Shown: one piece after another, positions 1 through 64,000 of the stretch
How positions within the stretch are numbered: the stretch's first letter is position 1
Layout: every line of letters starts with the position of its first letter
NCBI RefSeq assembly: GCF_031851795.1
Contig: NZ_CP134696.1
Location: forward strand, 3,368,501 to 3,432,500
Reading direction: 5' to 3'
DNA: 64,000 nucleotides
Origin: Pontibacter sp. G13
GTDB lineage: Bacteria; Bacteroidota; Bacteroidia; J057
The notes under the pieces: model-generated
Told to the model about the DNA's origin: nothing
What the model saw: the letters and a program-made list of their open reading frames with translations, nothing else
Database searches by the model: none
Translations under genes and position numbers: made by a program

Positions 1-1541
1 CATACTTATACCTGATCACCCAAGGTCATTCTCCTACCCCCATCAACAATGATGTCAACGCAGCTATTACTGATATCTTCGGCCTCCCTCAGTTGAATTG
101 CCCTGAACCTGTTGCTCCCATTATCGAGGTGGAAAATAGAGGTACACAGGTCATCACCTCTTTGAACATCGTCTACCAATATGGCCTTGGAGCCGGAGGC
201 AAAGTCAACTGGGCAGGATTCCTACCACCAGACAGTACGGTGGTCATACCGCTACCAGCTGAACCGCTCGCGGGTGGGGGCTATGAATTCACCGTACGGA
301 TTGCCAGTGCCAATAACCAGACCGAGGAGTATTTCTATCTGGACAACCGCCGCCAACAGAATTTCTATGTCGCAGAGGAATTGCAACCAAATCCCAAGCG
401 CGTTACAGTCTGCAAAGGCGGCACCGCTCTGTTGGCCGCTTATGGTCCGGGGGAAGTCCGATGGTTCGAAGGCGAATATTCAGACTCGGTCATTCACGTG
501 GGCAATACCCTGATCATCCCAGATGCGGATTCTTCTAAAACCTTCTGGTCGGAGATCCGGCCAGAAATTCATGCAGGTCCAAGAACTAAAATTCGAACCA
601 CCCTCAATGTGGACGAAAAAAGCGGCATCATGAATTTCAATGCAGAACGGAATTTCCGATTGGTCTCGGTGAAAGTATATAGCGAACGAGCTGAAACCAG
701 AAAGTTCGTTTTGCTCAATGCGACCTCCCAAATCCTATTCAATGAAGATATCTGGGTAGACAAGGGGGTTCAGGAAGTCCCATTGAATATCGATATTCCC
801 GCGGGTATGCACTACAGGCTACAATTGCCCGACTCTAATGGCTTCCACAGAGATACCGTAGGGGCGGCGTATCCGTATGAAATTCCCGGAGTCCTGTCCA
901 TCTATGGATCGAGTCGTGGAGCTACTGGATATGACTTCCTGTACGATTGGGTCATCACCATCACCAATCCTTGCGATCGGACACCGGTGAGCATGGAGGT
1001 TCAGAATGGTTCTGTCAATGCGGCATTCGCAGTGGATAGCCTCACTCCGAGAAATATTGGGGAACTCGCCTTTTTGGACAAAAGCATTGGTGCCAAAGCA
1101 TGGCATTATGATTTTGGAGATGGCGCTTACAGTGATCAGCAGCATCCGATTCATAGATTCCGTTCAGCTGGCACTTACGATGTGTGGCTTTCTGCGGTCG
1201 GACCAGATGGATGCGAAGATGCGGTCATGGAATCGGTCTTTGTAGATTCCGCCTCGATCACGACCACAATAGATCCACTGGTCGAAACCCTCCAAACCTT
1301 CAAGGTGGTCCCCAACCCAGGAGCCAATCATTTCGAGGTGGTGGGTACGCTTCCGCAATTTGGGGCCGTGGAGGTATCCCTGTACAATCATACTGGTCAA
1401 CGCTTGATGACTCTGCCTGCATCCAAAGGCACTTCCCACCAAATGCGTTTGGACTTGACGGGTTATGCACATGGGATCTACATGGTTCAGATTCAGCATC
1501 AAGGCCGAACCGCCTGGCTGAAATTGGTGCAAATGCCCTAA
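1..1541 (+). CDS. C-terminal part of a secreted T9SS type A protein (5' end outside window)
   Basis: The reading frame is open from base 3, so the gene begins before the window; the first internal start-like codon (TTG at 93) is not needed. What is visible is a chain of extracellular modules: a CARDB/adhesion-like beta domain, an Ig-like segment with VCKGG, a jelly-roll-like stretch, a PKD domain (FGDGAYSDQQHP) and a C-terminal type A sorting domain (VVPNPG...YMVQIQHQGR...LKLVQMP). This tail is taken by the type IX secretion system for export and surface attachment or release. The whole order matches the C-terminal half of the next gene (the subtilase), so this is probably a tandem paralogue and the missing N-terminus may also be a peptidase. 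That is inference. A terminator follows. Confidence 0.85.
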   Translation, partial: YLYLITQGHSPTPINNDVNAAITDIFGLPQLNCPEPVAPIIEVENRGTQVITSLNIVYQYGLGAGGKVNWAGFLPPDSTVVIPLPAEPLAGGGYEFTVRIASANNQTEEYFYLDNRRQQNFYVAEELQPNPKRVTVCKGGTALLAAYGPGEVRWFEGEYSDSVIHVGNTLIIPDADSSKTFWSEIRPEIHAGPRTKIRTTLNVDEKSGIMNFNAERNFRLVSVKVYSERAETRKFVLLNATSQILFNEDIWVDKGVQEVPLNIDIPAGMHYRLQLPDSNGFHRDTVGAAYPYEIPGVLSIYGSSRGATGYDFLYDWVITITNPCDRTPVSMEVQNGSVNAAFAVDSLTPRNIGELAFLDKSIGAKAWHYDFGDGAYSDQQHPIHRFRSAGTYDVWLSAVGPDGCEDAVMESVFVDSASITTTIDPLVETLQTFKVVPNPGANHFEVVGTLPQFGAVEVSLYNHTGQRLMTLPASKGTSHQMRLDLTGYAHGIYMVQIQHQGRTAWLKLVQMP

Positions 1542-1556
1542 TTGCCCATGCGCCTC

Positions 1557-1599
1557 AAAGAAAAGAGCTTCCTAAGTCTTTAGGGAGCTCTTTTCTTTT
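1557..1599 (+). terminator. Intrinsic terminator after the first T9SS gene
   Basis: A 16-bp stem, AAAGAAAAGAGCTTCC pairing with GGGAGCTCTTTTCTTT (one G-T pair), has a loop of about ten bases and ends in a T-rich tail. It is A/T-flanked on both sides, so it could work in either direction. The only gene ending here is on the plus strand. Confidence 0.8.
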
Positions 1600-1786
1600 G
1601 GAGAAAAACAACATTAGATCTATAGCTTCCTTAGGAACCCTGCATGTTCCGCGAGATCGCATGGGATGCCCTTTTCAGACAAAGAAGCCATTCGCAAAAT
1701 TCGATTCACTCCTAAATTGTGTAATTTGGGAATTCATCGTGATGTGCCGTAACCATTCCTAGGATTCCTTATTCAACCTTATCAAC

Positions 1787-4765
1787 ATGAAACGACCCTT
1801 GACGATTCTGATCGCCATTTTGTGTGGGTACATAGGGGCCTTTGCCCAATCCCACAAGATCAGCGAGTCACTCCTGACCAAGATGTCAGAAGCCCCGAAC
1901 CAGCCAATCGCTGTGAGTATTTTGCTGCGCAATCAGGCTCCGGTCAATTACATGATGCGTGATTTCGAGAAGCGCCAAATTCCCCAGTCCCAACGGGTTC
2001 CCCAAGTGATTGCCGCACTCAAACAGCAAGTCAATGCCACCCAGCCATCATTGATTGCCACCCTCAAGCAGACCGTCGGTGTAGAGGTGGCATCCATCCA
2101 ACCCCTCTGGATCGTGAATGGCGTCTTCGCTACAATGACTCCTGCTGCAATCCAAACGCTCAGTCAGAATCCCGATGTCGAATGGATCGATTTCGACCAA
2201 GTAGTATTGCTTGAGCGTGATGATACGCCGCCAGTTCCTGCGACTCCTCAACCGGGATTTCGGGAACCGGGATTGACGGCCGTTAACGCACCCGCTATGT
2301 GGGCATTGGGGTATACTGGCTATGGCCGTAGAGCTTTGAGTGTAGACACCGGTGTCGACCCGACTCACCCTGCACTCAAGGACCGATGGGTGGGCAATTT
2401 CTTCCCTGCCTCCCAGGGTTGGTTGGATGTCTACGGCAATGAAGAGACCACTCCGTCAGATTGCGACAATCACGGGACGCATACCACCGGCACCATGCTA
2501 GGTCTTGATCCGGTGACCCAAGATACTATCGGAGTGGCTACACAGGCACTTTGGATGGGGATGCAGGGGATCTGCTCCGGTTCCAATCTCCAGTCTCGAA
2601 TCTCTTTGGGATTCCAGTGGGCATTGGACCCAGACGGTGATTCCACCACGGTGTACGACATGCCAGATGTCATCAACAACTCTTGGTATCACCCCGGTCT
2701 TTCCAACGAATGCAACAGCTTCTACTTGACACTGTTTGATGCTTTGGAGGCCGCAGGTATTGCAGTCGTTTTCTCAGCGGGAAATGAAGGAAACGGTGTG
2801 GGCACGATCACAGCTCCCAAGAACATCAACACGGATACCGTCAGTGTATTCAGTGTCGGCAACCTGAATGGATACAGCCAATCCTTCCCGATCGCCAACA
2901 GTTCCTCAAGAGGTCCTTCTGCTTGCGGGGGAGTAGGTTCATTGCTGATCAAACCTGAAGTATCCGCACCGGGTGTCAATGTACGCTCTTGTCATCCCGG
3001 CGGAATTTACGTCAACTTCACAGGTACTTCGATGGCCGCTCCTCATGTGTCAGGAGCGATCTTGTTGCTCAAGGAAGCTTTCCCATACTTATCGGGACGC
3101 CAATTGAAATTGGCCTTGTACTACACGGCGGTGGATATCGGCGCTATCGGCGAGGACAACGATTACGGCATGGGAATCATCGATGTGTATGCCGCATACC
3201 AATACCTTGTCGCGCGAGGAAATACCCCCGCTACTCCCCAAACTACGGTGGACGCAACTCTGGAATCAGAATTCCAAGCTGTGTGCGGGACAAACGGAGC
3301 GACTACCTACCTCCTTACCAATTCTGGGTCGGTCAATCTGGACAGCGCGCAAATCTCCTTCCGATTGGATGACAATACCCCTGTCTCCTTTGCATGGAAT
3401 GGATCTTTGGCTCCCGGACAATCTACGATGGTAGAACTTCCGATTGACTCACTCTCACTTGGCAAGCACCAGATCTTCATTCAGGTGACCGATGTCAATG
3501 ATCAAGAAGATTACCTGTTTCTCAATAGCACTTTGACACAGGACCTGATCGTGCTGGAGGCAGCTCAGGTATCCGCCCAAGATTCGGTACCGGTTTGTGG
3601 AGCCTCTGAAGGATTCTTGACAGCAGAGGTCGACAACGAGCTAGCAGAAATCTCATGGTATGATGCACCGACTGGCGGAAATCTCATCGGCAGCGGACCG
3701 TATTTTTGGACACAGCCATTGGCGACGAGTACTACCTTCTATGCAAGTGCCCAAATCGCTTCCAAGGGCGGTATCGAAATTGAGGAAGTTCCAACTGGTG
3801 GACTCCATTCCCAATCCAAACTCAACGGAATAGAATTCGAAACCTTCTATGACGCGACCATCCAATCTGTAGCCATCCACACCATCCTAGCGGGACCTCA
3901 GGAGATCTTGCTGAGAGACGTCGACGGAACATTGCTGGATATCTTTGTGACTGATGCCCTCCAACCGGGCCGCCACGTCATCCCAGTCAATTTTTCCGTG
4001 GAGGCAGACCAAACCTACCAGATGATCTTGGGCTTCAACTCTACGGGCGGATTGTACACCACCACCACGGATGTCTCCTTCCCATATTCTGTCGGAGGAG
4101 TAGTATCCCTGTTGGGGATACCCGGAAGCTTGGTGCCCAGTACCACCTACTTCTTCTTCTATGACTGGGAAGTTTCTTATGAAACCGCCTGTCCTCGTCA
4201 GCCTGTGACGGCAGCATTGTCTCCGGGGGTAGCCATTGCACAGGCTTTTGCAAATACGCAGGTATTGGATCTCGATCAGGCACAGGCCAATGTCCAATTC
4301 TTCCAGCAGAGTCTCAATGCCCAATCCCAGATCTGGAACTTTGGTGACGGCACGCAGGATACCTCCTCCAATCCCGTGCATGCCTACTACCAGGCGGGCG
4401 AGTATGTTGTCACCCTACAGATCACCAACGCGGAGGGCTGTACCGATTCGGACACCTTGCATGTATCGGCTTCCGGGACCTATCCATTCCCGATCTCGGT
4501 CGATCCAGAATTGCCCGAGTCTGCATGGCAAGTCTACCCCAATCCTGTGCAGGATAAGCTGACGATTGCGTGGGAGTCGCCATTGCGCCCAACTGCGTTC
4601 CGACTGTTCGACGTATCCGGCAAGCGCTTGATGGAATGGAATCCCCAGCAATCCATTGGGACTTCCCAGATCTCCATGCAGGCGCTTCCAGAGGGCGTTT
4701 ACCTGCTGCAAATGGAGGTCAATGGCCAGACGTATTTCCGGAAGATCCTCCGATCAACCAACTAG
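1787..4765 (+). CDS. Secreted subtilisin-like serine protease (S8) with T9SS type A tail
   Basis: 992 residues. An N-terminal signal peptide ends near Ala20-Gln21, followed by an inhibitor-type propeptide (about 25-145). The S8 catalytic domain (about 160-475) has Asp187 in SVDTGVDPTHP, His229 in DNHGTHTTG and Ser415 in GTSMAAPHVSG, so the triad is complete. Downstream come CARDB-like and Ig-like modules, a beta module with SKLNGIEFETF, a PKD domain (FGDGTQDTSSNP) and a type A sorting tail (VYPNPVQDKL...). The protein should be exported by the Sec and type IX systems and degrade extracellular protein. The ATG at 1787 is chosen because it directly precedes the signal peptide. The C-terminal half is paralogous to the preceding gene. 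Confidence 0.93.
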   Translation: MKRPLTILIAILCGYIGAFAQSHKISESLLTKMSEAPNQPIAVSILLRNQAPVNYMMRDFEKRQIPQSQRVPQVIAALKQQVNATQPSLIATLKQTVGVEVASIQPLWIVNGVFATMTPAAIQTLSQNPDVEWIDFDQVVLLERDDTPPVPATPQPGFREPGLTAVNAPAMWALGYTGYGRRALSVDTGVDPTHPALKDRWVGNFFPASQGWLDVYGNEETTPSDCDNHGTHTTGTMLGLDPVTQDTIGVATQALWMGMQGICSGSNLQSRISLGFQWALDPDGDSTTVYDMPDVINNSWYHPGLSNECNSFYLTLFDALEAAGIAVVFSAGNEGNGVGTITAPKNINTDTVSVFSVGNLNGYSQSFPIANSSSRGPSACGGVGSLLIKPEVSAPGVNVRSCHPGGIYVNFTGTSMAAPHVSGAILLLKEAFPYLSGRQLKLALYYTAVDIGAIGEDNDYGMGIIDVYAAYQYLVARGNTPATPQTTVDATLESEFQAVCGTNGATTYLLTNSGSVNLDSAQISFRLDDNTPVSFAWNGSLAPGQSTMVELPIDSLSLGKHQIFIQVTDVNDQEDYLFLNSTLTQDLIVLEAAQVSAQDSVPVCGASEGFLTAEVDNELAEISWYDAPTGGNLIGSGPYFWTQPLATSTTFYASAQIASKGGIEIEEVPTGGLHSQSKLNGIEFETFYDATIQSVAIHTILAGPQEILLRDVDGTLLDIFVTDALQPGRHVIPVNFSVEADQTYQMILGFNSTGGLYTTTTDVSFPYSVGGVVSLLGIPGSLVPSTTYFFFYDWEVSYETACPRQPVTAALSPGVAIAQAFANTQVLDLDQAQANVQFFQQSLNAQSQIWNFGDGTQDTSSNPVHAYYQAGEYVVTLQITNAEGCTDSDTLHVSASGTYPFPISVDPELPESAWQVYPNPVQDKLTIAWESPLRPTAFRLFDVSGKRLMEWNPQQSIGTSQISMQALPEGVYLLQMEVNGQTYFRKILRSTN

Positions 4766-4787
4766 TTAATTGCTCATTGACGCAACG

Positions 4788-4819
4788 AAAGCCCGCTTCA
4801 ATCATTGGAGCGGGCTTTT
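4788..4819 (+). terminator. Intrinsic terminator after the subtilase gene
   Basis: The stem AAAGCCCGCT pairs with AGCGGGCTTT across an 11-nt loop and is followed by a short T run. Repeat element E1 begins 25 nt further on, in the same orientation. Confidence 0.9.
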
Positions 4820-4844
4820 GGCTTCTTGGAGGGAGGAGATAATT

Positions 4845-5058
4845 GGGGCATGCCCAGCGTGCTTGGCATCTGATACTTGCTCGGCCGTGGAGTCGCTGGT
4901 CGGCGTCTTCCGGGCTCGCTGGTCGCTCGGTCGGTGGATCATGTGGGGTCTCATGGAAACCTTGGTGAGAAAGTTCCAAATATCTGTGTCCGGGAAGTCA
5001 AGCTACGGCCCACCGACTGAACCCTTCAGGTGCCTCATGCCACACCAGCCAGCCGCAC
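4845..5058 (+). repeat. E1: structured intergenic element, tail type 2
   Basis: Starts with GGGGCATGCCC. The 5' hairpin arms are CCAGCG (4854-4859) and CGCTGG (4894-4899); this pair differs from the arms of the other copies on both sides at once, so pairing is kept. Next comes the shared block around GGTCGCTCGGTCGG. The central variable stem has arms GTCGGTGG (4930-4937) and CCACCGAC (5010-5017) around a 72-nt loop. It ends in CCTCATGCCACACCAGCCAG plus CCGCAC, the tail shared with E5. It lies after the subtilase terminator and faces E2. Confidence 0.75.
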
Positions 5059-5071
5059 ATGGAGAAGAAAA

Positions 5072-5253
5072 GCGATGGCCTGCCGCGGCGTAAGCTGCCT
5101 GGAATGGCCTCCGCTAGGAGGAGTCCGAGATCTGCGGGTGGCGATCTCTCGCCCGCAGATCTCGGACCGAGCGTCAGCGAGCATGAAAGGGAGCGACCGG
5201 GCGACAGACTAGGCCAAGCGCATGTATAATTGCCGAGACGCCCGGATACGCCC
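5072..5253 (-). repeat. E2: structured intergenic element, tail type 1
   Basis: Read on the minus strand it starts GGGCGTATCC. Hairpin 1 has arms CCGGGCG and CGCCCGG (plus-strand 5239-5245 and 5197-5203). A shared block CTCGCTGACGCTCGGTCC follows. The central palindrome has perfect 16-bp arms (5123-5138 and 5152-5167) with a 13-nt spacer; inside it GGCGA and TCGCC can form a smaller stem with a TCTC loop. A CCTCC-N4-GGAGG hairpin and then the tail TTACGCCGCGGCAGGCCATC complete it. It lies downstream of the ABC-F gene's terminator, in that gene's orientation. Confidence 0.85.
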
Positions 5254-5286
5254 ATATCCAACGAGTCATATTTCCAAGCTCAGAAA

Positions 5287-5320
5287 CCAAAAAGCCGCCC
5301 CAAAATATGGAGCGGCTTTG
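5287..5320 (-). terminator. Intrinsic terminator of the ABC-F gene
   Basis: On the minus strand, AAAGCCGC pairs with GCGGCTTT around a 13-nt interior and is followed by a TTTTTGG run. The gene's stop codon is about 20 nt upstream. Confidence 0.9.
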
Positions 5321-5341
5321 TATCTGTAAAATTGTCCTCGA

Positions 5342-6967
5342 CTATGCGTGGACCGAGTACATTTTTTCGCGGAGTTGCTGAATCTCGTCGTTTTTGAGAT
5401 AGTCGTCAAAGCTCATCATCCGGTCGATCACACCATTTGGAGTGAGTTCGATGATCCGGTTGCCGACAGTCTGCATGAACTGGTGGTCACCAGAGTGCAT
5501 CAAGAGCATTCCGTTGTAATCGATGAGGCCGTTGTTGAATGCCTGAATCGATTCCAAATCGAGGTGCTGAGTCGGCTCGTCGATGATCAGGAAGTTGGGC
5601 TGCTGCAGCATCATACGAGACAGCATGCATCGCATTTTTTCACCCCCTGAGAGGACGCGGCACATTTTCATCACTTCCTCACCGGAGAAGAGCATTTTGC
5701 CGAGGAAGCCACGGATAAACTCAGACTCGGTGTTGTCGGAATATTGTGATAGCCAGTCGACGAGGTTCAGGTCCTTGTCGAAATAGCCGGTGTTGTCCAG
5801 CGGCAAGTACGCGTTGGTCACCGTAACTCCCCACTTGATTTCACCCCCATCTGCCTCTCTTTCACCTGCGACGATATCGAAGAATCGGGATACCGCCAAT
5901 CGGTTTTTGGACAGCACGATGATCTTGTCTCCTCGTTGCACATCCAGATCCACGTTGGCAAATAGCGTTTTGCCTTCGTCATTGGAAGCACTGAGGTTGG
6001 TGAGGGTGAGGACCTGCTTACCAGCTTCACGCTCAGATTTGAACATGATCGCAGGATAGCGACGGCTGGAAGGCTTGATCTCCTCGATATTCAGTTTATC
6101 GATCATTTTCTTCCGAGCAGTAGCCTGGCGAGACTTGGCTGCGTTGGCGGAGAATCGAGCGATAAAGTCTTGAAGTTCCTTTTTCTTTTCCTCGGCTTTC
6201 TTGTTGCGGTCGGCACGCTGACGGGCAGCAAGCGTACTGGCTTGGTACCAGAAGCTATAGTTACCCGTGTAGAGGTTGACCTTGGAGAAGTCGATATCCA
6301 CTACGTGTGTACACACGGCGTCCAAGAAGTGACGGTCATGCGATACGACGATGACGGTGTTGCGAAAATCAGCGAGGAAGTTTTCGAGCCAGCCGATGGT
6401 TTCGACGTCCAATTCGTTGGTAGGCTCATCGAGCAACAGTACATCGGGGTTACCGAAGAGGGCCTGTGCAAGGAGTACCCGGACCTTTTGGTTACCGTTG
6501 AGGTTGGCCATGGTCTGGTAGTGATAATCCTCGGTAACGCCCAAGTTACTCAAGATTTCAGCAGCTTCACTTTCGGCGTTCCATCCGTCGAGGTCCTCGA
6601 ATTCTGCGCTGAGGTCAGCGGCTTTGAGGCCATCTTCATCGGTGAAATCCGGTTTGGCATAGATCGCGTCGATCTCATTTTTGAGATCCCAAAGCTTCTT
6701 GTTGCCCATGATCACGGTCTGTAGGACCTCGATCTCATTGTAGGCTTGGTGATCCTGCTTCAGGACAGACATCCGCTTTCCGGGCTCCAGGGAGGCTCCC
6801 CCGGTGTTGGCTTCAATCTCTCCAGAAAGAATTTTTAGGAAGGTGGATTTACCCGCACCATTGGCACCAATCACGCCGTAGCAGTTGCCAGGAGTGAATT
6901 TGATGTTGACATCTTCAAACAAGACGCGTTTTCCAAAGCGCAAGGAAATATTGGATGCTGTGAGCAT
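5342..6967 (-). CDS. ABC-F family ribosome-associated ATPase (YbiT/EttA type) with degenerate second P-loop
   Basis: 541 residues, two ATP-binding cassettes joined by a linker, no membrane segments: the ABC-F plan, whose members act on the ribosome rather than in transport. Cassette 1 has Walker A GANGAGKST (34-42), a signature variant LNGNQK and Walker B LLLDEPTNELD. Cassette 2 keeps the signature LSGGEK and Walker B FLIIDEPTQHLD, but its Walker A reads VLSKNRLAVSRFF. The lysine that binds ATP phosphate is gone. The cytosolic role is probably translation-related; the substrate state is unknown. Divergent from the aquaporin gene. A TATTTTTG -7 box lies at 7026-7033. Confidence 0.9.
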   Translation of the reverse strand: MLTASNISLRFGKRVLFEDVNIKFTPGNCYGVIGANGAGKSTFLKILSGEIEANTGGASLEPGKRMSVLKQDHQAYNEIEVLQTVIMGNKKLWDLKNEIDAIYAKPDFTDEDGLKAADLSAEFEDLDGWNAESEAAEILSNLGVTEDYHYQTMANLNGNQKVRVLLAQALFGNPDVLLLDEPTNELDVETIGWLENFLADFRNTVIVVSHDRHFLDAVCTHVVDIDFSKVNLYTGNYSFWYQASTLAARQRADRNKKAEEKKKELQDFIARFSANAAKSRQATARKKMIDKLNIEEIKPSSRRYPAIMFKSEREAGKQVLTLTNLSASNDEGKTLFANVDLDVQRGDKIIVLSKNRLAVSRFFDIVAGEREADGGEIKWGVTVTNAYLPLDNTGYFDKDLNLVDWLSQYSDNTESEFIRGFLGKMLFSGEEVMKMCRVLSGGEKMRCMLSRMMLQQPNFLIIDEPTQHLDLESIQAFNNGLIDYNGMLLMHSGDHQFMQTVGNRIIELTPNGVIDRMMSFDDYLKNDEIQQLREKMYSVHA

Positions 6968-7025
6968 GTATACCTATTGGTTGCTGATGAAAGTTTATTG
7001 GCGAAAGAATGGCTGTTCTGCGGGG

Positions 7026-7033
7026 CAAAAATA
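7026..7033 (-). promoter_or_regulatory. Bacteroidota -7 box upstream of the ABC-F gene
   Basis: Minus-strand TATTTTTG matches TAnnTTTG about 60 nt upstream of the ABC-F start. I see no clear -33 TTG at the usual distance, so confidence is moderate. Confidence 0.45.
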
Positions 7034-7164
7034 GCCAAATTTCACGAGAATACGCAGCCTGTCTATCAACAGGTTTCGAATCTAGGGAATGAATCCCCAA
7101 ATCACGGAAAATCATCCTATTGTCCAATGGCGCGGATTTGGATTACCGCGAGAAAAAGGCATAG

Positions 7165-7884
7165 ATGAGCGACCATGAAAAGGGGAAATTCCATTCAAAT
7201 TTCCGTAACTTTCCACTCCCTTACACATTCGCAAACCCGATGTTCATGCAGAAATATCTGACGGAATTTCTTGGTAGCTTCTCGTGGATCCTCCTGATCG
7301 GCATGATCGCCGCTGCCCAATTTGGCGATTTGACCATCCTCATCACAGGACTTGGGTATCTGGGTCTCCTCTACCTAGGTAGCCGTACTTCTGGTTCCCA
7401 CTACAACCCCGCCATTACCTTGGCAGTCTGGCTCACTGGACGCATCACCGCCAAAGAAGCAGGCATATACATGCTGATCCAGCTTGTTGCAGGAATTTTG
7501 GCCGCTGGCCTTGTGAAAGTATTGGCCCTCGACCAGAGTTTCCAGTTTGCCTATCATCCTGCCGGAGCGGCTTCGTTGGTACAGGTCTTGGTCATGGAAG
7601 CAGTTTTCATGGCGATACTGGCCGGTGTGTTCGTACAGACGACGCTGGACAGCCAGATTTTCCCATCTACCAGCATGCCATGGGCAGTAGCGGGAACATG
7701 GGTGGCGATCACCTATGCTTCGGCTTCCATCTCGGGTGGCGTCTTCAATCCGATTCTAGGGATTGGAGCCAATCTATGGGCGCAATCTTTTGCTGATATG
7801 TGGATATATGCAGTAGGACCGCTGGTAGGCGCTGGGCTTGTGGGTCTTGGTTTCCTGCTGGGAAAACGATACCTACGATATTAA
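7165..7884 (+). CDS. Aquaporin / MIP-family channel
   Basis: Polytopic inner-membrane protein of 239 residues, or 214 if started at the ATG at 7240 (MFMQKYLTEFLG), which gives the usual family N-terminus; I prefer 7240. Six hydrophobic segments and the two half-helix motifs are present: HYNPAIT in the first loop and GGVFNPILG in the second, where the canonical NPA is NPI. MIP channels conduct water or small neutral solutes such as glycerol; the substrate cannot be set from sequence alone. It is a single gene, convergent with the Rieske gene. Confidence 0.85.
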   Translation: MSDHEKGKFHSNFRNFPLPYTFANPMFMQKYLTEFLGSFSWILLIGMIAAAQFGDLTILITGLGYLGLLYLGSRTSGSHYNPAITLAVWLTGRITAKEAGIYMLIQLVAGILAAGLVKVLALDQSFQFAYHPAGAASLVQVLVMEAVFMAILAGVFVQTTLDSQIFPSTSMPWAVAGTWVAITYASASISGGVFNPILGIGANLWAQSFADMWIYAVGPLVGAGLVGLGFLLGKRYLRY

Positions 7885-7901
7885 TTCAGAAGCAAAATGC
7901 T

Positions 7902-8258
7902 TCAAAAAGGCCACCAAGACCGTCGTTTTCGGGGAATCCGAATTTTCAAGGCGAGCTTGGTGGCCTTTAGTTCATAGATTTCCACAAAATAACCACCAGA
8001 GTCGCAGGTCCCATCTTTGAGGCGGAAGGCAAATTGATGCCAAGGACAGAGGACCTCGTCCTTGTCCGAAATTTTCCCACCCACAAAGGCTCCTCCAGCG
8101 TGTGGACACCGAGCATCGAATGCATGCCATTCCCCCTTGTGTCTGGCGATGCAGATCCGCTTACCTTCAATTTTGATTTCCTTGAGATACCCCCCTTCGA
8201 GGTCCTTGCCGGGAATCCATGCTTCGGGTTCCACTACGAACCATTCTTGCGCATTCAT
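7902..8258 (-). CDS. Rieske [2Fe-2S] ferredoxin-like protein
   Basis: 118 residues. The two cluster-binding boxes are CPHAGG and CPWHQF (Cys-x-His and Cys-x2-His), spaced as in small soluble Rieske ferredoxins of the NirD/BphF type. There is no signal peptide or membrane helix, so it is probably a cytosolic electron carrier for an unidentified oxygenase or reductase. No oxygenase partner is adjacent. The C-terminus RRSWWPF and stop codon lie inside the stem and U-tract of its own terminator. Divergent from the NuoI-like gene. Confidence 0.88.
   Translation of the reverse strand: MNAQEWFVVEPEAWIPGKDLEGGYLKEIKIEGKRICIARHKGEWHAFDARCPHAGGAFVGGKISDKDEVLCPWHQFAFRLKDGTCDSGGYFVEIYELKATKLALKIRIPRKRRSWWPF
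7906..7968 (-). terminator. Terminator hairpin inside the 3' end of the Rieske CDS
   Basis: AAAGGCCACCAAG (7906-7918) and CTTGGTGGCCTTT (7956-7968) are a perfect 13-bp inverted repeat. On the minus strand the 3' arm runs straight into TTTTTGAAGC, so the Trp-Pro-Phe-stop codons form the end of the stem and the U-tract. On the plus strand the arm is followed only by TTTAG, so action on the aquaporin transcript is possible but weaker. Confidence 0.75.
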
Positions 8259-8359
8259 CGTCTAGCACTTGAAGTTTGCCCCAAGATAAGGCCCGAGTCA
8301 TTCAGGAAAAATTGGTGCTCTTCCTAAATGTCAGTAAGTTTGATTTATAAGTAGATCTC

Positions 8360-9004
8360 ATGGCTCAATCCGAATCATTCTTCCAACAATCCCGCACGGC
8401 GATCAAGAATCTGAGTGTAGGCATGCGCCAGACTTTCCGGCACATGACCAAAGGGCATTCCACGAAGAATCCCACCTCCATCGAGTCAGATGACTACTTC
8501 ACGGATCGAGACAAAGCGGTCACCATTCAGTACCCAGCTGAACAAATTCCCGTCCCGGATGTGGGCCGATATCGCCTGCACATGGAGGCCGATGACTGTA
8601 TCGTCTGTGACAAATGCGCCCGAATCTGCCCCGTGGATTGCATCACCATCGAAAGCTTCAAAGCCACTGAGGACCTCGGCTACACATCTGATGGCTCCAA
8701 GAAAAGGCTCGAATTGCCGGTATTCGATATTGATATGGCGAAGTGCTGTTACTGCGGATTGTGTACTACGGTGTGCCCTACAGAGTGCCTGACCATGACC
8801 AAGGTATTCGATTACAGCGAATACGACCGAGAGCAATTTGTCTACCACTTCGGCATCCTCAGCCCAGAGGAAGAAGCCCAAAAACGTGCCCAGCTAGAAG
8901 CAGAAAAACAGGCCAAGGCCGCCGCAAAATCTACTACCCCCAAAGCTTCTGTCCCTAAAAAGAAGCTCCCTCTCCTCAAGAAAAAGCCCAGTCAGGATTC
9001 CTGA
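8360..9004 (+). CDS. nuoI: NuoI-like 2[4Fe-4S] ferredoxin subunit
   Basis: 214 residues. Two full cluster motifs, CIVCDKCARICP and CCYCGLCTTVCP, are arranged as in NADH-quinone oxidoreductase subunit I, which passes electrons between complex I clusters at the membrane face. The N-terminal region is short and hydrophilic and the C-terminal 45 residues are Lys/Ala/Pro-rich, an extension beyond the usual fold. No other nuo gene is in the window, so the rest of the complex must be elsewhere, or this is a stand-alone ferredoxin of that family. Start at ATG 8360. Confidence 0.75.
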   Translation: MAQSESFFQQSRTAIKNLSVGMRQTFRHMTKGHSTKNPTSIESDDYFTDRDKAVTIQYPAEQIPVPDVGRYRLHMEADDCIVCDKCARICPVDCITIESFKATEDLGYTSDGSKKRLELPVFDIDMAKCCYCGLCTTVCPTECLTMTKVFDYSEYDREQFVYHFGILSPEEEAQKRAQLEAEKQAKAAAKSTTPKASVPKKKLPLLKKKPSQDS

Positions 9005-9038
9005 TCATTCTTTGGGCGTCATCCATAGACTATTTCCC

Positions 9039-9075
9039 AAAAAGAAAGGCTATCCCAGATTCTGAGATAGCCTTA
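9039..9075 (-). terminator. Terminator between nuoI-like and transglycosylase genes
   Basis: AAGGCTATC pairs with GATAGCCTT around about 11 nt. The minus-strand copy is followed by TCTTTTTGGG, so it mainly serves the transglycosylase gene; the plus-strand side has only TTAAAC. Confidence 0.8.
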
Positions 9076-9097
9076 AACATGGTGCTTGATGTAAATT

Positions 9098-10891
9098 CTA
9101 TTGCCCGTCTTCTTCGACCTTCATCAGGATACGAAGCGTCTGACCGGGACTGATATTGTCATTCGGGAGTTTGTTGATCCGCTTGATCACCTCCACTTTG
9201 GTACCGTAAAGCTGGGCGATTCGCCAGAGGGTTTCCCCTTCTTTGACGGTATGTTGTACCCAACGGCTTTCCGGCTGCGTGGGAGTCTCTGTTCCGCTAT
9301 TTTCGGGTTCTTCCTCGGGAGCAACGGGGTTTCTAATGATCAATTCATCAATTGGATTTGGCGTTGCAGGCTCCTCCGGGGTGATTGGATCGATGGGCGT
9401 TTCTTCGATCTCGGTAATCACAGGCGTTTCAGGTTCAAGATCCTGCGGTTCAAGACGATCTGTCAAGATAATCATCCGTTCGCCTTCCGGCTTCATTTTG
9501 CGCAGGTACAGCTTTTGTCCGACGTAGATCCGGAGATCTCCTTTGGCCATCCAGTTACGTTTCTGAATCGTCTTGAGCGACACGCTATAGCGATCAGAAA
9601 TCTGCAGGAGTGTTTCTCCACGTTGGACGATATGGTATTTGACCTTTTTGCGCTTGTTGAGGTAAACGATTGTACCAAGCTTGATCGCTTGGTTGGGGAG
9701 GAACTCATTCCAGACCAACAATTCCCCATATTCTACATCGTGTCCCATCGCAATCTGGCGCAGGGAAATTCTTCCATCGTACTGGACATATTCCAGATCG
9801 TGGTGGAGATCCTTTGAGACTTCAAACGTCGCATACGTCCCTTTTTCTAGCACTCCAGCATCCAAAGCCGAGTAAGGCTGAAAGTTGATGGGCTCTTCTT
9901 CCGGGGCTGGGAGGGTGGGAGCATCAGTAGGATTAGGATCGGTGGGATTCTCGAGTTCGGGGTCTTCCGGAGACTCGCTCAAATCAGTCACGACGATATC
10001 GGTGGACACCCAATCCGTTCCCAGCTCAGGACTGGGGCCTTCCAATGGCTCACGGAGTGGATCTTGGGCATGGCCGGGATAGTGGTCTCCGATTTCGGGA
10101 ATGTAGTAGGTATAGGATTGCTCTTTGGCGATCTTCTTGCCATTGAGGATCCAGCGGTTGTATTTCAGGAATGTGCTTTCATCGAGATGATGGGCTTTGG
10201 CGATTTTGCGGGCTTGGGTTTCACCTGAAACCACCTTGGGCACCAGCCACATTTCAGGCTTTTCCAGTTCTTGTACCGCTTCTCCATACGCCAATTTATG
10301 GGCGATTGCCTTCAGGACATACCAGTGAAAATCTTTGTCGATCTTCATTCGGCTTTTACCATAGTACTTGGCGTCCGTGAATTTCACAGATCCAGAAGGT
10401 CCCTCATAGTAAGCCAAGACTGCATAGGCCCAGTTGTCGTATTGGAGGTTGGCTTTTTGGAAATAGGAGGCAGCGGCTTCTGAAGCTCGATAAATATGCT
10501 TTCGCTCGTCAATTCGGTCATCGATGACAAGCCCGAGCTCCAAGCCTGTCGCTTCCTTGATTTGCCAGAATCCGACAGCTTTGGAGGAAGAAACCACAGC
10601 TGGACGCAATCCTGACTCCTGAATGGAAAGATAAGCAATATCTCTAGGCACCCCCACTCGATCGAAAGCCTCAAAGACAAATGGCATATACAGTGCGGCC
10701 CGTTGAACCATTTCATTGAAATAGCGGGGGCTAGACTTGATGTTGGAGACGAGTTCCGAGATATGTTTTTGAGCTCCTTTGTCCAGTTCCAATTCGATCC
10801 CACAATAGGAGACCTGATTGGGAACTTCCTGCCCAAAACTCAATGACATCCACCCTATGGAGGCAAACATCAGGACAAGTATGCGTTTCAT
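9098..10891 (-). CDS. Lytic murein transglycosylase with LysM repeats (MltD-like)
   Basis: 597 residues with a signal peptide (first 20 or so residues). The SLT-type catalytic domain covers about 65-190, with the catalytic Glu92 in SIQESGLRP and the structural motif GFWQIKEATG. Two clear LysM peptidoglycan-binding modules follow a Pro/Glu-rich linker: YHIVQRGETLLQISDRYSV (about 430) and VQHTVKEGETLWRIAQLYG at the C-terminus. It should cleave glycan strands in the periplasm, with roles in wall growth or remodelling. The long acidic Pro-rich linkers are typical of Bacteroidota members. Single gene. Confidence 0.88.
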   Translation of the reverse strand: MKRILVLMFASIGWMSLSFGQEVPNQVSYCGIELELDKGAQKHISELVSNIKSSPRYFNEMVQRAALYMPFVFEAFDRVGVPRDIAYLSIQESGLRPAVVSSSKAVGFWQIKEATGLELGLVIDDRIDERKHIYRASEAAASYFQKANLQYDNWAYAVLAYYEGPSGSVKFTDAKYYGKSRMKIDKDFHWYVLKAIAHKLAYGEAVQELEKPEMWLVPKVVSGETQARKIAKAHHLDESTFLKYNRWILNGKKIAKEQSYTYYIPEIGDHYPGHAQDPLREPLEGPSPELGTDWVSTDIVVTDLSESPEDPELENPTDPNPTDAPTLPAPEEEPINFQPYSALDAGVLEKGTYATFEVSKDLHHDLEYVQYDGRISLRQIAMGHDVEYGELLVWNEFLPNQAIKLGTIVYLNKRKKVKYHIVQRGETLLQISDRYSVSLKTIQKRNWMAKGDLRIYVGQKLYLRKMKPEGERMIILTDRLEPQDLEPETPVITEIEETPIDPITPEEPATPNPIDELIIRNPVAPEEEPENSGTETPTQPESRWVQHTVKEGETLWRIAQLYGTKVEVIKRINKLPNDNISPGQTLRILMKVEEDGQ

Positions 10892-11051
10892 ACCGCTAGA
10901 TTTCGGTTAACGAGTGTAGGTAAAATAGGCCATCCTGAATGGAAAATCGAAGGAAAGCTTTTCGGATGGTCGAAATTCCGACGTCATCCGTCACCCGGAG
11001 ATGTAAGGACGAGACGCAAATACGGAGCCAAATTGATGAATAGCGCAAAAA

Positions 11052-11690
11052 TTATCGCTTCCTTACGAGCATCATTCCATCTCTCACAGGAAGGAGTACT
11101 TGCTCTACACGATCATCCTCCGTGACGAGATCATTGAAAGCTCGAATGCCGGTAGTTTCCTTGTCTTTGACAGAGAGATCGGTGATTTTTCCACTCCAAA
11201 GGACATTGTCCACCAACAGAAAGCCGCCTGTTCTTACTTTAGGAAGTACCCGTTCATAATAAATGGGATACCGCGCTTTATCTGCATCGATGAATACCAG
11301 ATCAAATGGTCCCTCGATGGATTCGAGATTGGTCATGGCATCGCCGAACACTAGTTCTACCTGATCTTCGATTCCTGCCTCGATCAACCTTGGACGAATC
11401 ATGAATTCAAGCTCGGGATTGAGTTCCAGAGAGATGATCTTGCCATCCTCGGGAAGCCCTTCTGCCAGGCAGAGGCAGGAATAACCCGTAAATGTGCCAA
11501 TCTCCAGCACACGTTTCGGGCGAATCATGTGTGAAATCATCGACAAGATTCGCCCCTGAACATGTCCCGAAAGCATACGGGGGTAGAGGGTCTTGAGGTG
11601 GGTGTCGCGATTGAGCTCTGCCAGGAGTTCTGACTCGGGTGAAGTATGCGCCGCCACGTAGGCATCAATATCTGGTGGGAGGAAGTCCAT
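11052..11690 (-). CDS. Class I SAM-dependent O-methyltransferase (COMT-like)
   Basis: 212 residues. Motif I is LEIGTFTGYS, followed by the acidic ISLELNPE, a FDLVFIDADKARYP motif and LLVDNVLWSG, all typical of the caffeoyl-CoA/catechol O-methyltransferase family; IDADK and DN provide the divalent-metal ligands. The enzyme is cytosolic and the acceptor substrate is not predictable. A TATATTTG -7 box lies at 11708-11715. Divergent from dnaN. Confidence 0.88.
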   Translation of the reverse strand: MDFLPPDIDAYVAAHTSPESELLAELNRDTHLKTLYPRMLSGHVQGRILSMISHMIRPKRVLEIGTFTGYSCLCLAEGLPEDGKIISLELNPELEFMIRPRLIEAGIEDQVELVFGDAMTNLESIEGPFDLVFIDADKARYPIYYERVLPKVRTGGFLLVDNVLWSGKITDLSVKDKETTGIRAFNDLVTEDDRVEQVLLPVRDGMMLVRKR

Positions 11691-11707
11691 CTTGTATATT
11701 TTGGGCG

Positions 11708-11715
11708 CAAATATA
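11708..11715 (-). promoter_or_regulatory. -7 box (TATATTTG) of the O-methyltransferase gene
   Basis: Minus-strand TATATTTG fits TAnnTTTG 18 nt upstream of the ATG. This predicts a very short leader. No convincing -33 TTG is seen. Confidence 0.5.
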
Positions 11716-11858
11716 GGGGAGCGGACTAGGAAGTTGAGAGGATGTTATCAATTTATGGCAAAAGATTCTTAAGTTTGCAATTAGAGGCCACTTGGCGAGA
11801 AGTATCGACCGATACGATATCACATTTGGCTACCAAAACCCCTTAAGAGCAACTGGTT

Positions 11859-12995
11859 ATGAACTTCATCGTCTCCTCAGCTGCCCTGCATCGGCAGTTG
11901 AGCCGCATATCGGGTGCCATACCTTCCAAGTCGGTCCTTCCGATCATTGAGAACTTTCTGTTCGTAATCGAAAACAACCAGCTGACGGTATCCACAACCA
12001 ACCTCGAGATCTCCATGCAGACGCACTTGGAGGTAGAATCTCGTGGGGAGTCCATCCGTGTGGCGATCCCTGCTCGGATTTTGATGGACATTCTCAAGGC
12101 CTTGCCTGAACAGCCTGTGACCTTCATCATTCGTGAGGATACTTTTCAGGTGGAAATAAGCTCTGAAAACGGCAAGTACAAGCTGAGTGGTGAGAATGGC
12201 GAGGATTTCCCGATCATTCCGACCCCAGAAGGAACCGACTCTTTGGGAATTCCGATGCATGTCATGCTGAAGGCCATTTCCAAAACGCTTTTCGCAGCTT
12301 CTTCCGACGAGGACAAGGCCGCCCTTAACGGCATTTTCTTCGATCTGAATGAGAACTTCTCCACCTTCGTAGCTACTGACGCACACCGATTGGTACGCTA
12401 CCGGAGAAATGACCTGACGGTTTCCAATCCCACCAACTTCATCGTGCCTCGTCAGGCGCTCAATTTGCTCAAAAGCTCATTGGACCCCAACGCTAATCGC
12501 GATGTGATCATCCAGTACAACGACAGCAATGCATTCTTCAAAACTGAGGATCTACTGCTCGTATGCCGATTGATCGACCAGAAGTATCCTGATTACGAGA
12601 ATGTCATTCCCACCGACAATCCCAACAAGCTCTTTATTTCCAAGCAGGAGCTTCTGGGTACGCTTCGTCGGGTGAATATTTTCGCAAACAAGAGCACGCA
12701 TCAAGTACGCTTTTCCATCAAGGGAAGCGAGCTGGAGATTTCTTGTGAAGACAATGACTTTTCGAATGAGGCGAGGGAGACGCTCAAATGCCACTATGAA
12801 GGTCAAGATGTGGAGATCGGGTTCAATGCTTCCCTCTTGCTGGATGTAGTTTCCAACGTGGATACCGCTGAAACAGTCATCGAACTTTCTGAGCCAAACA
12901 GAGCAGGGATTATCCTACCAAATGCGCAGGAGGAAGGTGAAAACATTTTGATGCTGATCATGCCGATCATGCTCAACTCCTACGTGGGGATTTAA
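11859..12995 (+). CDS. dnaN: DNA polymerase III beta subunit (sliding clamp)
   Basis: 378 residues, the normal length. Three clamp domains follow one another, opening MNFIVSSAALHRQLSRISG and closing with the family C-terminus LMPIMLNSYVGI. The ring-shaped dimer holds DNA polymerase III on DNA in the cytosol and recruits other clamp-binding proteins. dnaA and recF are not next to it, unlike the classic origin arrangement, and no DnaA-box cluster was noticed. A strong terminator follows. Confidence 0.97.
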   Translation: MNFIVSSAALHRQLSRISGAIPSKSVLPIIENFLFVIENNQLTVSTTNLEISMQTHLEVESRGESIRVAIPARILMDILKALPEQPVTFIIREDTFQVEISSENGKYKLSGENGEDFPIIPTPEGTDSLGIPMHVMLKAISKTLFAASSDEDKAALNGIFFDLNENFSTFVATDAHRLVRYRRNDLTVSNPTNFIVPRQALNLLKSSLDPNANRDVIIQYNDSNAFFKTEDLLLVCRLIDQKYPDYENVIPTDNPNKLFISKQELLGTLRRVNIFANKSTHQVRFSIKGSELEISCEDNDFSNEARETLKCHYEGQDVEIGFNASLLLDVVSNVDTAETVIELSEPNRAGIILPNAQEEGENILMLIMPIMLNSYVGI

Positions 12996-13013
12996 GCTAA
13001 ATACCTAAATAAT

Positions 13014-13058
13014 AAAACGCGGACGACTCTTTGAAGAATCGTCCGCGTTTCGTTTTCT
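13014..13058 (+). terminator. Strong terminator of dnaN
   Basis: AAACGCGGACGA and TCGTCCGCGTTT pair fully around a short interior and are followed by CGTTTTC. Confidence 0.9.
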
Positions 13059-13076
13059 AGGCCCATTCAAATTAGC

Positions 13077-14174
13077 CTAATCATCATCCCATTCGTCATC
13101 CTCGTAATCAGATGCAGTCTCTTCGTGCTCAGGATCTGCCTGATTCTTGGCGTGGCTGTTTTTCTTCGCTTTCTCCAATTCGGTATGGAGGAACAGACGA
13201 ATATCTGCAGCTACATGCTTTCGTAGTGCGAGAAAGGCTGACAGGAAAAACCCAAAAACCAATCCCAAGAAACCATACAAAACCAGAGATGACTTTGTGA
13301 TCTTAAAGGGAGGCTCAGGCGGGTCCAGAATATAGATAATGGGAATATCTTGCTGGAGTTGAGCGACACTTTGCTCTCTAGCCGCCACCAATTGATTATA
13401 CATAATTTGAAGTACTCCCAATTCCTCCTGCAATTCCATTGGGAGGATATTGTCCTGATTAAATACCAGCGAACGGTTTTCATCTTGGTAGCGTGCCAAT
13501 CTCCGTTTGAGCTTATCTAGCTCATACTTGATAGAATCTGCTCGCTCTGTGAAGAACTCAATGTTATTGAGGGCTTTTTCAGTACGTTGTTTCTTGTAGT
13601 ATTCATTCAGCGAATTGATGTACGAATCACTGACTGCCTGCGTAACCCGGGGTTGATAGTAGGAATTGGACATCTTGATGAATCCTTCATCCGTGAAAGA
13701 TACCTTCATCGATCTCCCTATCAGCTTTGTTGCCTTGATGATTTTTCCTTCAAGTGAAAGCTCTTCATCTTCCCACGGAATTAGATCGGCTACCAATTTG
13801 GGAAGGCCTACATACCGAGAATTTCCATCAAGAACCAAGTCTGCTACCAACTTTTTGGAACCTCGAACCATGACAGAATCATCTGCCACCATAGACCGAA
13901 CTTTACGGCTTTTGAGGATTCCGATCATCATACTCCCTTCCCCAGACTCGAGGCTTGTACCCAACAGCATAGAAAGTGGGTTAGAGGCGACTCCCCCAGT
14001 AGAGAAAGATTCTGAATGAAAAATAGCATCAGAAGTGTAGATAGAAGGCTTCAGCCAAGCGTGGGTTCCAGCCAAGACTACAAAAATCATGACTATGGCC
14101 AGCATCATCCATCTCCTTCTCCGCAGTTCGTCGCGATATACCCCAAGTCGCTCAAGGATAAATTCAATATTCAT
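13077..14174 (-). CDS. Wzz-like polysaccharide chain-length/co-polymerase protein
   Basis: 365 residues with one membrane helix near the N-terminus (about 22-42) and one near the C-terminus (about 290-312), separated by a periplasmic coiled-coil-rich region: the polysaccharide co-polymerase topology. The usual C-terminal tyrosine kinase domain is absent; the cytoplasmic tail ends in an acidic run (DYEDDEWDDD). It starts 7 nt after the SLBB export gene and must be co-transcribed with it. Probable role: control of length or export of a surface polysaccharide. Confidence 0.85.
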   Translation of the reverse strand: MNIEFILERLGVYRDELRRRRWMMLAIVMIFVVLAGTHAWLKPSIYTSDAIFHSESFSTGGVASNPLSMLLGTSLESGEGSMMIGILKSRKVRSMVADDSVMVRGSKKLVADLVLDGNSRYVGLPKLVADLIPWEDEELSLEGKIIKATKLIGRSMKVSFTDEGFIKMSNSYYQPRVTQAVSDSYINSLNEYYKKQRTEKALNNIEFFTERADSIKYELDKLKRRLARYQDENRSLVFNQDNILPMELQEELGVLQIMYNQLVAAREQSVAQLQQDIPIIYILDPPEPPFKITKSSLVLYGFLGLVFGFFLSAFLALRKHVAADIRLFLHTELEKAKKNSHAKNQADPEHEETASDYEDDEWDDD

Positions 14175-14181
14175 GATGATA

Positions 14182-17100
14182 CTACTCTCTTAGTAGGGTT
14201 CTGTCAACTAGTAAGTAGAAGGTCAAAATGGCTGTAGCAGAGGCCAAAATCTCTTGGATATTGACACGACCCAATGGAGAGCCTTCCTTTTTCTCTTTCA
14301 CTGGTTTCATCGGGATATGAACAATCGCTCCTTGTTCGATTTTTGGGTATTTCCGGAAAACCAAGAACTGCTTTGCTCTTTTCACACGTCCGTCCACATA
14401 GGAAACTGTGGTCAGTTTTTTGCGAGACCGGCGATCAAATCCACCTGCAAGATTCAGATAGTATTTCATTTTCCGCTTATTCGGCTCGAACATCACCGTA
14501 GTATTGGGACGCAGCACATTTCCAGTCATGGTCACCAAATCTACTCGTGCAGGGATCATCAGAGTATCACCATCCAAGAGGGGCAGATCATATTTTGAAT
14601 TAGGTCTTTTCAAGGCCTTGTCCAATTTGATGGCAATACTGCCTCTTTCTGGACGCAGAATATATGCTCCTGCCAAATCCGCCAACTCCGTGATTCCGCC
14701 AGCTCTAAGGACAATACTACTCAACCGTTCAGCTTTGGTATTCTTGACATATTCTCCACGGACCTGAACTTCACCCAAAATATGGACAAGCTCTTGGGTC
14801 TCGAAAGCAGCATTCTTTCGGATGTGGATCATATCAAATGCATTGATTTTGATGCTATCCAGATTCGCATCATTTCGCCAATCCTGCTGAGTGGCCACTG
14901 TATTGATGACAACTGGCACCGGAATAATCTCCCCTGTTGCTGTGGTAGTTTCAATCACACGAGACAACTCAATATTCCGGAAGTCCGCCTGCATCTGGAT
15001 GCCTTCTGCCTTATAGAGGACATCTTTCAAGGTCATATTAGGTAGCACTTCGAATGTATCTGGGTTATTGACCAAGCCGCTTACGATCACATAGCCAGGA
15101 ACGAAGAAGTCCCGTTCAGAGCGAATGATCATTTTATGGAATTCTGTGACAAGGATGCTGTCTGCAGTATTTCCCAATTGCCAGTCCTCCTCGATATTGA
15201 CTCGAATTATCTCCTTTTCCTGAGTGCCTAGGTTGAATGTGCCTCGCTCTGCCAAGTCTATGTCGCGGTAAAGCTCTACCTCATTGACATCAGCCTCATC
15301 GGTGAGTCCTCCCGCTTGATAAAGCAGGTCTTTAAGCGTCATTCCTACTTTCAGCTGATACTTTCCGGGCTTACGGACGGCACCTTCGACCTCGATATAT
15401 TTGAAGGTGATGAAATCGTATTTGGAATAAACCATCACCTTATCGAACCGATTGATCAATAAAGTGTCGAGATTGTAATCGTTTTGCCAGTTTTCTGAAA
15501 CAGAAATTCGCTGAACCACCCTGTCTAGATCACCACCTGCATCATCACCGCCTTCTAGATCAGAGGCCACTCCTGATAGGTCTCCGTCATCTGACACCAC
15601 GATACTCACTCCATCGTCAGCATCATCTCCCATCTCAGTCCCTCTTCTCGCTCTTTTCACATCTACCTGGTTGGGACGTGTGATGATGGAAAGCTCTACA
15701 TTATTGAAATCCGCATCTTCTTTGATACCCCCCACCAAAAAGAGGAGATCTTTCAAGGTCATCGTTGGACTCGTCTGAATCACTTGGGGATTTCGGACGT
15801 GGCCTTCGACAGAAATAAACCTTTTATCCTGAAAATCACTTTTGGAGAAAATCAAGATCGCATCGAAAAACTGTAGTCTAGGATCTTTCACATCTCCTCC
15901 TTCAGACAGCATGTCGATCAAGTTGATCGGAAGGTATATCACTTCGCTGGAGTTGGGAACAATCCGAACGATATAGGCCGTTTCCATAAAAGCGTCGATC
16001 CCCAAACCGCCAGAGCGTTGGATCAGATCCGATACTCGCTCATTTTCGAGCAACTGATAGGTTCCGGGATATTCAACATTTCCATAGATCTGCACAATAT
16101 TGAAAGCTCCCTTATTGACAGTCCGGATAATCAATTTGTCTCCAGAGAACAATTGGTAGTCTGGACCAGATCGATCGATATATTGATCCAAGGAAATATC
16201 GATCAGGACCTCGCGTTCAGTCGCTTTATCGAGTCTTGCGACTTTGGCATCCTTCCGGAAGGCATCATAATTCAATCCTCCGGCGAAAGAGACCAAATCT
16301 CGCAGGTTTTCATCTTCTCTCAACTCATAAGCCTTGGCTCTTTTGACAGCACCTTCGATTTCTACCACTTTCCCTTGCACAGGTACATAGATGAAGTCAT
16401 TATCCTGTAGGTAAATAGGCTGAGTTTTTCCATTAATGAGGAAATCGTACAAATCCAAAGTCTGAACGGTTTTACCTTTCCGTTTAATCTGGATATTTCT
16501 AACACTACCAATGGAACTAATTCCTCCTGCCATGACCAACGCATTGAAGGCTGGAGTAGAAGCATGAACCTTAAATGCTCCCGGTTGATTGACCTCGCCG
16601 ACAATGTTGACATTGATAGATCTCCGATTGGCAGACATGGAAATCTCAATCGTAGACCTATCCGAAACGATATTGCGGTAGCGCTTGGAGAGCTTCTCCC
16701 GAGCTTCTGCAAATGTCATCCCGCCCACATATATTTTCCCGAGATACTGACGAATAATTCCTCCGTCCTTGCCCACTCTGAGAGATTCATGCAATTCATT
16801 GGGACCATAGACGGTGATGGTAAATTGGTCTCCAGGGCCAATGATGTAGTCTTCAGGAGTGAGATTGCCATTGTACAATCCAAAATTGACGAGCGTATCC
16901 ATCAACACATGGTGCCCAAAGACGTTGCTGATCGCATCTTCCTCAAGATTGACCTCATTGATATGGGTAGGTTTGTCCTCAAATTCAGCATCCTCTTCAT
17001 CGAGAACCCCTTCTTCGGTTGCCGCATCTGATTGTTCACTGGGCAGGGGAGCCTGAACGGGTGCAGGAAACCCTGAAGCGGACGAAGACGGCGTATTCTG

Positions 17101-17301
17101 CATACTGGCGGGAATATTTCCACTAGATTGCAAAATGCGCTGAATATCACTTTCGGGAATTCCACTGCTACGCAACTCCTGAAGGCGGGAATTTAAATCA
17201 GGTAAATTGTTCGGATCAGGCGGTTGCCCAAATAGAATCAAGGGCACAAATACCAATAAAATCAGATGTGCGACTCGGACAAATAGGTCGTTCAGGTTCA
17301 T
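14182..17301 (-). CDS. Large SLBB-domain polysaccharide export outer-membrane protein (Wza-like)
   Basis: 1039 residues, far longer than E. coli Wza (about 380). A signal peptide is followed by a Pro/Ser-rich segment, a Poly_export domain (GPGDQFTITVYGPNE, about 155-235) and many SLBB modules. These recur as variants of 'VEGAVRKPGKYQLKVGMTLKDLLYQAGG' cut into shorter units such as MTLKDLLFLVGGI and MTLKDVLYKAEGI. A hydrophobic helix sits at the C-terminus (about 1012-1033). It should form or line the outer-membrane exit channel for a capsule or exopolysaccharide, working with the Wzz-like protein downstream. Confidence 0.88.
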   Translation of the reverse strand: MNLNDLFVRVAHLILLVFVPLILFGQPPDPNNLPDLNSRLQELRSSGIPESDIQRILQSSGNIPASMQNTPSSSASGFPAPVQAPLPSEQSDAATEEGVLDEEDAEFEDKPTHINEVNLEEDAISNVFGHHVLMDTLVNFGLYNGNLTPEDYIIGPGDQFTITVYGPNELHESLRVGKDGGIIRQYLGKIYVGGMTFAEAREKLSKRYRNIVSDRSTIEISMSANRRSINVNIVGEVNQPGAFKVHASTPAFNALVMAGGISSIGSVRNIQIKRKGKTVQTLDLYDFLINGKTQPIYLQDNDFIYVPVQGKVVEIEGAVKRAKAYELREDENLRDLVSFAGGLNYDAFRKDAKVARLDKATEREVLIDISLDQYIDRSGPDYQLFSGDKLIIRTVNKGAFNIVQIYGNVEYPGTYQLLENERVSDLIQRSGGLGIDAFMETAYIVRIVPNSSEVIYLPINLIDMLSEGGDVKDPRLQFFDAILIFSKSDFQDKRFISVEGHVRNPQVIQTSPTMTLKDLLFLVGGIKEDADFNNVELSIITRPNQVDVKRARRGTEMGDDADDGVSIVVSDDGDLSGVASDLEGGDDAGGDLDRVVQRISVSENWQNDYNLDTLLINRFDKVMVYSKYDFITFKYIEVEGAVRKPGKYQLKVGMTLKDLLYQAGGLTDEADVNEVELYRDIDLAERGTFNLGTQEKEIIRVNIEEDWQLGNTADSILVTEFHKMIIRSERDFFVPGYVIVSGLVNNPDTFEVLPNMTLKDVLYKAEGIQMQADFRNIELSRVIETTTATGEIIPVPVVINTVATQQDWRNDANLDSIKINAFDMIHIRKNAAFETQELVHILGEVQVRGEYVKNTKAERLSSIVLRAGGITELADLAGAYILRPERGSIAIKLDKALKRPNSKYDLPLLDGDTLMIPARVDLVTMTGNVLRPNTTVMFEPNKRKMKYYLNLAGGFDRRSRKKLTTVSYVDGRVKRAKQFLVFRKYPKIEQGAIVHIPMKPVKEKKEGSPLGRVNIQEILASATAILTFYLLVDRTLLRE

Positions 17302-17383
17302 GGAGTTGGTTTTGCTTCAAAGTTTTCAAACAATCGACGGTAAAACAAATGCCGGAGGTTAAATTCTCTGTAAAATCTAACCC

Positions 17384-17797
17384 TTAGGAATTGGGGATAT
17401 CCTGACATAGCTCTACCAAAACCCCATGACAATCTTTGGGGTGGATGAAGCAAACCCACTTATTGTCTGCTCCCTGCTTCGGCTCATCATTCAACAAAGT
17501 GAAACCAAGATCGCTGAGTCGCTTCATTTCCGCACGAATGTCCTCTACTCCAAATGCAAGATGGTGAATCCCTTCACCTCGCTTAGCAATGAATTTCGAA
17601 ATTGCGGAATTTGGATCCTGACTCTCAAGTAGTTCAATTTTGGTATCTCCACATTGAAAAAAGCTGGTCGTTACTCCTTCGCTCTCCACAGCTTCGTGTT
17701 TGTAAGGGGCACTTCCCAACAACTGCTCATACAGCTTGTCTGCATCAGCAATGGATTTCACAGCAATCCCGATATGTTCTACTTTCTTCATGCTCAT
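17384..17797 (-). CDS. mce: Methylmalonyl-CoA epimerase
   Basis: 137 residues, usual length, of the vicinal-oxygen-chelate (glyoxalase) fold. Metal ligands are visible as His in VEHIGIAV, Glu in TKIELLES, His in GIHHLAFGV and Glu in VLVELCQD. It interconverts (2R)- and (2S)-methylmalonyl-CoA in propionate and odd-chain/branched catabolism. The start could be ATG 17797 or the third codon (MKKVEHIG), which is the more usual N-terminus. The mutase genes are not in the window. A full Bacteroidota promoter lies upstream at 17833-17865. Confidence 0.93.
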   Translation of the reverse strand: MSMKKVEHIGIAVKSIADADKLYEQLLGSAPYKHEAVESEGVTTSFFQCGDTKIELLESQDPNSAISKFIAKRGEGIHHLAFGVEDIRAEMKRLSDLGFTLLNDEPKQGADNKWVCFIHPKDCHGVLVELCQDIPNS

Positions 17798-17832
17798 ATT
17801 ATTCGTTTTGGCGGATGTCAGTCGCCAACGTC

Positions 17833-17865
17833 CAAATTTATCCCTTGTTGTCTATATATCACCAA
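17833..17865 (-). promoter_or_regulatory. Promoter of the epimerase gene
   Basis: Minus-strand TTG (17865-17863) and TAAATTTG (17840-17833) are separated by 22 nt, matching the Bacteroidota -33/-7 consensus, about 35 nt upstream of the start. Confidence 0.65.
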
Positions 17866-17981
17866 TTTTACAAGAGAAATCTGGTACGGATATGTCACAT
17901 TTTCGAAGGACAAATGCAGCAATAAATCAACTCATGTCTTTCAATTCTTAGGGCGCTCATCCCATATTGAGCTCCTTCAAC

Positions 17982-18016
17982 AAAAAAGGCGACCCTCTAG
18001 GATCGCCTTTTTTGAT
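17982..18016. terminator. Bidirectional-looking terminator of the GH3 gene
   Basis: AAAAAAGGCGA and TCGCCTTTTTT flank a short CC...GG-closed loop. A-tracts and T-tracts on both sides allow either direction; the gene ending here is GH3 on the minus strand. Confidence 0.88.
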
Positions 18017-18027
18017 TTTGCCACTAA

Positions 18028-19563
18028 TTAGGAAGCAGGATTGGAGAGATCCTCCAGTATTTCGTCGACATAATTCCGATTATTGGCTAGGCGGGGCACT
18101 TTGTTCTGTCCTCCTAACTTTCCTCGTTTTTTCATCCAATTGTGAAAAGTCCCTATCGGAACCTGGTGGATTTTGGGAAATGCCAGTGCTATATCCCCTT
18201 GCCGTTTCGCAGCATAATCAGAATTAAGGACTCGAAGTGTATCGTCCAATTTTCGGCAGAAAGCGTCAAAGTCCTTCGGTGCCTGATCAAACTCTATCAA
18301 CCATTCATGACCGCCTTTTCCTGCGTCCCCCTCAAAGTAAATCGGTCCTGCAGTATAGTCTTTGACGATGGCTGCTGTCTCTTGAGACGCTTCTGAAATG
18401 GCTCTATCGGCATTGTCCACCATCAATTCTTCGCCAAAGGCATTGATGAAATGCTTGGTGCGACCAGTAATCCGAAACTTGTAGGGATTATCCGAAGTGA
18501 ACATGATCGTATCTCCAATCAGATATCGCCAAAGACCGCCATTTGTCGTAATGGCCATAGCGTAATTCTCACCTAACTCGATTTCTTCCAAGGCGAGGGC
18601 TTGAGGAAAATCTTTCCCCAATTCGCTCATCGGGATGAATTCGTAATAGATTCCATAATCCAGCAACAGCAAAAGATTTGGGTCATTCAGATCATTCTGC
18701 AAGCCAAAAAAGCCTTCGGATGCATTATAGCAATCCATGTAGTTCATCTGGCTTGAGGGGATCAATTGCTTGAACTGCGTACGATAAGGGTCAAAACCGA
18801 CTCCACCATGTAAATACAGCTCAAGGTTGGGCCATATTTCCAAGAGATTCCCCGAATCAATACCGCGATGCTCCAGCAGATATCGGATCAGGACCAGCGT
18901 CCAAGTAGGGACACCGGCAATAGAGGTCACGTCTTCGAATGCAACCTCTTCGTACATTTTATGGATTTTTTCTTCCCAATCGGAAAGTAGTGCTACCTCC
19001 TTGCTTGGAGTCCGTGCAAGCTCATAGACAATCGGCAGATTTTCGGTCAAAACCGCGCTTACGTCTCCCAACCGAATCTCTGGGTTGAAAGGATTGGGCT
19101 GATGACTTCCGCCGATCGAAAGGGATTTACCCGTAAATAATTTGCTGTCGGGATTGTTGTGGAAGTATATCGCCAACATATCCTGCCCTGCATGGAAATG
19201 GCAAAGCTCCATCGACTCATGCGAAACAGGGATATACTTCGAAATGTCGTTGGTTGTTCCTGAGGATTTAGCGAACCATTTGATTGCCTCAGGCCAAAGG
19301 ATATTTTCCTCCCCTTGAAATGCTCGTTCAATCCATGGAAAAAGTCCCTCATAAGATCTTACTGGCACTTGTTCCACAAAAGCTCTCCGGGACATATCAG
19401 CCGTCAAGCCATGTTCACTCCCAAAAGAAGTTAGGGCTCCTTGGGTGACCAAGTGTCGAAAAACCTTGTGTTGGACCTCATGGGGATGTTCCATGAACCA
19501 TTGGACATGATCCATGCGCTTTTTGAGGTACCAACTGGCTATGAAGTGAACGAGTTGTAGCAT
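18028..19563 (-). CDS. GH3-family acyl-adenylate-forming protein
   Basis: 511 residues, full length for the GH3 (plant auxin-responsive) family, which adenylates carboxylic acids and couples them to amino acids. The nucleotide-binding motif KSSGTTNDISKYIP, a substrate-pocket region ending in YNASEGFFG and the C-terminal motif ITGRTKHFINAFGEEL are all present. Bacterial GH3 substrates are largely unknown. The ATG overlaps the lptB stop by one base (TAATG), so translation is probably coupled. Cytosolic. Confidence 0.88.
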   Translation of the reverse strand: MLQLVHFIASWYLKKRMDHVQWFMEHPHEVQHKVFRHLVTQGALTSFGSEHGLTADMSRRAFVEQVPVRSYEGLFPWIERAFQGEENILWPEAIKWFAKSSGTTNDISKYIPVSHESMELCHFHAGQDMLAIYFHNNPDSKLFTGKSLSIGGSHQPNPFNPEIRLGDVSAVLTENLPIVYELARTPSKEVALLSDWEEKIHKMYEEVAFEDVTSIAGVPTWTLVLIRYLLEHRGIDSGNLLEIWPNLELYLHGGVGFDPYRTQFKQLIPSSQMNYMDCYNASEGFFGLQNDLNDPNLLLLLDYGIYYEFIPMSELGKDFPQALALEEIELGENYAMAITTNGGLWRYLIGDTIMFTSDNPYKFRITGRTKHFINAFGEELMVDNADRAISEASQETAAIVKDYTAGPIYFEGDAGKGGHEWLIEFDQAPKDFDAFCRKLDDTLRVLNSDYAAKRQGDIALAFPKIHQVPIGTFHNWMKKRGKLGGQNKVPRLANNRNYVDEILEDLSNPAS

Positions 19564-20291
19564 TAGCGATTCAGCTGGAAGTTCTCTCCCAGATACAGTC
19601 TTCGTGCATCGGGATCATTGGCAATTTCTTCAGCAGTACCGGAAATGCGGATTTGGCCTTCAAACAAAATATATGTCCTGTCGGTAATGTTCAGGGTTTC
19701 ATGAACATTGTGGTCCGTAATAAGGATACCAATGTTGCGCTTGGCGAGATCGGAAACCAGATATTGGATATCTTCCACTGCTTTGGGGTCAATCCCTGCA
19801 AAAGGCTCATCCAAGAGGATAAACTTAGGATTTACCGCTAAGGCTCTCGCAATTTCCGTTCTTCGCCGTTCCCCACCAGAGAGGACTTTCCCCAAGTTGT
19901 TGCGGATATGGGTAATCCCAAACTCTTCCAGCAACTGTTCCATTCGGTCCTTCCGCTCTCCTTTCTTGAGGTTGGTTCCCATTTCCAGCACCGCCATAAT
20001 ATTCTCGGCAACTGTCAGATTACGAAATACGGAAGCTTCCTGTGCCAAATATCCAATTCCTCGCTTACCGCGACGATACATCGGCAATCGAGTGATGTTC
20101 TCATCATCGAGGAAAATCTGCCCACCATTGGGACGGATCAATCCTACAATCATGTAAAAGGTTGTGGTTTTTCCGGCACCATTGGGGCCGAGAAGTCCCA
20201 CGATCTCACCTTGCCGAACGTCCAAGGACACTTCATTGACAACTGTTCGCTGTTTGTATCTCTTGACCAGTCCGTTGGCTTTCAACAACAT
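19563..20291 (-). CDS. lptB: LPS export ABC transporter ATPase LptB
   Basis: 242 residues. Walker [11 protein letters not shown]-loop (GYLAQE), signature LSGGERRR, Walker [13 protein letters not shown] and switch His in ITDHNVHE; the [10 protein letters not shown] form and overall length are typical of LptB. It powers extraction of lipopolysaccharide from the inner membrane with LptFG and LptC, which are not in the window. First gene of a two-gene unit with GH3; a TATTTTTG -7 box lies just upstream. Confidence 0.95.
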
Positions 20292-20304
20292 GTCGTACTG
20301 CTTT

Positions 20305-20312
20305 CAAAAATA
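20305..20312 (-). promoter_or_regulatory. -7 box (TATTTTTG) of lptB
   Basis: Fits TAnnTTTG 14 nt upstream of the lptB start, directly after the T-tract of the preceding terminator. The -33 region would then fall inside that terminator stem. Confidence 0.45.
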
Positions 20313-20315
20313 TAA

Positions 20316-20348
20316 GAAAAAAAGCGATGCTGAGAAAAGCACCGCTTT
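20316..20348 (-). terminator. Terminator of the recJ/propeller operon
   Basis: On the minus strand AAAGCGGTGCT pairs with AGCATCGCTTT (one mismatch) and runs into TTTTTTTC. Confidence 0.85.
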
Positions 20349-20368
20349 GACCGAGTGGCATTCTTTTC

Positions 20369-23002
20369 TCAGGGAAAGATAGTGAGTTTGCGGGTTATGG
20401 ACCAAGTTTCGGATTCCAACACGAGGAAGTAGATGCCTGATGGCCATGCACTGGCATTCACCTCCCATTGATCTTTCCCGCCGTTTACCCACTTTTCCCC
20501 ATCAGAAGGTAGCATTTTTTGCCCCGCGAGGTTGTATACATTCCAATGTACCGTAGTGGGAGCTTGAGTTTCGAGCGCGATGTAGAACTGGCCATTGTTG
20601 GGTACTGGATAAATGTCCCAGTTGAGTAATTCCGTCAGGGATTCTACCTCCGTAGAAGCTCCATCCCTTGCATACAACAATGCAAGCCCTGTTTCCTGGG
20701 AAAGCGTTTTTTGACCCATTAGCCAAAAATCCACGCCCGTAATCTCAAATCCGAATTGATTGGCAATTTGGCCTGAATTGTTATTCACCAAAACTGCGAC
20801 CCAATTCCCCTGAACATCTCTTCGAGACAATCTCACCTCTTGCTGGACTCCTGAGAAGTTATACATGACCCAAGGCCTTCCTTGATGGTCAAATTGTAGT
20901 TCGAGCGGATTGCCAATCGTCTCAACAGATCCCAAGACCACGACTTCATCCTCCCAATTACTTCCATTCCAAAAGGTATAATGAATGCGATTCGCAGAGG
21001 CATCCCTGTAAGCGATGGCAGGAAACCCATTATTGGGTTGAATCTTGAGATCAATCGCTCCAGAAATGGAGAAAATGGAGTCCAATACCGTACTAATGGT
21101 CCATTGTCCCTGCGTTCGAACTGCGTATTTCAAATCGCTATTCCCCACATCAATATAGGCGACATGTAGGTTCCCTTGATTATCCGAAGTCATCGTAGGG
21201 GCCGATCCGACAAAAAAGCTCGAAGAGTCTAGAACCTGAGTAATCCATTGATCCATTCGGTTGCCACGCGCATAGAATAGGGATGTTGAATCCAGATCGA
21301 AAAACACCACATGGAGGGAATCTCCGATGGCTTCAATCTGATTGTCCTCTGGAATGCCAGTGGTGGGGATTTGAGAAGATTGCCAAACGCCGTTTTCCAA
21401 CCAAGAAGCATACAACTCCTGAAAATCCTCCAAGACATAGCTTACCACCGGTTCTTCCAAATCATCCAAGGCGAGATCGACCCAATTGGCTCCACCGCCT
21501 GTATTTCTGATAGGAGTAAAAGACCATGCCCCTCCCGAGGTGGAGTCGGCCATAAATACATTGCCTGTGACATTTTCCGTATATGCTAGCCAGAATTGTT
21601 CTCCCATTTCACCCGTAACCGCAGTAGCAACGGATGCCCCAGATTCTTGAAACAGCGTGAGAGACTCCTTGATCCAAGTTCCTCCGACCACAGGTCTGGA
21701 ATATATGCGAAGCTCACCAATCCCAGATTCAGCGGCGACCAATCTCAGGGTATCACCATCCACCCAAAGGCGCAGACGATCATTTACAGACACAAAGTCC
21801 ACCACTTCATCCGAAAACGAGTTTCCACCATTGGCACTGGTAATCAACAAGATTCGCTCAAGCTTCGGCTCGTATGAAGCGATAAAAATAGTGTCGTTGT
21901 TGAGAGCACGGATGGAAGAAAAATTCCGCACAAAATTACCGCCTCCAGTCAATTGTACACGCTGAGGCACATAATTCTGCACTCCAAGAGAATCCACATG
22001 AACCTTGGCATAAAACACTGGCGTTCTACCACTCGATTCTTGACCGAGGCCATTGTGATTGCCGACACTGTAGGTGGTGTGGAAAACCTCGCCATCAGCC
22101 GTATGGGAATCCATCCAGTAAAAACTTTCGAAGAATCGCCGATTCTCATCTGTACCTGTTAGAAATCTAGAAGTGGTATCCACATCATATCGATCCCAAT
22201 CGAATAAATCAGAACCATTGGATTTGTGGGCCAAAACTCGATGGTTGTGCATCGAGACAGAGAAAACCACCATTTCATCATCCGCAGTCGGCCACCCGGT
22301 GCAATACTCACCAAATCGATCGGGGCCTACCATACAGGAGAATCCGCCTTCGTAGGGAATGTCGCTAAACGTATGCAGCTGCCACAGATTCGTTCCTGTC
22401 CGGTATGCGATATTGAGATTCAGATCATAGCTACTGTAGAGCTGTGTGAAATTCGAACAGGTAACTTCCGCAGAAACATTGCCATTGTAGAATGCGATCG
22501 CTGGAGTTCCCGAAGGAGTCATAAACAAGTCGATCGAAGCGATATTGTAGGTAGGGTAGGAAAAATCAGGACCATATGTGCCTAATGGCAAGTTGGGGAA
22601 TGGTGACTCCAACGCCCATTGACCATTGGATTTCACGGCATAGCCCAATCTGCTGGTGCCGCCCATATTTTCGAGATAGGCGATATGGACATTCCCTGTA
22701 TCATCTACAAAAATGGAGGAAATGTAGCCACTGATACCTGTATTCGGAACGGGTTCAGACTGCCATTCCCCTCCGACAGGTTTAGTACCATACCACACTT
22801 CCTGAAGCGAAGGCTCCCAATAGGAAATATGGAGGTTCCCCGTAGCATCAATAAATAGGTCCGCCTGCAATCCTCTTTCATCTGAATCATTGAGAATATT
22901 GGCGTAGGACCAATCGAGTTGTTGAGCGTAGAGGATTTCACATCCAAACCATGGAGTGGCGATCAGCAGAATAAGGGTTGAGAGGATTCTGGGTATATTC
23001 AT
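20369..23002 (-). CDS. Secreted repeat protein with T9SS type A tail
   Basis: 877 residues from the ATG at 23002, chosen because it starts a clear signal peptide (MNIPRILSTLILLIATPWFG) and sits 1 nt after the recJ stop; an upstream in-frame ATG at 23134 would overlap recJ. The body is a run of beta-rich repeats with recurring 'DNQGNLHVAYID', 'DTGNVHIAYLEN' and 'GNLHISYWEP' phrases, suggesting a beta-propeller-like surface protein. The tail (WDIYPVPNNGQFYIALE...KLTIFP) is a type A sorting domain. No catalytic motif was recognised and the function is unknown. Confidence 0.85.
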   Translation of the reverse strand: MNIPRILSTLILLIATPWFGCEILYAQQLDWSYANILNDSDERGLQADLFIDATGNLHISYWEPSLQEVWYGTKPVGGEWQSEPVPNTGISGYISSIFVDDTGNVHIAYLENMGGTSRLGYAVKSNGQWALESPFPNLPLGTYGPDFSYPTYNIASIDLFMTPSGTPAIAFYNGNVSAEVTCSNFTQLYSSYDLNLNIAYRTGTNLWQLHTFSDIPYEGGFSCMVGPDRFGEYCTGWPTADDEMVVFSVSMHNHRVLAHKSNGSDLFDWDRYDVDTTSRFLTGTDENRRFFESFYWMDSHTADGEVFHTTYSVGNHNGLGQESSGRTPVFYAKVHVDSLGVQNYVPQRVQLTGGGNFVRNFSSIRALNNDTIFIASYEPKLERILLITSANGGNSFSDEVVDFVSVNDRLRLWVDGDTLRLVAAESGIGELRIYSRPVVGGTWIKESLTLFQESGASVATAVTGEMGEQFWLAYTENVTGNVFMADSTSGGAWSFTPIRNTGGGANWVDLALDDLEEPVVSYVLEDFQELYASWLENGVWQSSQIPTTGIPEDNQIEAIGDSLHVVFFDLDSTSLFYARGNRMDQWITQVLDSSSFFVGSAPTMTSDNQGNLHVAYIDVGNSDLKYAVRTQGQWTISTVLDSIFSISGAIDLKIQPNNGFPAIAYRDASANRIHYTFWNGSNWEDEVVVLGSVETIGNPLELQFDHQGRPWVMYNFSGVQQEVRLSRRDVQGNWVAVLVNNNSGQIANQFGFEITGVDFWLMGQKTLSQETGLALLYARDGASTEVESLTELLNWDIYPVPNNGQFYIALETQAPTTVHWNVYNLAGQKMLPSDGEKWVNGGKDQWEVNASAWPSGIYFLVLESETWSITRKLTIFP

Positions 23003-23003
23003 G

Positions 23004-24719
23004 TCAATACTTGAAGTCTTTGAGCCTGAGTTTAATCCGAGTTTGCTGATTCCAAGTGTCGAAAAAAGGCTGAAAAGCGATATCGAATTGTTGCTGAGGA
23101 ATTTTCGCGAGCTTGTCAGCCATATTGAATCCAATGGCCTCGAAGGACGTGCCCGACTGTTCCAGCAAAAATTTCACATGTTTTTCTTTCAGAATTTTTT
23201 GCTGCAAGATGTTCACCCCCTTGGCAGCAAAAACGGGTCGTCTATTTCTGGGGCCGAAAGGTTCCATGCGATCCAATAACCGGACAAACTTATCGTGAAT
23301 ATCCGAAAATAGAATGTCTTGGTCGATATACAGATCGGGAGAAAGTTGGTCAGGTGTAATGGATTGGGCAACAACCGATTCAAATTGATTTTTGAATGCC
23401 TGAAAATGCTCAGGACGTATTTTGAGCCCTGCCGCATGCTTGTGTCCTCCCCATTGCTCAATGTAGGATTCACAGTTTCCCAAGGCATCGAACAAATCAA
23501 ATCCGGGTACAGATCTCGCTGAACCTACCAATAGTCCATCCGCATCTGCAAATAATATGGTAGGCCGAAAATGCTGTTCAATCAATTTGGAGGCAACAAT
23601 CCCCAAAACGCCTCGATGCCATGATTGGTGGTACAAAACCGTAGATTTTGGATTAGGGAGGCTTCTGTCTTGGGAAATCATAGATAAAGCCTGCTGTGTA
23701 ATCCTTTGATCAAGCTCCTTACGAGATTGGTTGACTTGCTCCAATTCATTGGCAATCGTCAATACTCCCGGATATTGGCCCATCAATAGTTCAACAGCAT
23801 CTTTGGCATGATGCAATCTTCCAATCGCATTAATTTTGGGACCTATTCCAAATACCAAATCTGAAATGATCCAATTTCCTTTTTTGGGCGCCTGATCTTT
23901 CAAGGCCTGAATGCCCGGCAAGGCATGGTCATTGAGCTTTTTGAGGCCCCAGTGAGCGAGTAAGCGGTTTTCACCCGTCATGGGCACCAAGTCGCAAGCA
24001 ATGCTCAAAGCCACCAAATCACCGTATTTGTCCAAAGGATCGAATTCAGGTATGTTCTTGAGGAAACCTGATTTGGACATGCGGCTAACCAGAGCCATCA
24101 TGAACTTCAGTCCAATTCCACATCCTGACAAATATTTGTATGGATATTGGCAATCGGATTGGGTGGGATTGAGGATGGCCAAGGCATCTGGCAATTCAGG
24201 GCCTGGAATATGGTGATCACAGATCAAAAGGTCCATTCCAAGCGACTGGGCCAACTTGGTAGGCTCGATTGCACGTATTCCACAATCGAGTGCCACCATC
24301 AATGTGGCACCTTGCTCTTTGGCCCAACGGACTCCTTGCATCGAGATCCCGTATCCCTCGACATATCGGTCGGGGATGTAGGTGAGGTATTTGGCCCCAA
24401 GTTCTTTCAGTACGCTCGCTACCAGGGCGACAGAAGTGGTACCGTCTACGTCATAATCCCCGTAGATCACCACTATTTCTTGATGATTGATGGCCTTTAC
24501 GAGACGATTGACGGCCTTTTCCATCCCCTTCATCAAAAAGGGATCGTGAAGCAGGGACCGTTGAGGAGCAAAAAATTCCTTGGCCTCATCGAGGGTCTTG
24601 ATCCCGCGCTGGACCAAGATATGAGCGAGGGGTAGCGGAAAAGGGGATTGGCTTGCAAGGGCATCAGCCAATTGCTGGGCAAGTACTGGTTCGCCCGATT
24701 GGAGAAATTTCCAGTTCAT
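23004..24719 (-). CDS. recJ: Single-stranded-DNA exonuclease RecJ
   Basis: 571 residues. DHH-family motifs are intact: YGDYDVDGTTS, ALDCGIR, CDHHIPGPE with the DHH triad, and the DHHA1 motif GGHKHAAGL. RecJ degrades single-stranded DNA 5' to 3' in recombination and mismatch/base-excision repair. The downstream secreted-protein gene follows after one base, so the two are co-transcribed although their products act in different compartments. Confidence 0.95.
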   Translation of the reverse strand: MNWKFLQSGEPVLAQQLADALASQSPFPLPLAHILVQRGIKTLDEAKEFFAPQRSLLHDPFLMKGMEKAVNRLVKAINHQEIVVIYGDYDVDGTTSVALVASVLKELGAKYLTYIPDRYVEGYGISMQGVRWAKEQGATLMVALDCGIRAIEPTKLAQSLGMDLLICDHHIPGPELPDALAILNPTQSDCQYPYKYLSGCGIGLKFMMALVSRMSKSGFLKNIPEFDPLDKYGDLVALSIACDLVPMTGENRLLAHWGLKKLNDHALPGIQALKDQAPKKGNWIISDLVFGIGPKINAIGRLHHAKDAVELLMGQYPGVLTIANELEQVNQSRKELDQRITQQALSMISQDRSLPNPKSTVLYHQSWHRGVLGIVASKLIEQHFRPTILFADADGLLVGSARSVPGFDLFDALGNCESYIEQWGGHKHAAGLKIRPEHFQAFKNQFESVVAQSITPDQLSPDLYIDQDILFSDIHDKFVRLLDRMEPFGPRNRRPVFAAKGVNILQQKILKEKHVKFLLEQSGTSFEAIGFNMADKLAKIPQQQFDIAFQPFFDTWNQQTRIKLRLKDFKY

Positions 24720-24749
24720 GGTGTTTCAGATTGCCCCATCGAGAAAACG

Positions 24750-24768
24750 GCATATTTTGGTAATATGC
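24750..24768. promoter_or_regulatory. Inverted repeat in the recJ / T9SS-B divergent region
   Basis: GCATATT-TTGGT-AATATGC is a perfect 7-bp inverted repeat in the short divergent intergenic region. It could be an operator or promoter-associated hairpin. No regulator is known. Confidence 0.35.
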
Positions 24769-24849
24769 ACTTTAATCTTGAGACCATTGGTCAAATTGTT
24801 GGAATAGTTCTGTATTTCGTGTCATGCCATGTTCACTGACTTTGAAAAC

Positions 24850-27219
24850 ATGCGGTTTTTGACTTTTTGGAAGTATTTAGGGCTCCTTTGGATGGTGTTA
24901 CTCGCACATCATTCACTTTCTGCCAAGCACTTGGTAGGTGGAGACTTTACCTATAGATGTTTGGGAGAAGATCCCAACGGAGACAATCTCTACGAGGTGA
25001 CCATGACCGTGTATCGTGATTGCCAACTAGATGCGAATGGGAATCCCAATACTCCATTCGACGACACAGTCAGGATCGCGATCTATGACAACGCCAATCT
25101 TCTGTTGGTGGAAACATTGGCTATTCCACTTACAGATAGCTCTTTTCTGGAGCTGACCAGTGCAGATACCTGCGTCCCGCCTCCAACCAACCTGTGCTAC
25201 ATCGAGGGAAATTACATTTCTACCGTAGCGCTTCCTGACAATCCCAATGGATACACATTGGCCTGGGGGAGATGTTGCCGAAACGCCACGATTCAGAATA
25301 TTATTGACCCGGTGGATCAAGGCATGGTGCTTTCCGCCTATATTCCCAGCACTGATTTGTGCAATAGCTCTCCAAGTTTCAACAACGCTCTCCCGACCTA
25401 TATCTGCTTGAATGACAGTTTTCAGTTTGACCACAGTGCCTTAGATCCCGATGGGGATTCTTTGGTGTATAGACTGACGGTACCCTTCACCGCGGGCTCT
25501 CCCAATGATGTGGTTCCTATTCCGATTCCTCCTTATGACACGGTAACTTGGGCACCCGGATTTTCCACGGACGTCATGTTACCGGGAAATCCTCCCTTGA
25601 CCATCGACCCGATGACGGGACAATTGATTGTTCTTCCTGAGCAACTGGGTCAATACGTATTTTCGGTGTCGGTATTTGAATATCGGAACGGGGTATTTAT
25701 TGGGGAAGTCAAGCGAGATATCCAGATCAATGTCATCGATTGTCCGATTAATTTCCCTCCTGAAATAGAGTTTCCAGACACGCTTACCCGCAACGATACA
25801 TTGCTGTTCCGACGTGGACAGGAAACCTGCTTTGAGTTCCAAATCACCGACAATAATGGGCTTGGAGCTCCGATTGACAGTATTTCCATCAATTTTGAAG
25901 GAATGTTATTCGACCCTCCATTTGGGGCGACCTTCACGCTTGATTCCGCACAATCCCCGGCTACCGCCACACTCTGCTGGACACCACCATGCGAACTGGA
26001 CCAATTGCCCGATGACCAGATGATCATTCAGGCGATTGACAACAATGATTGCCCCGGCCCCAATATCACTTCCGATACATTGACCATTCTGGTGATTGAG
26101 GCAGATCCACCGCCGCCACAACTTCAATGTGTACAGCGGATCGCGCCTGATAGTGTGGAAATTCGATGGGAGCCGATTCAGGAGAATGATCGCCCAGGAT
26201 TCCTCAATTATACCCTCTTTAGGATCACGGATAACTTTCCTTTGCTGGTACAGGTGATTACGGATGTGGAGCTAGACAGTACGAGGGTTCAGATCCCGGC
26301 AAATCTTCCGGATAGCTTGGTCTGCTTTCAAATGGTTACCACCAAGATCTGCGGCAATCAAGTTACAGGCGGGCCTAGTACCTCGGTTTGTATCACAGAG
26401 GATTCCATTAGCATGTGTCGTGTAACGGTGGATACTACTTCTGATGGGATTTTGGTGGAATGGGAGCCCACGGGAATTGGCACCACATACACTATCCTGA
26501 GATCAGACCAGATTTCGGGACCTTTCTCAACGGTAGGTGAATCCTTCGGTGCGTCGTTTTTGGATACAACAGCCGAGACGTCTTCTCAGACATATTGCTA
26601 TCGAATATCCTCGCAGAATGGCTGTGGCGATCCGATCGAATCCAGCTCTCATTGCTCGATTTTGATGGAAATTGAGCAGAATGGATCTAATGGCACCCAG
26701 CTTAATTGGTCTCCATATTTCGGCTGGGAACAAGGCGTTTCTGCCTATGAGATTTGGTCTTTCCCGCCAGATGGCGCTCCTACCTTGGTGGATGAAGTAG
26801 GTGGGTCAACCTTCGAATATTTCGACGAGACCGATCGGGAACCTCAGGCCGGATTGTTCTGCTACCGAATACGGGCCATTTCCAATCCCGGAGGCTGTGC
26901 GGAAGATAGCTGGTCCAACGAGGCTTGCGTAGCTTTTGAACCTCAGATTTTTGCACCCAATGCCTTTACCCCAAATAATGACGGCATCAATGATTTCTTT
27001 GAAGTAAAAGGCGACTTCTTCGAGACCTATTCCATTCAAATATTCAATCGATGGGGACAGAAGATCTTTGAATCCCAAAACATATCCGATCCTTGGGATG
27101 GAAGGGATCAAGGATCGAATCGCGCTTCGCCACAAGGAGTCTATATGTTCCGGATTGAAGCTACCGGCCTAAATGGTGAAACCGCCAGTCTATCTGGAAG
27201 TGTCACCCTTATCCGCTGA
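24850..27219 (+). CDS. Large secreted protein with T9SS type B (gliding motility C-terminal) domain
   Basis: 789 residues from ATG 24850, which directly starts a signal peptide (first about 24 residues); the ATG at 24829 adds seven residues. The N-terminal part begins KHLVGGDFTYRCLG and holds many paired cysteines. Two fibronectin-like segments (about 430-700) are followed by the CHU_C/type B sorting domain with APNAFTPNNDGINDFFEVKG and FNRWGQKIFES. Exported by the type IX system. Often one of many surface adhesin-like proteins in gliding Bacteroidota; no enzyme domain seen. Confidence 0.9.
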   Translation: MRFLTFWKYLGLLWMVLLAHHSLSAKHLVGGDFTYRCLGEDPNGDNLYEVTMTVYRDCQLDANGNPNTPFDDTVRIAIYDNANLLLVETLAIPLTDSSFLELTSADTCVPPPTNLCYIEGNYISTVALPDNPNGYTLAWGRCCRNATIQNIIDPVDQGMVLSAYIPSTDLCNSSPSFNNALPTYICLNDSFQFDHSALDPDGDSLVYRLTVPFTAGSPNDVVPIPIPPYDTVTWAPGFSTDVMLPGNPPLTIDPMTGQLIVLPEQLGQYVFSVSVFEYRNGVFIGEVKRDIQINVIDCPINFPPEIEFPDTLTRNDTLLFRRGQETCFEFQITDNNGLGAPIDSISINFEGMLFDPPFGATFTLDSAQSPATATLCWTPPCELDQLPDDQMIIQAIDNNDCPGPNITSDTLTILVIEADPPPPQLQCVQRIAPDSVEIRWEPIQENDRPGFLNYTLFRITDNFPLLVQVITDVELDSTRVQIPANLPDSLVCFQMVTTKICGNQVTGGPSTSVCITEDSISMCRVTVDTTSDGILVEWEPTGIGTTYTILRSDQISGPFSTVGESFGASFLDTTAETSSQTYCYRISSQNGCGDPIESSSHCSILMEIEQNGSNGTQLNWSPYFGWEQGVSAYEIWSFPPDGAPTLVDEVGGSTFEYFDETDREPQAGLFCYRIRAISNPGGCAEDSWSNEACVAFEPQIFAPNAFTPNNDGINDFFEVKGDFFETYSIQIFNRWGQKIFESQNISDPWDGRDQGSNRASPQGVYMFRIEATGLNGETASLSGSVTLIR

Positions 27220-27789
27220 TCACTTATTGTTGGTGTTGAAGGCGTTCATGGTTCTGGAAATCCCGATGGTTCCGAATGACAAAGCGCCTTCAGCACTGGC
27301 CTTGATCAAATCAGGAAGTGCTTCCTGCTCTTCCACAGAAAATGGATTGAGGACATAATTGACTTGTGCCCCCTTGGCGAAATCCGCGCCGATTCCAAAT
27401 TTCATGCGCGCATAGCTAGCGGTACCCAAAATCTCCTGAATATTCTTCAGACCATTGTGTCCGCCATCAGAGCCCTTTCCACGCATTCTCAGTCTTCCAA
27501 AAGGGAGCGCTAGGTCATCTGTAATGACTAGTACATTCTCCAATGGGATTTTGTGCTTGTCCATGTGATACCGGACAGCCTTGCCGCTGAGGTTCATGTA
27601 TGTGGTCGGTTTTGCGAGGACAAATTGGCGGCCTTTGAATTTGCCGATCCCGGTGGTGGCGAGACGGTCAGATTCCATATCGACCTTGAGTTTGCCAGCG
27701 AGGTGATCGATGACCATAAACCCGATATTGTGGCGGGTCATTTCATATTCGGGGCCAATGTTGCCGAGTCCGACGATCAGGTACTTCAT
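27220..27789 (-). CDS. pth: Peptidyl-tRNA hydrolase
   Basis: 189 residues from the ATG at 27789 (MKYLIVGLGNIGPEYE), the conserved N-terminus; an upstream ATG at 27813 would add eight unrelated residues and start in the terminator. Catalytic His in TRHNIGFMV, Asn in PTTYMNLSG and Asp in ITDDLALPFG are present. It releases tRNA from stalled peptidyl-tRNA in the cytosol. It is last in the order tRNA-Gln, prs, rplY, pth, the same prs-ctc-pth order known from Bacillus. Confidence 0.96.
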   Translation of the reverse strand: MKYLIVGLGNIGPEYEMTRHNIGFMVIDHLAGKLKVDMESDRLATTGIGKFKGRQFVLAKPTTYMNLSGKAVRYHMDKHKIPLENVLVITDDLALPFGRLRMRGKGSDGGHNGLKNIQEILGTASYARMKFGIGADFAKGAQVNYVLNPFSVEEQEALPDLIKASAEGALSFGTIGISRTMNAFNTNNK

Positions 27790-27811
27790 ATCAGTAGGGG
27801 GGATACAAAAC

Positions 27812-27841
27812 AAACCAATCCCAGAAAACTAGGATTGGTTT
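27812..27841 (-). terminator. Terminator-like hairpin between rplY and pth
   Basis: AAACCAATCC and GGATTGGTTT form a 10-bp stem; on the minus strand the tail is GTTTTG. It may reduce read-through from rplY into pth or act as a processing site. Confidence 0.65.
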
Positions 27842-27885
27842 GGAGATATATGTGATCATTGCAAAGCCCTGTCGGGCGAGCAGTA

Positions 27886-28464
27886 TTATTCGTTTTTGGC
27901 AGCTTCTTTCGCAGAACGAAGTGCACGAGGAATAATAACCGTAGCAACCGCGGCAGAAGGAGGGGTGATGAACTCAATTCCCTCAACGGTAGCAGCAGAC
28001 AGTTTAGCAGTTTCTCCCAAATCGAGATGAGAAACGTCTACGGATACTTTTTCAGGTGATTTGGCAGGAATACCTTTCACTTTCACCTTGCGCATTTTAA
28101 TGGTCAAACGTCCACCTTTGATTACGCCGGCTGGGGTACCCACCATTTCTACTGGAAGTTCGAAGATGACTGGTTTGTCATCGGTCACTTTCAGGAATTC
28201 GATGTGCAAAGGAGCTTCCGTAACTGGGTGGAAGTCAGCACCACGAACGATTGCGTCCATTTTCTCGCCTTGGATATCCAAGTTTACGATGAAAGTTTCA
28301 GCAGTATATAGTACAGGACGGAGTTCTTTAGCGTCGAACTCTACAGAAGTGGCCTCTGCGTTGTGGTAAACAACACCTGGGATTCTTCCTTCCTTGCGTG
28401 TCTGTTTTGTGAGTCTTTTGCCCGTAGTATCTCGGCGGGTTCCAGACAAAGCAATCGTTTTCAT
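27886..28464 (-). CDS. rplY: 50S ribosomal protein L25 (long, Ctc/TL5 form)
   Basis: 192 residues: an N-terminal 5S-rRNA-binding domain (IALSGTRRDTTGKRLTKQTR, GRIPGVVY) plus the C-terminal beta domain of the Ctc/TL5 form. It binds 5S rRNA in the central protuberance of the large subunit; the Bacillus homologue is a general-stress protein. It starts 12 nt after prs in the same transcript. Confidence 0.95.
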   Translation of the reverse strand: MKTIALSGTRRDTTGKRLTKQTRKEGRIPGVVYHNAEATSVEFDAKELRPVLYTAETFIVNLDIQGEKMDAIVRGADFHPVTEAPLHIEFLKVTDDKPVIFELPVEMVGTPAGVIKGGRLTIKMRKVKVKGIPAKSPEKVSVDVSHLDLGETAKLSAATVEGIEFITPPSAAVATVIIPRALRSAKEAAKNE

Positions 28465-28476
28465 TCTCTCCGAAGC

Positions 28477-29406
28477 TTAGATAAACAGTGAACTAATGGA
28501 CTCAAAGTTATGGATTTTCCGGAAAGCCTTGGCAAAAACCGGAGCGATGCTGAGCACTTTGATTTTGTCAAGCTCCTGCTTCAATGGGATGGTATCTGTC
28601 ACCACAAGCTCGTCTAGCTTCGATGCGGCAATCCGTTCGTAAGCTGGACCTGAGAGCAGCGGATGAGTGGCAATCGCCCTCACAGATAACGCTCCTTCCT
28701 CAATCAGCAGATCGGCTGCCTTGGTGATAGTACCTGCCGTGTCAACCAGATCATCCACCAAGATGATGTTCTTTCCCTTCGCGTCCCCGATGACTCGCAT
28801 AGATGCGACTTCATTCGGACGTTTGCGGTGCTTATCCACAATGATCAATTCTGCCCCGAGGTAGGAAGCGTATTTCCGCGCACGCGCAGAACCTCCAATA
28901 TCAGGTGATGCGATGCAGAGATTGTCCAATTTCAAGCTTTTGAGATATGGAACAAAAACTGCGGAAGCATCCAGATGATCGAGCGGTATATCAAAAAATC
29001 CCTGAATCTGCCCTGCGTGGAGATCCATGGTGACAATCCGATCCGCACCTGCCGCCGTCAAAATGTTGGCCATCAATTTTGCACCAACCGAAACCCGAGA
29101 GCGGACCTTGCGATCCTGACGAGCATATCCGTAGTAAGGAATCACTACGACTACTTGGTTGGCAGAAGCACGTTTCGCGGCATCAATCAACAACAACAAT
29201 TCCATGGTGTTGTCAGCTGGCGCAAAGGTACTTTGTACAATAAAAATATCAGATCCCCTGATGGACTCCTCGTAGTAAACTTGCATTTCGCCGTCGCTGA
29301 ACTTCAAGAGTTCAATCTCACCGAGAGGAGATCCGAAGAAATCTGATACCTTTTCTGCTAAATACCGGGATGAAGATCCCGAGAATATTTTAATCTTTGA
29401 AGACAT
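28477..29406 (-). CDS. prs: Ribose-phosphate pyrophosphokinase (PRPP synthase)
   Basis: 309 residues, normal length. The ATP flexible loop region PYYGYARQDRK, the metal-binding DLHAGQIQGFFDIPLDH and the PRPP signature ILVDDLVDTAGT are intact. It makes PRPP from ribose 5-phosphate and ATP for purine, pyrimidine, histidine and NAD synthesis in the cytosol. The ATG lies only 8 nt downstream of the tRNA-Gln 3' end, so the mRNA is probably freed by tRNA 3' processing, leaving almost no leader. Confidence 0.96.
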   Translation of the reverse strand: MSSKIKIFSGSSSRYLAEKVSDFFGSPLGEIELLKFSDGEMQVYYEESIRGSDIFIVQSTFAPADNTMELLLLIDAAKRASANQVVVVIPYYGYARQDRKVRSRVSVGAKLMANILTAAGADRIVTMDLHAGQIQGFFDIPLDHLDASAVFVPYLKSLKLDNLCIASPDIGGSARARKYASYLGAELIIVDKHRKRPNEVASMRVIGDAKGKNIILVDDLVDTAGTITKAADLLIEEGALSVRAIATHPLLSGPAYERIAASKLDELVVTDTIPLKQELDKIKVLSIAPVFAKAFRKIHNFESISSLFI

Positions 29407-29414
29407 AAAGCTTG

Positions 29415-29485
29415 TTGACCTGCAGGGATTCGAACCCCGACTAACTGAACCAAAATCAGCGGTACTACCATTATACTACAGGTCA
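29415..29485 (-). tRNA. tRNA-Gln (anticodon TTG)
   Basis: Minus-strand cloverleaf: acceptor stem TGACCTG/CAGGTCA, discriminator A, T-arm GGGGTTCGAATCCC, anticodon arm GCTGA-TTTTGGT-TCAGT with TTG at 34-36. The CCA end is not encoded (the next bases are CAA). A strong promoter lies 20 nt upstream and prs follows 8 nt downstream. Confidence 0.96.
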
Positions 29486-29504
29486 ATCCTTCATTTGACG
29501 AGTG

Positions 29505-29536
29505 CAAAGGTAGGGGAATTAGGTGATTCGAGTCAA
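29505..29536 (-). promoter_or_regulatory. Promoter of tRNA-Gln / prs / rplY / pth
   Basis: Minus-strand TTGAC (29536-29532) and TACCTTTG (29512-29505), with 21 nt between TTG and TA: a textbook Bacteroidota housekeeping promoter, placing transcription start a few bases before the tRNA. Confidence 0.85.
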
Positions 29537-29664
29537 GCCCTAATCCAAAAAAAGTTTAAAATCCTCCTTGCACTTTTGGCAAAACAAGCGCCCACATTAG
29601 TTCAATTTTTTGATTTTCAATCAATTGTACCAATATGGACGCTCATAATATTTTTTCAACTTTT

Positions 29665-29682
29665 TTGGGGCAATCCCCAAAG
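29665..29682. other. Short hairpin downstream of pullulanase
   Basis: TTTGGGG-CAAT-CCCCAAA lies just after the pullulanase stop. There is no T-tract on the minus-strand side, so it is a weak terminator candidate at best. Confidence 0.4.
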
Positions 29683-29687
29683 CAAAC

Positions 29688-32378
29688 CTATTCCTTGATC
29701 CAAACCTTGAACGAGGGGCCCGCAAGACGGAAATCTCGCATCTGGCCTCCTTGCATCTTTGCATCTGGATCTTTGGGAGAAACACCAGCTTCATGGTCAA
29801 ATCCACTCAGATCTCCCACTAGCTTCCAAGTACCCTCCGGCAAATACACATCATCCCAATCGTGATCTTCTCCACCAGTATTGATCAAGACCAGCACTTG
29901 GCCATCGACCAAATAGCCGAGCTGATATGGATTGACCGTATCGATCCAGCGGTAGTAGCTCGTATCGACAGGCTCTGATCGGCGGAATATTTGCCCAACC
30001 TCGCTCAGACGGAATTTATTCAAGCCCTGCCAGAAGGCGTACATCCCTGCGTAGTCACAATGAATATCCTGCTCGTCAGTCGTACGTCCAGCCTGTTCCC
30101 AGATGAATTGGTTGGCCTTGCGCATGTTGTAGGTATCTCGCTTGCCATGCAGATACACCTTGATGCCACTCTGGGTCTCCTTGATCGTCTCTTTGAGGGC
30201 AGCAGCACCCTTGCTCCGCATCATCTCAGAACCACCATGGGTGACAATCGGTCCCAATGAGGTATAAAGCAGCAGTGCAGCGATCTTGTAGCGCTCCTCA
30301 TCTACCCCAAATCGACCATCCCAATCAGACTTGGCAAATTGATCCGCCAGTGCCCAGTTGTCGTGGATGTCAAGGTAACTGATTCCGCTGAGCGGGGTAC
30401 GATCATCCGGAAAATGGGAAGTCAATGCTCGCTTGACCTTCTCCTTTTCACGGAAGTTTCCGCCTGCATAGCCACGATCCTCTCCCTTGGAATGGGGATT
30501 ACTGACAGGCCCCTTGATCGCATTTCTCGCATCGTCCTGAAAGAACATGATCGGAGAATCGTGCTTGTACCAATCCCAACTTGGATTATTCTCATAATCA
30601 GGATCATTGGAAGCAATCCAAGGCTCTCCGTAGATGATGATATCTGGCCCAAGTGCCTGCCGCAATTTGATCAGGGTTTGCTTGTCTATCTGACCCGCCA
30701 AATCAATCCGAAACCCGTCAATTCCGAACTCTTCAATAAAATGACGACACTGATCAATGAGCCAGCGCTGGACCATCGGACGGTTTTCAGTCTTGACCTC
30801 GTTGCCGTATTCCCCGATGTGTTCTAGGTCTCTAGTCCGGTAATAGTATTGCTTATCCAGCACATTCCAGTGCATGAAATACGGGTCGCGATCCATGTTC
30901 TCCGCCGTATGGTTGGGCACGATATCAATGATCACGGCAATGTCCTTGTCATGAAAAGCTTGTACCAAATCACGGAACTGCTCGCGCTCTGAGCCACGCT
31001 CTGTACCTTTTTTGCGAAACCTACCTTCTACCGCAAAAGCATGTGAGGTACGATATCCCCACTGGTAATTCTCCTCGCTGATTCCCTGTTCTATCATGAA
31101 TGGATCGTCCTTAAAGGCTGCTTTCCAATCCTCATCATCATAATGGAGAAATTCCTGTACGGGCATTAGGTGGACGACATTGATCCCCAAATTGACGAGA
31201 TAGTCAAATCCGACAGGCTCGCCCTTGGAGTTTTTCAGGCCCGATTGATGGAAGGCCGGCAAAGTTCCCTTCAAGTCCTCATCTACCGGGAGCAAATCTG
31301 TGAAATCCTGTACATGCACCTCATAGGCAATGAGATCTTCATGCTTAGGGATTCCATCAGTCAATGCTGTAGCTGGGGTGGTCTTGGGCCAAACGCGGCT
31401 TCTTCCCCATGATTCGACATTGACACGCGCATACGGGTCAGAAATGTGAACAGGCTTAGAACCGTAAAAATGGTTGCCCGGATCATCGGCCCCATGTACC
31501 GTGAAATCATAGTACACCCCCTTTAGATTCCCCTTGACAAAAGCTTCCCAAACCCCGTCTCGGTCGAGGTTCATGTCGACCTCCTCATAGGGTTGGTCTC
31601 CAGATTCTGCTTTGTAGAGATAGAGCTTGATCTGTTGCGCACGTGGAGCAAACACCCTAAATACCGTCTCACTGCCATCCTCTGAAATATTGGCACCCAG
31701 CTCCTTGCTGGAATAAATGGTCCGAAACCATCCATCGTAGGAACATAGCGTCTTGAGATACTTCTGAGGAAACTCAAGGTAGTAAACCCGATTGATGTCG
31801 AGTTCTTCTGCGGGGATCACCAAAGCCTCCGTGTAGGTATTTGGGAGGATTTCAGCAATCGGAATCTCATGCCCTTTGGCATCGGTGAGACGGTAGTCTT
31901 CCACATGGGAAGAACGCTCAAAACCATCTGTAAACATCCAGATGTTGCCCGAGCTCCGGAGTTCTGCTTTTAGCGTGGGAGGTGTCATGTCTTGTAGAAA
32001 TACCAGATTTCCGCCCTTTTCATTAGGCGTTCCGACAGGAGGAGATAGCCAAGTACCGGAATTGATTCGGAACTTGAACTCTGCCCGAGGAGGAATCACC
32101 GTGAATTTGGGATTATACACCCCCAAAGTCCAGTTCGAATCCTCAGCGAGCCTAAGTTGCCAAGCAGGATCGTCCAAATCTTGGCTCCATCCTCGAAATG
32201 AACCCGTTACCGAGACCTTTTCGAGAGATTCTTCCCCATAACGTAAGGGGTTGAACAAAAAATACGTGCTGTCTTGTCTGTGAGCGAAGCCCTTCGCCCA
32301 ATCATCTTCGGTAAAGGCTTGGCTCCACCCCAATAGGCATTGCAAGCTCAATACCAGCACCCAAGTGGTACGTTTCAT
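29688..32378 (-). CDS. pulA: Secreted type I pullulanase (GH13)
   Basis: 896 residues with an N-terminal signal peptide. Beta-sandwich modules (about 20-310, including a CBM48-like domain) precede the GH13 barrel. It contains YEVHVQDFTD (the pullulanase YNWGYDP-region equivalent), IDIVPNHTAE, nucleophile Asp559 in GFRIDLAGQ, acid/base Glu585 in IYGEPW and the transition-state Asp in YLDIHDNWA. It hydrolyses alpha-1,6 branches of pullulan, glycogen or starch, probably in the periplasm or at the cell surface. No sus-type porin genes are adjacent. A 14-bp palindrome lies upstream. Confidence 0.88.
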   Translation of the reverse strand: MKRTTWVLVLSLQCLLGWSQAFTEDDWAKGFAHRQDSTYFLFNPLRYGEESLEKVSVTGSFRGWSQDLDDPAWQLRLAEDSNWTLGVYNPKFTVIPPRAEFKFRINSGTWLSPPVGTPNEKGGNLVFLQDMTPPTLKAELRSSGNIWMFTDGFERSSHVEDYRLTDAKGHEIPIAEILPNTYTEALVIPAEELDINRVYYLEFPQKYLKTLCSYDGWFRTIYSSKELGANISEDGSETVFRVFAPRAQQIKLYLYKAESGDQPYEEVDMNLDRDGVWEAFVKGNLKGVYYDFTVHGADDPGNHFYGSKPVHISDPYARVNVESWGRSRVWPKTTPATALTDGIPKHEDLIAYEVHVQDFTDLLPVDEDLKGTLPAFHQSGLKNSKGEPVGFDYLVNLGINVVHLMPVQEFLHYDDEDWKAAFKDDPFMIEQGISEENYQWGYRTSHAFAVEGRFRKKGTERGSEREQFRDLVQAFHDKDIAVIIDIVPNHTAENMDRDPYFMHWNVLDKQYYYRTRDLEHIGEYGNEVKTENRPMVQRWLIDQCRHFIEEFGIDGFRIDLAGQIDKQTLIKLRQALGPDIIIYGEPWIASNDPDYENNPSWDWYKHDSPIMFFQDDARNAIKGPVSNPHSKGEDRGYAGGNFREKEKVKRALTSHFPDDRTPLSGISYLDIHDNWALADQFAKSDWDGRFGVDEERYKIAALLLYTSLGPIVTHGGSEMMRSKGAAALKETIKETQSGIKVYLHGKRDTYNMRKANQFIWEQAGRTTDEQDIHCDYAGMYAFWQGLNKFRLSEVGQIFRRSEPVDTSYYRWIDTVNPYQLGYLVDGQVLVLINTGGEDHDWDDVYLPEGTWKLVGDLSGFDHEAGVSPKDPDAKMQGGQMRDFRLAGPSFKVWIKE

Positions 32379-32438
32379 CTAGCAGTTGTAATAATGACCT
32401 GATACACCCCGATCACTGGAAGATGACATTTTGCTCAA

Positions 32439-32452
32439 TGAACCATGGTTCA
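32439..32452. promoter_or_regulatory. Perfect 14-bp palindrome upstream of pullulanase
   Basis: TGAACCATGGTTCA, centred about 67 nt upstream of the pullulanase ATG. Its size and symmetry suit a dimeric repressor such as a LacI-family sugar regulator. The regulator is unknown. Confidence 0.45.
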
Positions 32453-32518
32453 AGAGCCGCATTCATCGTCAGCTACTTCGGGAAATTTGATAACGCATGT
32501 CTTGTCAGCGAAATTAAC

Positions 32519-32550
32519 CAAAAAGCCGAACCTCGCATGGAAGTTCGGCT
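32519..32550 (-). terminator. Terminator closing the candidate RNA upstream of pullulanase
   Basis: On the minus strand AGCCGAAC pairs with GTTCGGCT, extended by three more pairs including one wobble, with a 5-nt loop and a TTTTTGG tail. No protein gene ends just upstream of it, which is why an RNA gene or leader is suspected. Confidence 0.85.
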
Positions 32551-32745
32551 ACAGAGTACATGAGCTCCGTGTCTCACGGAAAAGTTTTGTACGCTATCTC
32601 CACGGTCGTGACCAAGGGACATTCACGTATGGCATCAAGGGGATGACTGCCTGTGGGCGTCGCATACTGAGGGGTAGATGTTTCAAGCCGACAGGAGGTT
32701 GCATCAAGAATCATTCAATCCGACTTCTTTCGTTCACCCCATTTT
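32551..32745 (-). ncRNA. Candidate structured RNA between two minus-strand terminators
   Basis: About 195 nt with no ORF of note, bounded by the terminator of the DUF4340 gene and its own terminator. Minus-strand pairing can be drawn as a rod: GAAGTCGG with CCGAACTTC near the ends, CTCC and GTCG with CGAC and GGAG further in, AACAT with ATGTC, then GTATG with CATAC and GGCA-TCA with TGA-TGCC at the tip, plus a side hairpin CCGTG-AGA-CACGG on the 3' side. Length and rod shape recall 6S RNA. A leader regulating pullulanase, or an extended 3' end of the DUF4340 mRNA, are alternatives. No clear promoter is seen. Confidence 0.35.
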
Positions 32746-32748
32746 TAT

Positions 32749-32789
32749 AAAAAACAGGGGCAATCCCCTGAAAAGAGATTGCCCCTGCT
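32749..32789 (-). terminator. Terminator of the DUF4340 gene
   Basis: AGGGGCAATC and GATTGCCCCT form a 10-bp stem; the minus-strand tail is GTTTTTTA. Confidence 0.9.
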
Positions 32790-32806
32790 TATTTGATTGA
32801 GGTTGA

Positions 32807-33769
32807 CTAATTCTGGAATTCCGCAGCTTCGACCAAAAATGGATCGAATACGAAATGCTGAATCGTCAACAATTCATCTTTTCCGTTGACCCAGCCAAAC
32901 ATGTTGCTGGGATTATCGGTGCGCTCATACAAGGTGATCTCTCGCTGATCTCCTTCCAAGGTCTTGACCGTGAAAATGTAGTCAGCCTCTCGATCGGCCA
33001 AGTAAGCACGTTTTCCCGGATACTGAGGATCAGCAAATGATTCCGCAAAAACCGGCTGGTCAAATTTCGCAAGAAAAGCATTCAGAGCCGCAGTGTCAGC
33101 CACGGGAGTTCCGTTGAGCATCCAAGTGTCAGATTGCCCCTCCCGAATCAGCGTTTGAGACTCCTTCCCAGACTTCGGGTAGCTCCATTGAATCGAAGCC
33201 AACTTCTGGGAGGGGGTTCTGAAGAGGAGGTTTTCCCGAAGGTTGGTCTCGGACATATTGAAGGATGGATTGATATATCCCACCCAACCGGGAATACTGA
33301 CGAGGTATGGCTTACTGGCTCCCTTCAGTTTCATGATGGTCCCATTTCCCTGTGGAGCTTGCGGCCCCATGAAGTAGGTTTTCTCGGAACCGTCTGAGGA
33401 TTTGACCTCGATTCGGATGTGATATCTCAACAAAAGCTCCTCGGCACTCGCTTGGGCAGCCTCATTTAGATGTTCAGTCACATGAATGAGGTGAAGGGTT
33501 TTGAGCATTTGGCGCACTTTGGGAGCAAATGCATGCATTGAATCATTGAGCGTCCAGCTATCAGCTCCGATCCGGGTGAGTTTTTGGCGTTTTTCTGGCG
33601 TGCCGTTTTCCACACTTGTCAAGATGATCTCCTGAACCGAAGCGGTGTCCTCCAAGGCGAAGTTTACTTCTGCTTGGCTAAAGGATGTTCCTGATTGTCC
33701 ATGAAAAAAGGTGAAATAGGCAGCTAACCCCACCACCAATACCAAAAGTAGAATCCAAATATTGCGCAT
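32807..33769 (-). CDS. DUF4340-domain protein with one membrane anchor
   Basis: 320 residues from the ATG at 33769 (MRNIWILLLVLVVGLAAYF), which opens a single N-terminal membrane helix or uncleaved signal; a longer ORF to 33826 is less likely. The periplasmic part resembles DUF4340 proteins, built of repeated beta units (TRIGADSWTLND and IREGQSDTWMLNG are clearly related). DUF4340 proteins often accompany ABC transporters, but none is adjacent here. Function unknown. Confidence 0.72.
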   Translation of the reverse strand: MRNIWILLLVLVVGLAAYFTFFHGQSGTSFSQAEVNFALEDTASVQEIILTSVENGTPEKRQKLTRIGADSWTLNDSMHAFAPKVRQMLKTLHLIHVTEHLNEAAQASAEELLLRYHIRIEVKSSDGSEKTYFMGPQAPQGNGTIMKLKGASKPYLVSIPGWVGYINPSFNMSETNLRENLLFRTPSQKLASIQWSYPKSGKESQTLIREGQSDTWMLNGTPVADTAALNAFLAKFDQPVFAESFADPQYPGKRAYLADREADYIFTVKTLEGDQREITLYERTDNPSNMFGWVNGKDELLTIQHFVFDPFLVEAAEFQN

Positions 33770-33903
33770 GTGTTTGTCTGATCTAAATGGAAGGATGAAA
33801 ATACGACCTTCCACCAATTCACCCAAACAGACAAAAACCTAACTCGATGACACAGAGATTCATTACGAAATTCGGTAGCACCTTATAAATCAAAGGAAAG
33901 CGG

Positions 33904-33935
33904 TTTCTATTACCAATAATCGTACAATACATTTG
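33904..33935 (+). promoter_or_regulatory. Promoter of the outer-membrane barrel gene
   Basis: TACATTTG (33928-33935) fits the -7 consensus 17 nt before the ATG; TTTC at 33904 stands near the -33 position with about the right spacing. Confidence 0.5.
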
Positions 33936-33952
33936 ATGCAAATTCAGAACAA

Positions 33953-34759
33953 ATGAATCGCATCGCTCTATTGATTGCCTTGATTATCGCTCATGTATCT
34001 ACGGTGTTTGCCCAACGTACCGGCTCTCTTTCTATTGGAACTGGAATCGCCTACTACTATGGTGATCTCGGGGAAAGTCCTGCCACGACGCTCATACGTC
34101 CTGGACTGACCATTGCCGCAAGCAAAAATCTCTCTCCGATCCTCAGTATTCGAGGTGCTGTATCTTATGGCACCATTGGCGCGGCTGACTCATTGGCCAC
34201 TAGCCACTTCCTTCAGGATCGGAACCTGCACTTCAAAAGCAATCTGATCGAGGCCAGTGCCGTGATGGTTCTGCACTTCGTCAATGACAAATACGTCGGT
34301 CGAAACCGAAGAAAGAACTTTGTAAGTCCCTTTATTTTCGTCGGATTAGGGGGATTCCACTTTTCGCCAAAAGCTTTGCACCAAGGCGAATGGGTAGACT
34401 TGCAATCGCTTGGAACGGAAGGCCAGAACATTCCCAATTCCAACAAAGACCCATACAAAAAAGTCCAAATCAGCATCCCAGCTGGCTTGGGATTGGACAT
34501 CCGATTTGATCGGTACACAGGAATCCAGTTTGAAACAGGCGTACGAAAGCTGTTCACTGACTATTTGGACGATGTCAGTGGTTTCTATCCAGATGAGCGG
34601 TTGTTGCGGGAGTATTCTGGAGAAACCGCAGTGGCAGTTTCCTACAAAGGCGAGCGGGATACAATCCCCAGAAATGGAATCCGCGGAAATCCCGGTAAGC
34701 TAGACATGTATATGTTTACCACCCTTTCGCTCGTGGTGTATTTCGACCGGTTCCGCTAA
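33953..34759 (+). CDS. Outer-membrane beta-barrel protein (DUF6089-like)
   Basis: 268 residues with a signal peptide ending at ...STVFAQ. Alternating polar/hydrophobic strands run throughout, beginning SLSIGTGIAYYYGDLGE and ending in an aromatic C-terminus (VVYFDRFR), as expected for a BAM-assembled barrel. It resembles the DUF6089 family of Bacteroidota outer-membrane proteins. No enzymatic residues are recognised; ligand or role unknown. Convergent with the Hpt gene. Confidence 0.75.
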   Translation: MNRIALLIALIIAHVSTVFAQRTGSLSIGTGIAYYYGDLGESPATTLIRPGLTIAASKNLSPILSIRGAVSYGTIGAADSLATSHFLQDRNLHFKSNLIEASAVMVLHFVNDKYVGRNRRKNFVSPFIFVGLGGFHFSPKALHQGEWVDLQSLGTEGQNIPNSNKDPYKKVQISIPAGLGLDIRFDRYTGIQFETGVRKLFTDYLDDVSGFYPDERLLREYSGETAVAVSYKGERDTIPRNGIRGNPGKLDMYMFTTLSLVVYFDRFR

Positions 34760-34772
34760 CCCTCCAACAATC

Positions 34773-34804
34773 ATCCGGGCTGGCAATTGGATGCTGGCCC
34801 GGAT
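34773..34804. terminator. Hairpin between barrel gene and Hpt gene
   Basis: ATCCGGGC and GCCCGGAT form the stem, with GCA/TGC pairing further in. Tails are only moderately T-rich (ATTTGG on plus; GATTGTTGG on minus), so it may serve both convergent genes weakly. Confidence 0.6.
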
Positions 34805-34813
34805 ATTTGGATT

Positions 34814-35179
34814 TCAAGCTTGAGCGCTGGAAAGCCTAGAGAGTTCTTTGTCAAGCACCTGCACGAGTTGACTGCACATCTCTCCAAACTGGAATACGAG
34901 TCGCTCAATATCTTGAGGATTCTGCTCTGCCTGATGTTCCAGTTCACGTGTCGCGTCCAGCACCTTGCTATTGCCGAGGATGTGAACGGCTGATTTGAAT
35001 TTGTGGGCAGTCGACCCAACGGCTTCGAAGTCTTTGGCTTCCCAAGCTGTCTGGATTTCACTTGCAACTTGAGGCGCTTGATCTCTCAGGGATTTGAGGA
35101 TCTCCCAAACGAATCCTTGATCTCCAGCCGCAAGACTGTTCAAATTACCAAAGCTGACGCCTAAATCTTGAGATGTCAT
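34814..35179 (-). CDS. Histidine-containing phosphotransfer (Hpt) protein
   Basis: 121 residues from the ATG at 35179 (MTSQDLGVSFGNLNSL); the longer ORF to 35332 lacks family similarity upstream. A four-helix Hpt domain contains the phospho-acceptor His59 in STAHKFKSAVHILG. Hpt proteins relay phosphate between receiver domains in phosphorelays. It is divergent from a sigma-54-type response regulator, which is the obvious partner. That pairing is inference from position. Confidence 0.85.
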   Translation of the reverse strand: MTSQDLGVSFGNLNSLAAGDQGFVWEILKSLRDQAPQVASEIQTAWEAKDFEAVGSTAHKFKSAVHILGNSKVLDATRELEHQAEQNPQDIERLVFQFGEMCSQLVQVLDKELSRLSSAQA

Positions 35180-35415
35180 GAATGGATGGATTGATGTTGT
35201 GAGGTGAATATGATCATAATGGGTATTTCCCAAAAGTCCATCCAGAAGACTTTCCCTACATGGTAGGATATCGATCGTTCTCGTGTGAATAATCTCCCAA
35301 TATGCACACAGGCAAGCGGAAATGGCTGGCATGAAAGAATGTAATAATCATCTCCAAACCCATTTCCCTCTTTTTGTCCAATCAGATAATTTGTTCCCAA
35401 ATTGAACTTTTCAGC

Positions 35416-36609
35416 ATGGAAAGGAAATTCCTAAACAAGGTATTCATCATTGAAGACGACAAAATCTTCGGAAGCATCCTGAAGAAGTCGCTCGAAAACA
35501 TGGGAGATGGCTATGATGTCCAGGTATTTCAAAGTGGTACGGATTTTTTCAATGCCATTCATGAAAACCCAGACATCGTCAGCATTGACTTCAATCTCCC
35601 TGACATGAATGGCCTGGAGATCCTGAAGCGGATCAAGTCCTATAACGAGGAAATCGGAACCATCATCCTCTCTGGTCAAGAGAAAGTGGAAGTCGTGGTA
35701 GAAGCCTATTCCAATGGTGCCAATCACTATATCATCAAGAACGAAAACGCGCTGGTCGAGCTGTCCAACAGTGTTCAGAACCTTTCGTCCAATGTGAACC
35801 TCCGCAAAGAGGTAGAAGTACTTCGGGAACAAATCATCGATCGCAACAAATACAGTTCAGTCGTTGGCGAAAGTCCGGGAGTATTGAAGGTGCTGCGAAT
35901 GATTCAGAAGGTGGAGAAAAGCAAGATCCTCGTCCTGATTACTGGCGAAAGCGGAACAGGTAAAGAGGTCATTGCCAATACTATCCATTACAACTCACCC
36001 AGAAAACGTAAGCCATTTGTGGCAGTGAATGTCGCGGCGATTCCTGCAGACCTGATTGAAAGTGAGCTTTTTGGTCATGAAAAAGGCGCATTCACAGGAG
36101 CTACGGGCCGGCGCATCGGAAAATTCGAGGAAGCCAATGGCGGAACCATTTTTCTGGATGAGATTGGAGAAATGGAATTGGGGCTCCAGACCAAGCTGCT
36201 GAGGGTTCTTCAGGAGAATGCGATTACCCGGGTGGGAAGCAATAAAGAGATTCACCTAGATGTGCGCGTATTGGCGGCAACTAATAAAAACCTCCACGAG
36301 CGCGTCAAAAAGGGATTGTTCCGTGAAGACCTCTACTATCGGCTACAAGGATTTCTGATTCACCTGCCTCCACTTAGAGAACGGGGAAATGATGTGGTGC
36401 TCCTATCCAACCACTTCCTCAGACATTTCTGCAAATCCAGCAGAATCCCCGAAAAAACGATCACCAAGGAGGCGTTGGCTGAACTGGTAAAGCATAATTG
36501 GCCGGGAAACGTACGAGAATTGAAATCTGTGATAGAGCGCGCAGCATTGATCAGCGAGACAGAAGTCATCACGCCAGAAGATCTCATCTTCTCTCAATCG
36601 ATCTACTAG
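35416..36609 (+). CDS. Sigma-54-dependent response regulator lacking a DNA-binding domain
   Basis: 397 residues from ATG 35416 (MERKFLNKVFIIEDD); the ORF to 35374 adds 14 unlikely residues. The receiver domain (about 7-125) has Asp58 in VSIDFNLPD and the acidic pair EDD. The AAA+ domain has Walker A GESGTGKE (177-184), the sigma-54 contact loop GAFTGA (224-229), Walker B TIFLDEIGEM and the arginine-finger region FREDLYYRL. The protein stops at TPEDLIFSQSIY, right after the AAA+ lid (WPGNVRELKSVIERA), so the usual C-terminal Fis-type helix-turn-helix is absent. It should activate sigma-54 RNA polymerase without a specific DNA site of its own. Confidence 0.9.
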   Translation: MERKFLNKVFIIEDDKIFGSILKKSLENMGDGYDVQVFQSGTDFFNAIHENPDIVSIDFNLPDMNGLEILKRIKSYNEEIGTIILSGQEKVEVVVEAYSNGANHYIIKNENALVELSNSVQNLSSNVNLRKEVEVLREQIIDRNKYSSVVGESPGVLKVLRMIQKVEKSKILVLITGESGTGKEVIANTIHYNSPRKRKPFVAVNVAAIPADLIESELFGHEKGAFTGATGRRIGKFEEANGGTIFLDEIGEMELGLQTKLLRVLQENAITRVGSNKEIHLDVRVLAATNKNLHERVKKGLFREDLYYRLQGFLIHLPPLRERGNDVVLLSNHFLRHFCKSSRIPEKTITKEALAELVKHNWPGNVRELKSVIERAALISETEVITPEDLIFSQSIY

Positions 36610-38538
36610 CTAGACGTCCATCCACTCCCATGCTGAGTGGTAGGCACCAATTGTCTCGAAATAGTTCAACATCCGGCTATAGAATGGGTGGTTACCGAAG
36701 GTTGCAGAATCTCCGATAATCACCATTTTTCTTTTGGCGCGCGTCAGACTGACATTCATCCTACGGATATCCTTGAGGAACCCAATTTCATGCTTGCCAT
36801 TCGCTCGGACAAGGCTGATATAGATGATATCCATTTCCTGTCCTTGAAAACCATCCACGGTGCTCACTTTGATCGAGGGAGCAAGGGGCGAAAGCATCGG
36901 ACTCTGGGAAAGCTGGCTTTTGATCTCTAGAACTTGCCTTTTATAAGGAGTAATGATCCCAAGGCGGAGATTATCATCAATCGCACCGATCTCGTCCTCT
37001 GACAGCTTATTGACAAGCATTGCCAAATGTCGCAGAAGGAGATTGGCTTCCTCGGGATTTCTTGTGGAACGGCTCTCAGAGTCCTTCACTTCGTCAAATC
37101 CACATCCCGCAGTATCCACAAATTCCACGGGCTGGTATCCTGGGCCAAGAGATCGATTGGCTACAGAATTATCGGCATACAATTTCCCTCCATAGAACTC
37201 ATCAGCGGAAAACTGCATGATCTTGCGATGCATCCGGTATTGCTGATTGAGCATGACATCCGCATCCTTTTGTGTGATCACATGCTCAAACAGAGTCACA
37301 CCGAGTCCCCTTTTTTCAGCTTCGTAAGACTTGACCGTGGGAGGCAATTGGCAATGGTCGCCTACCATGACCACACGGTTGGCTTTTTGGATCGCAATCC
37401 AGCAAGAAGGCTCTAGGGCTTGGGCGGCTTCATCAATCAATACCGTGTGAAACTTCTTCCCTTCCAGCAAATTCGCGGAGGCACCTGTAAGTGTACAGGC
37501 GACAACTTGCACTTTTCGCAAGACATCGTGCAGAATGTAATCTTCTAACTTGTGGGCCAAGCCTGAAAGTTCTCGTGCTTCCTTGAGCAATTCTCTGCGT
37601 TTTTGTTGCTCTTGAGAGCCAAACTTTCGCTTGAATTTCAAGGCGCGCATCCTGACATCCTCGGCATCCTTGCGCAATTTCTTGAGCGCGCTATGATCTG
37701 GATGCTTGGCAATACTGCCATCCAAAGTATGCGCAAGCAATTCTTCCTCCACACGGGCAGGGTTTCCGAGTCTGAGGACATCGATACCCAGTTCCAGCAG
37801 TTTCAAGGTAATGAGATCCACTGCGGTATTGCTTGGGGCACATACCAATACCTGCTGTTCATGATGCAATATCTCCTGAATGGCATACACCAGTGTGGTA
37901 GTCTTGCCTGTTCCGGGAGGCCCATGAATCACAGCCACGTCTCGCGCTTCCAACACATGCTGGATGGCTTCATTTTGAGTGCCATTCAGGGCGGGGTTCT
38001 GGTACTTGACATGCTCCCACTCGAAGCGACCCGGCATTTTGTCGCCGACCATGATTTCGCGAAGTTCCGCGAGGCGATTCTTCTCGGCCTTGACTACTTT
38101 GGTCAGGGCATTGGCCATTTCACGGTAGGTCTTATCATCAAAATCGAGATCAATCCCCAATTTTGAGCCTGTAATCCAGTCCGGAATACGCTCGGAACTC
38201 AGCCGAATACGCATTCTATTGGGCCACATCCTAGCGATTACGCCTGAGGCAGTACCCACCTTTTCCCCCGCAATCATCCCAAACACCTGCACGATACTTC
38301 CCACCTGAAAAACGCCATCTTTGGTTTTCTTACCGGTAGGTCGATCAATGTCCACCACAATCCGTTCTCCTAGCCCAATGTTGAGATGCCTCAATTCGCA
38401 AGGATGCCAAGTAACGCCTTTCTCGACCCGTTCCTTGAGCGACCTTTTGAGGACCGTCTCGCGATATTGGCGAAGATCCTCCTCACGCTCAATGGCGAGG
38501 GTTTCGGTCAGGGAGATCAGATGATCAATGGATTTCAT
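36610..38538 (-). CDS. Superfamily 1 helicase (UPF1/IGHMBP2-like)
   Basis: 642 residues. Motif I GPPGTGKTTT, motif II DEAAQALE, motif III GDHCQLPPTV, QYRMH, and motifs V/VI (TVDGFQGQEMDIIY, SLTRAKRKM) are intact. An OB-like N-terminal domain (about 60-140) precedes them, as in IGHMBP2/SMBP2-type enzymes that unwind DNA or RNA. Cytosolic. Its stop codon abuts the regulator's stop (TAG|CTA) with no spacer, and its start lies 14 nt after the dnaJ terminator. Confidence 0.9.
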   Translation of the reverse strand: MKSIDHLISLTETLAIEREEDLRQYRETVLKRSLKERVEKGVTWHPCELRHLNIGLGERIVVDIDRPTGKKTKDGVFQVGSIVQVFGMIAGEKVGTASGVIARMWPNRMRIRLSSERIPDWITGSKLGIDLDFDDKTYREMANALTKVVKAEKNRLAELREIMVGDKMPGRFEWEHVKYQNPALNGTQNEAIQHVLEARDVAVIHGPPGTGKTTTLVYAIQEILHHEQQVLVCAPSNTAVDLITLKLLELGIDVLRLGNPARVEEELLAHTLDGSIAKHPDHSALKKLRKDAEDVRMRALKFKRKFGSQEQQKRRELLKEARELSGLAHKLEDYILHDVLRKVQVVACTLTGASANLLEGKKFHTVLIDEAAQALEPSCWIAIQKANRVVMVGDHCQLPPTVKSYEAEKRGLGVTLFEHVITQKDADVMLNQQYRMHRKIMQFSADEFYGGKLYADNSVANRSLGPGYQPVEFVDTAGCGFDEVKDSESRSTRNPEEANLLLRHLAMLVNKLSEDEIGAIDDNLRLGIITPYKRQVLEIKSQLSQSPMLSPLAPSIKVSTVDGFQGQEMDIIYISLVRANGKHEIGFLKDIRRMNVSLTRAKRKMVIIGDSATFGNHPFYSRMLNYFETIGAYHSAWEWMDV

Positions 38539-38552
38539 GCTGAGCGGTTGGA

Positions 38553-38587
38553 TAAAAAAAGCCGGATGCGTGCAGGACGCATCCGGC
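38553..38587 (-). terminator. Strong terminator of grpE-dnaJ
   Basis: GCCGGATGCGT and ACGCATCCGGC pair perfectly over 11 bp with a 5-nt loop; minus-strand tail TTTTTTTATCC. Confidence 0.93.
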
Positions 38588-38616
38588 GGATGTAAGATAT
38601 GAGAATTCGGTCAGTC

Positions 38617-39762
38617 TCAGGAGAAGAATTCCCGTATTTTGGAAAATAGACCTTTCTGCTCGTGGGAAGGATTGGGGTGGAAGTTCTGGGAATCCCGGAG
38701 TTGCTCCATCCACTTTCTTTCCTCAGAAGTCAACTTTTCAGGTGTCCATACATTGATATGTACGAGCAAGTTACCGACCCCGTATCCATTGATATTGGGG
38801 ATCCCCTTGCCTTTCAACCTGACGACTTTCCCAGCTTGAGTGCCTTCGGAAATTTTGATTCTCACCTTTCCGTCAAGCGTAGGAACTTCAACAGAAGTAC
38901 CCAAGGCTGCATCAGGGAAGGAGATAAAGAGTTCGTGAAGCAGATTGTCTCCATCACGCTGGAAGAAATCATGCGGCTTTTCTTCGATCTGGATGATCAA
39001 GTCCCCCGCAGCTCCTCCACGGATACCCGCATTTCCTCTTCCTCGGACACTCAGATTCATTCCCTCCTGAACACCAGCAGGTATATTGAGTGTCACTTTG
39101 TCTTCACTTTCGGTACGGCCTTTTCCGTCACATGTATTACAGTTTCGGGAAATGATCCGACCTTCCCCCTGACAAGTTGGACAAGTAGAGACCACAATCT
39201 GCTGGAAGAATCCTCCTCCTGCTTGCTGTCGAATCTCTCCAGCACCGTTACAAGTTGGGCAGGTAGTGAATGCAGTGCCATTTTCAGCTCCGGTTCCGGA
39301 GCAGCTATCACAGGCTACTTGCTTATTGATTTTGATGGTTTTCTCAACCCCACTGGCGATTTGCTCAAGGGTGAGACCCATTTTGATTCGGATATCAGAA
39401 CCACGTTGTCCTCGGCGGCGACGGCGGCGACCGCCACCAGCTTGTCCTCCAAAGATGTCTCCGAATGGGCTATCGGCACCGAAAATATCTCCAAATTGGC
39501 TGAAGATATCCTCGTATCTAGCGCCACCGGCAGCACCTCCTACCCCTGCATGGCCAAAGCGGTCGTAAGCACCACGCTTTTGGTCATCGCTCAGCACCTC
39601 ATAAGCTTCAGCAGCTTCCTTAAATTTATCCTCCGCCTCTTGGTCTCCTGGATTGCGGTCAGGATGATATTGAAGTGCCTTTTTTCGGTAGGCCTTCTTC
39701 ATCTCCTCCTTCGTTGCCGTTTTGGAGACGCCCAGTACTTCGTAATAATCTCTTTTAGCCAT
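38617..39762 (-). CDS. dnaJ: Chaperone DnaJ
   Basis: 381 residues, full type I architecture: J domain with His33-Pro34-Asp35, Gly/Phe-rich region, four CxxCxGxG zinc-binding repeats ([32 protein letters not shown]) and C-terminal substrate-binding domain. It stimulates the DnaK ATPase and delivers unfolded clients. It follows grpE by 7 nt in one operon; dnaK is elsewhere. Confidence 0.97.
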
Positions 39763-39769
39763 AGGTCAA

Positions 39770-40414
39770 TTATTCACCCACGATCACCTTGGAAAAACGA
39801 ATCACGCGGTCCTTTAGCTTGTACCCTTTTTCTACTTCGTCGATGACTTTTCCCACTTGGGATTCATCTGGAGCAGGAATCGAAGTTACCGCTTCGTGGA
39901 AATTGGAATCAAAATCCTCTCCGACAGCTTTGATGGGCTCTAGACCAATTTTGGCCAATTGCCGCTGCATACTGGAGGAGACCATACCGATCCCTTCCTT
40001 AATCGCTGCCAGATTGTCAGTTTTGTCAATCGCCTTCAAAGTACGATCGAAATTGTCCAACACAGGAAGGAGATCCTTGAGTAGATCTTGATTGGCAAAC
40101 CGAACGGTATCACCCAATTCCTTGCGTTGACGTTTTCGCTGATTCTCAAAATCAGCTTGAAGGCGCATCAATTGATTTTTTAGCGAGTCGCGTTCCTTTT
40201 CAGTGTTCCGGAGTTCTACCTGATATCTGGCAACAATCTCCTTCGCCTTATCTAAATCCGTGAGGTTTTCCTCGGGCATTGCTTGAGTGTCCGCGGAATC
40301 ACCTTCGGGGGTATTCACATCTGCTGATTGAGCTGGGTTGGTTTCAGGCTTTTTGCCAGCCTGATTATCTGTGGTTTGAGTCTCCTGTTCTCTATCTTTC
40401 ATCTCTTCGCTCAT
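39770..40414 (-). CDS. grpE: Nucleotide exchange factor GrpE
   Basis: 214 residues. A long acidic, low-complexity N-terminus is followed by the coiled coil (about 70-120) and the compact beta domain with NFHEAVTSIPAPDESQVGKV. It releases ADP from DnaK. First gene of grpE-dnaJ. The upstream region (to 40544) has a TATATTTG -7 box and two CATCCTGA(A)CA direct repeats that may be regulatory. Confidence 0.96.
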   Translation of the reverse strand: MSEEMKDREQETQTTDNQAGKKPETNPAQSADVNTPEGDSADTQAMPEENLTDLDKAKEIVARYQVELRNTEKERDSLKNQLMRLQADFENQRKRQRKELGDTVRFANQDLLKDLLPVLDNFDRTLKAIDKTDNLAAIKEGIGMVSSSMQRQLAKIGLEPIKAVGEDFDSNFHEAVTSIPAPDESQVGKVIDEVEKGYKLKDRVIRFSKVIVGE

Positions 40415-40492
40415 GGTACCGAGTTTATGCTGTTCAATCTGCGGGTTTGCAATTCATATACAGAAGCCGTCAGAATTACAGTATATCCACTG

Positions 40493-40544
40493 CAAATATA
40501 ATCACTGCATCCTGAACACATTACATGCCAATGACATCCTGACA
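40493..40544 (-). promoter_or_regulatory. grpE-dnaJ -7 box and direct repeats
   Basis: Minus-strand TATATTTG at 40500-40493. Just upstream, plus-strand CATCCTGAACA (40508-40518) and CATCCTGACA (40535-40544) recur 27 bp apart, close to the expected -33 and beyond. No CIRCE element (TTAGCACTC-N9-GAGTGCTAA) is present. Confidence 0.45.
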
Positions 40545-40617
40545 GCACCTGTCTACTATTTTGACAGCTACTAGCCGAATTTTTATCCTTTTGGTCCTGT
40601 AATATCAAATGGATGAT

Positions 40618-40670
40618 GGGCGAATCCAGTCCTTGACTGCCAAAATCGGCCAGTCCAACTAGATTCGCCC
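40618..40670 (-). other. Two-part hairpin after murA
   Basis: Outer arms GGGCGAATC and GATTCGCCC enclose an inner GACTGGCC/GGCAGTC stem, 17 nt after the murA stop. No T-tract follows, so it looks like an mRNA 3'-end stabiliser or Rho-type site rather than a simple terminator. Confidence 0.55.
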
Positions 40671-40686
40671 ATGTATGTTCAAGCTC

Positions 40687-42000
40687 CTATTCGAGCTTCC
40701 GTTCGATCTTTGCTCCAATGGCATTGAGTCGATTCTCAATGAATTGGTAACCGCGGTCAATTTGCTCAATGTTGTAAATGCGCGAGGTTCCTTCAGCCGA
40801 CATGGCTGCGATCAACAAAGCAACCCCTGCACGGATATCTGGGCTAGACATGGAAATGGCACGAAGTGGCTGACGTCGTTCCAATCCGATGACAGTGGCA
40901 CGGTGCGGATCACATAGAATAATCTGAGCCCCCATGTCGATCAGTTTATCCACGAAGAACAAGCGGCTTTCGAACATTTTCTGGTGGATCAGGACAGACC
41001 CTTTGCACTGCGTAGCCAAAACTAGCACAATACTCAGTAGGTCAGGAGTCAAGCCCGGCCAAGGGTGGTCCGAAATGGTGAGGATACTTCCATCGATAAA
41101 GGTATCGATTTCACACACCGATTGCTCGTGTACCAGGATATCATCGCCTTGGATCTCCAGATTGACTCCGAGTCTACGGAAAGTTTCGGGGATGATTCCC
41201 AAAGATTCCACTCCTGCATTTTTGATGCGCAAGTTCCCCTGAGTCATGGCTGCCATCCCGATGAAACTGCCGACCTCAATCATATCTGAGAGCATGGTGT
41301 GGTCAGTTCCTCCGAGACTATCTACCCCTTCAATGGTGAGTAGATTACTGCCGATGCCTTGAATTTTGGCCCCCATGCGATTGAGCATTTTGCACAATTG
41401 CTGTAGATAGGGTTCACAGGCAGCATGATATATGGTGGTTTTTCCTTCAGCCAAAGCGGCAGCCATCACGAGGTTGGCGGTACCGGTTACAGAAGCTTCG
41501 TCGAGCAGCATATAAGTGCCTTTGAGCTTGCCTTTGGACTTGACACAGAAAATGCCTTGCGCTTCGCGGTATTCAAACTCTGCACCTAGCTGTTGGAATC
41601 CCCAGAAATGGGTGTCTAGTCTTCTGCGGCCAATTTTATCTCCACCGGGACGGGAGATGAATGCCTTCCCAAATCTAGCGAGCAGCGGTCCGACCAACAT
41701 GATGGAGCCGCGCAGTTTGCGGGCTTTGGACCAGAAGAGATCTGATTCCAGAAAATCGAGATCAATGTCTGCTGCTTGAAACGTGACAGTACCGGGTTTT
41801 TCTGTCTTGACCGAAACCCCCATGGTAGCGAGAATATCAATCAGGTGATTGACATCGACGATGTCGGGGATATTGTGAATGGTAACAGGTTCGGCCGTGA
41901 GAAGGGTGGCACATAAGATTTGGAGCGCTTCGTTTTTGGCTCCCTGTGGGGTAATCTCTCCAGTGAGCTTGTGCCCACCTTCGACTTGAAAATATTGCAT
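40687..42000 (-). CDS. murA: UDP-N-acetylglucosamine 1-carboxyvinyltransferase with Asp at the fosfomycin site
   Basis: 437 residues, full length, EPSP-synthase fold. It catalyses the first committed step of peptidoglycan synthesis in the cytosol. The active-site loop, normally RPGGC, reads SRPGGDKIGRRRLDTH, with Asp121 replacing the catalytic/fosfomycin-reactive Cys. A Cys-to-Asp change at this site is known in Chlamydia and Mycobacterium MurA to give intrinsic fosfomycin resistance with activity kept. Follows the DUF4290 gene by 50 nt, probably one transcript. Confidence 0.96.
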   Translation of the reverse strand: MQYFQVEGGHKLTGEITPQGAKNEALQILCATLLTAEPVTIHNIPDIVDVNHLIDILATMGVSVKTEKPGTVTFQAADIDLDFLESDLFWSKARKLRGSIMLVGPLLARFGKAFISRPGGDKIGRRRLDTHFWGFQQLGAEFEYREAQGIFCVKSKGKLKGTYMLLDEASVTGTANLVMAAALAEGKTTIYHAACEPYLQQLCKMLNRMGAKIQGIGSNLLTIEGVDSLGGTDHTMLSDMIEVGSFIGMAAMTQGNLRIKNAGVESLGIIPETFRRLGVNLEIQGDDILVHEQSVCEIDTFIDGSILTISDHPWPGLTPDLLSIVLVLATQCKGSVLIHQKMFESRLFFVDKLIDMGAQIILCDPHRATVIGLERRQPLRAISMSSPDIRAGVALLIAAMSAEGTSRIYNIEQIDRGYQFIENRLNAIGAKIERKLE

Positions 42001-42050
42001 ATAGGCGCGTTCGTGGTATTAAATCCTCAGTGCTTGGACCCTTGCAAATA

Positions 42051-42680
42051 TCACCCTTTTCTTCTCCTTTTTCCGCCTCCGCGGCCGGATCTTTTGTTGC
42101 CGGATCTTCCTCCTTTGTTGGATGGATACTGAACCTGAACCTTGGAGATCGTCAAGTCTTCGCCTTTCACCTTGATTTTGCCACTAGACAAATCTCGGAT
42201 ATGCTCAGCAATCACTTCTTCTGGAGTAGAATCGCGATCAGAAGCACGCAAGAAGAGCTTCATGGTATTGGCGATCATATTGAGGTAAGCCGTTTTCTTT
42301 GGGCCTTCCTCCATATCGATAGCCGCTTTTACCATCAGTTCCACATTGACTCCATACTGGCGATATCGTGGATGACTGCGGTAATAATCCATTCGTTTTT
42401 CGGGGCGTCCCATCACCACTTCTGCTTCGGGGATAGGATAAGGAGAATCCACGTCCAACTCAAATCCGGAGATGATGAATAGGGAGTCCCACAGTTTTTG
42501 CTTGTAATCGGGATTTTCCTTCAAGCTGGGGTTGAGGTTGCTCATGATTCGAACAATCTCGGAGGCTACAACGGTGCGTTGATCACGGTCTTCCAGAGTC
42601 AGTGCGTACTCTACCATGGATTGTACATTCCTCCCGTATTCACGCAACTTGAGTGGCGTATCGGTCAAATGATATTTCAT
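42051..42680 (-). CDS. DUF4290-domain protein
   Basis: 209 residues from ATG 42680 (MKYHLTDTPLKLREYGRN), the family's normal start; the longer ORF to 42773 is untranslated leader. The helical domain has conserved LREYGRNVQSMVEYA and YGVNVELMVKAAI repeats; the C-terminus is a basic Gly/Arg/Lys-rich tail (GGRSGNKRSGRGGGKRRRKG), suggesting RNA or DNA binding. Characteristic of Bacteroidota and found upstream of murA; molecular function unknown. Confidence 0.88.
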   Translation of the reverse strand: MKYHLTDTPLKLREYGRNVQSMVEYALTLEDRDQRTVVASEIVRIMSNLNPSLKENPDYKQKLWDSLFIISGFELDVDSPYPIPEAEVVMGRPEKRMDYYRSHPRYRQYGVNVELMVKAAIDMEEGPKKTAYLNMIANTMKLFLRASDRDSTPEEVIAEHIRDLSSGKIKVKGEDLTISKVQVQYPSNKGGRSGNKRSGRGGGKRRRKG

Positions 42681-42853
42681 GCGTATTGGATCGAATGGTC
42701 TAAGGGGAATGCCGACATTCCGCGCATTCCAGATTATAAAGCGTCTTCTGGTAAGAAGGCGGGGCACTAGCAAGCATTGGTGAAGGGCCAGTACCGGATA
42801 GGCAGGGATTGTCGCTTTATGTCAAAAAGATCAATCCAGACATCAAAGCTAGG

Positions 42854-42884
42854 CAAATGTACACCATTACCCAGCAGTTGTCAA
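42854..42884 (-). promoter_or_regulatory. Promoter of DUF4290-murA, overlapping the pcrA stop
   Basis: Minus-strand TTG (42884-42882, part of TTGACA) and TACATTTG (42861-42854), 20 nt apart, a full consensus match. The -33 element lies over the pcrA stop codon and the leader is about 165 nt. Confidence 0.75.
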
Positions 42885-45118
42885 GCCTGAACGATTTCCA
42901 ATTTGGCGAATTTAAGCAACAATACTTTCACTCCCGCATCCTCGAAGTTCACCCGAGCCTTGCGATTGGCGAGCTCTCCCTCGACATGTTCGACCAGCCC
43001 TTGACCAAATCTAGCGTGGCGAACCGTCATCCCTACCATGATTTCATGGGCATCGGCCGGAGTGAAATCCTCTGGCAAGGATTGCTTGACGGGGGAGGTT
43101 CTCCGAACCGGTCGCAATTTGGGCTTGGGCTGAACTACAGAGCGCCTATCAGCGATGGGTTCGGTGATTTTGCGGGTTTCGCGACGGCCTCGATCTTGGG
43201 ACTTTTCGACAAATTGCTGATCCAACTCATCCAAAAATCTACTCGGCTCATTGAACTGTAGATTCCCAAAACGATATCTGGACTTGGCGAAAGTGATCGT
43301 CAAGAGCTTTTCTGCACGGGTAACTGCGACATAAAACAGTCTACGTTCCTCCTCCAAATCATCGCGGCTATCCATAGACATGCCACTCGGGAAGAGATTC
43401 TCTTCCAATCCCACCAAAAAGACGGATTTGAATTCCAATCCTTTAGAGGAGTGGACGGTCATCAAAGTCACTTTGTCTGGGTTTTCCTCCTCCTCGTCCG
43501 CACTGGTAAACAACGAGATGTCAGCCAGGAAGCTTTCCAGACTCACATCGTCATTGTCTGGATCTTCGGTAAATGCCCGGGCAGCGTTCAAGAGTTCCTG
43601 CACATTCTCCCAGCGGCTGTTGCCGTCGGCGATTTCCAGGTGCAATTCCTTGAGGACACCAGAATGCTTGGCGATGTAATTGGCAGATTCGTAGGCATCT
43701 CCCTGCTTGGAAACCGCTCCAAAGCTCTTGATCATCGTGGCGAATTGCTTCACCAAATTGGCCGAGCGCTTGGCGATACCGGAGCCCATCACCTGATCGA
43801 TGGCCTCCCACAACGTCAATCCTTGTTCGCTGGCGTAAACTTGCAGCTTTTGGATGGTGGTATTGCCGATCCCTCGGGTAGGATAATTGATAACTCGGAG
43901 AAGTGCCTGCTCATCTACCGGATTGATGGCCAATTTGAAATAGGCCACCATGTCCTTGATCTCTTTGCGCTGGTAAAACGAGATACCTCCGACGACACGG
44001 CTCGGAATATTGGCACGTCGCAGCTCATCCTCCAGTGCCCGAGACTGGGAGTTTGTACGGTACAGGATGGCGAAATCCTTGTTGAAGAGGCTTCGCATCT
44101 GCTTTTGTTCGCGGATCAATCCCACGACTTGGCGCGCCTCATCCTGTTCTGTGGGCGCTTCGATCAGTTTGATCTTGTCCCCGAGCTCGTTTTCGGTGAA
44201 TACATTTTTCTTCCGCTGCTTTTTGTTATTGGCGATCACGGAATTGGCGGCATTGACGATGACGCTGGTGGAGCGGTAGTTTTGCTCGAGTTTGTATTCG
44301 CCGAATTCGGGATAATCCTTCTCGAAGTTCAGGATATTCTGAATGTTGGCTCCGCGGAATGAGTAGATACTTTGTGCATCATCCCCTACCACACAGATGT
44401 TGCGATGCTGTGCAGCCAACATTTTGGTGAGGAGATATTGCACATGGTTGGTATCCTGATACTCATCCACCATGATGTATTTGAATCGCTTCTGGTATTT
44501 CTCCAGAACGTGGGGGAATTGCTTGAACAGGAGGAGCGGTTTCAGGAGCAAATCGTCGAAATCCATCGAATTGCTTTTGAAGAGCTTTTGCTCATACAAT
44601 TGATAGATTTTGGCAATTCGTCTGTTGAAGTCATCCTCTGCCTGATCGATGTATTCTTGCGGGGAGATGAGTTTGCCTTTGCACATGGAGATGGCTCCGG
44701 CAACTACTTTGGGTTTGTAGATCTTGTCATCCAGGTGCTGAGACTTGATGAGAAACCGAACGACCTTCTGAGCATCTTCGGCATCGTAGATCGTGTAGGA
44801 CGACGTATACCCCAGCAATTCAGCTTCGGCCCTGAGCATCCGTGAAAAGATGGAGTGAAAAGTCCCCATTACCACGCTTTTGCCTGGCGCACCAATCAGC
44901 TTGAAGATCCGCTCTTTCATCTCCTTGGCGGCCTTGTTGGTAAAGGTCAGGGCGAGCAATTCCTCAGGAGCAGCCATTCCTTGAGCCAAGATATACGCGA
45001 GACGATAAGTCAGCACTCGGGTTTTGCCAGATCCGGCACCCGCCAATACGATTTGCGGCCCACCCAAGCTGGTTACTGCCTGTCTCTGGGCCTCGTTCAG
45101 TTCATTCAGAAAATCCAC
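42881..45118 (-). CDS. pcrA: UvrD/PcrA-type DNA helicase
   Basis: 745 residues from a GTG at 45118 (MDFLNELNEAQRQAV), the canonical family N-terminus. The frame stays open for another 62 codons to 45304, but that extension runs into repeat E3 and encodes no conserved sequence. Walker A AGAGSGKTRVLTYR, motif II MVDEYQDTN, QNYRS, TVHSSKGLEF and VAVTRAEKLL are all present. The C-terminal Tudor-like domain (GMTVRHARFGQGLVEHVEG) fits PcrA, which binds RNA polymerase. Acts in repair and conflict resolution. Confidence 0.95.
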   Translation of the reverse strand: MDFLNELNEAQRQAVTSLGGPQIVLAGAGSGKTRVLTYRLAYILAQGMAAPEELLALTFTNKAAKEMKERIFKLIGAPGKSVVMGTFHSIFSRMLRAEAELLGYTSSYTIYDAEDAQKVVRFLIKSQHLDDKIYKPKVVAGAISMCKGKLISPQEYIDQAEDDFNRRIAKIYQLYEQKLFKSNSMDFDDLLLKPLLLFKQFPHVLEKYQKRFKYIMVDEYQDTNHVQYLLTKMLAAQHRNICVVGDDAQSIYSFRGANIQNILNFEKDYPEFGEYKLEQNYRSTSVIVNAANSVIANNKKQRKKNVFTENELGDKIKLIEAPTEQDEARQVVGLIREQKQMRSLFNKDFAILYRTNSQSRALEDELRRANIPSRVVGGISFYQRKEIKDMVAYFKLAINPVDEQALLRVINYPTRGIGNTTIQKLQVYASEQGLTLWEAIDQVMGSGIAKRSANLVKQFATMIKSFGAVSKQGDAYESANYIAKHSGVLKELHLEIADGNSRWENVQELLNAARAFTEDPDNDDVSLESFLADISLFTSADEEEENPDKVTLMTVHSSKGLEFKSVFLVGLEENLFPSGMSMDSRDDLEEERRLFYVAVTRAEKLLTITFAKSRYRFGNLQFNEPSRFLDELDQQFVEKSQDRGRRETRKITEPIADRRSVVQPKPKLRPVRRTSPVKQSLPEDFTPADAHEIMVGMTVRHARFGQGLVEHVEGELANRKARVNFEDAGVKVLLLKFAKLEIVQA

Positions 45119-45186
45119 AGGATAAAGGTAAGACAATTTGCCATGAGGTGGGAGGATGAAATTCACTTCTGCGATGGCTTGATCAG

Positions 45187-45372
45187 GTGTGCAGATGGCC
45201 TGCGGCGGCGTAAGGGGTCTGGAATGGCCTCCGTCAGGAGGAGTCCGAGATCCGCGGGTGGCGATCTCTCGCCCGCGGATCTCGGACCGAGCGTCAGCGA
45301 GCATGGAAGGGCCCGACCGGGCGACGATTTGGCCAAGCGTCTACAAGTATGCCAGAACGCCCGGATACGCCC
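45187..45372 (-). repeat. E3: structured intergenic element, tail type 1
   Basis: Same orientation as the upstream glycine-rich gene. Starts GGGCGTATCC; hairpin 1 arms at plus-strand 45358-45364 and 45317-45323 (CCGGGCG/CGCCCGG). The central palindrome arms 45243-45258 and 45272-45287 are 16 bp with a 13-nt spacer and differ from E2 by one T-A to C-G swap made on both strands. CCTCC-GTCA-GGAGG (plus strand) and the tail TTACGCCGCCGCAGGCCATC plus TGCACAC follow. It lies between the glycine-rich gene's terminator and the pcrA start. Confidence 0.87.
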
Positions 45373-45384
45373 GAGCCTGATACC

Positions 45385-45421
45385 AAAGAAAAAGGACCAT
45401 CTCAGAAAGTGAGACAGTCCT
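45385..45421 (-). terminator. Terminator of the glycine-rich T9SS gene
   Basis: Minus-strand AGGACTGTCTCA pairs with TGAGATGGTCCT (one mismatch) and runs into TTTTTC. E3 begins about 12 nt beyond. Confidence 0.9.
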
Positions 45422-45451
45422 CTACTCAGATGCGGATGTAAAGCTTCCGCC

Positions 45452-47578
45452 TTAGTTACGGATCAAGACAGATTTGACAGGCACCATGCCGTTCGCAGAA
45501 ACTTCCACAAAAACCATCCCTGAGACGGTCTGGGGAAGATTCACGGCCAGCAAGGACCCACTGTTGGGGGATTGAACGCGATGGTACAATTCTCGGCCTG
45601 AAAGATCGATGATTCTGATCTGTACCTGATTGGCCTGGTAGTCATGGCCCAATTCAATCCAAAGTTGGTCTACATTGCTAGCGGGGTTAGGGAAGAGTTT
45701 AACTTGGGAAGTAGATTGTGCGGTAGAGATTTCGACGATGGAAGACTCGTGCATCTCGCCGTTGATGTCCACCTGCCGGACTTTGTAGAGCATCGAGTTG
45801 GAGGTTCCAGTAACCAACTCGGAAAACTGGAAAGTCGCTTGGCTCATGTCAGAAGACTGGACAGCTTGCTCACCGACTTTGTGGAAATTGCCCTGATTGT
45901 CGGCTCTCATGATGTCGTAGCGCTCGGCATTGGTGACATTGAAGACTTCCCATGTGAGGAATGCCTGATTGCCTTGGAGGTCTGCCGTGATGTTGCCCCA
46001 CTCCAATGGCAGGCTAATCTCGCAGATCGTACCTCCTGCGCCAGCTGTACCGGGCGTACCGAAGATGGTTTCACCATCCAATCCGTCTGATCCCATGATC
46101 GTGCCGGTACCACCGAGGCCCGCTGTACCTCCGAGAGCGAGTCCGGCAGATCCACCGTTTCCACCCATAGATCCAATTGGGAAACCTTCTCCGCCGTTGC
46201 CGCCTGTACCACCGTCGCCGGACATACCTGAAGCACCGTTTCCGCCATCGCCGCCATTTCCATTGGCAACCCCGAGGCCGCCATTTCCACCTGCGCCACC
46301 ATCACCGCCTTTGGCATTTCCACCATTGGCACCGACGCCTCCATTGCCGCCCATCGCTTCATTGGGGCAACCGGTTCCTCCTTCGCCGCCATTGCCGCCA
46401 TTGCCACCGACAGCAGTACCTCCTTCGCCACCAGCGCCACCATCACCGCCATTGCCTTGGTCCTCGAATCCTGCACCACCAGCGCCTCCGGGGCCTCCGT
46501 TTCCGCCTACCGCGACGCCTCCAGTACCACCATCACCACCTTCGATCCCAGTACCTCCTTCACCGGGAGGCAAGGTTCCGCCTTTGGCGCCATTTCCTCC
46601 GGGCGTACCTACGACGCTTCCTCCATTGCCACCGGGACCACCGGGGCCGCCATTGATGAAAATGAAATCTCCATCCAGTCCGGGAGCGCCTTCTCCTCCG
46701 TCTCCGCCAAAGATCAGCGTACTCACGGATTCACCGGAAGCGGCTTTCACGGCTCTTGCTGAATATGAATTGGTGAATAGTTCATATTTCACGTCCATGA
46801 TGACATTTCCGCCATCGCCGCCAGCTCCAGCACGAAGGTACTCGCTGCTGCGAATGGAGGGAGTGCTGCCATTGCCGCCGGTACCTCCACGGATCTCCAC
46901 TGCTTGGCTCCCCATCAGGTACTCGGTCACGATCACGACATCTCCCCCGTGGCCGCCATCTGCGCCATTGGCTCCGTGACCACCAGGGGCTCCTTGGATT
47001 CCGGCTTCCATGACAATGGTATCTGCTAAAAAGATGACATTGGACCCATCATTTCCGTTCATGGAAGTTCCTCGCGCAGCTCCTGAAAGCAGGATACGCT
47101 CATTGCCACTCAGAGCAGCAGACGGAGAATAGGTCCCCTTGAATACAATTTTGGGGCTTGAGATCATCAGTGCATGGCTCCGGGCGGGAGATGCCAGACG
47201 GTCGTTGAGCATGTGGGCGATGGTTCCGTCTATTTCGATCGTTCCATCAGATACCAACATGACTTCGGATTCCAACCTCCAAGTATCGGCTGCCGAAAGG
47301 GTCATGCCATCTGGTTGGTAGAAAGTGCCCGAAAGGGGCGTATTGGGTAGAATGTTTCGAATAGCGTGCTGTTTGCGAACTTGATCTGCGACTTGCATCA
47401 ATTTCCCAACTTGGGAAGAAATGAGGTCTTGCTGTTGATCGGGCATTCCGGTAGCCTCCATTTTGGGATTGATCTGGGGCTTGGATGACTGAGCCTGAAC
47501 CGCAGCTGGACGGTACACGAACGATAAGGAAAAGAGAAGAACTAGGGAAAGAATACGTCTGGGATGAAATACATTCAT
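45452..47578 (-). CDS. Secreted glycine-rich (GGX-repeat) protein with T9SS type A tail
   Basis: 708 residues. Signal peptide, an N-terminal region of about 160 residues, then about 300 residues (roughly 195-510) in which Gly is nearly every second or third position (GGNGGPGGAGG, GGDGGAGGEGG and many variants), resembling PGRS-type or polyglycine-II proteins. A fibronectin-like domain (EWGNITADLQGNQAFLTWEV) and a type A sorting tail (LFPNPASN...VKSVLIRN) end it. It should be exported and surface-attached or released; possible structural or adhesive role. No enzyme motif. Confidence 0.85.
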   Translation of the reverse strand: MNVFHPRRILSLVLLFSLSFVYRPAAVQAQSSKPQINPKMEATGMPDQQQDLISSQVGKLMQVADQVRKQHAIRNILPNTPLSGTFYQPDGMTLSAADTWRLESEVMLVSDGTIEIDGTIAHMLNDRLASPARSHALMISSPKIVFKGTYSPSAALSGNERILLSGAARGTSMNGNDGSNVIFLADTIVMEAGIQGAPGGHGANGADGGHGGDVVIVTEYLMGSQAVEIRGGTGGNGSTPSIRSSEYLRAGAGGDGGNVIMDVKYELFTNSYSARAVKAASGESVSTLIFGGDGGEGAPGLDGDFIFINGGPGGPGGNGGSVVGTPGGNGAKGGTLPPGEGGTGIEGGDGGTGGVAVGGNGGPGGAGGAGFEDQGNGGDGGAGGEGGTAVGGNGGNGGEGGTGCPNEAMGGNGGVGANGGNAKGGDGGAGGNGGLGVANGNGGDGGNGASGMSGDGGTGGNGGEGFPIGSMGGNGGSAGLALGGTAGLGGTGTIMGSDGLDGETIFGTPGTAGAGGTICEISLPLEWGNITADLQGNQAFLTWEVFNVTNAERYDIMRADNQGNFHKVGEQAVQSSDMSQATFQFSELVTGTSNSMLYKVRQVDINGEMHESSIVEISTAQSTSQVKLFPNPASNVDQLWIELGHDYQANQVQIRIIDLSGRELYHRVQSPNSGSLLAVNLPQTVSGMVFVEVSANGMVPVKSVLIRN

Positions 47579-47846
47579 GGTGTTAGGCGATAAAGCCTTT
47601 CTATGATTTGAAGTTTGAATGCTGAGAACATGTATGGTAATAAATCATATAATTCGCATTTTGTTTTTTCAGATAAATCGTATTAATAAATTTCTTCCTT
47701 TCTAAACGCAATCAATTTCTCCCCAAAACCTCCCATAGAGGCAATAGAGGACCATTCGGCACGCTTTCAAAAAAAACGAGCCTAAAACGAAACTTGGTAA
47801 TTTTCTAAGAAATAAGCCTATTCTCGGGGTAAGTCAATGCCCAAAT

Positions 47847-50327
47847 CTATCCGCCGCCCTGGAGATAGACTCGGCGAACTCTCGGGCTGATTCGGACGAG
47901 CAGCTCGTATGGGATGGTGTCAGAAGCAGCGGCCAATTCACTGATGGATTGGCGCTCATTCCCTTGTTTTCCGAAAATCACCACCTCATCTCCAGCAACT
48001 GCCTCGGGAATATCCGTCACGTCCACCATAAGCATATCCATGCATACTCGCCCAAAAATCGGGGCTCGTCTGCCATGAATCAGTACCTCGCCCTTTCCAT
48101 TGCTCAGTGATCGGGGGATTCCGTCTGCATATCCGATGGGAATGGTGGCAATTCGGGACGGTCGTTCAGTCGTTTGGGATCGGCCATATCCAATCGTAAC
48201 ACCTGCGGGGTGGTCTTGAACTTGGGAGATCAGGCTTCTCAGGCTTCCGATTTCGGTCAACTCCCATGAACCTTCCGGAGGATTGGGATGCAACCCCAGC
48301 ACAGGATCTATTCCATACAAACCGATTCCCATTCTTGCCATCCCCAACCGATCCATGCCAAAGCGGAGAATTCCGGCGGTATTATACAAATTGCGGATGG
48401 GCATGATTCCGAGGGATTGCTGGAGGAAATCCGCCATTCGGTGGAATCGGCTGATCTGTTCGAAGGAATATTCATCCGAATCTGGATCATCCGCAGCGGC
48501 GAGGTGAGACATGGCCGAAACGATCTTCAGGTCAGGCTGCTGGGAAATGAATTCGACCAATTCTGGAAGATCTGCTTCGGAGAATCCCAATCTTCCCATC
48601 CCCGTTTCGAGTTTGAGATGGATGGGATAGGATTGCAGATCGGCCAATCTAGCGGCGCGGACATATTTCCGGAGGAAAGCCAATTGAGAGATTTCGGGTT
48701 CGATATCAAATTGGATCAAGGCTTCAATCGAGCTTTCATCTGGATTCATGACCATGATCGGGACCGAAATCTGGTTTTTTCGCAGTTCAATGCCTTCAGA
48801 CGCATAAGCCACAGCGAGATAATCGGCACCTTCCCGGACAAGCTCATGGGCAATCTCCCAAGAGCCGCTTCCATAGCTAAAGGCTTTCACCATACACATG
48901 ACCTTCATCTCTGGGGTGAGGAAGGACTTCAGATAGCGATAATTTTGCCGAAGGGCATGCAAGTCAATCTGAAATTGTGTCGCGTTGAGCTTTCGATTGA
49001 GTAAAGGAATGACCCGCTCAAGCTCAAAGGATCTAGCTCCTTTCAGCAACACAGTTCCTCCAAGAAACTGCTCTTCGCTGATGGTCTGAATCAACGTATC
49101 CGTATCTGGGACATGATGATTGGAGGTAATTTCACCGAACACTGGCCCTACCGTCCAGATATTTTCCTTGCCGACTAATTCTATCGCTTCTTCCAGAAGG
49201 GAGGCCTGGATGACTTTTTGTTGATCGCCCAAATGCGGGATGTCTGTCAGGATGATGAACTTGCGAGGCTGTGCCTGAATCTCTGCCAACATCCGAAATG
49301 CGTTCCGGACCGAATCGGGATCGGCATTGTAGCTGTCATTTAAGATGGTGATATCCGGATTGTCCGAAATGAGTTCGAGCCGCATTTCCACGGGGTAAAG
49401 CGCGGACAATTGTTCAACCACAGCCTGGGGAGTCATCCCCAATTGCCACGCGGCTAGCATTGCCAATTGGCAATTGTGGACATCAACTTCTTGGGTGAAT
49501 GGGAGCTTAACCTCCAATACCTCTTCCCCAAAGCGAACGGCGGAAATCTCCCCTGACTTGGACAAGAGCTGCAATGCATCTTCTTTGAGCTCACCTGTCG
49601 TCACCCAATTTTGGGGGAATTGACGCTGCGCCTCGACCAACTGAGGTTGCCAAGAACCGGAGAGCACCTGATGGGCTTTTTGGAAGAGCTGGAGCTTTTC
49701 AGTGAGCTTGGCTGATTCGTCTTGAAATCCCTCAGCATGAGCGGCTCCGAGGTGCGTAAAAATCCCCACATCCGGGCGGATCATGGTTTCCAGTCTTTCC
49801 ATCTCTCCCATTTGAGAGATTCCGGCCTCGATAATCGCCAGATCTGCTTGCGGATGCATCTGCAACAGGGAAACCGCCACCCCCAACTGAGAATTATAGC
49901 TCATGGGGCTTTTGACGATCTGGAACTCCATTTCCATCAGCGTCGCGAGCCACTCCTTGACGACTGTTTTGCCATTGGAGCCTGTGATCGCCACGACAGG
50001 ATATTCAAAGCGAGTCCGATGATTCATCGCCCAGAGTTGCAAGGCTTCCAAGGAATCCTCCACCAGTGCAAAATTCACCTCTGGCAGATCCACCGGAGAC
50101 TCCACCACAAATTGGCGGACTCCTTGATCGTAAGCTTGCCGAATGTATCGATGTCCATCACGGTTGCCCGTTTTGATCGCCACAAACACCGTTTCTGCTC
50201 CATGACTAATCGTCCGGGTATCAAACGAGATATGCCGGACCGGAGTCGGATCTATTTGCCCTTGAAAAAGGTCTTTGGCAAAGCAAGCTTCCGCAATTTC
50301 TTGAATGGTGTAGGGGAGTCCGAGCAT
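47847..50327 (-). CDS. murF/alr: Bifunctional MurF ligase / alanine racemase
   Basis: 826 residues, a fusion typical of Bacteroidota. The N-terminal half is MurF, UDP-MurNAc-tripeptide:D-Ala-D-Ala ligase, with ATP loop ITGSNGKTVVKEW and NDSYNADPDSV. The C-terminal half is PLP-dependent alanine racemase with Lys481 in VKAFSYGSG and catalytic Tyr714 in GYGRSQ. It thus makes D-Ala and uses the dipeptide for cell-wall precursor assembly in the cytosol. An AT-rich 270-nt region with no gene separates it from the glycine-rich gene downstream. Confidence 0.96.
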   Translation of the reverse strand: MLGLPYTIQEIAEACFAKDLFQGQIDPTPVRHISFDTRTISHGAETVFVAIKTGNRDGHRYIRQAYDQGVRQFVVESPVDLPEVNFALVEDSLEALQLWAMNHRTRFEYPVVAITGSNGKTVVKEWLATLMEMEFQIVKSPMSYNSQLGVAVSLLQMHPQADLAIIEAGISQMGEMERLETMIRPDVGIFTHLGAAHAEGFQDESAKLTEKLQLFQKAHQVLSGSWQPQLVEAQRQFPQNWVTTGELKEDALQLLSKSGEISAVRFGEEVLEVKLPFTQEVDVHNCQLAMLAAWQLGMTPQAVVEQLSALYPVEMRLELISDNPDITILNDSYNADPDSVRNAFRMLAEIQAQPRKFIILTDIPHLGDQQKVIQASLLEEAIELVGKENIWTVGPVFGEITSNHHVPDTDTLIQTISEEQFLGGTVLLKGARSFELERVIPLLNRKLNATQFQIDLHALRQNYRYLKSFLTPEMKVMCMVKAFSYGSGSWEIAHELVREGADYLAVAYASEGIELRKNQISVPIMVMNPDESSIEALIQFDIEPEISQLAFLRKYVRAARLADLQSYPIHLKLETGMGRLGFSEADLPELVEFISQQPDLKIVSAMSHLAAADDPDSDEYSFEQISRFHRMADFLQQSLGIMPIRNLYNTAGILRFGMDRLGMARMGIGLYGIDPVLGLHPNPPEGSWELTEIGSLRSLISQVQDHPAGVTIGYGRSQTTERPSRIATIPIGYADGIPRSLSNGKGEVLIHGRRAPIFGRVCMDMLMVDVTDIPEAVAGDEVVIFGKQGNERQSISELAAASDTIPYELLVRISPRVRRVYLQGGG

Positions 50328-50353
50328 CGAATTCAGGGGTTCGGGTAATGAAA

Positions 50354-51022
50354 TCAGGAGGCTTTGGATGCCTGTTTTTTATCCCACTCTTGAAAGAGTG
50401 ATTTGCGGCCGATCTTGGAGCAAATCGGACATTCATAGGGATTGTGTCCACGAGCTGGGCAATACTCCCGCCCAAAGAAGATGATCTGGAGGTGCAACTC
50501 ATTCCACCGATCTTCAGGAAACAACCGCTTGGCGTCTTTTTCGGTCACCTCTACATTTTTGCCTGTGCTCAGCGTCCAGCGATGCATCAATCTATGGATA
50601 TGCGTATCTACCGGAAATGCAGGGACCCCAAATGCTTGTGCCATCACTACAGAAGCAGTCTTGTGTCCCACCCCCGGCAAAGCCTCCAGTGCCTCGAAGG
50701 AAGCCGGAACCTCGCCGTTGTGCTGATCTAGAATAATGTGAGACAATTCTGAGATGGCCTTGGATTTCCGAGGGGACAATCCACATGGCTTGATGATCTC
50801 GCGAATTTCATCGACTGGAACCTGGGACATGGACAGGGGATTATCTGCACGCTCAAACAAGAACGGCGTGATCTGATTGACGCGGGCATCGGTACATTGT
50901 GCGGACAGCAAAACTGCAACCAAAAGCGTATAGGGATCTTTGTGGTCCAGCGGGATGGGCGTCTCGGGATAAAGTGTCCCCAGTGTATCTAGGACGAATT
51001 GGACTTTTTCGGATTTGGTCAT
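50354..51022 (-). CDS. nth: Endonuclease III with an incomplete iron-sulfur loop
   Basis: 222 residues from ATG 51022 (MTKSEKVQFVLDTLG); an ATG at 51076 would add 18 unrelated residues. HhH-GPD fold with catalytic Lys in LPGVGHKTASVV and Asp in FPVDTHIHR. It excises oxidised pyrimidines and nicks the DNA strand. The C-terminal cluster loop reads CPARGHNPYECPICSKIG, only three Cys with wide first spacing, instead of C-x6-C-x2-C-x5-C. The [4Fe-4S] cluster is therefore probably altered or lost. Lies just upstream of murF-alr. Confidence 0.92.
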   Translation of the reverse strand: MTKSEKVQFVLDTLGTLYPETPIPLDHKDPYTLLVAVLLSAQCTDARVNQITPFLFERADNPLSMSQVPVDEIREIIKPCGLSPRKSKAISELSHIILDQHNGEVPASFEALEALPGVGHKTASVVMAQAFGVPAFPVDTHIHRLMHRWTLSTGKNVEVTEKDAKRLFPEDRWNELHLQIIFFGREYCPARGHNPYECPICSKIGRKSLFQEWDKKQASKAS

Positions 51023-51449
51023 GAAAGCGATTTCCAGAGCGATTGAATAGCATGTCGGGCGGATGATGGCCGGCACGTCTGAAAACTAAAATTAATAGGC
51101 ATTTGGGGGAAATCCATAGATTCGACCGAGAAGATCCCTTCGAAGAATTTTGCCATTTCCGAAGTCCACCCATTCGCTAAAAATCAGCCCATACAGGCCA
51201 AAAACGCATATTTTGAGCAATAACGAAGAAACCAAGCTCTCATCATTTTCCTACGAAAACACGACAATTCCCAACCATCCACACATCTAGACCAGTTATC
51301 CGACCGAACCCACCATTCGGCCCAGCCCCATTGGGAACTGAACCTTGAATCTCTACCTTACTTTCGCTTTTAGTAGTTCGGGTCTTGCAGAGAATGAGAT
51401 TGCGGAAGTTCACAGCCCACCTCTCAGGCAAACTTCAATTTCCCTCGCT
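51023..51449. other. Divergent intergenic region, nth / lipoprotein
   Basis: 427 nt with no supportable gene. An in-frame extension of the lipoprotein ORF to 51345 lacks a signal peptide at its start and is not believed. A weak plus-strand -7-like TACTTTCG lies near 51358-51365. No repeat or terminator was noticed. Confidence 0.5.
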
Positions 51450-51908
51450 ATGCGGATATTTACTCCTGTTATAATGATCATGGCCTTGACATTCACCATT
51501 TGGGGATGCCAGCAGACCATGATACAGCCCACCACACAGGCAACAAGCCAGCCAGTCAAGCCCATCAGTTTCAAGTCTCAGCTCTTGGATGATTTCATTG
51601 CTTCCGAAAGCTGCTCCGAAAGTCCAGAAGACGACTTCGAATTCACCCTGAACATCCGTGCGATTTCAGATGCAGATCATTTGGTAGAAATCGACAATGT
51701 CTTTTTTGACGGATGGAAGATTCAAGGCACCATCATCGGCAATCAAGTGGTATTTGACGAAGCCCGAGTCCAAACCCGCCAAGGGGAGGAAGATGCATTC
51801 GTCAGCGGGATCGCCACGCTGAGTACTGATGGAGAATTGATCTTCGACTACAACCTCACTGATGCGACCGGCAGCCACGCTTGCACCCTCGTAGGCGCCC
51901 GCGGATAA
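51450..51908 (+). CDS. Predicted lipoprotein, unknown function
   Basis: 152 residues from ATG 51450, chosen because it begins a lipoprotein signal (MRIFTPVIMIMALTFTIWGC) with the lipobox Cys at 20. A short Thr/Gln/Pro linker is followed by a compact, beta-rich domain of about 110 residues with acidic character (SCSESPEDDFEFTLN). Probably anchored on the outer membrane or in the periplasm. I recognise no family. Confidence 0.68.
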   Translation: MRIFTPVIMIMALTFTIWGCQQTMIQPTTQATSQPVKPISFKSQLLDDFIASESCSESPEDDFEFTLNIRAISDADHLVEIDNVFFDGWKIQGTIIGNQVVFDEARVQTRQGEEDAFVSGIATLSTDGELIFDYNLTDATGSHACTLVGARG

Positions 51909-52022
51909 TTCCTATGTCTTCCCGAAGAATTCTGTCGGCTTTCGGCTATCTTTGATGAGCACCTAGGCAGGCGGACGAACGCACCTGTCAGCTTTGTCCT
52001 CTTGCCCCAAATCACTGCCGAT

Positions 52023-52898
52023 ATGAAATCCACCCTCATCCTCATGCTCTTGGCTTGCCTTCCATTTCTGGGTTGGAGCCAAACCCATTGTACAGCCGCC
52101 AATCGCCAAAAATGCGAGGAGGTTTTGACTGCCCTTCAAGAAGCCAATCTCTCCGACCAAGATATGTCGACCATTGCCATCGCCGTGGGCAAGCTGTTTT
52201 TGGGAACACCCTATGTCGCAAAGACCTTGGAACTCGACGGCCCTGAGAAACTCGTCGTCAATCTCGAAGGGTTGGACTGCACCACCTTTATGGAAAATGT
52301 GGTCGTCTTCTCCAGACTGGTCCAAAAGGACGAACTAACCTGGGATGCCTACCAAGACATGTTGGCTGAAGTCCGGTACAGAGATGGCCAACTGGGCGAA
52401 TACCCCGATCGCCTTCACTACGCCACGGACTGGTTTTTCCAAAATGAGCAGAAAGGGATCATCGAGGATATCACGCAGGAAATAGGAGGAATCCCCTATG
52501 AAAAGCATATCAACTTCATGTCGACCCATCCTACCGCCTATACCCAATTGGCGAGTTCGGATGAGTATGTGAAGCAGATCGCTGATGTCGAGCGAGCCAT
52601 CAATGATCGGGAGTATTGCTACATTCCCAAGGAACGAGTCAAAGCACTGGAATCCGGCATTCAAAGTGGGGATTTGATTGCGATCACGACCCCGATCAAG
52701 GGACTGGATGTAGTTCACGTGGGGCTGGCGATTCGCCAAAATGGACGTATCCATCTTTTTCATGCTTCGACCGGATCGAATGAGGTGGAAATCTCCAGCA
52801 AGCCATTGGCGGAGTATCTCGCTGGCAATCGGAGTCAAAGCGGCATTATGGTTGCAAGATTACAAGCGGTAACCCCTCGACCCAACGCCCAACATTGA
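52023..52898 (+). CDS. DUF1460-domain protein (amidase-like, periplasmic)
   Basis: 291 residues from ATG 52023 with signal peptide ending ...FLGWSQ; the ORF to 52002 adds seven residues before the signal. The NlpC/P60-like DUF1460 core shows Cys in LEGLDCTTFMENVV, His in VVHVGLAI and further FHAST. Families of this fold cleave peptidoglycan peptides or similar amide bonds, so a cell-wall role is likely but unproven. Stands 114 nt after the lipoprotein gene and 34 nt before the SnoaL-like gene, possibly one unit. Confidence 0.85.
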   Translation: MKSTLILMLLACLPFLGWSQTHCTAANRQKCEEVLTALQEANLSDQDMSTIAIAVGKLFLGTPYVAKTLELDGPEKLVVNLEGLDCTTFMENVVVFSRLVQKDELTWDAYQDMLAEVRYRDGQLGEYPDRLHYATDWFFQNEQKGIIEDITQEIGGIPYEKHINFMSTHPTAYTQLASSDEYVKQIADVERAINDREYCYIPKERVKALESGIQSGDLIAITTPIKGLDVVHVGLAIRQNGRIHLFHASTGSNEVEISSKPLAEYLAGNRSQSGIMVARLQAVTPRPNAQH

Positions 52899-52932
52899 CC
52901 CAGCAGAACAACAGACCCTAGCAAATATTTTC

Positions 52933-53277
52933 ATGGAAAAGTCAAAAGCCGCTGCCCAATTTTTGGACATCCTATTTTCCGGAGAGGATCTGGATCGCCT
53001 TCGAGCGTACCTGAAGGATGATTTTCGATTTGAAGGACCTTTTTTCCAGAGCGAAACAGCAGATGCCTACCTCGCTGCAATGAAGGAAGAGCCCCCAGTG
53101 GGATTCACGTTCAAAGTTCTCCAAACGTATGAAAACGAGCAGGGTGTGTGCGTGATTTATTCCTTCGAAAAGGAAGAACTATCCACCACGATGTGTCAAA
53201 CTTTTGAATTTATTGACGGGAAAATTGCACACATGCGGCTGATTTTTGATACACAATTGTTTTTACAGCCGTACTAG
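52933..53277 (+). CDS. SnoaL / NTF2-like small protein
   Basis: 114 residues, alpha+beta-barrel pattern of the NTF2-like superfamily: two N-terminal helices (AAAQFLDILFSGEDLDRLRA), DFRFEGPFF, then strands ending IDGKIAHMRLIFDTQLF. Such folds serve as isomerases, dehydratases or ligand-binding domains, and no catalytic residue can be assigned. Follows the DUF1460 gene by 34 nt and ends in a terminator. Confidence 0.75.
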   Translation: MEKSKAAAQFLDILFSGEDLDRLRAYLKDDFRFEGPFFQSETADAYLAAMKEEPPVGFTFKVLQTYENEQGVCVIYSFEKEELSTTMCQTFEFIDGKIAHMRLIFDTQLFLQPY

Positions 53278-53301
53278 GCTTTCGCAATTGCAAAAAAATT
53301 T

Positions 53302-53347
53302 TGGGCCTCCAATCGCTGTAAGGGCAGATTGGAGGCCCAATTGTTTG
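53302..53347 (+). terminator. Terminator after the SnoaL-like gene
   Basis: GGGCCTCCAATC and GATTGGAGGCCC form a perfect 12-bp stem followed by AATTGTTT. Confidence 0.85.
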
Positions 53348-53498
53348 GATCTTGTCCTTTCAATCACGCCAAGTCACCGAGGAGTTGCTATACATGCATA
53401 CAACTTGGATTTTGACCGACATTTGGCGTTATTGAAATTGCGCATTTACGTAAGATTTTGGGACAGGCACCAGATTGGCCCAAACAAGATTGAGAGAT

Positions 53499-54938
53499 AT
53501 GAGTACTGCTACGATTCCTACTGCCCCTAATTCGGCCACTGCATCGGATATGCAGCAGGCATTCCAGCGCCAGCAGGCACACACACCTGTCATCGCCGCT
53601 ACTTCCGCCAAAGAGCGAGTAGCCAAGCTCAAGAACCTCCAGCAGTATCTCATCGATCATGGACCCGAGATCGAGGAAGCCATCTTCCAAGATTTCAAGA
53701 AGCCCGGGATGGAGACCTTTGTCTCTGAGCTGATGGTCGTCCATGGCGAAATCAATCATGTCACCAAACATCTTTCCACCTGGATGAAGCCCAGCAGAGT
53801 ACCGACCCCTCTTTCCATGACAGGTACTTTCTCGCATGTGCGCTACGAGCCTCGGGGAACCGTCCTGATCATTTCCCCTTGGAACTATCCAGTACAACTC
53901 ACCCTATGTCCATTGATCACGGCGATCGCCGCTGGAAATACCGTGATCATCAAACCCTCCGAGTTGTCGCCCAACACCTCAGCTTGGATGGCCAAAATGG
54001 TGAAGGACCTATTTCAGCCCGAAGAAATCGCCCTGTTCGAAGGAAATCATGAAGTCGCTCAGGCGTTGCTCGCACTGCCATTCAACCACATGTACTTCAC
54101 CGGAAGTCCTCAGGTGGGCAAAATCGTGATGCGCGCCGCGGCGGAACACCTCAGCTCCATCACCCTCGAACTCGGCGGCAAGACCCCCACCATCGTAGAT
54201 GCCTCTGCCAACTTGTTTTCCGCAGCTGACAAGATCGCCTGGGGCAAATGCCTCAACAATGGCCAGAGCTGCGTAGCACCCGATTATCTCATGATTCACG
54301 AATCTGTGAAGGATGGATTTGTGGAGAAATTTGGTGCCGCATTGAAGCGCATGTACGGAGACGATGCCCAACAATCGGACTCTTTCGCGCGGATCATCAA
54401 TCGTCGTCATTTTGATCGGATTGTCGGACTCTTGGAAGACGCCAAACAAAAAGGCGCGAAAGTGCTGATCGGAGGCAAAACCGACCCTGAAGATCTGTAT
54501 ATTGAGCCCACGCTGCTAGACGGCGTAACCGCGGAGATGCGGATCATGCAGGAAGAAATCTTTGGGCCGATCTTGCCCATGACCACTTTCCGAGACATTC
54601 AGGAGGTGACTCCTGTGATCAACTCCGCAGACCGTGAGCGCCCCCTCTCGACCTACATCTTTTCTCGCAACAAGCGGAATATCGACACCATCCTCGACGG
54701 AGCCACCTCTGGAGGTGTAGCCATCAACGAGACGATGATCCAATTTGGCCACACCGAGCTACCAAAAGGCGGTGTCAATCGTTCTGGAATTGGAGCGACT
54801 ACCGGTCATCATGGATTCAAGGCATTCAGTCACGAGCGCGGCGTCTTCATCCAGAAGTACGGGACGCTCAAATTCCTCTACCCGCCATATTCAGATGGCC
54901 TCAAAAACATGATCAAAAAAGCCCTCAAACTCATCTAA
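53499..54938 (+). CDS. Aldehyde dehydrogenase (class 3-like)
   Basis: 479 residues from ATG 53499 (MSTATIPTAPNSA); the ORF to 53475 adds eight residues. NAD(P) aldehyde dehydrogenase superfamily: NYPVQL region, Gly-rich FTGSPQVGK, Glu in LELGGKTP, catalytic Cys in NNGQSCVAPDY and EEIFGPILP. Without a C-terminal membrane helix, and with the length and N-terminal helix of class 3 (fatty-aldehyde) enzymes. It oxidises aldehydes to acids in the cytosol; substrate not determinable. Single gene with a strong terminator. Confidence 0.93.
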   Translation: MSTATIPTAPNSATASDMQQAFQRQQAHTPVIAATSAKERVAKLKNLQQYLIDHGPEIEEAIFQDFKKPGMETFVSELMVVHGEINHVTKHLSTWMKPSRVPTPLSMTGTFSHVRYEPRGTVLIISPWNYPVQLTLCPLITAIAAGNTVIIKPSELSPNTSAWMAKMVKDLFQPEEIALFEGNHEVAQALLALPFNHMYFTGSPQVGKIVMRAAAEHLSSITLELGGKTPTIVDASANLFSAADKIAWGKCLNNGQSCVAPDYLMIHESVKDGFVEKFGAALKRMYGDDAQQSDSFARIINRRHFDRIVGLLEDAKQKGAKVLIGGKTDPEDLYIEPTLLDGVTAEMRIMQEEIFGPILPMTTFRDIQEVTPVINSADRERPLSTYIFSRNKRNIDTILDGATSGGVAINETMIQFGHTELPKGGVNRSGIGATTGHHGFKAFSHERGVFIQKYGTLKFLYPPYSDGLKNMIKKALKLI

Positions 54939-55045
54939 CTCGCCCAGAAAGACTCACTACTCCAAAACTACTTGGTCTGGCACTGTGCTTCATTTCGGAC
55001 GTTTCTACCTCCATAATTACCTCCCGCCAAGACCACACTGACACC

Positions 55046-55079
55046 AGGACATCTCATTGAGGTGTCCTGCCTTTGTTTG
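55046..55079 (+). terminator. Terminator of the aldehyde dehydrogenase gene
   Basis: CAGGACATCTC pairs over 11 bp with GAGGTGTCCTG (one wobble), loop ATT, then CCTTTGTTTG. E4 begins 31 nt further on. Confidence 0.88.
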
Positions 55080-55110
55080 TGGGCAAGGTGAGGCTGCGTG
55101 ATGATGATTA

Positions 55111-55336
55111 GGGCGCATCCCGGCGATCTGGCAGGAGGTTCCTCCTGGGCAGGGAAGTCACCGGGACCGGGCTGTGCAGGAGTCCGCTGGCGCTCCCGTC
55201 CTCGCAATTCGGTGGAAAGTCAATCTTTCATCTGGCTCAAACTTCCCACTCACAGCGCATCCATTTCTCTTCTGCTCGGACCTCGCCGGAGGCTCGTCCT
55301 TACCATCCCTTGCGCCGCTGCAGGCCATCTGCACAC
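55111..55336 (+). repeat. E4: structured intergenic element, tail type 1
   Basis: Starts GGGCGCATCCC. Hairpin 1 arms CCCGGCG (55119-55125) and CACCGGG (55159-55165) close a stem holding a second hairpin CAGGAGG-TT-CCTCCTG. The shared GGACCGGGCT and GTCCGC block follows. A central imperfect stem GTGGAAAGT/ACTTCCCAC takes the place of the variable palindrome, then CCTC-GCCG-GAGG and the tail TTGCGCCGCTGCAGGCCATC plus TGCACAC. The most divergent copy of the set. Same orientation as the aldehyde dehydrogenase gene. Confidence 0.72.
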
Positions 55337-55351
55337 TAGCATCTATCCCAA

Positions 55352-55535
55352 GTGCGGCTGGCTGGTGAGGCGTGAGCTGCCTGAAATGGCCGACCTTTGG
55401 GAGGAGTCCGGGATCTGGAGGCGGCGACCTCTCGCCTCCAGATCTCGGACCGAGCCATCGGCGAGCATGGAAGGGAGCGACCCGGCGACAAGCCTGTGAA
55501 GCGGAACATTCATCTCCACACGCCGGGGCACGCCC
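55352..55535 (-). repeat. E5: structured intergenic element, tail type 2
   Basis: Minus strand starts GGGCGTGCCCC. Hairpin 1 arms CCCGGCG/CGCCGGG (plus-strand 55521-55527 and 55481-55487) differ from E2/E3 on both sides. Central palindrome arms 55406-55421 and 55435-55450 are again 16 bp with a 13-nt spacer; two base pairs are swapped compared with E2 and one is a G-T wobble. Tail CTCACGCCTCACCAGCCAGC plus CGCAC matches E1. It faces E4 and follows the MFS gene's terminator in that gene's orientation. Confidence 0.85.
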
Positions 55536-55575
55536 AAATACCCATGCGAACCCCCATTCTCAGAAATTCATCAAA

Positions 55576-55608
55576 CGAAAAAGGGCCATCCCCATTGGAG
55601 ACGGCCCA
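55576..55608 (-). terminator. Terminator of the sugar operon
   Basis: Minus-strand GGGCCGTCTCC pairs with GGGGATGGCCC (mismatches inside) and is followed by TTTTTCGTTT. Confidence 0.85.
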
Positions 55609-55631
55609 TATATGTTGTGAAAGATCTAGGC

Positions 55632-56864
55632 TTATGCCTCGGCCTTTTCGGCTACTTCCGTTTTATTTTTGCCTACCACGAAGTGCAGATACGCAAATGC
55701 CGCCACCAGAATGATCGGCAATACCACCATGTAGGAGAGGGTTGTAGCTCCTCCGACCAGACCGGCCTGTGCTTCGGCTACACCAGACTCGATGGCTGCC
55801 TGAACCTGTCCATCGTAGACTTTCCCCATCATCGGCAGAATCAGGGAAGTCGACAACATGCCGGCACCGCCCATGATGGACAATCCCAAAGCACCCGTTT
55901 CAGGCATTTTGGTATTGACATAGCCCAGCATCGTAGGCCAGAAGAAGGTGATACCGATCGCAAACACGCCCGCTGCAGCGAAGATCGCGTACCCGGAGGT
56001 GATACTCATCAGGTACAATCCCAATCCGGAGAAAATAGCCGAGAACAGCAACATGCCAGACTCGGAAAATCTATGGACGATCGGCCCTGCGAACATCCGT
56101 CCACTCGCCATGAGTACATTGATGAAGACCAATACGAGGATAGAAGCAACGCCTACATTTTCGAGCAAGCTGGTGATCCATTGGTTGGTACCCAACTCGG
56201 TCGCTGCGGTCAAGAGCATACAACCTACCATGAAGAGGAACAATGGACGCGTACACGCTTTGAACATGTCGGACATGGTCAATCCAGATGCAACACGCTC
56301 TGTCTGTGGGAACTTTTGGCCAAAGAAGATCACTCCGTAGAGGATGGTGGGGATGGCCATAGTGGCCACCTTCAATTGCCAGCTCAAACCGGCACCGGAC
56401 ATCAGATACATCAACACCCCACCCAGCGCGATTCCTCCGGGGAACCAAACGTGGAAGCGATTGAGCATCTTGGTTTTGTTGTCTGTGTACATCCCTGCAA
56501 CGAGTGGATTACAGGCAGCTTCGACAAACCCATTGGCAATCCCGATGAGCAGGGTTCCGAGGAAGAGGGTCCAGAATCCAGAGGCCATGATCGTCAGGGC
56601 AATCCCTGCTGCATGTCCCACGAATGCCATGCCCATGATGCGCTTCATGCCGACGATATCGACAATCGGTCCACCGATCACCATCGCCAAGGTAAAGCCC
56701 CAAAAAGCCGTACCGGTCACCCATCCGACCTGCTCGGAAGTGAGCGAGAAAACATCTCCCCAAACTCCCATGAGATCACCTCGGATGGCGAAGGACATGG
56801 AGGTGGAAATCAGTGCCAGACAACTTGCCAGAAACAGCAAATTCCGGTTAATCTGTTTGTCCAT
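55632..56864 (-). CDS. MFS sugar transporter (FHS / FucP-GlcP type)
   Basis: 410 residues, about twelve membrane helices, inner membrane. The pattern resembles the fucose/glucose:H+ symporter branch of the major facilitator superfamily (GGPIVDIVGMKRIMG between helices 2 and 3; FVEAACNPLVAGMY; WFPGGIALGG). It is the last gene of a four-gene minus-strand unit with two sugar-type enzymes, so it probably imports their substrate. The exact sugar or polyol is unknown. Confidence 0.88.
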   Translation of the reverse strand: MDKQINRNLLFLASCLALISTSMSFAIRGDLMGVWGDVFSLTSEQVGWVTGTAFWGFTLAMVIGGPIVDIVGMKRIMGMAFVGHAAGIALTIMASGFWTLFLGTLLIGIANGFVEAACNPLVAGMYTDNKTKMLNRFHVWFPGGIALGGVLMYLMSGAGLSWQLKVATMAIPTILYGVIFFGQKFPQTERVASGLTMSDMFKACTRPLFLFMVGCMLLTAATELGTNQWITSLLENVGVASILVLVFINVLMASGRMFAGPIVHRFSESGMLLFSAIFSGLGLYLMSITSGYAIFAAAGVFAIGITFFWPTMLGYVNTKMPETGALGLSIMGGAGMLSTSLILPMMGKVYDGQVQAAIESGVAEAQAGLVGGATTLSYMVVLPIILVAAFAYLHFVVGKNKTEVAEKAEA

Positions 56865-56909
56865 ATTAGTAGTAGTTAGACGTGTAAAGTTTATGCGTTC
56901 AAGCGATTG

Positions 56910-57665
56910 CTAGCCTTGGTTTCTTTTGGCTGCCTCGGCCTCGATATTGACGGACCAGAAAGTCCGGAGTATGGAGGGTTTTGCAGCGTCCATGATCAGC
57001 TCTGCTTCGATATCATACAATGTACCAAAATCGTAAAAGCTCTTCAACTTCTTGACTCGCTGAGTTTTGCCGGAGAATTTGAAGTCAGATTTCAGCAAAA
57101 GGTCCTTAAAAGACACGGCAAGGCTGATCTGCACATCTTCGGGGGCTTCTTTCACGGTAAAAGTTCGTTCTAGCCCGGACCAGTCGAAATTCTTCTTTCT
57201 GGTCACAAATTCCGGCATCTCCTCGATGACCACCTTTTCGCCTCCTTCCAGTGCCAGCTCGTAGACCAGCACAGCATGCAGTTCGCGCTCGACATATTCC
57301 ACTAGTTTAACAGACTGAACGAGCTCTTTTCCCTTTCTTCGAACATGCCAGACTGGATCTTGTCCTACGGCATTGGCAAAAGGAAAACCGGCGACCTTGT
57401 GGACCTTGGTGGAATCGGGGGCTTTGTATTCTGTGACGATTCTGCCTCTCCAAGCCTGATCCAGTCCACAATTGGCAGGATCATAGGAAATAAACAAATT
57501 GATATTCAGCGCAACTATCAATTGATCGGGGAGCCCATCCAGTTCTGTTTGGTACATCCACGGATTGATCGGTCGCTGGATCAGTTCGTCTTGAGCTTGA
57601 AGGGTATTCATCCAGATTAACCCTCCCATCAGGCCCATCACCAGGGCGCGTCTCAGTTCGTTCAT
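56910..57665 (-). CDS. Unknown exported protein in the sugar operon
   Basis: 251 residues with a signal peptide (first about 24 residues, ending NTLQAQ). The rest is soluble, mixed alpha/beta with a conserved-looking NPWMYQTELDGLPDQLIVALN start and many charged residues. I recognise no family and no catalytic motif. Placed between the isomerase and the permease with 45 nt to the latter; a periplasmic binding or enzymatic role in the same pathway is inference. Confidence 0.7.
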   Translation of the reverse strand: MNELRRALVMGLMGGLIWMNTLQAQDELIQRPINPWMYQTELDGLPDQLIVALNINLFISYDPANCGLDQAWRGRIVTEYKAPDSTKVHKVAGFPFANAVGQDPVWHVRRKGKELVQSVKLVEYVERELHAVLVYELALEGGEKVVIEEMPEFVTRKKNFDWSGLERTFTVKEAPEDVQISLAVSFKDLLLKSDFKFSGKTQRVKKLKSFYDFGTLYDIEAELIMDAAKPSILRTFWSVNIEAEAAKRNQG

Positions 57666-57721
57666 AGCGGGAAATTCAAAGCTTCGGGTATCCGAGGGAG
57701 ATCTAGAAGTTGAATGATTCA

Positions 57722-57776
57722 GGCAGAAATCCCCCTTTTTGCGTTGGTTTGCTTAACAAAAAAGGAAATTTCTGCC
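57722..57776 (-). other. Long interrupted inverted repeat after the isomerase gene
   Basis: GGCAGAAAT (57722-57730) and ATTTCTGCC (57768-57776), with CCTTTTT/AAAAAGG pairing inside, form a roughly 16-bp stem between isomerase and unknown gene. No T-tract follows the outer arm. It may tune expression between the two genes. Confidence 0.55.
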
Positions 57777-57786
57777 AAAAGCCCTG

Positions 57787-58842
57787 CTAGGACAGGCCCA
57801 AAATTTTGCGATTGGTCTCGGCGTCAACGCCAGAATCTGCAAAATCGTCAAAGGCTTTTTCCGTGACTTGGATCAAATGAGCCTCGATGAATTCAGCTCC
57901 TTCGATAGCTCCTTGGAGGGAATCCTTGATGCAGCATTCCCACTCCATCACAGCCCAGCCGTCGAACCCGTATTGACTCAGTTTCGAGAAGATCGCGCCA
58001 AAATCAATCTCGCCATCTCCCAAGCTTCGGAAGCGGCCCGGACGGTCTACCCAATTGGCATACCCGCCATACACACCTGCACGGCCAGTAGGATTGAATT
58101 CGGCATCCTTCACATGGAACATTTTGATGAACTCATGATAGATGTCGATATGCTGGAGATAATCCATTTGCTGGAGCACGTAGTGGCTCGGATCGTACAG
58201 CATGTTGACCCGTTTGTGATTGCCCGTAGCTTCGAGGAATCGCTCAAAGGTGAGGCCATCGTGCAAGTCTTCGCCAGGGTGAATTTCGTAGCACAGATCC
58301 ACGCCTGCTTCGTCAAACGCGTTGAGGATTGGCAACCAACGCTTGGCCAATTCCTCAAATGCTTGCTCGACCAATCCCGCTGGGCGCTGCGGCCAAGGGT
58401 AGATATATGGCCATGCCAGTGCTCCCGAGAAGGTCACGTGCGCATTCAACCCAAAATTCTGGCTGGCCTTGGCGGCCATCATCAGTTGATTGATCGCCCA
58501 ATCAGTCCTTGCTTGAGGATTGCCATGTACTTCTGCAGGCGCAAATCCATCGAACATTTCGTTGTAGGCAGGATGCACAGCCACCAATTGTCCTTGCAGA
58601 TGGGTGGACAATTCGGTGATTTCGACTCCGGCATCTTTGGCGATACCTTTCACCTCATCGACATAGGTCATGCTTTCTGCGGCCAGCTTGAGATCGATGG
58701 CTCGAGAATCCCACGTAGGGATCTGGACTCCGATGAATCCCAGATCAGCAGCCCAGTTGCAAATGGACTTAAAATCGTTGAAAGGCGCCTCATCACCCAT
58801 AAATTGGGCTAGAAAAATCGCAGGTCCTTTGATGCTTTTCAT
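57787..58842 (-). CDS. Sugar phosphate isomerase/epimerase-like TIM-barrel protein
   Basis: 351 residues, xylose-isomerase-like (AP_endonuc_2) fold. Metal ligands can be placed at Glu in CYEIHPGED, Asp and His in LYDPSHYV, His in FHVKDAEF and Glu in VMEWECCI. Opens FLAQFMGDEAPFNDFKSI as in the sugar/inositol catabolic isomerases paired with Gfo/Idh/MocA oxidoreductases. Cytosolic. The substrate is unknown; the neighbouring oxidoreductase and permease support an oxidised-sugar or polyol pathway. Confidence 0.88.
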   Translation of the reverse strand: MKSIKGPAIFLAQFMGDEAPFNDFKSICNWAADLGFIGVQIPTWDSRAIDLKLAAESMTYVDEVKGIAKDAGVEITELSTHLQGQLVAVHPAYNEMFDGFAPAEVHGNPQARTDWAINQLMMAAKASQNFGLNAHVTFSGALAWPYIYPWPQRPAGLVEQAFEELAKRWLPILNAFDEAGVDLCYEIHPGEDLHDGLTFERFLEATGNHKRVNMLYDPSHYVLQQMDYLQHIDIYHEFIKMFHVKDAEFNPTGRAGVYGGYANWVDRPGRFRSLGDGEIDFGAIFSKLSQYGFDGWAVMEWECCIKDSLQGAIEGAEFIEAHLIQVTEKAFDDFADSGVDAETNRKILGLS

Positions 58843-58917
58843 TATCGTTGATAGACAGGTTGATTCGAAGAAATTGATTCATCCTTGGTTTAGAAGCGAA
58901 AGTCTATCGCTTCACAA

Positions 58918-58942
58918 GAAAAAGCAGCATAGCGCTGCTTTT
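58918..58942 (-). terminator. Terminator-like hairpin between oxidoreductase and isomerase
   Basis: AAAAGCAGC and GCTGCTTTT form a 9-bp stem; minus-strand tail TTTTTCTTG. It may cause partial termination within the sugar operon. Confidence 0.75.
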
Positions 58943-58947
58943 CTGGA

Positions 58948-60123
58948 TTAGGATTTGACGGGAGCCGCATGTTCCCAAGCATACCATTTTTGGTCGCTAT
59001 TGGAGGAATTCACGACGGTCTGGATAAATTCCATCCCGCGAACACCATCCTGAACCGTTGGGAAATCCAGATCGATTGGGCTAGGCGTATCTCCATTGAG
59101 GGTTTTGCGGAGGGTATTCGCAAAATTCTTGTAGATATTGGCAAATGCTTCGAGGTATCCTTCTGGGTGCCCAGATGGAATTCGAGCAGCAGCGAGAGAA
59201 GCCCGAGACAGGTTGCCTTTTCCCGTTCGCAAGATTCGCGTGTGGTCTTCTTGTAGAACATGCACCAAGGAATTGGGCTCCATTTGACGCCATTTTAAGC
59301 CGCCCTTTTCGCCGTAAATCCGAATGTTCAGATCGTTCTCCTCGCCATTGGAAATCTGGCTTGCATGCAGAATGCCTTTTGCGCCATTGTTGAAGCGGAG
59401 GAGAACATTCCCATCATCATCAAGGCGACGACCTTCTACAAAGGTGCTTAGGTCAGCACACATCTCGGTGATTTGCAATCCGGTGATATACTCTGCTAGA
59501 TTTTCAGCGTGGGTACCAATATCCCCCATCGCGCCTGCGGCTCCTGACTTGGAGGGGTCTGTCCGCCATGAAGCCTGCTTAGAATTTGTCAATTCAACAG
59601 CTGTAGACAACCAACCCTGCGGGTATTCGACAACGACTTTGCGAATTTCACCCAACTCTCCGTCAGCGATCATCTGGCGAGCCTGCTTCACCATCGGGTA
59701 CCCTGTGTAGTTATGCGTCAAGGCAAATGGCAATCCTGTAGATTCGACCAAATCCGCCAACTCCACTGCTTCTTCCAGATTGAATGCCAGGGGTTTATCG
59801 CAGATAACTGCGAAGCCGTGTTCCAGCGCCAATTTGGCGGGCGGGAAGTGCATGTGGTTGGGCGTTACGATGGAGACGAAGTCCATGCGCTCTCCCTCTG
59901 GAAGTTCCTTTTCTTTGAGGATCATTTCCTCAAATGATCCATATACTCGGTCGGCGGGAAGCATGAGTTCTGCTCCGGAAGCTTTGGAACGCTCGGGATT
60001 GGAACTGAAGGCGCCACACACCAATTCGATCTGTCCGTCGAGTGCTGCAGCCATGCGGTGTACGGCTCCGATGAAGGCGCCAATGCCACCCCCAACCATG
60101 CCCATTCGCATCTTTCTGTTCAT
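58948..60123 (-). CDS. Gfo/Idh/MocA-family oxidoreductase
   Basis: 391 residues. Rossmann fold N-terminus with MGMVGGGIGAFIGAVHR and the catalytic-region lysine in ICDKPLAFN; the C-terminal beta-sheet domain ends ...MEFIQTVVNSS. NAD(P)-dependent sugar, inositol or sugar-acid dehydrogenases have this plan. First gene of the minus-strand sugar unit (oxidoreductase, isomerase, unknown exported protein, permease). Cytosolic. Confidence 0.92.
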   Translation of the reverse strand: MNRKMRMGMVGGGIGAFIGAVHRMAAALDGQIELVCGAFSSNPERSKASGAELMLPADRVYGSFEEMILKEKELPEGERMDFVSIVTPNHMHFPPAKLALEHGFAVICDKPLAFNLEEAVELADLVESTGLPFALTHNYTGYPMVKQARQMIADGELGEIRKVVVEYPQGWLSTAVELTNSKQASWRTDPSKSGAAGAMGDIGTHAENLAEYITGLQITEMCADLSTFVEGRRLDDDGNVLLRFNNGAKGILHASQISNGEENDLNIRIYGEKGGLKWRQMEPNSLVHVLQEDHTRILRTGKGNLSRASLAAARIPSGHPEGYLEAFANIYKNFANTLRKTLNGDTPSPIDLDFPTVQDGVRGMEFIQTVVNSSNSDQKWYAWEHAAPVKS

Positions 60124-60435
60124 AGCGAGATTGTGATTCTGTATTTAGGCGTAAGTAGATGGACAGTTTTTTAGATGTATTTTGCCCACCTCACAAAGTA
60201 GTCCAGCCTAGCTGGTATGTAAACCAATATAGGAAAATGCCCCATGAATACGGACTTACAGAAGGTCCACGATGGAGGTTTACCCATTTTTGTCCAAAAT
60301 CCGGATGTTCCTACTAGTTTCCTGACCAAATGGGAGTCAAGCCATATGTGGCATTCCAGATCTGCATCAATCTATCGAACTACTCACCATTGACCATCCT
60401 GTGGTCTGGGGGAAAGCCACTACACAATCTCTTCA
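60124..60435. other. Intergenic region upstream of the sugar operon
   Basis: Holds the presumed minus-strand promoter for the oxidoreductase, but no clear TAnnTTTG box was placed. A 49-codon plus-strand ORF (60244-60393, MNTDLQKVHDGGLPIFVQNP...) has a reasonable amino-acid mix but no recognised family; it may be a gene remnant or chance. A bidirectional terminator closes the region, which would suit such a plus-strand transcript. Confidence 0.3.
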
Positions 60436-60472
60436 AAACAAAAAGAGGACTCCGGAGAGTCCTCTTTTTGTT
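60436..60472. terminator. Perfect bidirectional terminator
   Basis: AACAAAAAGAGGACTC-CGGA-GAGTCCTCTTTTTGTT: 16-bp perfect stem with a 4-nt loop and T-tracts in both directions. Serves the small lipoprotein gene on the minus strand. Confidence 0.93.
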
Positions 60473-60492
60473 AATCCACTAGGAAACTGAGA

Positions 60493-60735
60493 TTACTCGC
60501 AGTTTACAGTAGTTGTCGTTTTCAAAAAGCCTTGATCAATGGTTCCGGCAGTCCCTTCCAACAATTCGATTGCGTCTCCGCAAAGCTCTCCGTTGTCTAC
60601 AGAATTTTCGGAAATGACGTTTCCGTCCATATCAGTTGTAACTACGACTGTCTCACAAGTTTGGCACTTCTCGCAAGAGGAAACAGAAACTGCCAAGCCA
60701 GCGGCGCATACGGCCATCAAGAATACTTTCTTCAT
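60493..60735 (-). CDS. Small cysteine-rich lipoprotein
   Basis: 80 residues from ATG 60735 (MKKVFLMAVCAAGLAVSVSS then Cys21, a clear lipobox). Mature part begins CEKCQTCETVVV and carries further Cys near residues 52 and 79. The C-x2-C-x2-C cluster next to the lipid anchor could bind a metal or form disulfides; unknown family. A minus-strand promoter-like TATACTTG lies at 60773-60766. Confidence 0.75.
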   Translation of the reverse strand: MKKVFLMAVCAAGLAVSVSSCEKCQTCETVVVTTDMDGNVISENSVDNGELCGDAIELLEGTAGTIDQGFLKTTTTVNCE

Positions 60736-60947
60736 GTTTATGATTGTGAAATTGTGATATGCCCGCAAGTATAAAGCACGACCATCCTTTATTTCACAAA
60801 TTTTCATGAGTGACCAAATCAATCACTCGTGATCTCTGAATATCAATACATTGCCAAAACCCCAATTTATAAACGGTAAAATTCTCCAGAAAAGGAAAAA
60901 ACATGATTTAGGATCATCGAATATCAGAATGATTTTCGAGAAGGAAA

Positions 60948-61856
60948 TTAGAACAATTTGAGTTGGTCACCAGAATCGGGAATGACCTGTAAGGGATCGA
61001 ATTTGACATCCAATTTTTCTGCGAGTGCATGGCGCACATATTTCCCGAAAGAGGAAGTCCACACATCATCGGGCTGATGCGGAAACACATACAGTCTTTC
61101 TAACCCTCGGGCCTTCCAATCGGCAAAGGCATCCAGCCATTTCTCAAAACGTCGATAGTCGGATTTGTGAAGACCATTGCCTACAAATCGGATCATGGCA
61201 GTTTTGGTTGTCAAGCTTTGGTGGGAGACATCGCGACGACCTGCAACGTCTGAAATGACCGTGGAAATGTGAAATTGGGTGAGCAGATTGCGGACTTCGG
61301 GGATTAGGGCTTGGTCTACAAACCAATCTGGATGGCGAAATTCCAGTGCCAGCGGAAATCCAGTAGGCCACTGGCTGACAAATTGGGCCAGATTCTCCCA
61401 CATCTTGGGACTGAATGATTCTGGCAACTGCAGAAACATACAGCCTAAATATTCTTCAAAGTGAGCGATGCTATCCAAGAATGCAGTCACCTCGGGTTGG
61501 CAATTGAGGAGCTTCCGATAGTGGGAAATAACTTGGGGAATCTTGGGGCAAAAAACGAATCCGAACTCTACCTGTTCTCGCCATTTCAATACCTGATCGA
61601 TGGAAGGGCTCCGATAGTGAGTGGAATTGAATTCGATGGTATTGAAGGTCTTGGCGTAGAACTTCAGATATTGGGCAGGTTTGGTTTTGGGGGGATAGAT
61701 ATCTCCTACCCACGATTTGCTCGCCCATCGAGGGAGTCCGACAAATACCTGAAAATCATCTGCGGGAACACCGCCAAGGATTTGCTGGGACTGAGAATCA
61801 AAAAGGGGCAACGTAAAGTCGACCCCTTCTATATGTTCCAGTTTTCCGAATTTCAT
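60948..61856 (-). CDS. DUF72-family protein (YecE-like)
   Basis: 302 residues, TIM-barrel-like DUF72 pattern: GLPRWASKSWVGDIYPP, FNTIEFNSTHYRSPS, FCPKIPQVISHYR, LQLPESFSP, ALEFRHPDWF and RFVGNG. The biochemical function of the family is not established. It starts 15 nt after the VWA gene stop, so the two are co-transcribed. Confidence 0.9.
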   Translation of the reverse strand: MKFGKLEHIEGVDFTLPLFDSQSQQILGGVPADDFQVFVGLPRWASKSWVGDIYPPKTKPAQYLKFYAKTFNTIEFNSTHYRSPSIDQVLKWREQVEFGFVFCPKIPQVISHYRKLLNCQPEVTAFLDSIAHFEEYLGCMFLQLPESFSPKMWENLAQFVSQWPTGFPLALEFRHPDWFVDQALIPEVRNLLTQFHISTVISDVAGRRDVSHQSLTTKTAMIRFVGNGLHKSDYRRFEKWLDAFADWKARGLERLYVFPHQPDDVWTSSFGKYVRHALAEKLDVKFDPLQVIPDSGDQLKLF

Positions 61857-61871
61857 GGAAACACCAACGCA

Positions 61872-62993
61872 TTAGCGAACCCGCTTCTTGCGGTTTCGGA
61901 TGAAGTCTTCGAAAATATATTCGCCGAGTCCTTGTAGGCTCGTGTAAAACGCACGGCCATTATTGACTCGGGTGAATTCCTGGACAAACTCCACCAACCA
62001 ATTATCACGGGCGATCATGAATGTGGTGATGGGGATCTTGAGCCTTCTACATTGTGCTCCCAAGTTAAGGGTTTTGTTGAGAATCTTGCGATCCAACCCG
62101 TAACTGTTTTTGTAGTAGCGAGCTCCCTCACGAATACAGGTAGGTTTCCCATCTGTAATCATGAAGATTTGCTTGTTGGTCGTTTTTCGACGGCGCAGAA
62201 TATCCATCGCCAATTCAAGTCCCGCAACGGTATTGGTGTGGTAAGGCCCCACCTGGAGGTATGGAAGATCCTTGATCTGAATTTGCCAAGCATCATTTCC
62301 GAATACGATGATGTCGAGCGTATCCTTGGGGTATTTCCTCAAGATCAACTCCGAAAGTGCCATGGCGACCTTCTTGGCGGGGGTGATCCGATCCTCTCCA
62401 TACAGAATCATGGAGTGGGAGATGTCGATCATCAAAACCGTGGAAACACTCGTGCGGTGCTCCTTTTCACGCACTGACAGATCATTTTCCGTAAGCTGGA
62501 AATCGTCGATCCCGTGATTGATCTGCGCATTTCTGAAGGATTCTGTAAAGGCGATGTTCTCCACAGAATCGCCAAATTCGAAGCCTTTCAATTCACTCAA
62601 AGGCTCGTCGCCGAATCCGACATTGTGTGAACGGTGATTGCCTCTACCGGAGCGTTTGAGCTTGCCGAAGATTTCTTCTAGAGAACGCTGACGAATCGTC
62701 TGCTCGGACTTGGCTGTAATCTGGAACGATCCAGACGCTTCTTGATCATCCTCGATATACCCATTTTTCTTGAGGTCTTCGATGAAGTCTCCCATTCCGT
62801 ATTCGTTGTCCGTCAATCCATATTGACGATCCAGTTGGTTCATCCAATTCAGGGCTTCGGAAACGTCCCCGGAGGTATGGGTAAGCAACTCCATAAAGAC
62901 CTTGAGCAGGCGCTCGAAAGGATCTCCTCCATCTTGCGGAGGCACGAATTGTGAAAATCGGTAACCGATCATAGTTTGGTCGTTGGCAAACAA
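61872..62993 (-). CDS. VWA-domain protein
   Basis: 373 residues. The C-terminal von Willebrand A domain (about 180-365) has the MIDAS motif VLMIDISHSM, Thr in HTNTVAGLE and Asp in MITDGKPT, so metal binding is intact. The N-terminal half is helical and charged, with no signal peptide. Such proteins often work with a MoxR-type AAA+ ATPase, but none is adjacent. The start may be ATG 62993 or 62972 (MIGYRFSQFVPPQDG); the shorter form looks more natural. Forms an operon with the DUF72 gene. Confidence 0.85.
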   Translation of the reverse strand: MFANDQTMIGYRFSQFVPPQDGGDPFERLLKVFMELLTHTSGDVSEALNWMNQLDRQYGLTDNEYGMGDFIEDLKKNGYIEDDQEASGSFQITAKSEQTIRQRSLEEIFGKLKRSGRGNHRSHNVGFGDEPLSELKGFEFGDSVENIAFTESFRNAQINHGIDDFQLTENDLSVREKEHRTSVSTVLMIDISHSMILYGEDRITPAKKVAMALSELILRKYPKDTLDIIVFGNDAWQIQIKDLPYLQVGPYHTNTVAGLELAMDILRRRKTTNKQIFMITDGKPTCIREGARYYKNSYGLDRKILNKTLNLGAQCRRLKIPITTFMIARDNWLVEFVQEFTRVNNGRAFYTSLQGLGEYIFEDFIRNRKKRVR

Positions 62994-63065
62994 ATACGCT
63001 GGGTACTTGATAAAGATACAAGTAAATCAGTGTTACAACAACCGTTGGACGGGAAGGCGACTAAA

Positions 63066-63092
63066 TGAAAAAGTCCCCAAAAAGGGGACTAG
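63066..63092 (-). terminator. Terminator of the hypothetical gene at 63124
   Basis: AGTCCCC-TTTTT-GGGGACT on the minus strand, followed by TTTTTCA. Confidence 0.85.
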
Positions 63093-63123
63093 TTATACAG
63101 AGATTGCATTTCGTTCAATTGTC

Positions 63124-63546
63124 TTAAAAACGTTCAACCCAGCCATCGAGGGTATCGCCATTGTCCAATTGGACCAACAAGCGAAGATTTCCTTTCTCGG
63201 CATAAGAAAGATCAATCGCCAATGGCTCGTCCCCTTGAAAATTGGGATCCTTTTGCAGATAGATCAAATAACCAGCATCGTCATAAACCCGAAGGGAAAC
63301 TGGTTTGGATTCGATCGAACCCTTCAGTTGGATATTCAAAGCGTCTTCCTGAAAGGTCGCTGCCACAAATTGATCAAAACCCATCACGTCCGCTCTGGCA
63401 GAGGAGGTAACCTGAGCCGTCTGCTCTGCAGAAGAGCAGCTATTTAGTTGCAAAATCCAGCCAAAAGCTAGGATGCTCAGCAACCAAAATGCAAGGACTT
63501 TCAGAATGAGGTACTCTTCTCGGTTATTCCGGAATATCATGTTCAT
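63124..63546 (-). CDS. Hypothetical membrane-anchored or lipoprotein-like protein
   Basis: 140 residues. An N-terminal hydrophobic helix (about 14-34) ends in LQLNSCSS, a possible but non-ideal lipobox. The remainder (SLRVYDDAGYLIYLQKD... LRLLVQLDNGDTLDGWVERF) is beta-rich and resembles a single Ig-like or type-A-tail-like domain, though it lacks the PNP motif of T9SS tails. The start may be codon 1 or codon 3 (MIFRNNREEY). Function unknown. Confidence 0.6.
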   Translation of the reverse strand: MNMIFRNNREEYLILKVLAFWLLSILAFGWILQLNSCSSAEQTAQVTSSARADVMGFDQFVAATFQEDALNIQLKGSIESKPVSLRVYDDAGYLIYLQKDPNFQGDEPLAIDLSYAEKGNLRLLVQLDNGDTLDGWVERF

Positions 63547-63959
63547 TGGGAATCGAGATTAGTGATGAAATCAATGGCTGTCTTATTGGGTGGTAGGCAT
63601 TTGTCGCATGATAAGGAAAATATCGGTCCACAAAAGTGAACACTTGGCATTTCCGTACATATTAACAGGAAAACGGGTATTTATACGCAGAAAACGGTTC
63701 TCCTAGTCCATACATACACAATACCGAAACATCCTGCCAACAGATTTGTCTACTATTTAGGATTAACTTAGGCAAATTCGACACCAGATAAAATCGCCAT
63801 TTCATGATTGAACGGTATTCTACATGAATTGGGGATCTGATTTCATGAAACCGCAAGATTGCCCCCTTATTGTGTTAGGCCCAATTCTGCCAAACTCCCG
63901 ACTATTTGTCAATGAGCATACGCTTGAAGGCTTCTAAAGCTACACGTCTCTATCAAACA
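63547..63959. other. Intergenic region at the window end
   Basis: About 410 nt, A/T-richer than its surroundings, with no supportable gene; a 64-codon minus-strand ORF (63662-63856) has no recognisable features. It should contain the promoter of the hypothetical gene at 63124. Confidence 0.5.
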
Positions 63960-63993
63960 CAAAAAGCCGAGCTTCCAATTGAAGCCCGGCTTA
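63960..63993 (-). terminator. Terminator of a minus-strand gene beyond the window
   Basis: AAGCCGGGCTTC pairs with GAAGCTCGGCTT (one mismatch) around AATTG and runs into TTTTGTG on the minus strand. A minus-strand gene must end just past position 64000. Confidence 0.85.
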
Positions 63994-64000
63994 TTCTGTT

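Follow-up and report, generated by a model that had tools for sequence, protein, structure and literature searches.

The window, a 64 kb stretch of the 7.54-Mb chromosome (C1) of Pontibacter sp. G13, contains two intergenic regions in which a pair of palindromic elements lies between convergent genes. The first pair, E1/E2, is flanked by genes 1787-4765(+) and 5342-6967(-), and the second, E4/E5, by genes 53499-54938(+) and 55632-56864(-). A related element, E3, is unpaired. The features are listed below in window coordinates; the hairpins ahead of E2, E4 and E5 were read from the sequence.

4788-4818, + strand: terminator-like hairpin of gene 1787-4765 ahead of E1 (inverted repeat I2 with arms of 15 nt and T-rich DNA after it)
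4845-5058, + strand: element E1, from family profiles and alignment; P1 GGCATG/CATGCC, P2 CCAGCG/CGCTGG, tail type 1 CCAGCCGCAC
5059-5071, no strand: E1-E2 spacer, 13 nt between facing tails; pattern match at C1:3373552-3373578
5072-5253, - strand: element E2; P1 GGCGTA/TACGCC, P2 CCGGGCG/CGCCCGG, shortened type 2 tail GGCCATCGC
5289-5319, - strand: terminator-like hairpin of gene 5342-6967 ahead of E2
45189-45372, - strand: element E3, unpaired, downstream of gene 45452-47578(-); P1 GGCGTA/TACGCC
55047-55079, + strand: terminator-like hairpin of gene 53499-54938 ahead of E4
55111-55334, + strand: element E4, subfamily B; P1 GGCGCA/TGCGCC, type 2 tail GGCCATCTGCAC
55335-55351, no strand: E4-E5 spacer, 17 nt between facing tails
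55352-55535, - strand: element E5; P1 GGCGTG/CACGCC, perfect apical hairpin, type 1 tail CCAGCCGCAC
55578-55608, - strand: terminator-like hairpin of gene 55632-56864 ahead of E5, bulged

An earlier note on this DNA had described both pairs as lying tail-to-tail between convergent genes, with one terminator-like hairpin per gene, and this was confirmed on the sequence. The tails are also unlike in both pairs, as it had claimed: E1 has type 1 and E2 a shortened type 2, while E4 has type 2 and E5 type 1. The tail spacing had been given as 13-15 nt, which is correct for E1/E2 (13 nt) but not for E4/E5, where it is 17 nt rather than 15. The long apical loop of E1 is closed by the strands GGTCGGTGG/CCACCGAC, and the perfect apical hairpin of E2 occupies positions 5123-5167. 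E3 is 92% identical to E2 across 132 nt. T9SS sorting domains were found in two products of genes neighbouring the window elements, an indication of Bacteroidota. Gene 45452-47578, which encodes a T9SS-sorted protein, contains a degenerate CCGCCATTG-like repeat run at 46164-46975, a repetitive coding stretch.

The family was surveyed in full in the region C1:2000001-4800000 (2.8 Mb, 37% of the chromosome), where genes, elements and terminators were called with our own simple scripts. Head and tail profiles identified 167 elements, and the tail is present in 155 of them. By extrapolation from the 2.8 Mb, the whole genome would contain ~450 copies. The common head is (GA)TTTGGGCGTRYCCCGGCG..CGCCGGG and the common tail ..YACGCC..GCCAKCCGCAC; the unpaired ends are GATTTG (5') and ..GCCAKCCGCAC (3'). 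The part between head and tail is interchangeable and may be a short form, a perfect hairpin of variable sequence, or a long form with a unique loop. Element lengths range from about 158 to 250 nt, with groups near 162, 184, 211 and >220. The background tail types in the 2.8 Mb are G (76), T (60), A (4) and other (15). Some subfamilies extend past GCAC: a subset with type 2 tails has a conserved extension of ~30 nt (TTTTGCTTGATCTTTTGCTCGGATACTGCG), which is carried at C1 274761, 1958489, 5736370, 6234182, 6331354, 6373677 and other positions. Replication strand was ruled out as the source of tail type, as each type is found on either strand and pairs 50 kb from each other have opposite polarity. 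The likely replication origin is near C1 3.8 Mb, at the cumulative GC skew minimum, and no element strand bias was seen around it.

The elements share a fold. Five length or subfamily classes were folded separately, and the same structure was obtained from each, with P1 GGCGTR/YACGCC, P2 CCCGGCG/CGCCGGG and a long arm. Each element has three arms, namely the closing helix P1, the hairpin arm P2, and the long arm with variable loops. Scored against a consensus structure for 19 short elements, 97.7% of cells were paired and 77 had changes on both sides; shuffles gave 24.4 such cells, and slid controls no more than 9. Compensatory changes are present in every element class. When P1 and P2 were scored over 127 elements there were 1626 Watson-Crick, 3 G-T and 8 A-C pairs, while the control, tRNA stems of the same DNA, gave 424 Watson-Crick, 35 G-U and 0 A-C pairs. 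A wobble pair is acceptable in RNA but counts as a mismatch in DNA, so the near absence of G-T pairs points to a constraint that most likely operates at the DNA level. Folded as single-stranded DNA, E5 was clearly more stable than its shuffles (z -2.98); the E1 fold, with its long loop, was not.

The position of elements relative to terminators was examined for 122 elements with a same-strand gene end no more than 300 nt upstream. A terminator lies between gene and element in 71/122, compared with 32% for element-free genes, and a same-strand terminator follows the element in 12/122, near the 8% of random DNA. As terminators precede the elements and few come after them, the elements lie behind transcription units. 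The head points towards the upstream gene. By region type, the 2.8 Mb has 81 elements between convergent genes (331 regions), 79 between tandem genes (1384 regions) and 7 between divergent genes (331 regions). The single elements of tandem regions are oriented sense in 44 cases and antisense in 17.

That sense bias and the covarying helices are what would be expected if the elements were structured 3' untranslated region RNAs, for example stabilisers or small RNAs. Neither wobble-tolerant covariation nor a location inside transcripts was found for the elements, however: G-U pairs are nearly absent, although the tRNAs of this DNA have many of them, and the elements come after terminators, not before them. 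On these two grounds the RNA reading was rejected, and we regard it as very improbable. A search of Rfam also matched no family. The scarcity of G-U pairs and the position after terminators make folding at the DNA rather than the RNA level most likely.

The earlier note had proposed a genome-wide count of convergent regions with zero, one or two elements. Among the 331 in the 2.8 Mb, 265 have no element, 53 have elements on one strand and 13 on both. The 13 double regions exceed the 4.7 expected under independence (Fisher p 1.5e-4), but the excess becomes marginal when regions are stratified by residual length (8.7 expected, P 0.047). Element placement and long permissive regions explain much of the convergent co-occurrence. 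This result favours a reading of pairs as coincidences of placement, in which every gene end acquires or tolerates, independently of the others, a single element that points away from its terminator. Element rates per gene 3' end are also of the same order of magnitude in convergent (81/662) and tandem (79/1384) regions, and looser pairs with gaps of 44-310 nt are present as well.

Orientation and spacing tell against that reading. Neighbouring elements no more than 900 bp apart in the 2.8 Mb (n=25) are +- in 20 cases, -+ in 2, -- in 2 and ++ in 1, so that 20/25 are tail-to-tail. The gaps cluster: they measure about 12-19 nt in eight pairs, 44-46 nt in three and 90-108 nt in four. The earlier note had treated pairs as a feature of convergent genes, and here it did not hold, as 2/8 tight pairs in the 2.8 Mb sit in -+ or -- gene contexts.

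Tail types were compared in the tight pairs. A whole-genome pattern that admits like tails equally found 6 pairs, none of them homotypic, and missed those at 3144848, 3201513, 3373558, 3423834 and 5949725. All 11 tight pairs (gaps 12-24 nt) are heterotypic, 10 being G/T and 1 G/A. With an expected G/T fraction of 0.38 from the background tail frequencies, the binomial probability is 0.001 for at least 9/10 G/T pairs and 0.006 for at least 7/8 outside the window. The independent evidence for heterotypy is weaker than these figures because three tight pairs share one lineage, and by our own calculation p is then about 0.003. Tight partners are also less alike than random elements (p 0.011). Random tail combinations and spacing had been named as the outcome that would tell against a paired unit. 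Tight pairs depart from it in their tails (11/11 heterotypic) and clustered gaps, but other spacings occur and two homotypic pairs are found among the wider ones (44-46 and 90-108 nt).

One combination of partners recurs. The tail TTTGCGCCCCTGCAAGGCC has exactly three occurrences in the genome (1504915, 2387452 and 4654579), and each of the three is paired tightly with an element of the C type, of which the genome has five tails at no more than one mismatch. The three composites align across both elements and have spacers of 18-19 nt, but their loops, spacer sequence and outer flanks are largely unrelated. Since the same partners occur at three distant loci with unrelated loops, the pair is inheritable as a unit. 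Independent placement at each gene end does not account for two rare partners being combined at three loci in one composite, for tight 12-24 nt spacers without a homotypic pair, or for tight pairs in -+ and -- contexts. Orientation, gap clusters, heterotypy and the recurrent composite do not follow from placement, and we consider placement as the whole explanation rather unlikely. The same features uphold the suggestion of a non-random, BIME-like paired unit, with the restriction that the majority of elements are single.

Single elements can also be compared. Those at 4673756 and 4676482, 2.9 kb apart, are near-identical from TTTGGG to GCACA and differ outside; from these precise shared ends an element is therefore copyable as a unit. 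The C-type single at 2362821 and the C member of the pair at 2387244 are near-identical until 9 nt past GCAC, which is consistent with pairs being two abutting units. Loops are unrelated even among copies with nearly identical stems. The long loops (60-75 nt) had no match among themselves or in the 2.8 Mb of chromosome, and nothing else in the whole genome matched the E1 loop. Captured sequence was ruled out as a source of loops on this basis.

The distribution of the family is patchy. A covariance model was run on 13 genomes of the taxonomic family. It gave at least 150 matches in this genome, 38 in one relative and a single match in a second, and the other ten genomes had none; some elements of the relative with 38 copies share the tail. 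A less sensitive scan of 198 genomes of the phylum gave weak matches in 5 others. The Fibrobacter MAG Mx356_bin10 has many copies with a similar head and layout, and a Spirochaetales MAG and a Flavobacteriaceae MAG have a single copy each, homology being judged by eye in all three. The Mx356_bin10 repeats have the head TTTGGGCGTGCCCCGGCG, a closing P2 arm with a loop into which other repeats are often inserted, and CTCACGC ends. E4/E5 had no match in a plasmid collection.

Patchiness bears on another reading, in which the elements are sites maintained by selection on each copy, bound by a nucleoid protein or by factors that relieve supercoiling between convergent genes, gyrase being one such factor. 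In almost all copies the stems are preserved and the loops saturated, and elements are enriched between convergent genes, as such sites might be. Selection would, however, have to act at each of hundreds of sites, what is conserved are subtype-specific sequences and not one motif, and presence within the family of genomes is patchy. We judge this reading unlikely.

No mobiliser was found; both Y1 transposase genes (PF01797) in the genome flank other repeats. The RAYT-like gene (C1:5487064-5490294) has its own palindromic arrays on both sides (CACGCGGACTTCCGGACCGTGTGC..GCAGTCCGCG), a separate repeat family, and the IS200-like gene (C1:1434026-1437367) lies inside another repeat array (GGGAATGAAATTCCCTG..ATGTCGGGCC..CATAGGGTTTCCAACCCTATG). 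The other arrays at both genes ruled out RAYT-driven REPs. An autonomous parent flanked by elements was also sought, and the three candidate genes contained no transposase by Pfam.

Motifs Y and Z alternate in opposite orientation in the BIMEs of E. coli. The present family likewise has two tail types in opposite orientation (20/25 tail-to-tail, tight pairs heterotypic), but the E. coli motifs are much smaller and form arrays of several units, whereas the present pairs have two units only, and the family has several subfamilies. REPs lie downstream of coding regions, mostly convergent and unidirectional; dimers are commonly in opposite and rarely in the same orientation, and stems often contain G-T pairs (Di Nocera et al. 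2013, PMC3733652). Repeats of the GTAG/CGTC superfamilies are high-copy intergenic single hairpins of 20-40 bp tagged GTAG or CGTC, and the CGTC repeats, which have no transposase of their own and carry short unpaired tails, have also been reported in Bacteroidetes and Spirochaetes (PMC3733652). The present elements are similarly high-copy, intergenic, palindromic and downstream of genes, with opposite-orientation neighbours dominant. They differ in having three arms in about 158-250 nt rather than a single hairpin of 20-40 bp, in being nearly without G-T pairs, and in being sited after terminators, and no GTAG/CGTC tag was seen at their unpaired ends. In REPINs (Bertels and Rainey 2011, PMC3116915) the inverted doublet is the replicating unit, the spacer is constrained more in length than in sequence, compensatory changes occur and folding of single-stranded DNA has been proposed; most REPINs join two like REPs and lie near RAYT genes. 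The inverted doublet as a unit, the length-constrained spacer, the compensatory changes and the proposed single-strand folding are common to both, but in the present family single elements and not doublets predominate, the doublets are of unlike members, and there is no linked RAYT. The family resembles REP/BIME repeats without belonging to one of their known families. Nothing specific on a family of this kind in Bacteroidota was found in the open-access literature, so it may have a name elsewhere.

Judging from sequence, the elements are probably a mobile, REP/BIME-like DNA family. The explanation that we favour, and regard as fairly probable as a whole, is a foldback DNA family, REP/BIME-like but much larger, that spreads non-autonomously through single-stranded DNA and survives behind terminators. 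Elements would spread alone or as tail-to-tail doublets in the form of a folded single strand, on which either a trans-acting enzyme or template switching at replication forks would act; the 3' tail GCCAKCCGCAC is the putative recognised end. Copies would survive best behind terminators, and we propose this as the reason why elements are in excess between convergent genes. Inverted partners of near-identical sequence would form long unstable palindromes, and surviving doublets would then join unlike members; instability of near-perfect inverted partners is perhaps the most simple explanation of tail heterotypy. Against the explanation are the lack of a mobiliser, the unrelated loops and a co-occurrence that is marginal against the length-matched expectation. 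The combination of conserved stems with saturated loops is the feature understood least, as simple recent copying would keep both. A broader proposal is tentative, and we consider it possible but doubtful: a widespread foldback family of Bacteroidota and neighbouring phyla, in which copying or homogenisation between loci would maintain stems and tails, whereas loops would be replaced or free to diverge. It would propagate in part as heterotypic tail-to-tail doublets and form a distinct, RAYT-independent class of single-stranded DNA element.

Strong compensatory evolution with virtually no wobble in a high-copy repeat is a clean case for folding at the DNA level in the cell. The preserved stems with unrelated loops, together with the three-locus composite, make the spread and likeness of palindromic repeats directly testable, in a phylum, Bacteroidota, where a mobiliser for such repeats was not found here.

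The elements at 3492528 and 3494415, separated by 1.9 kb, have head, tail and downstream flank in common; their middles differ, as if the apical part had been exchanged.
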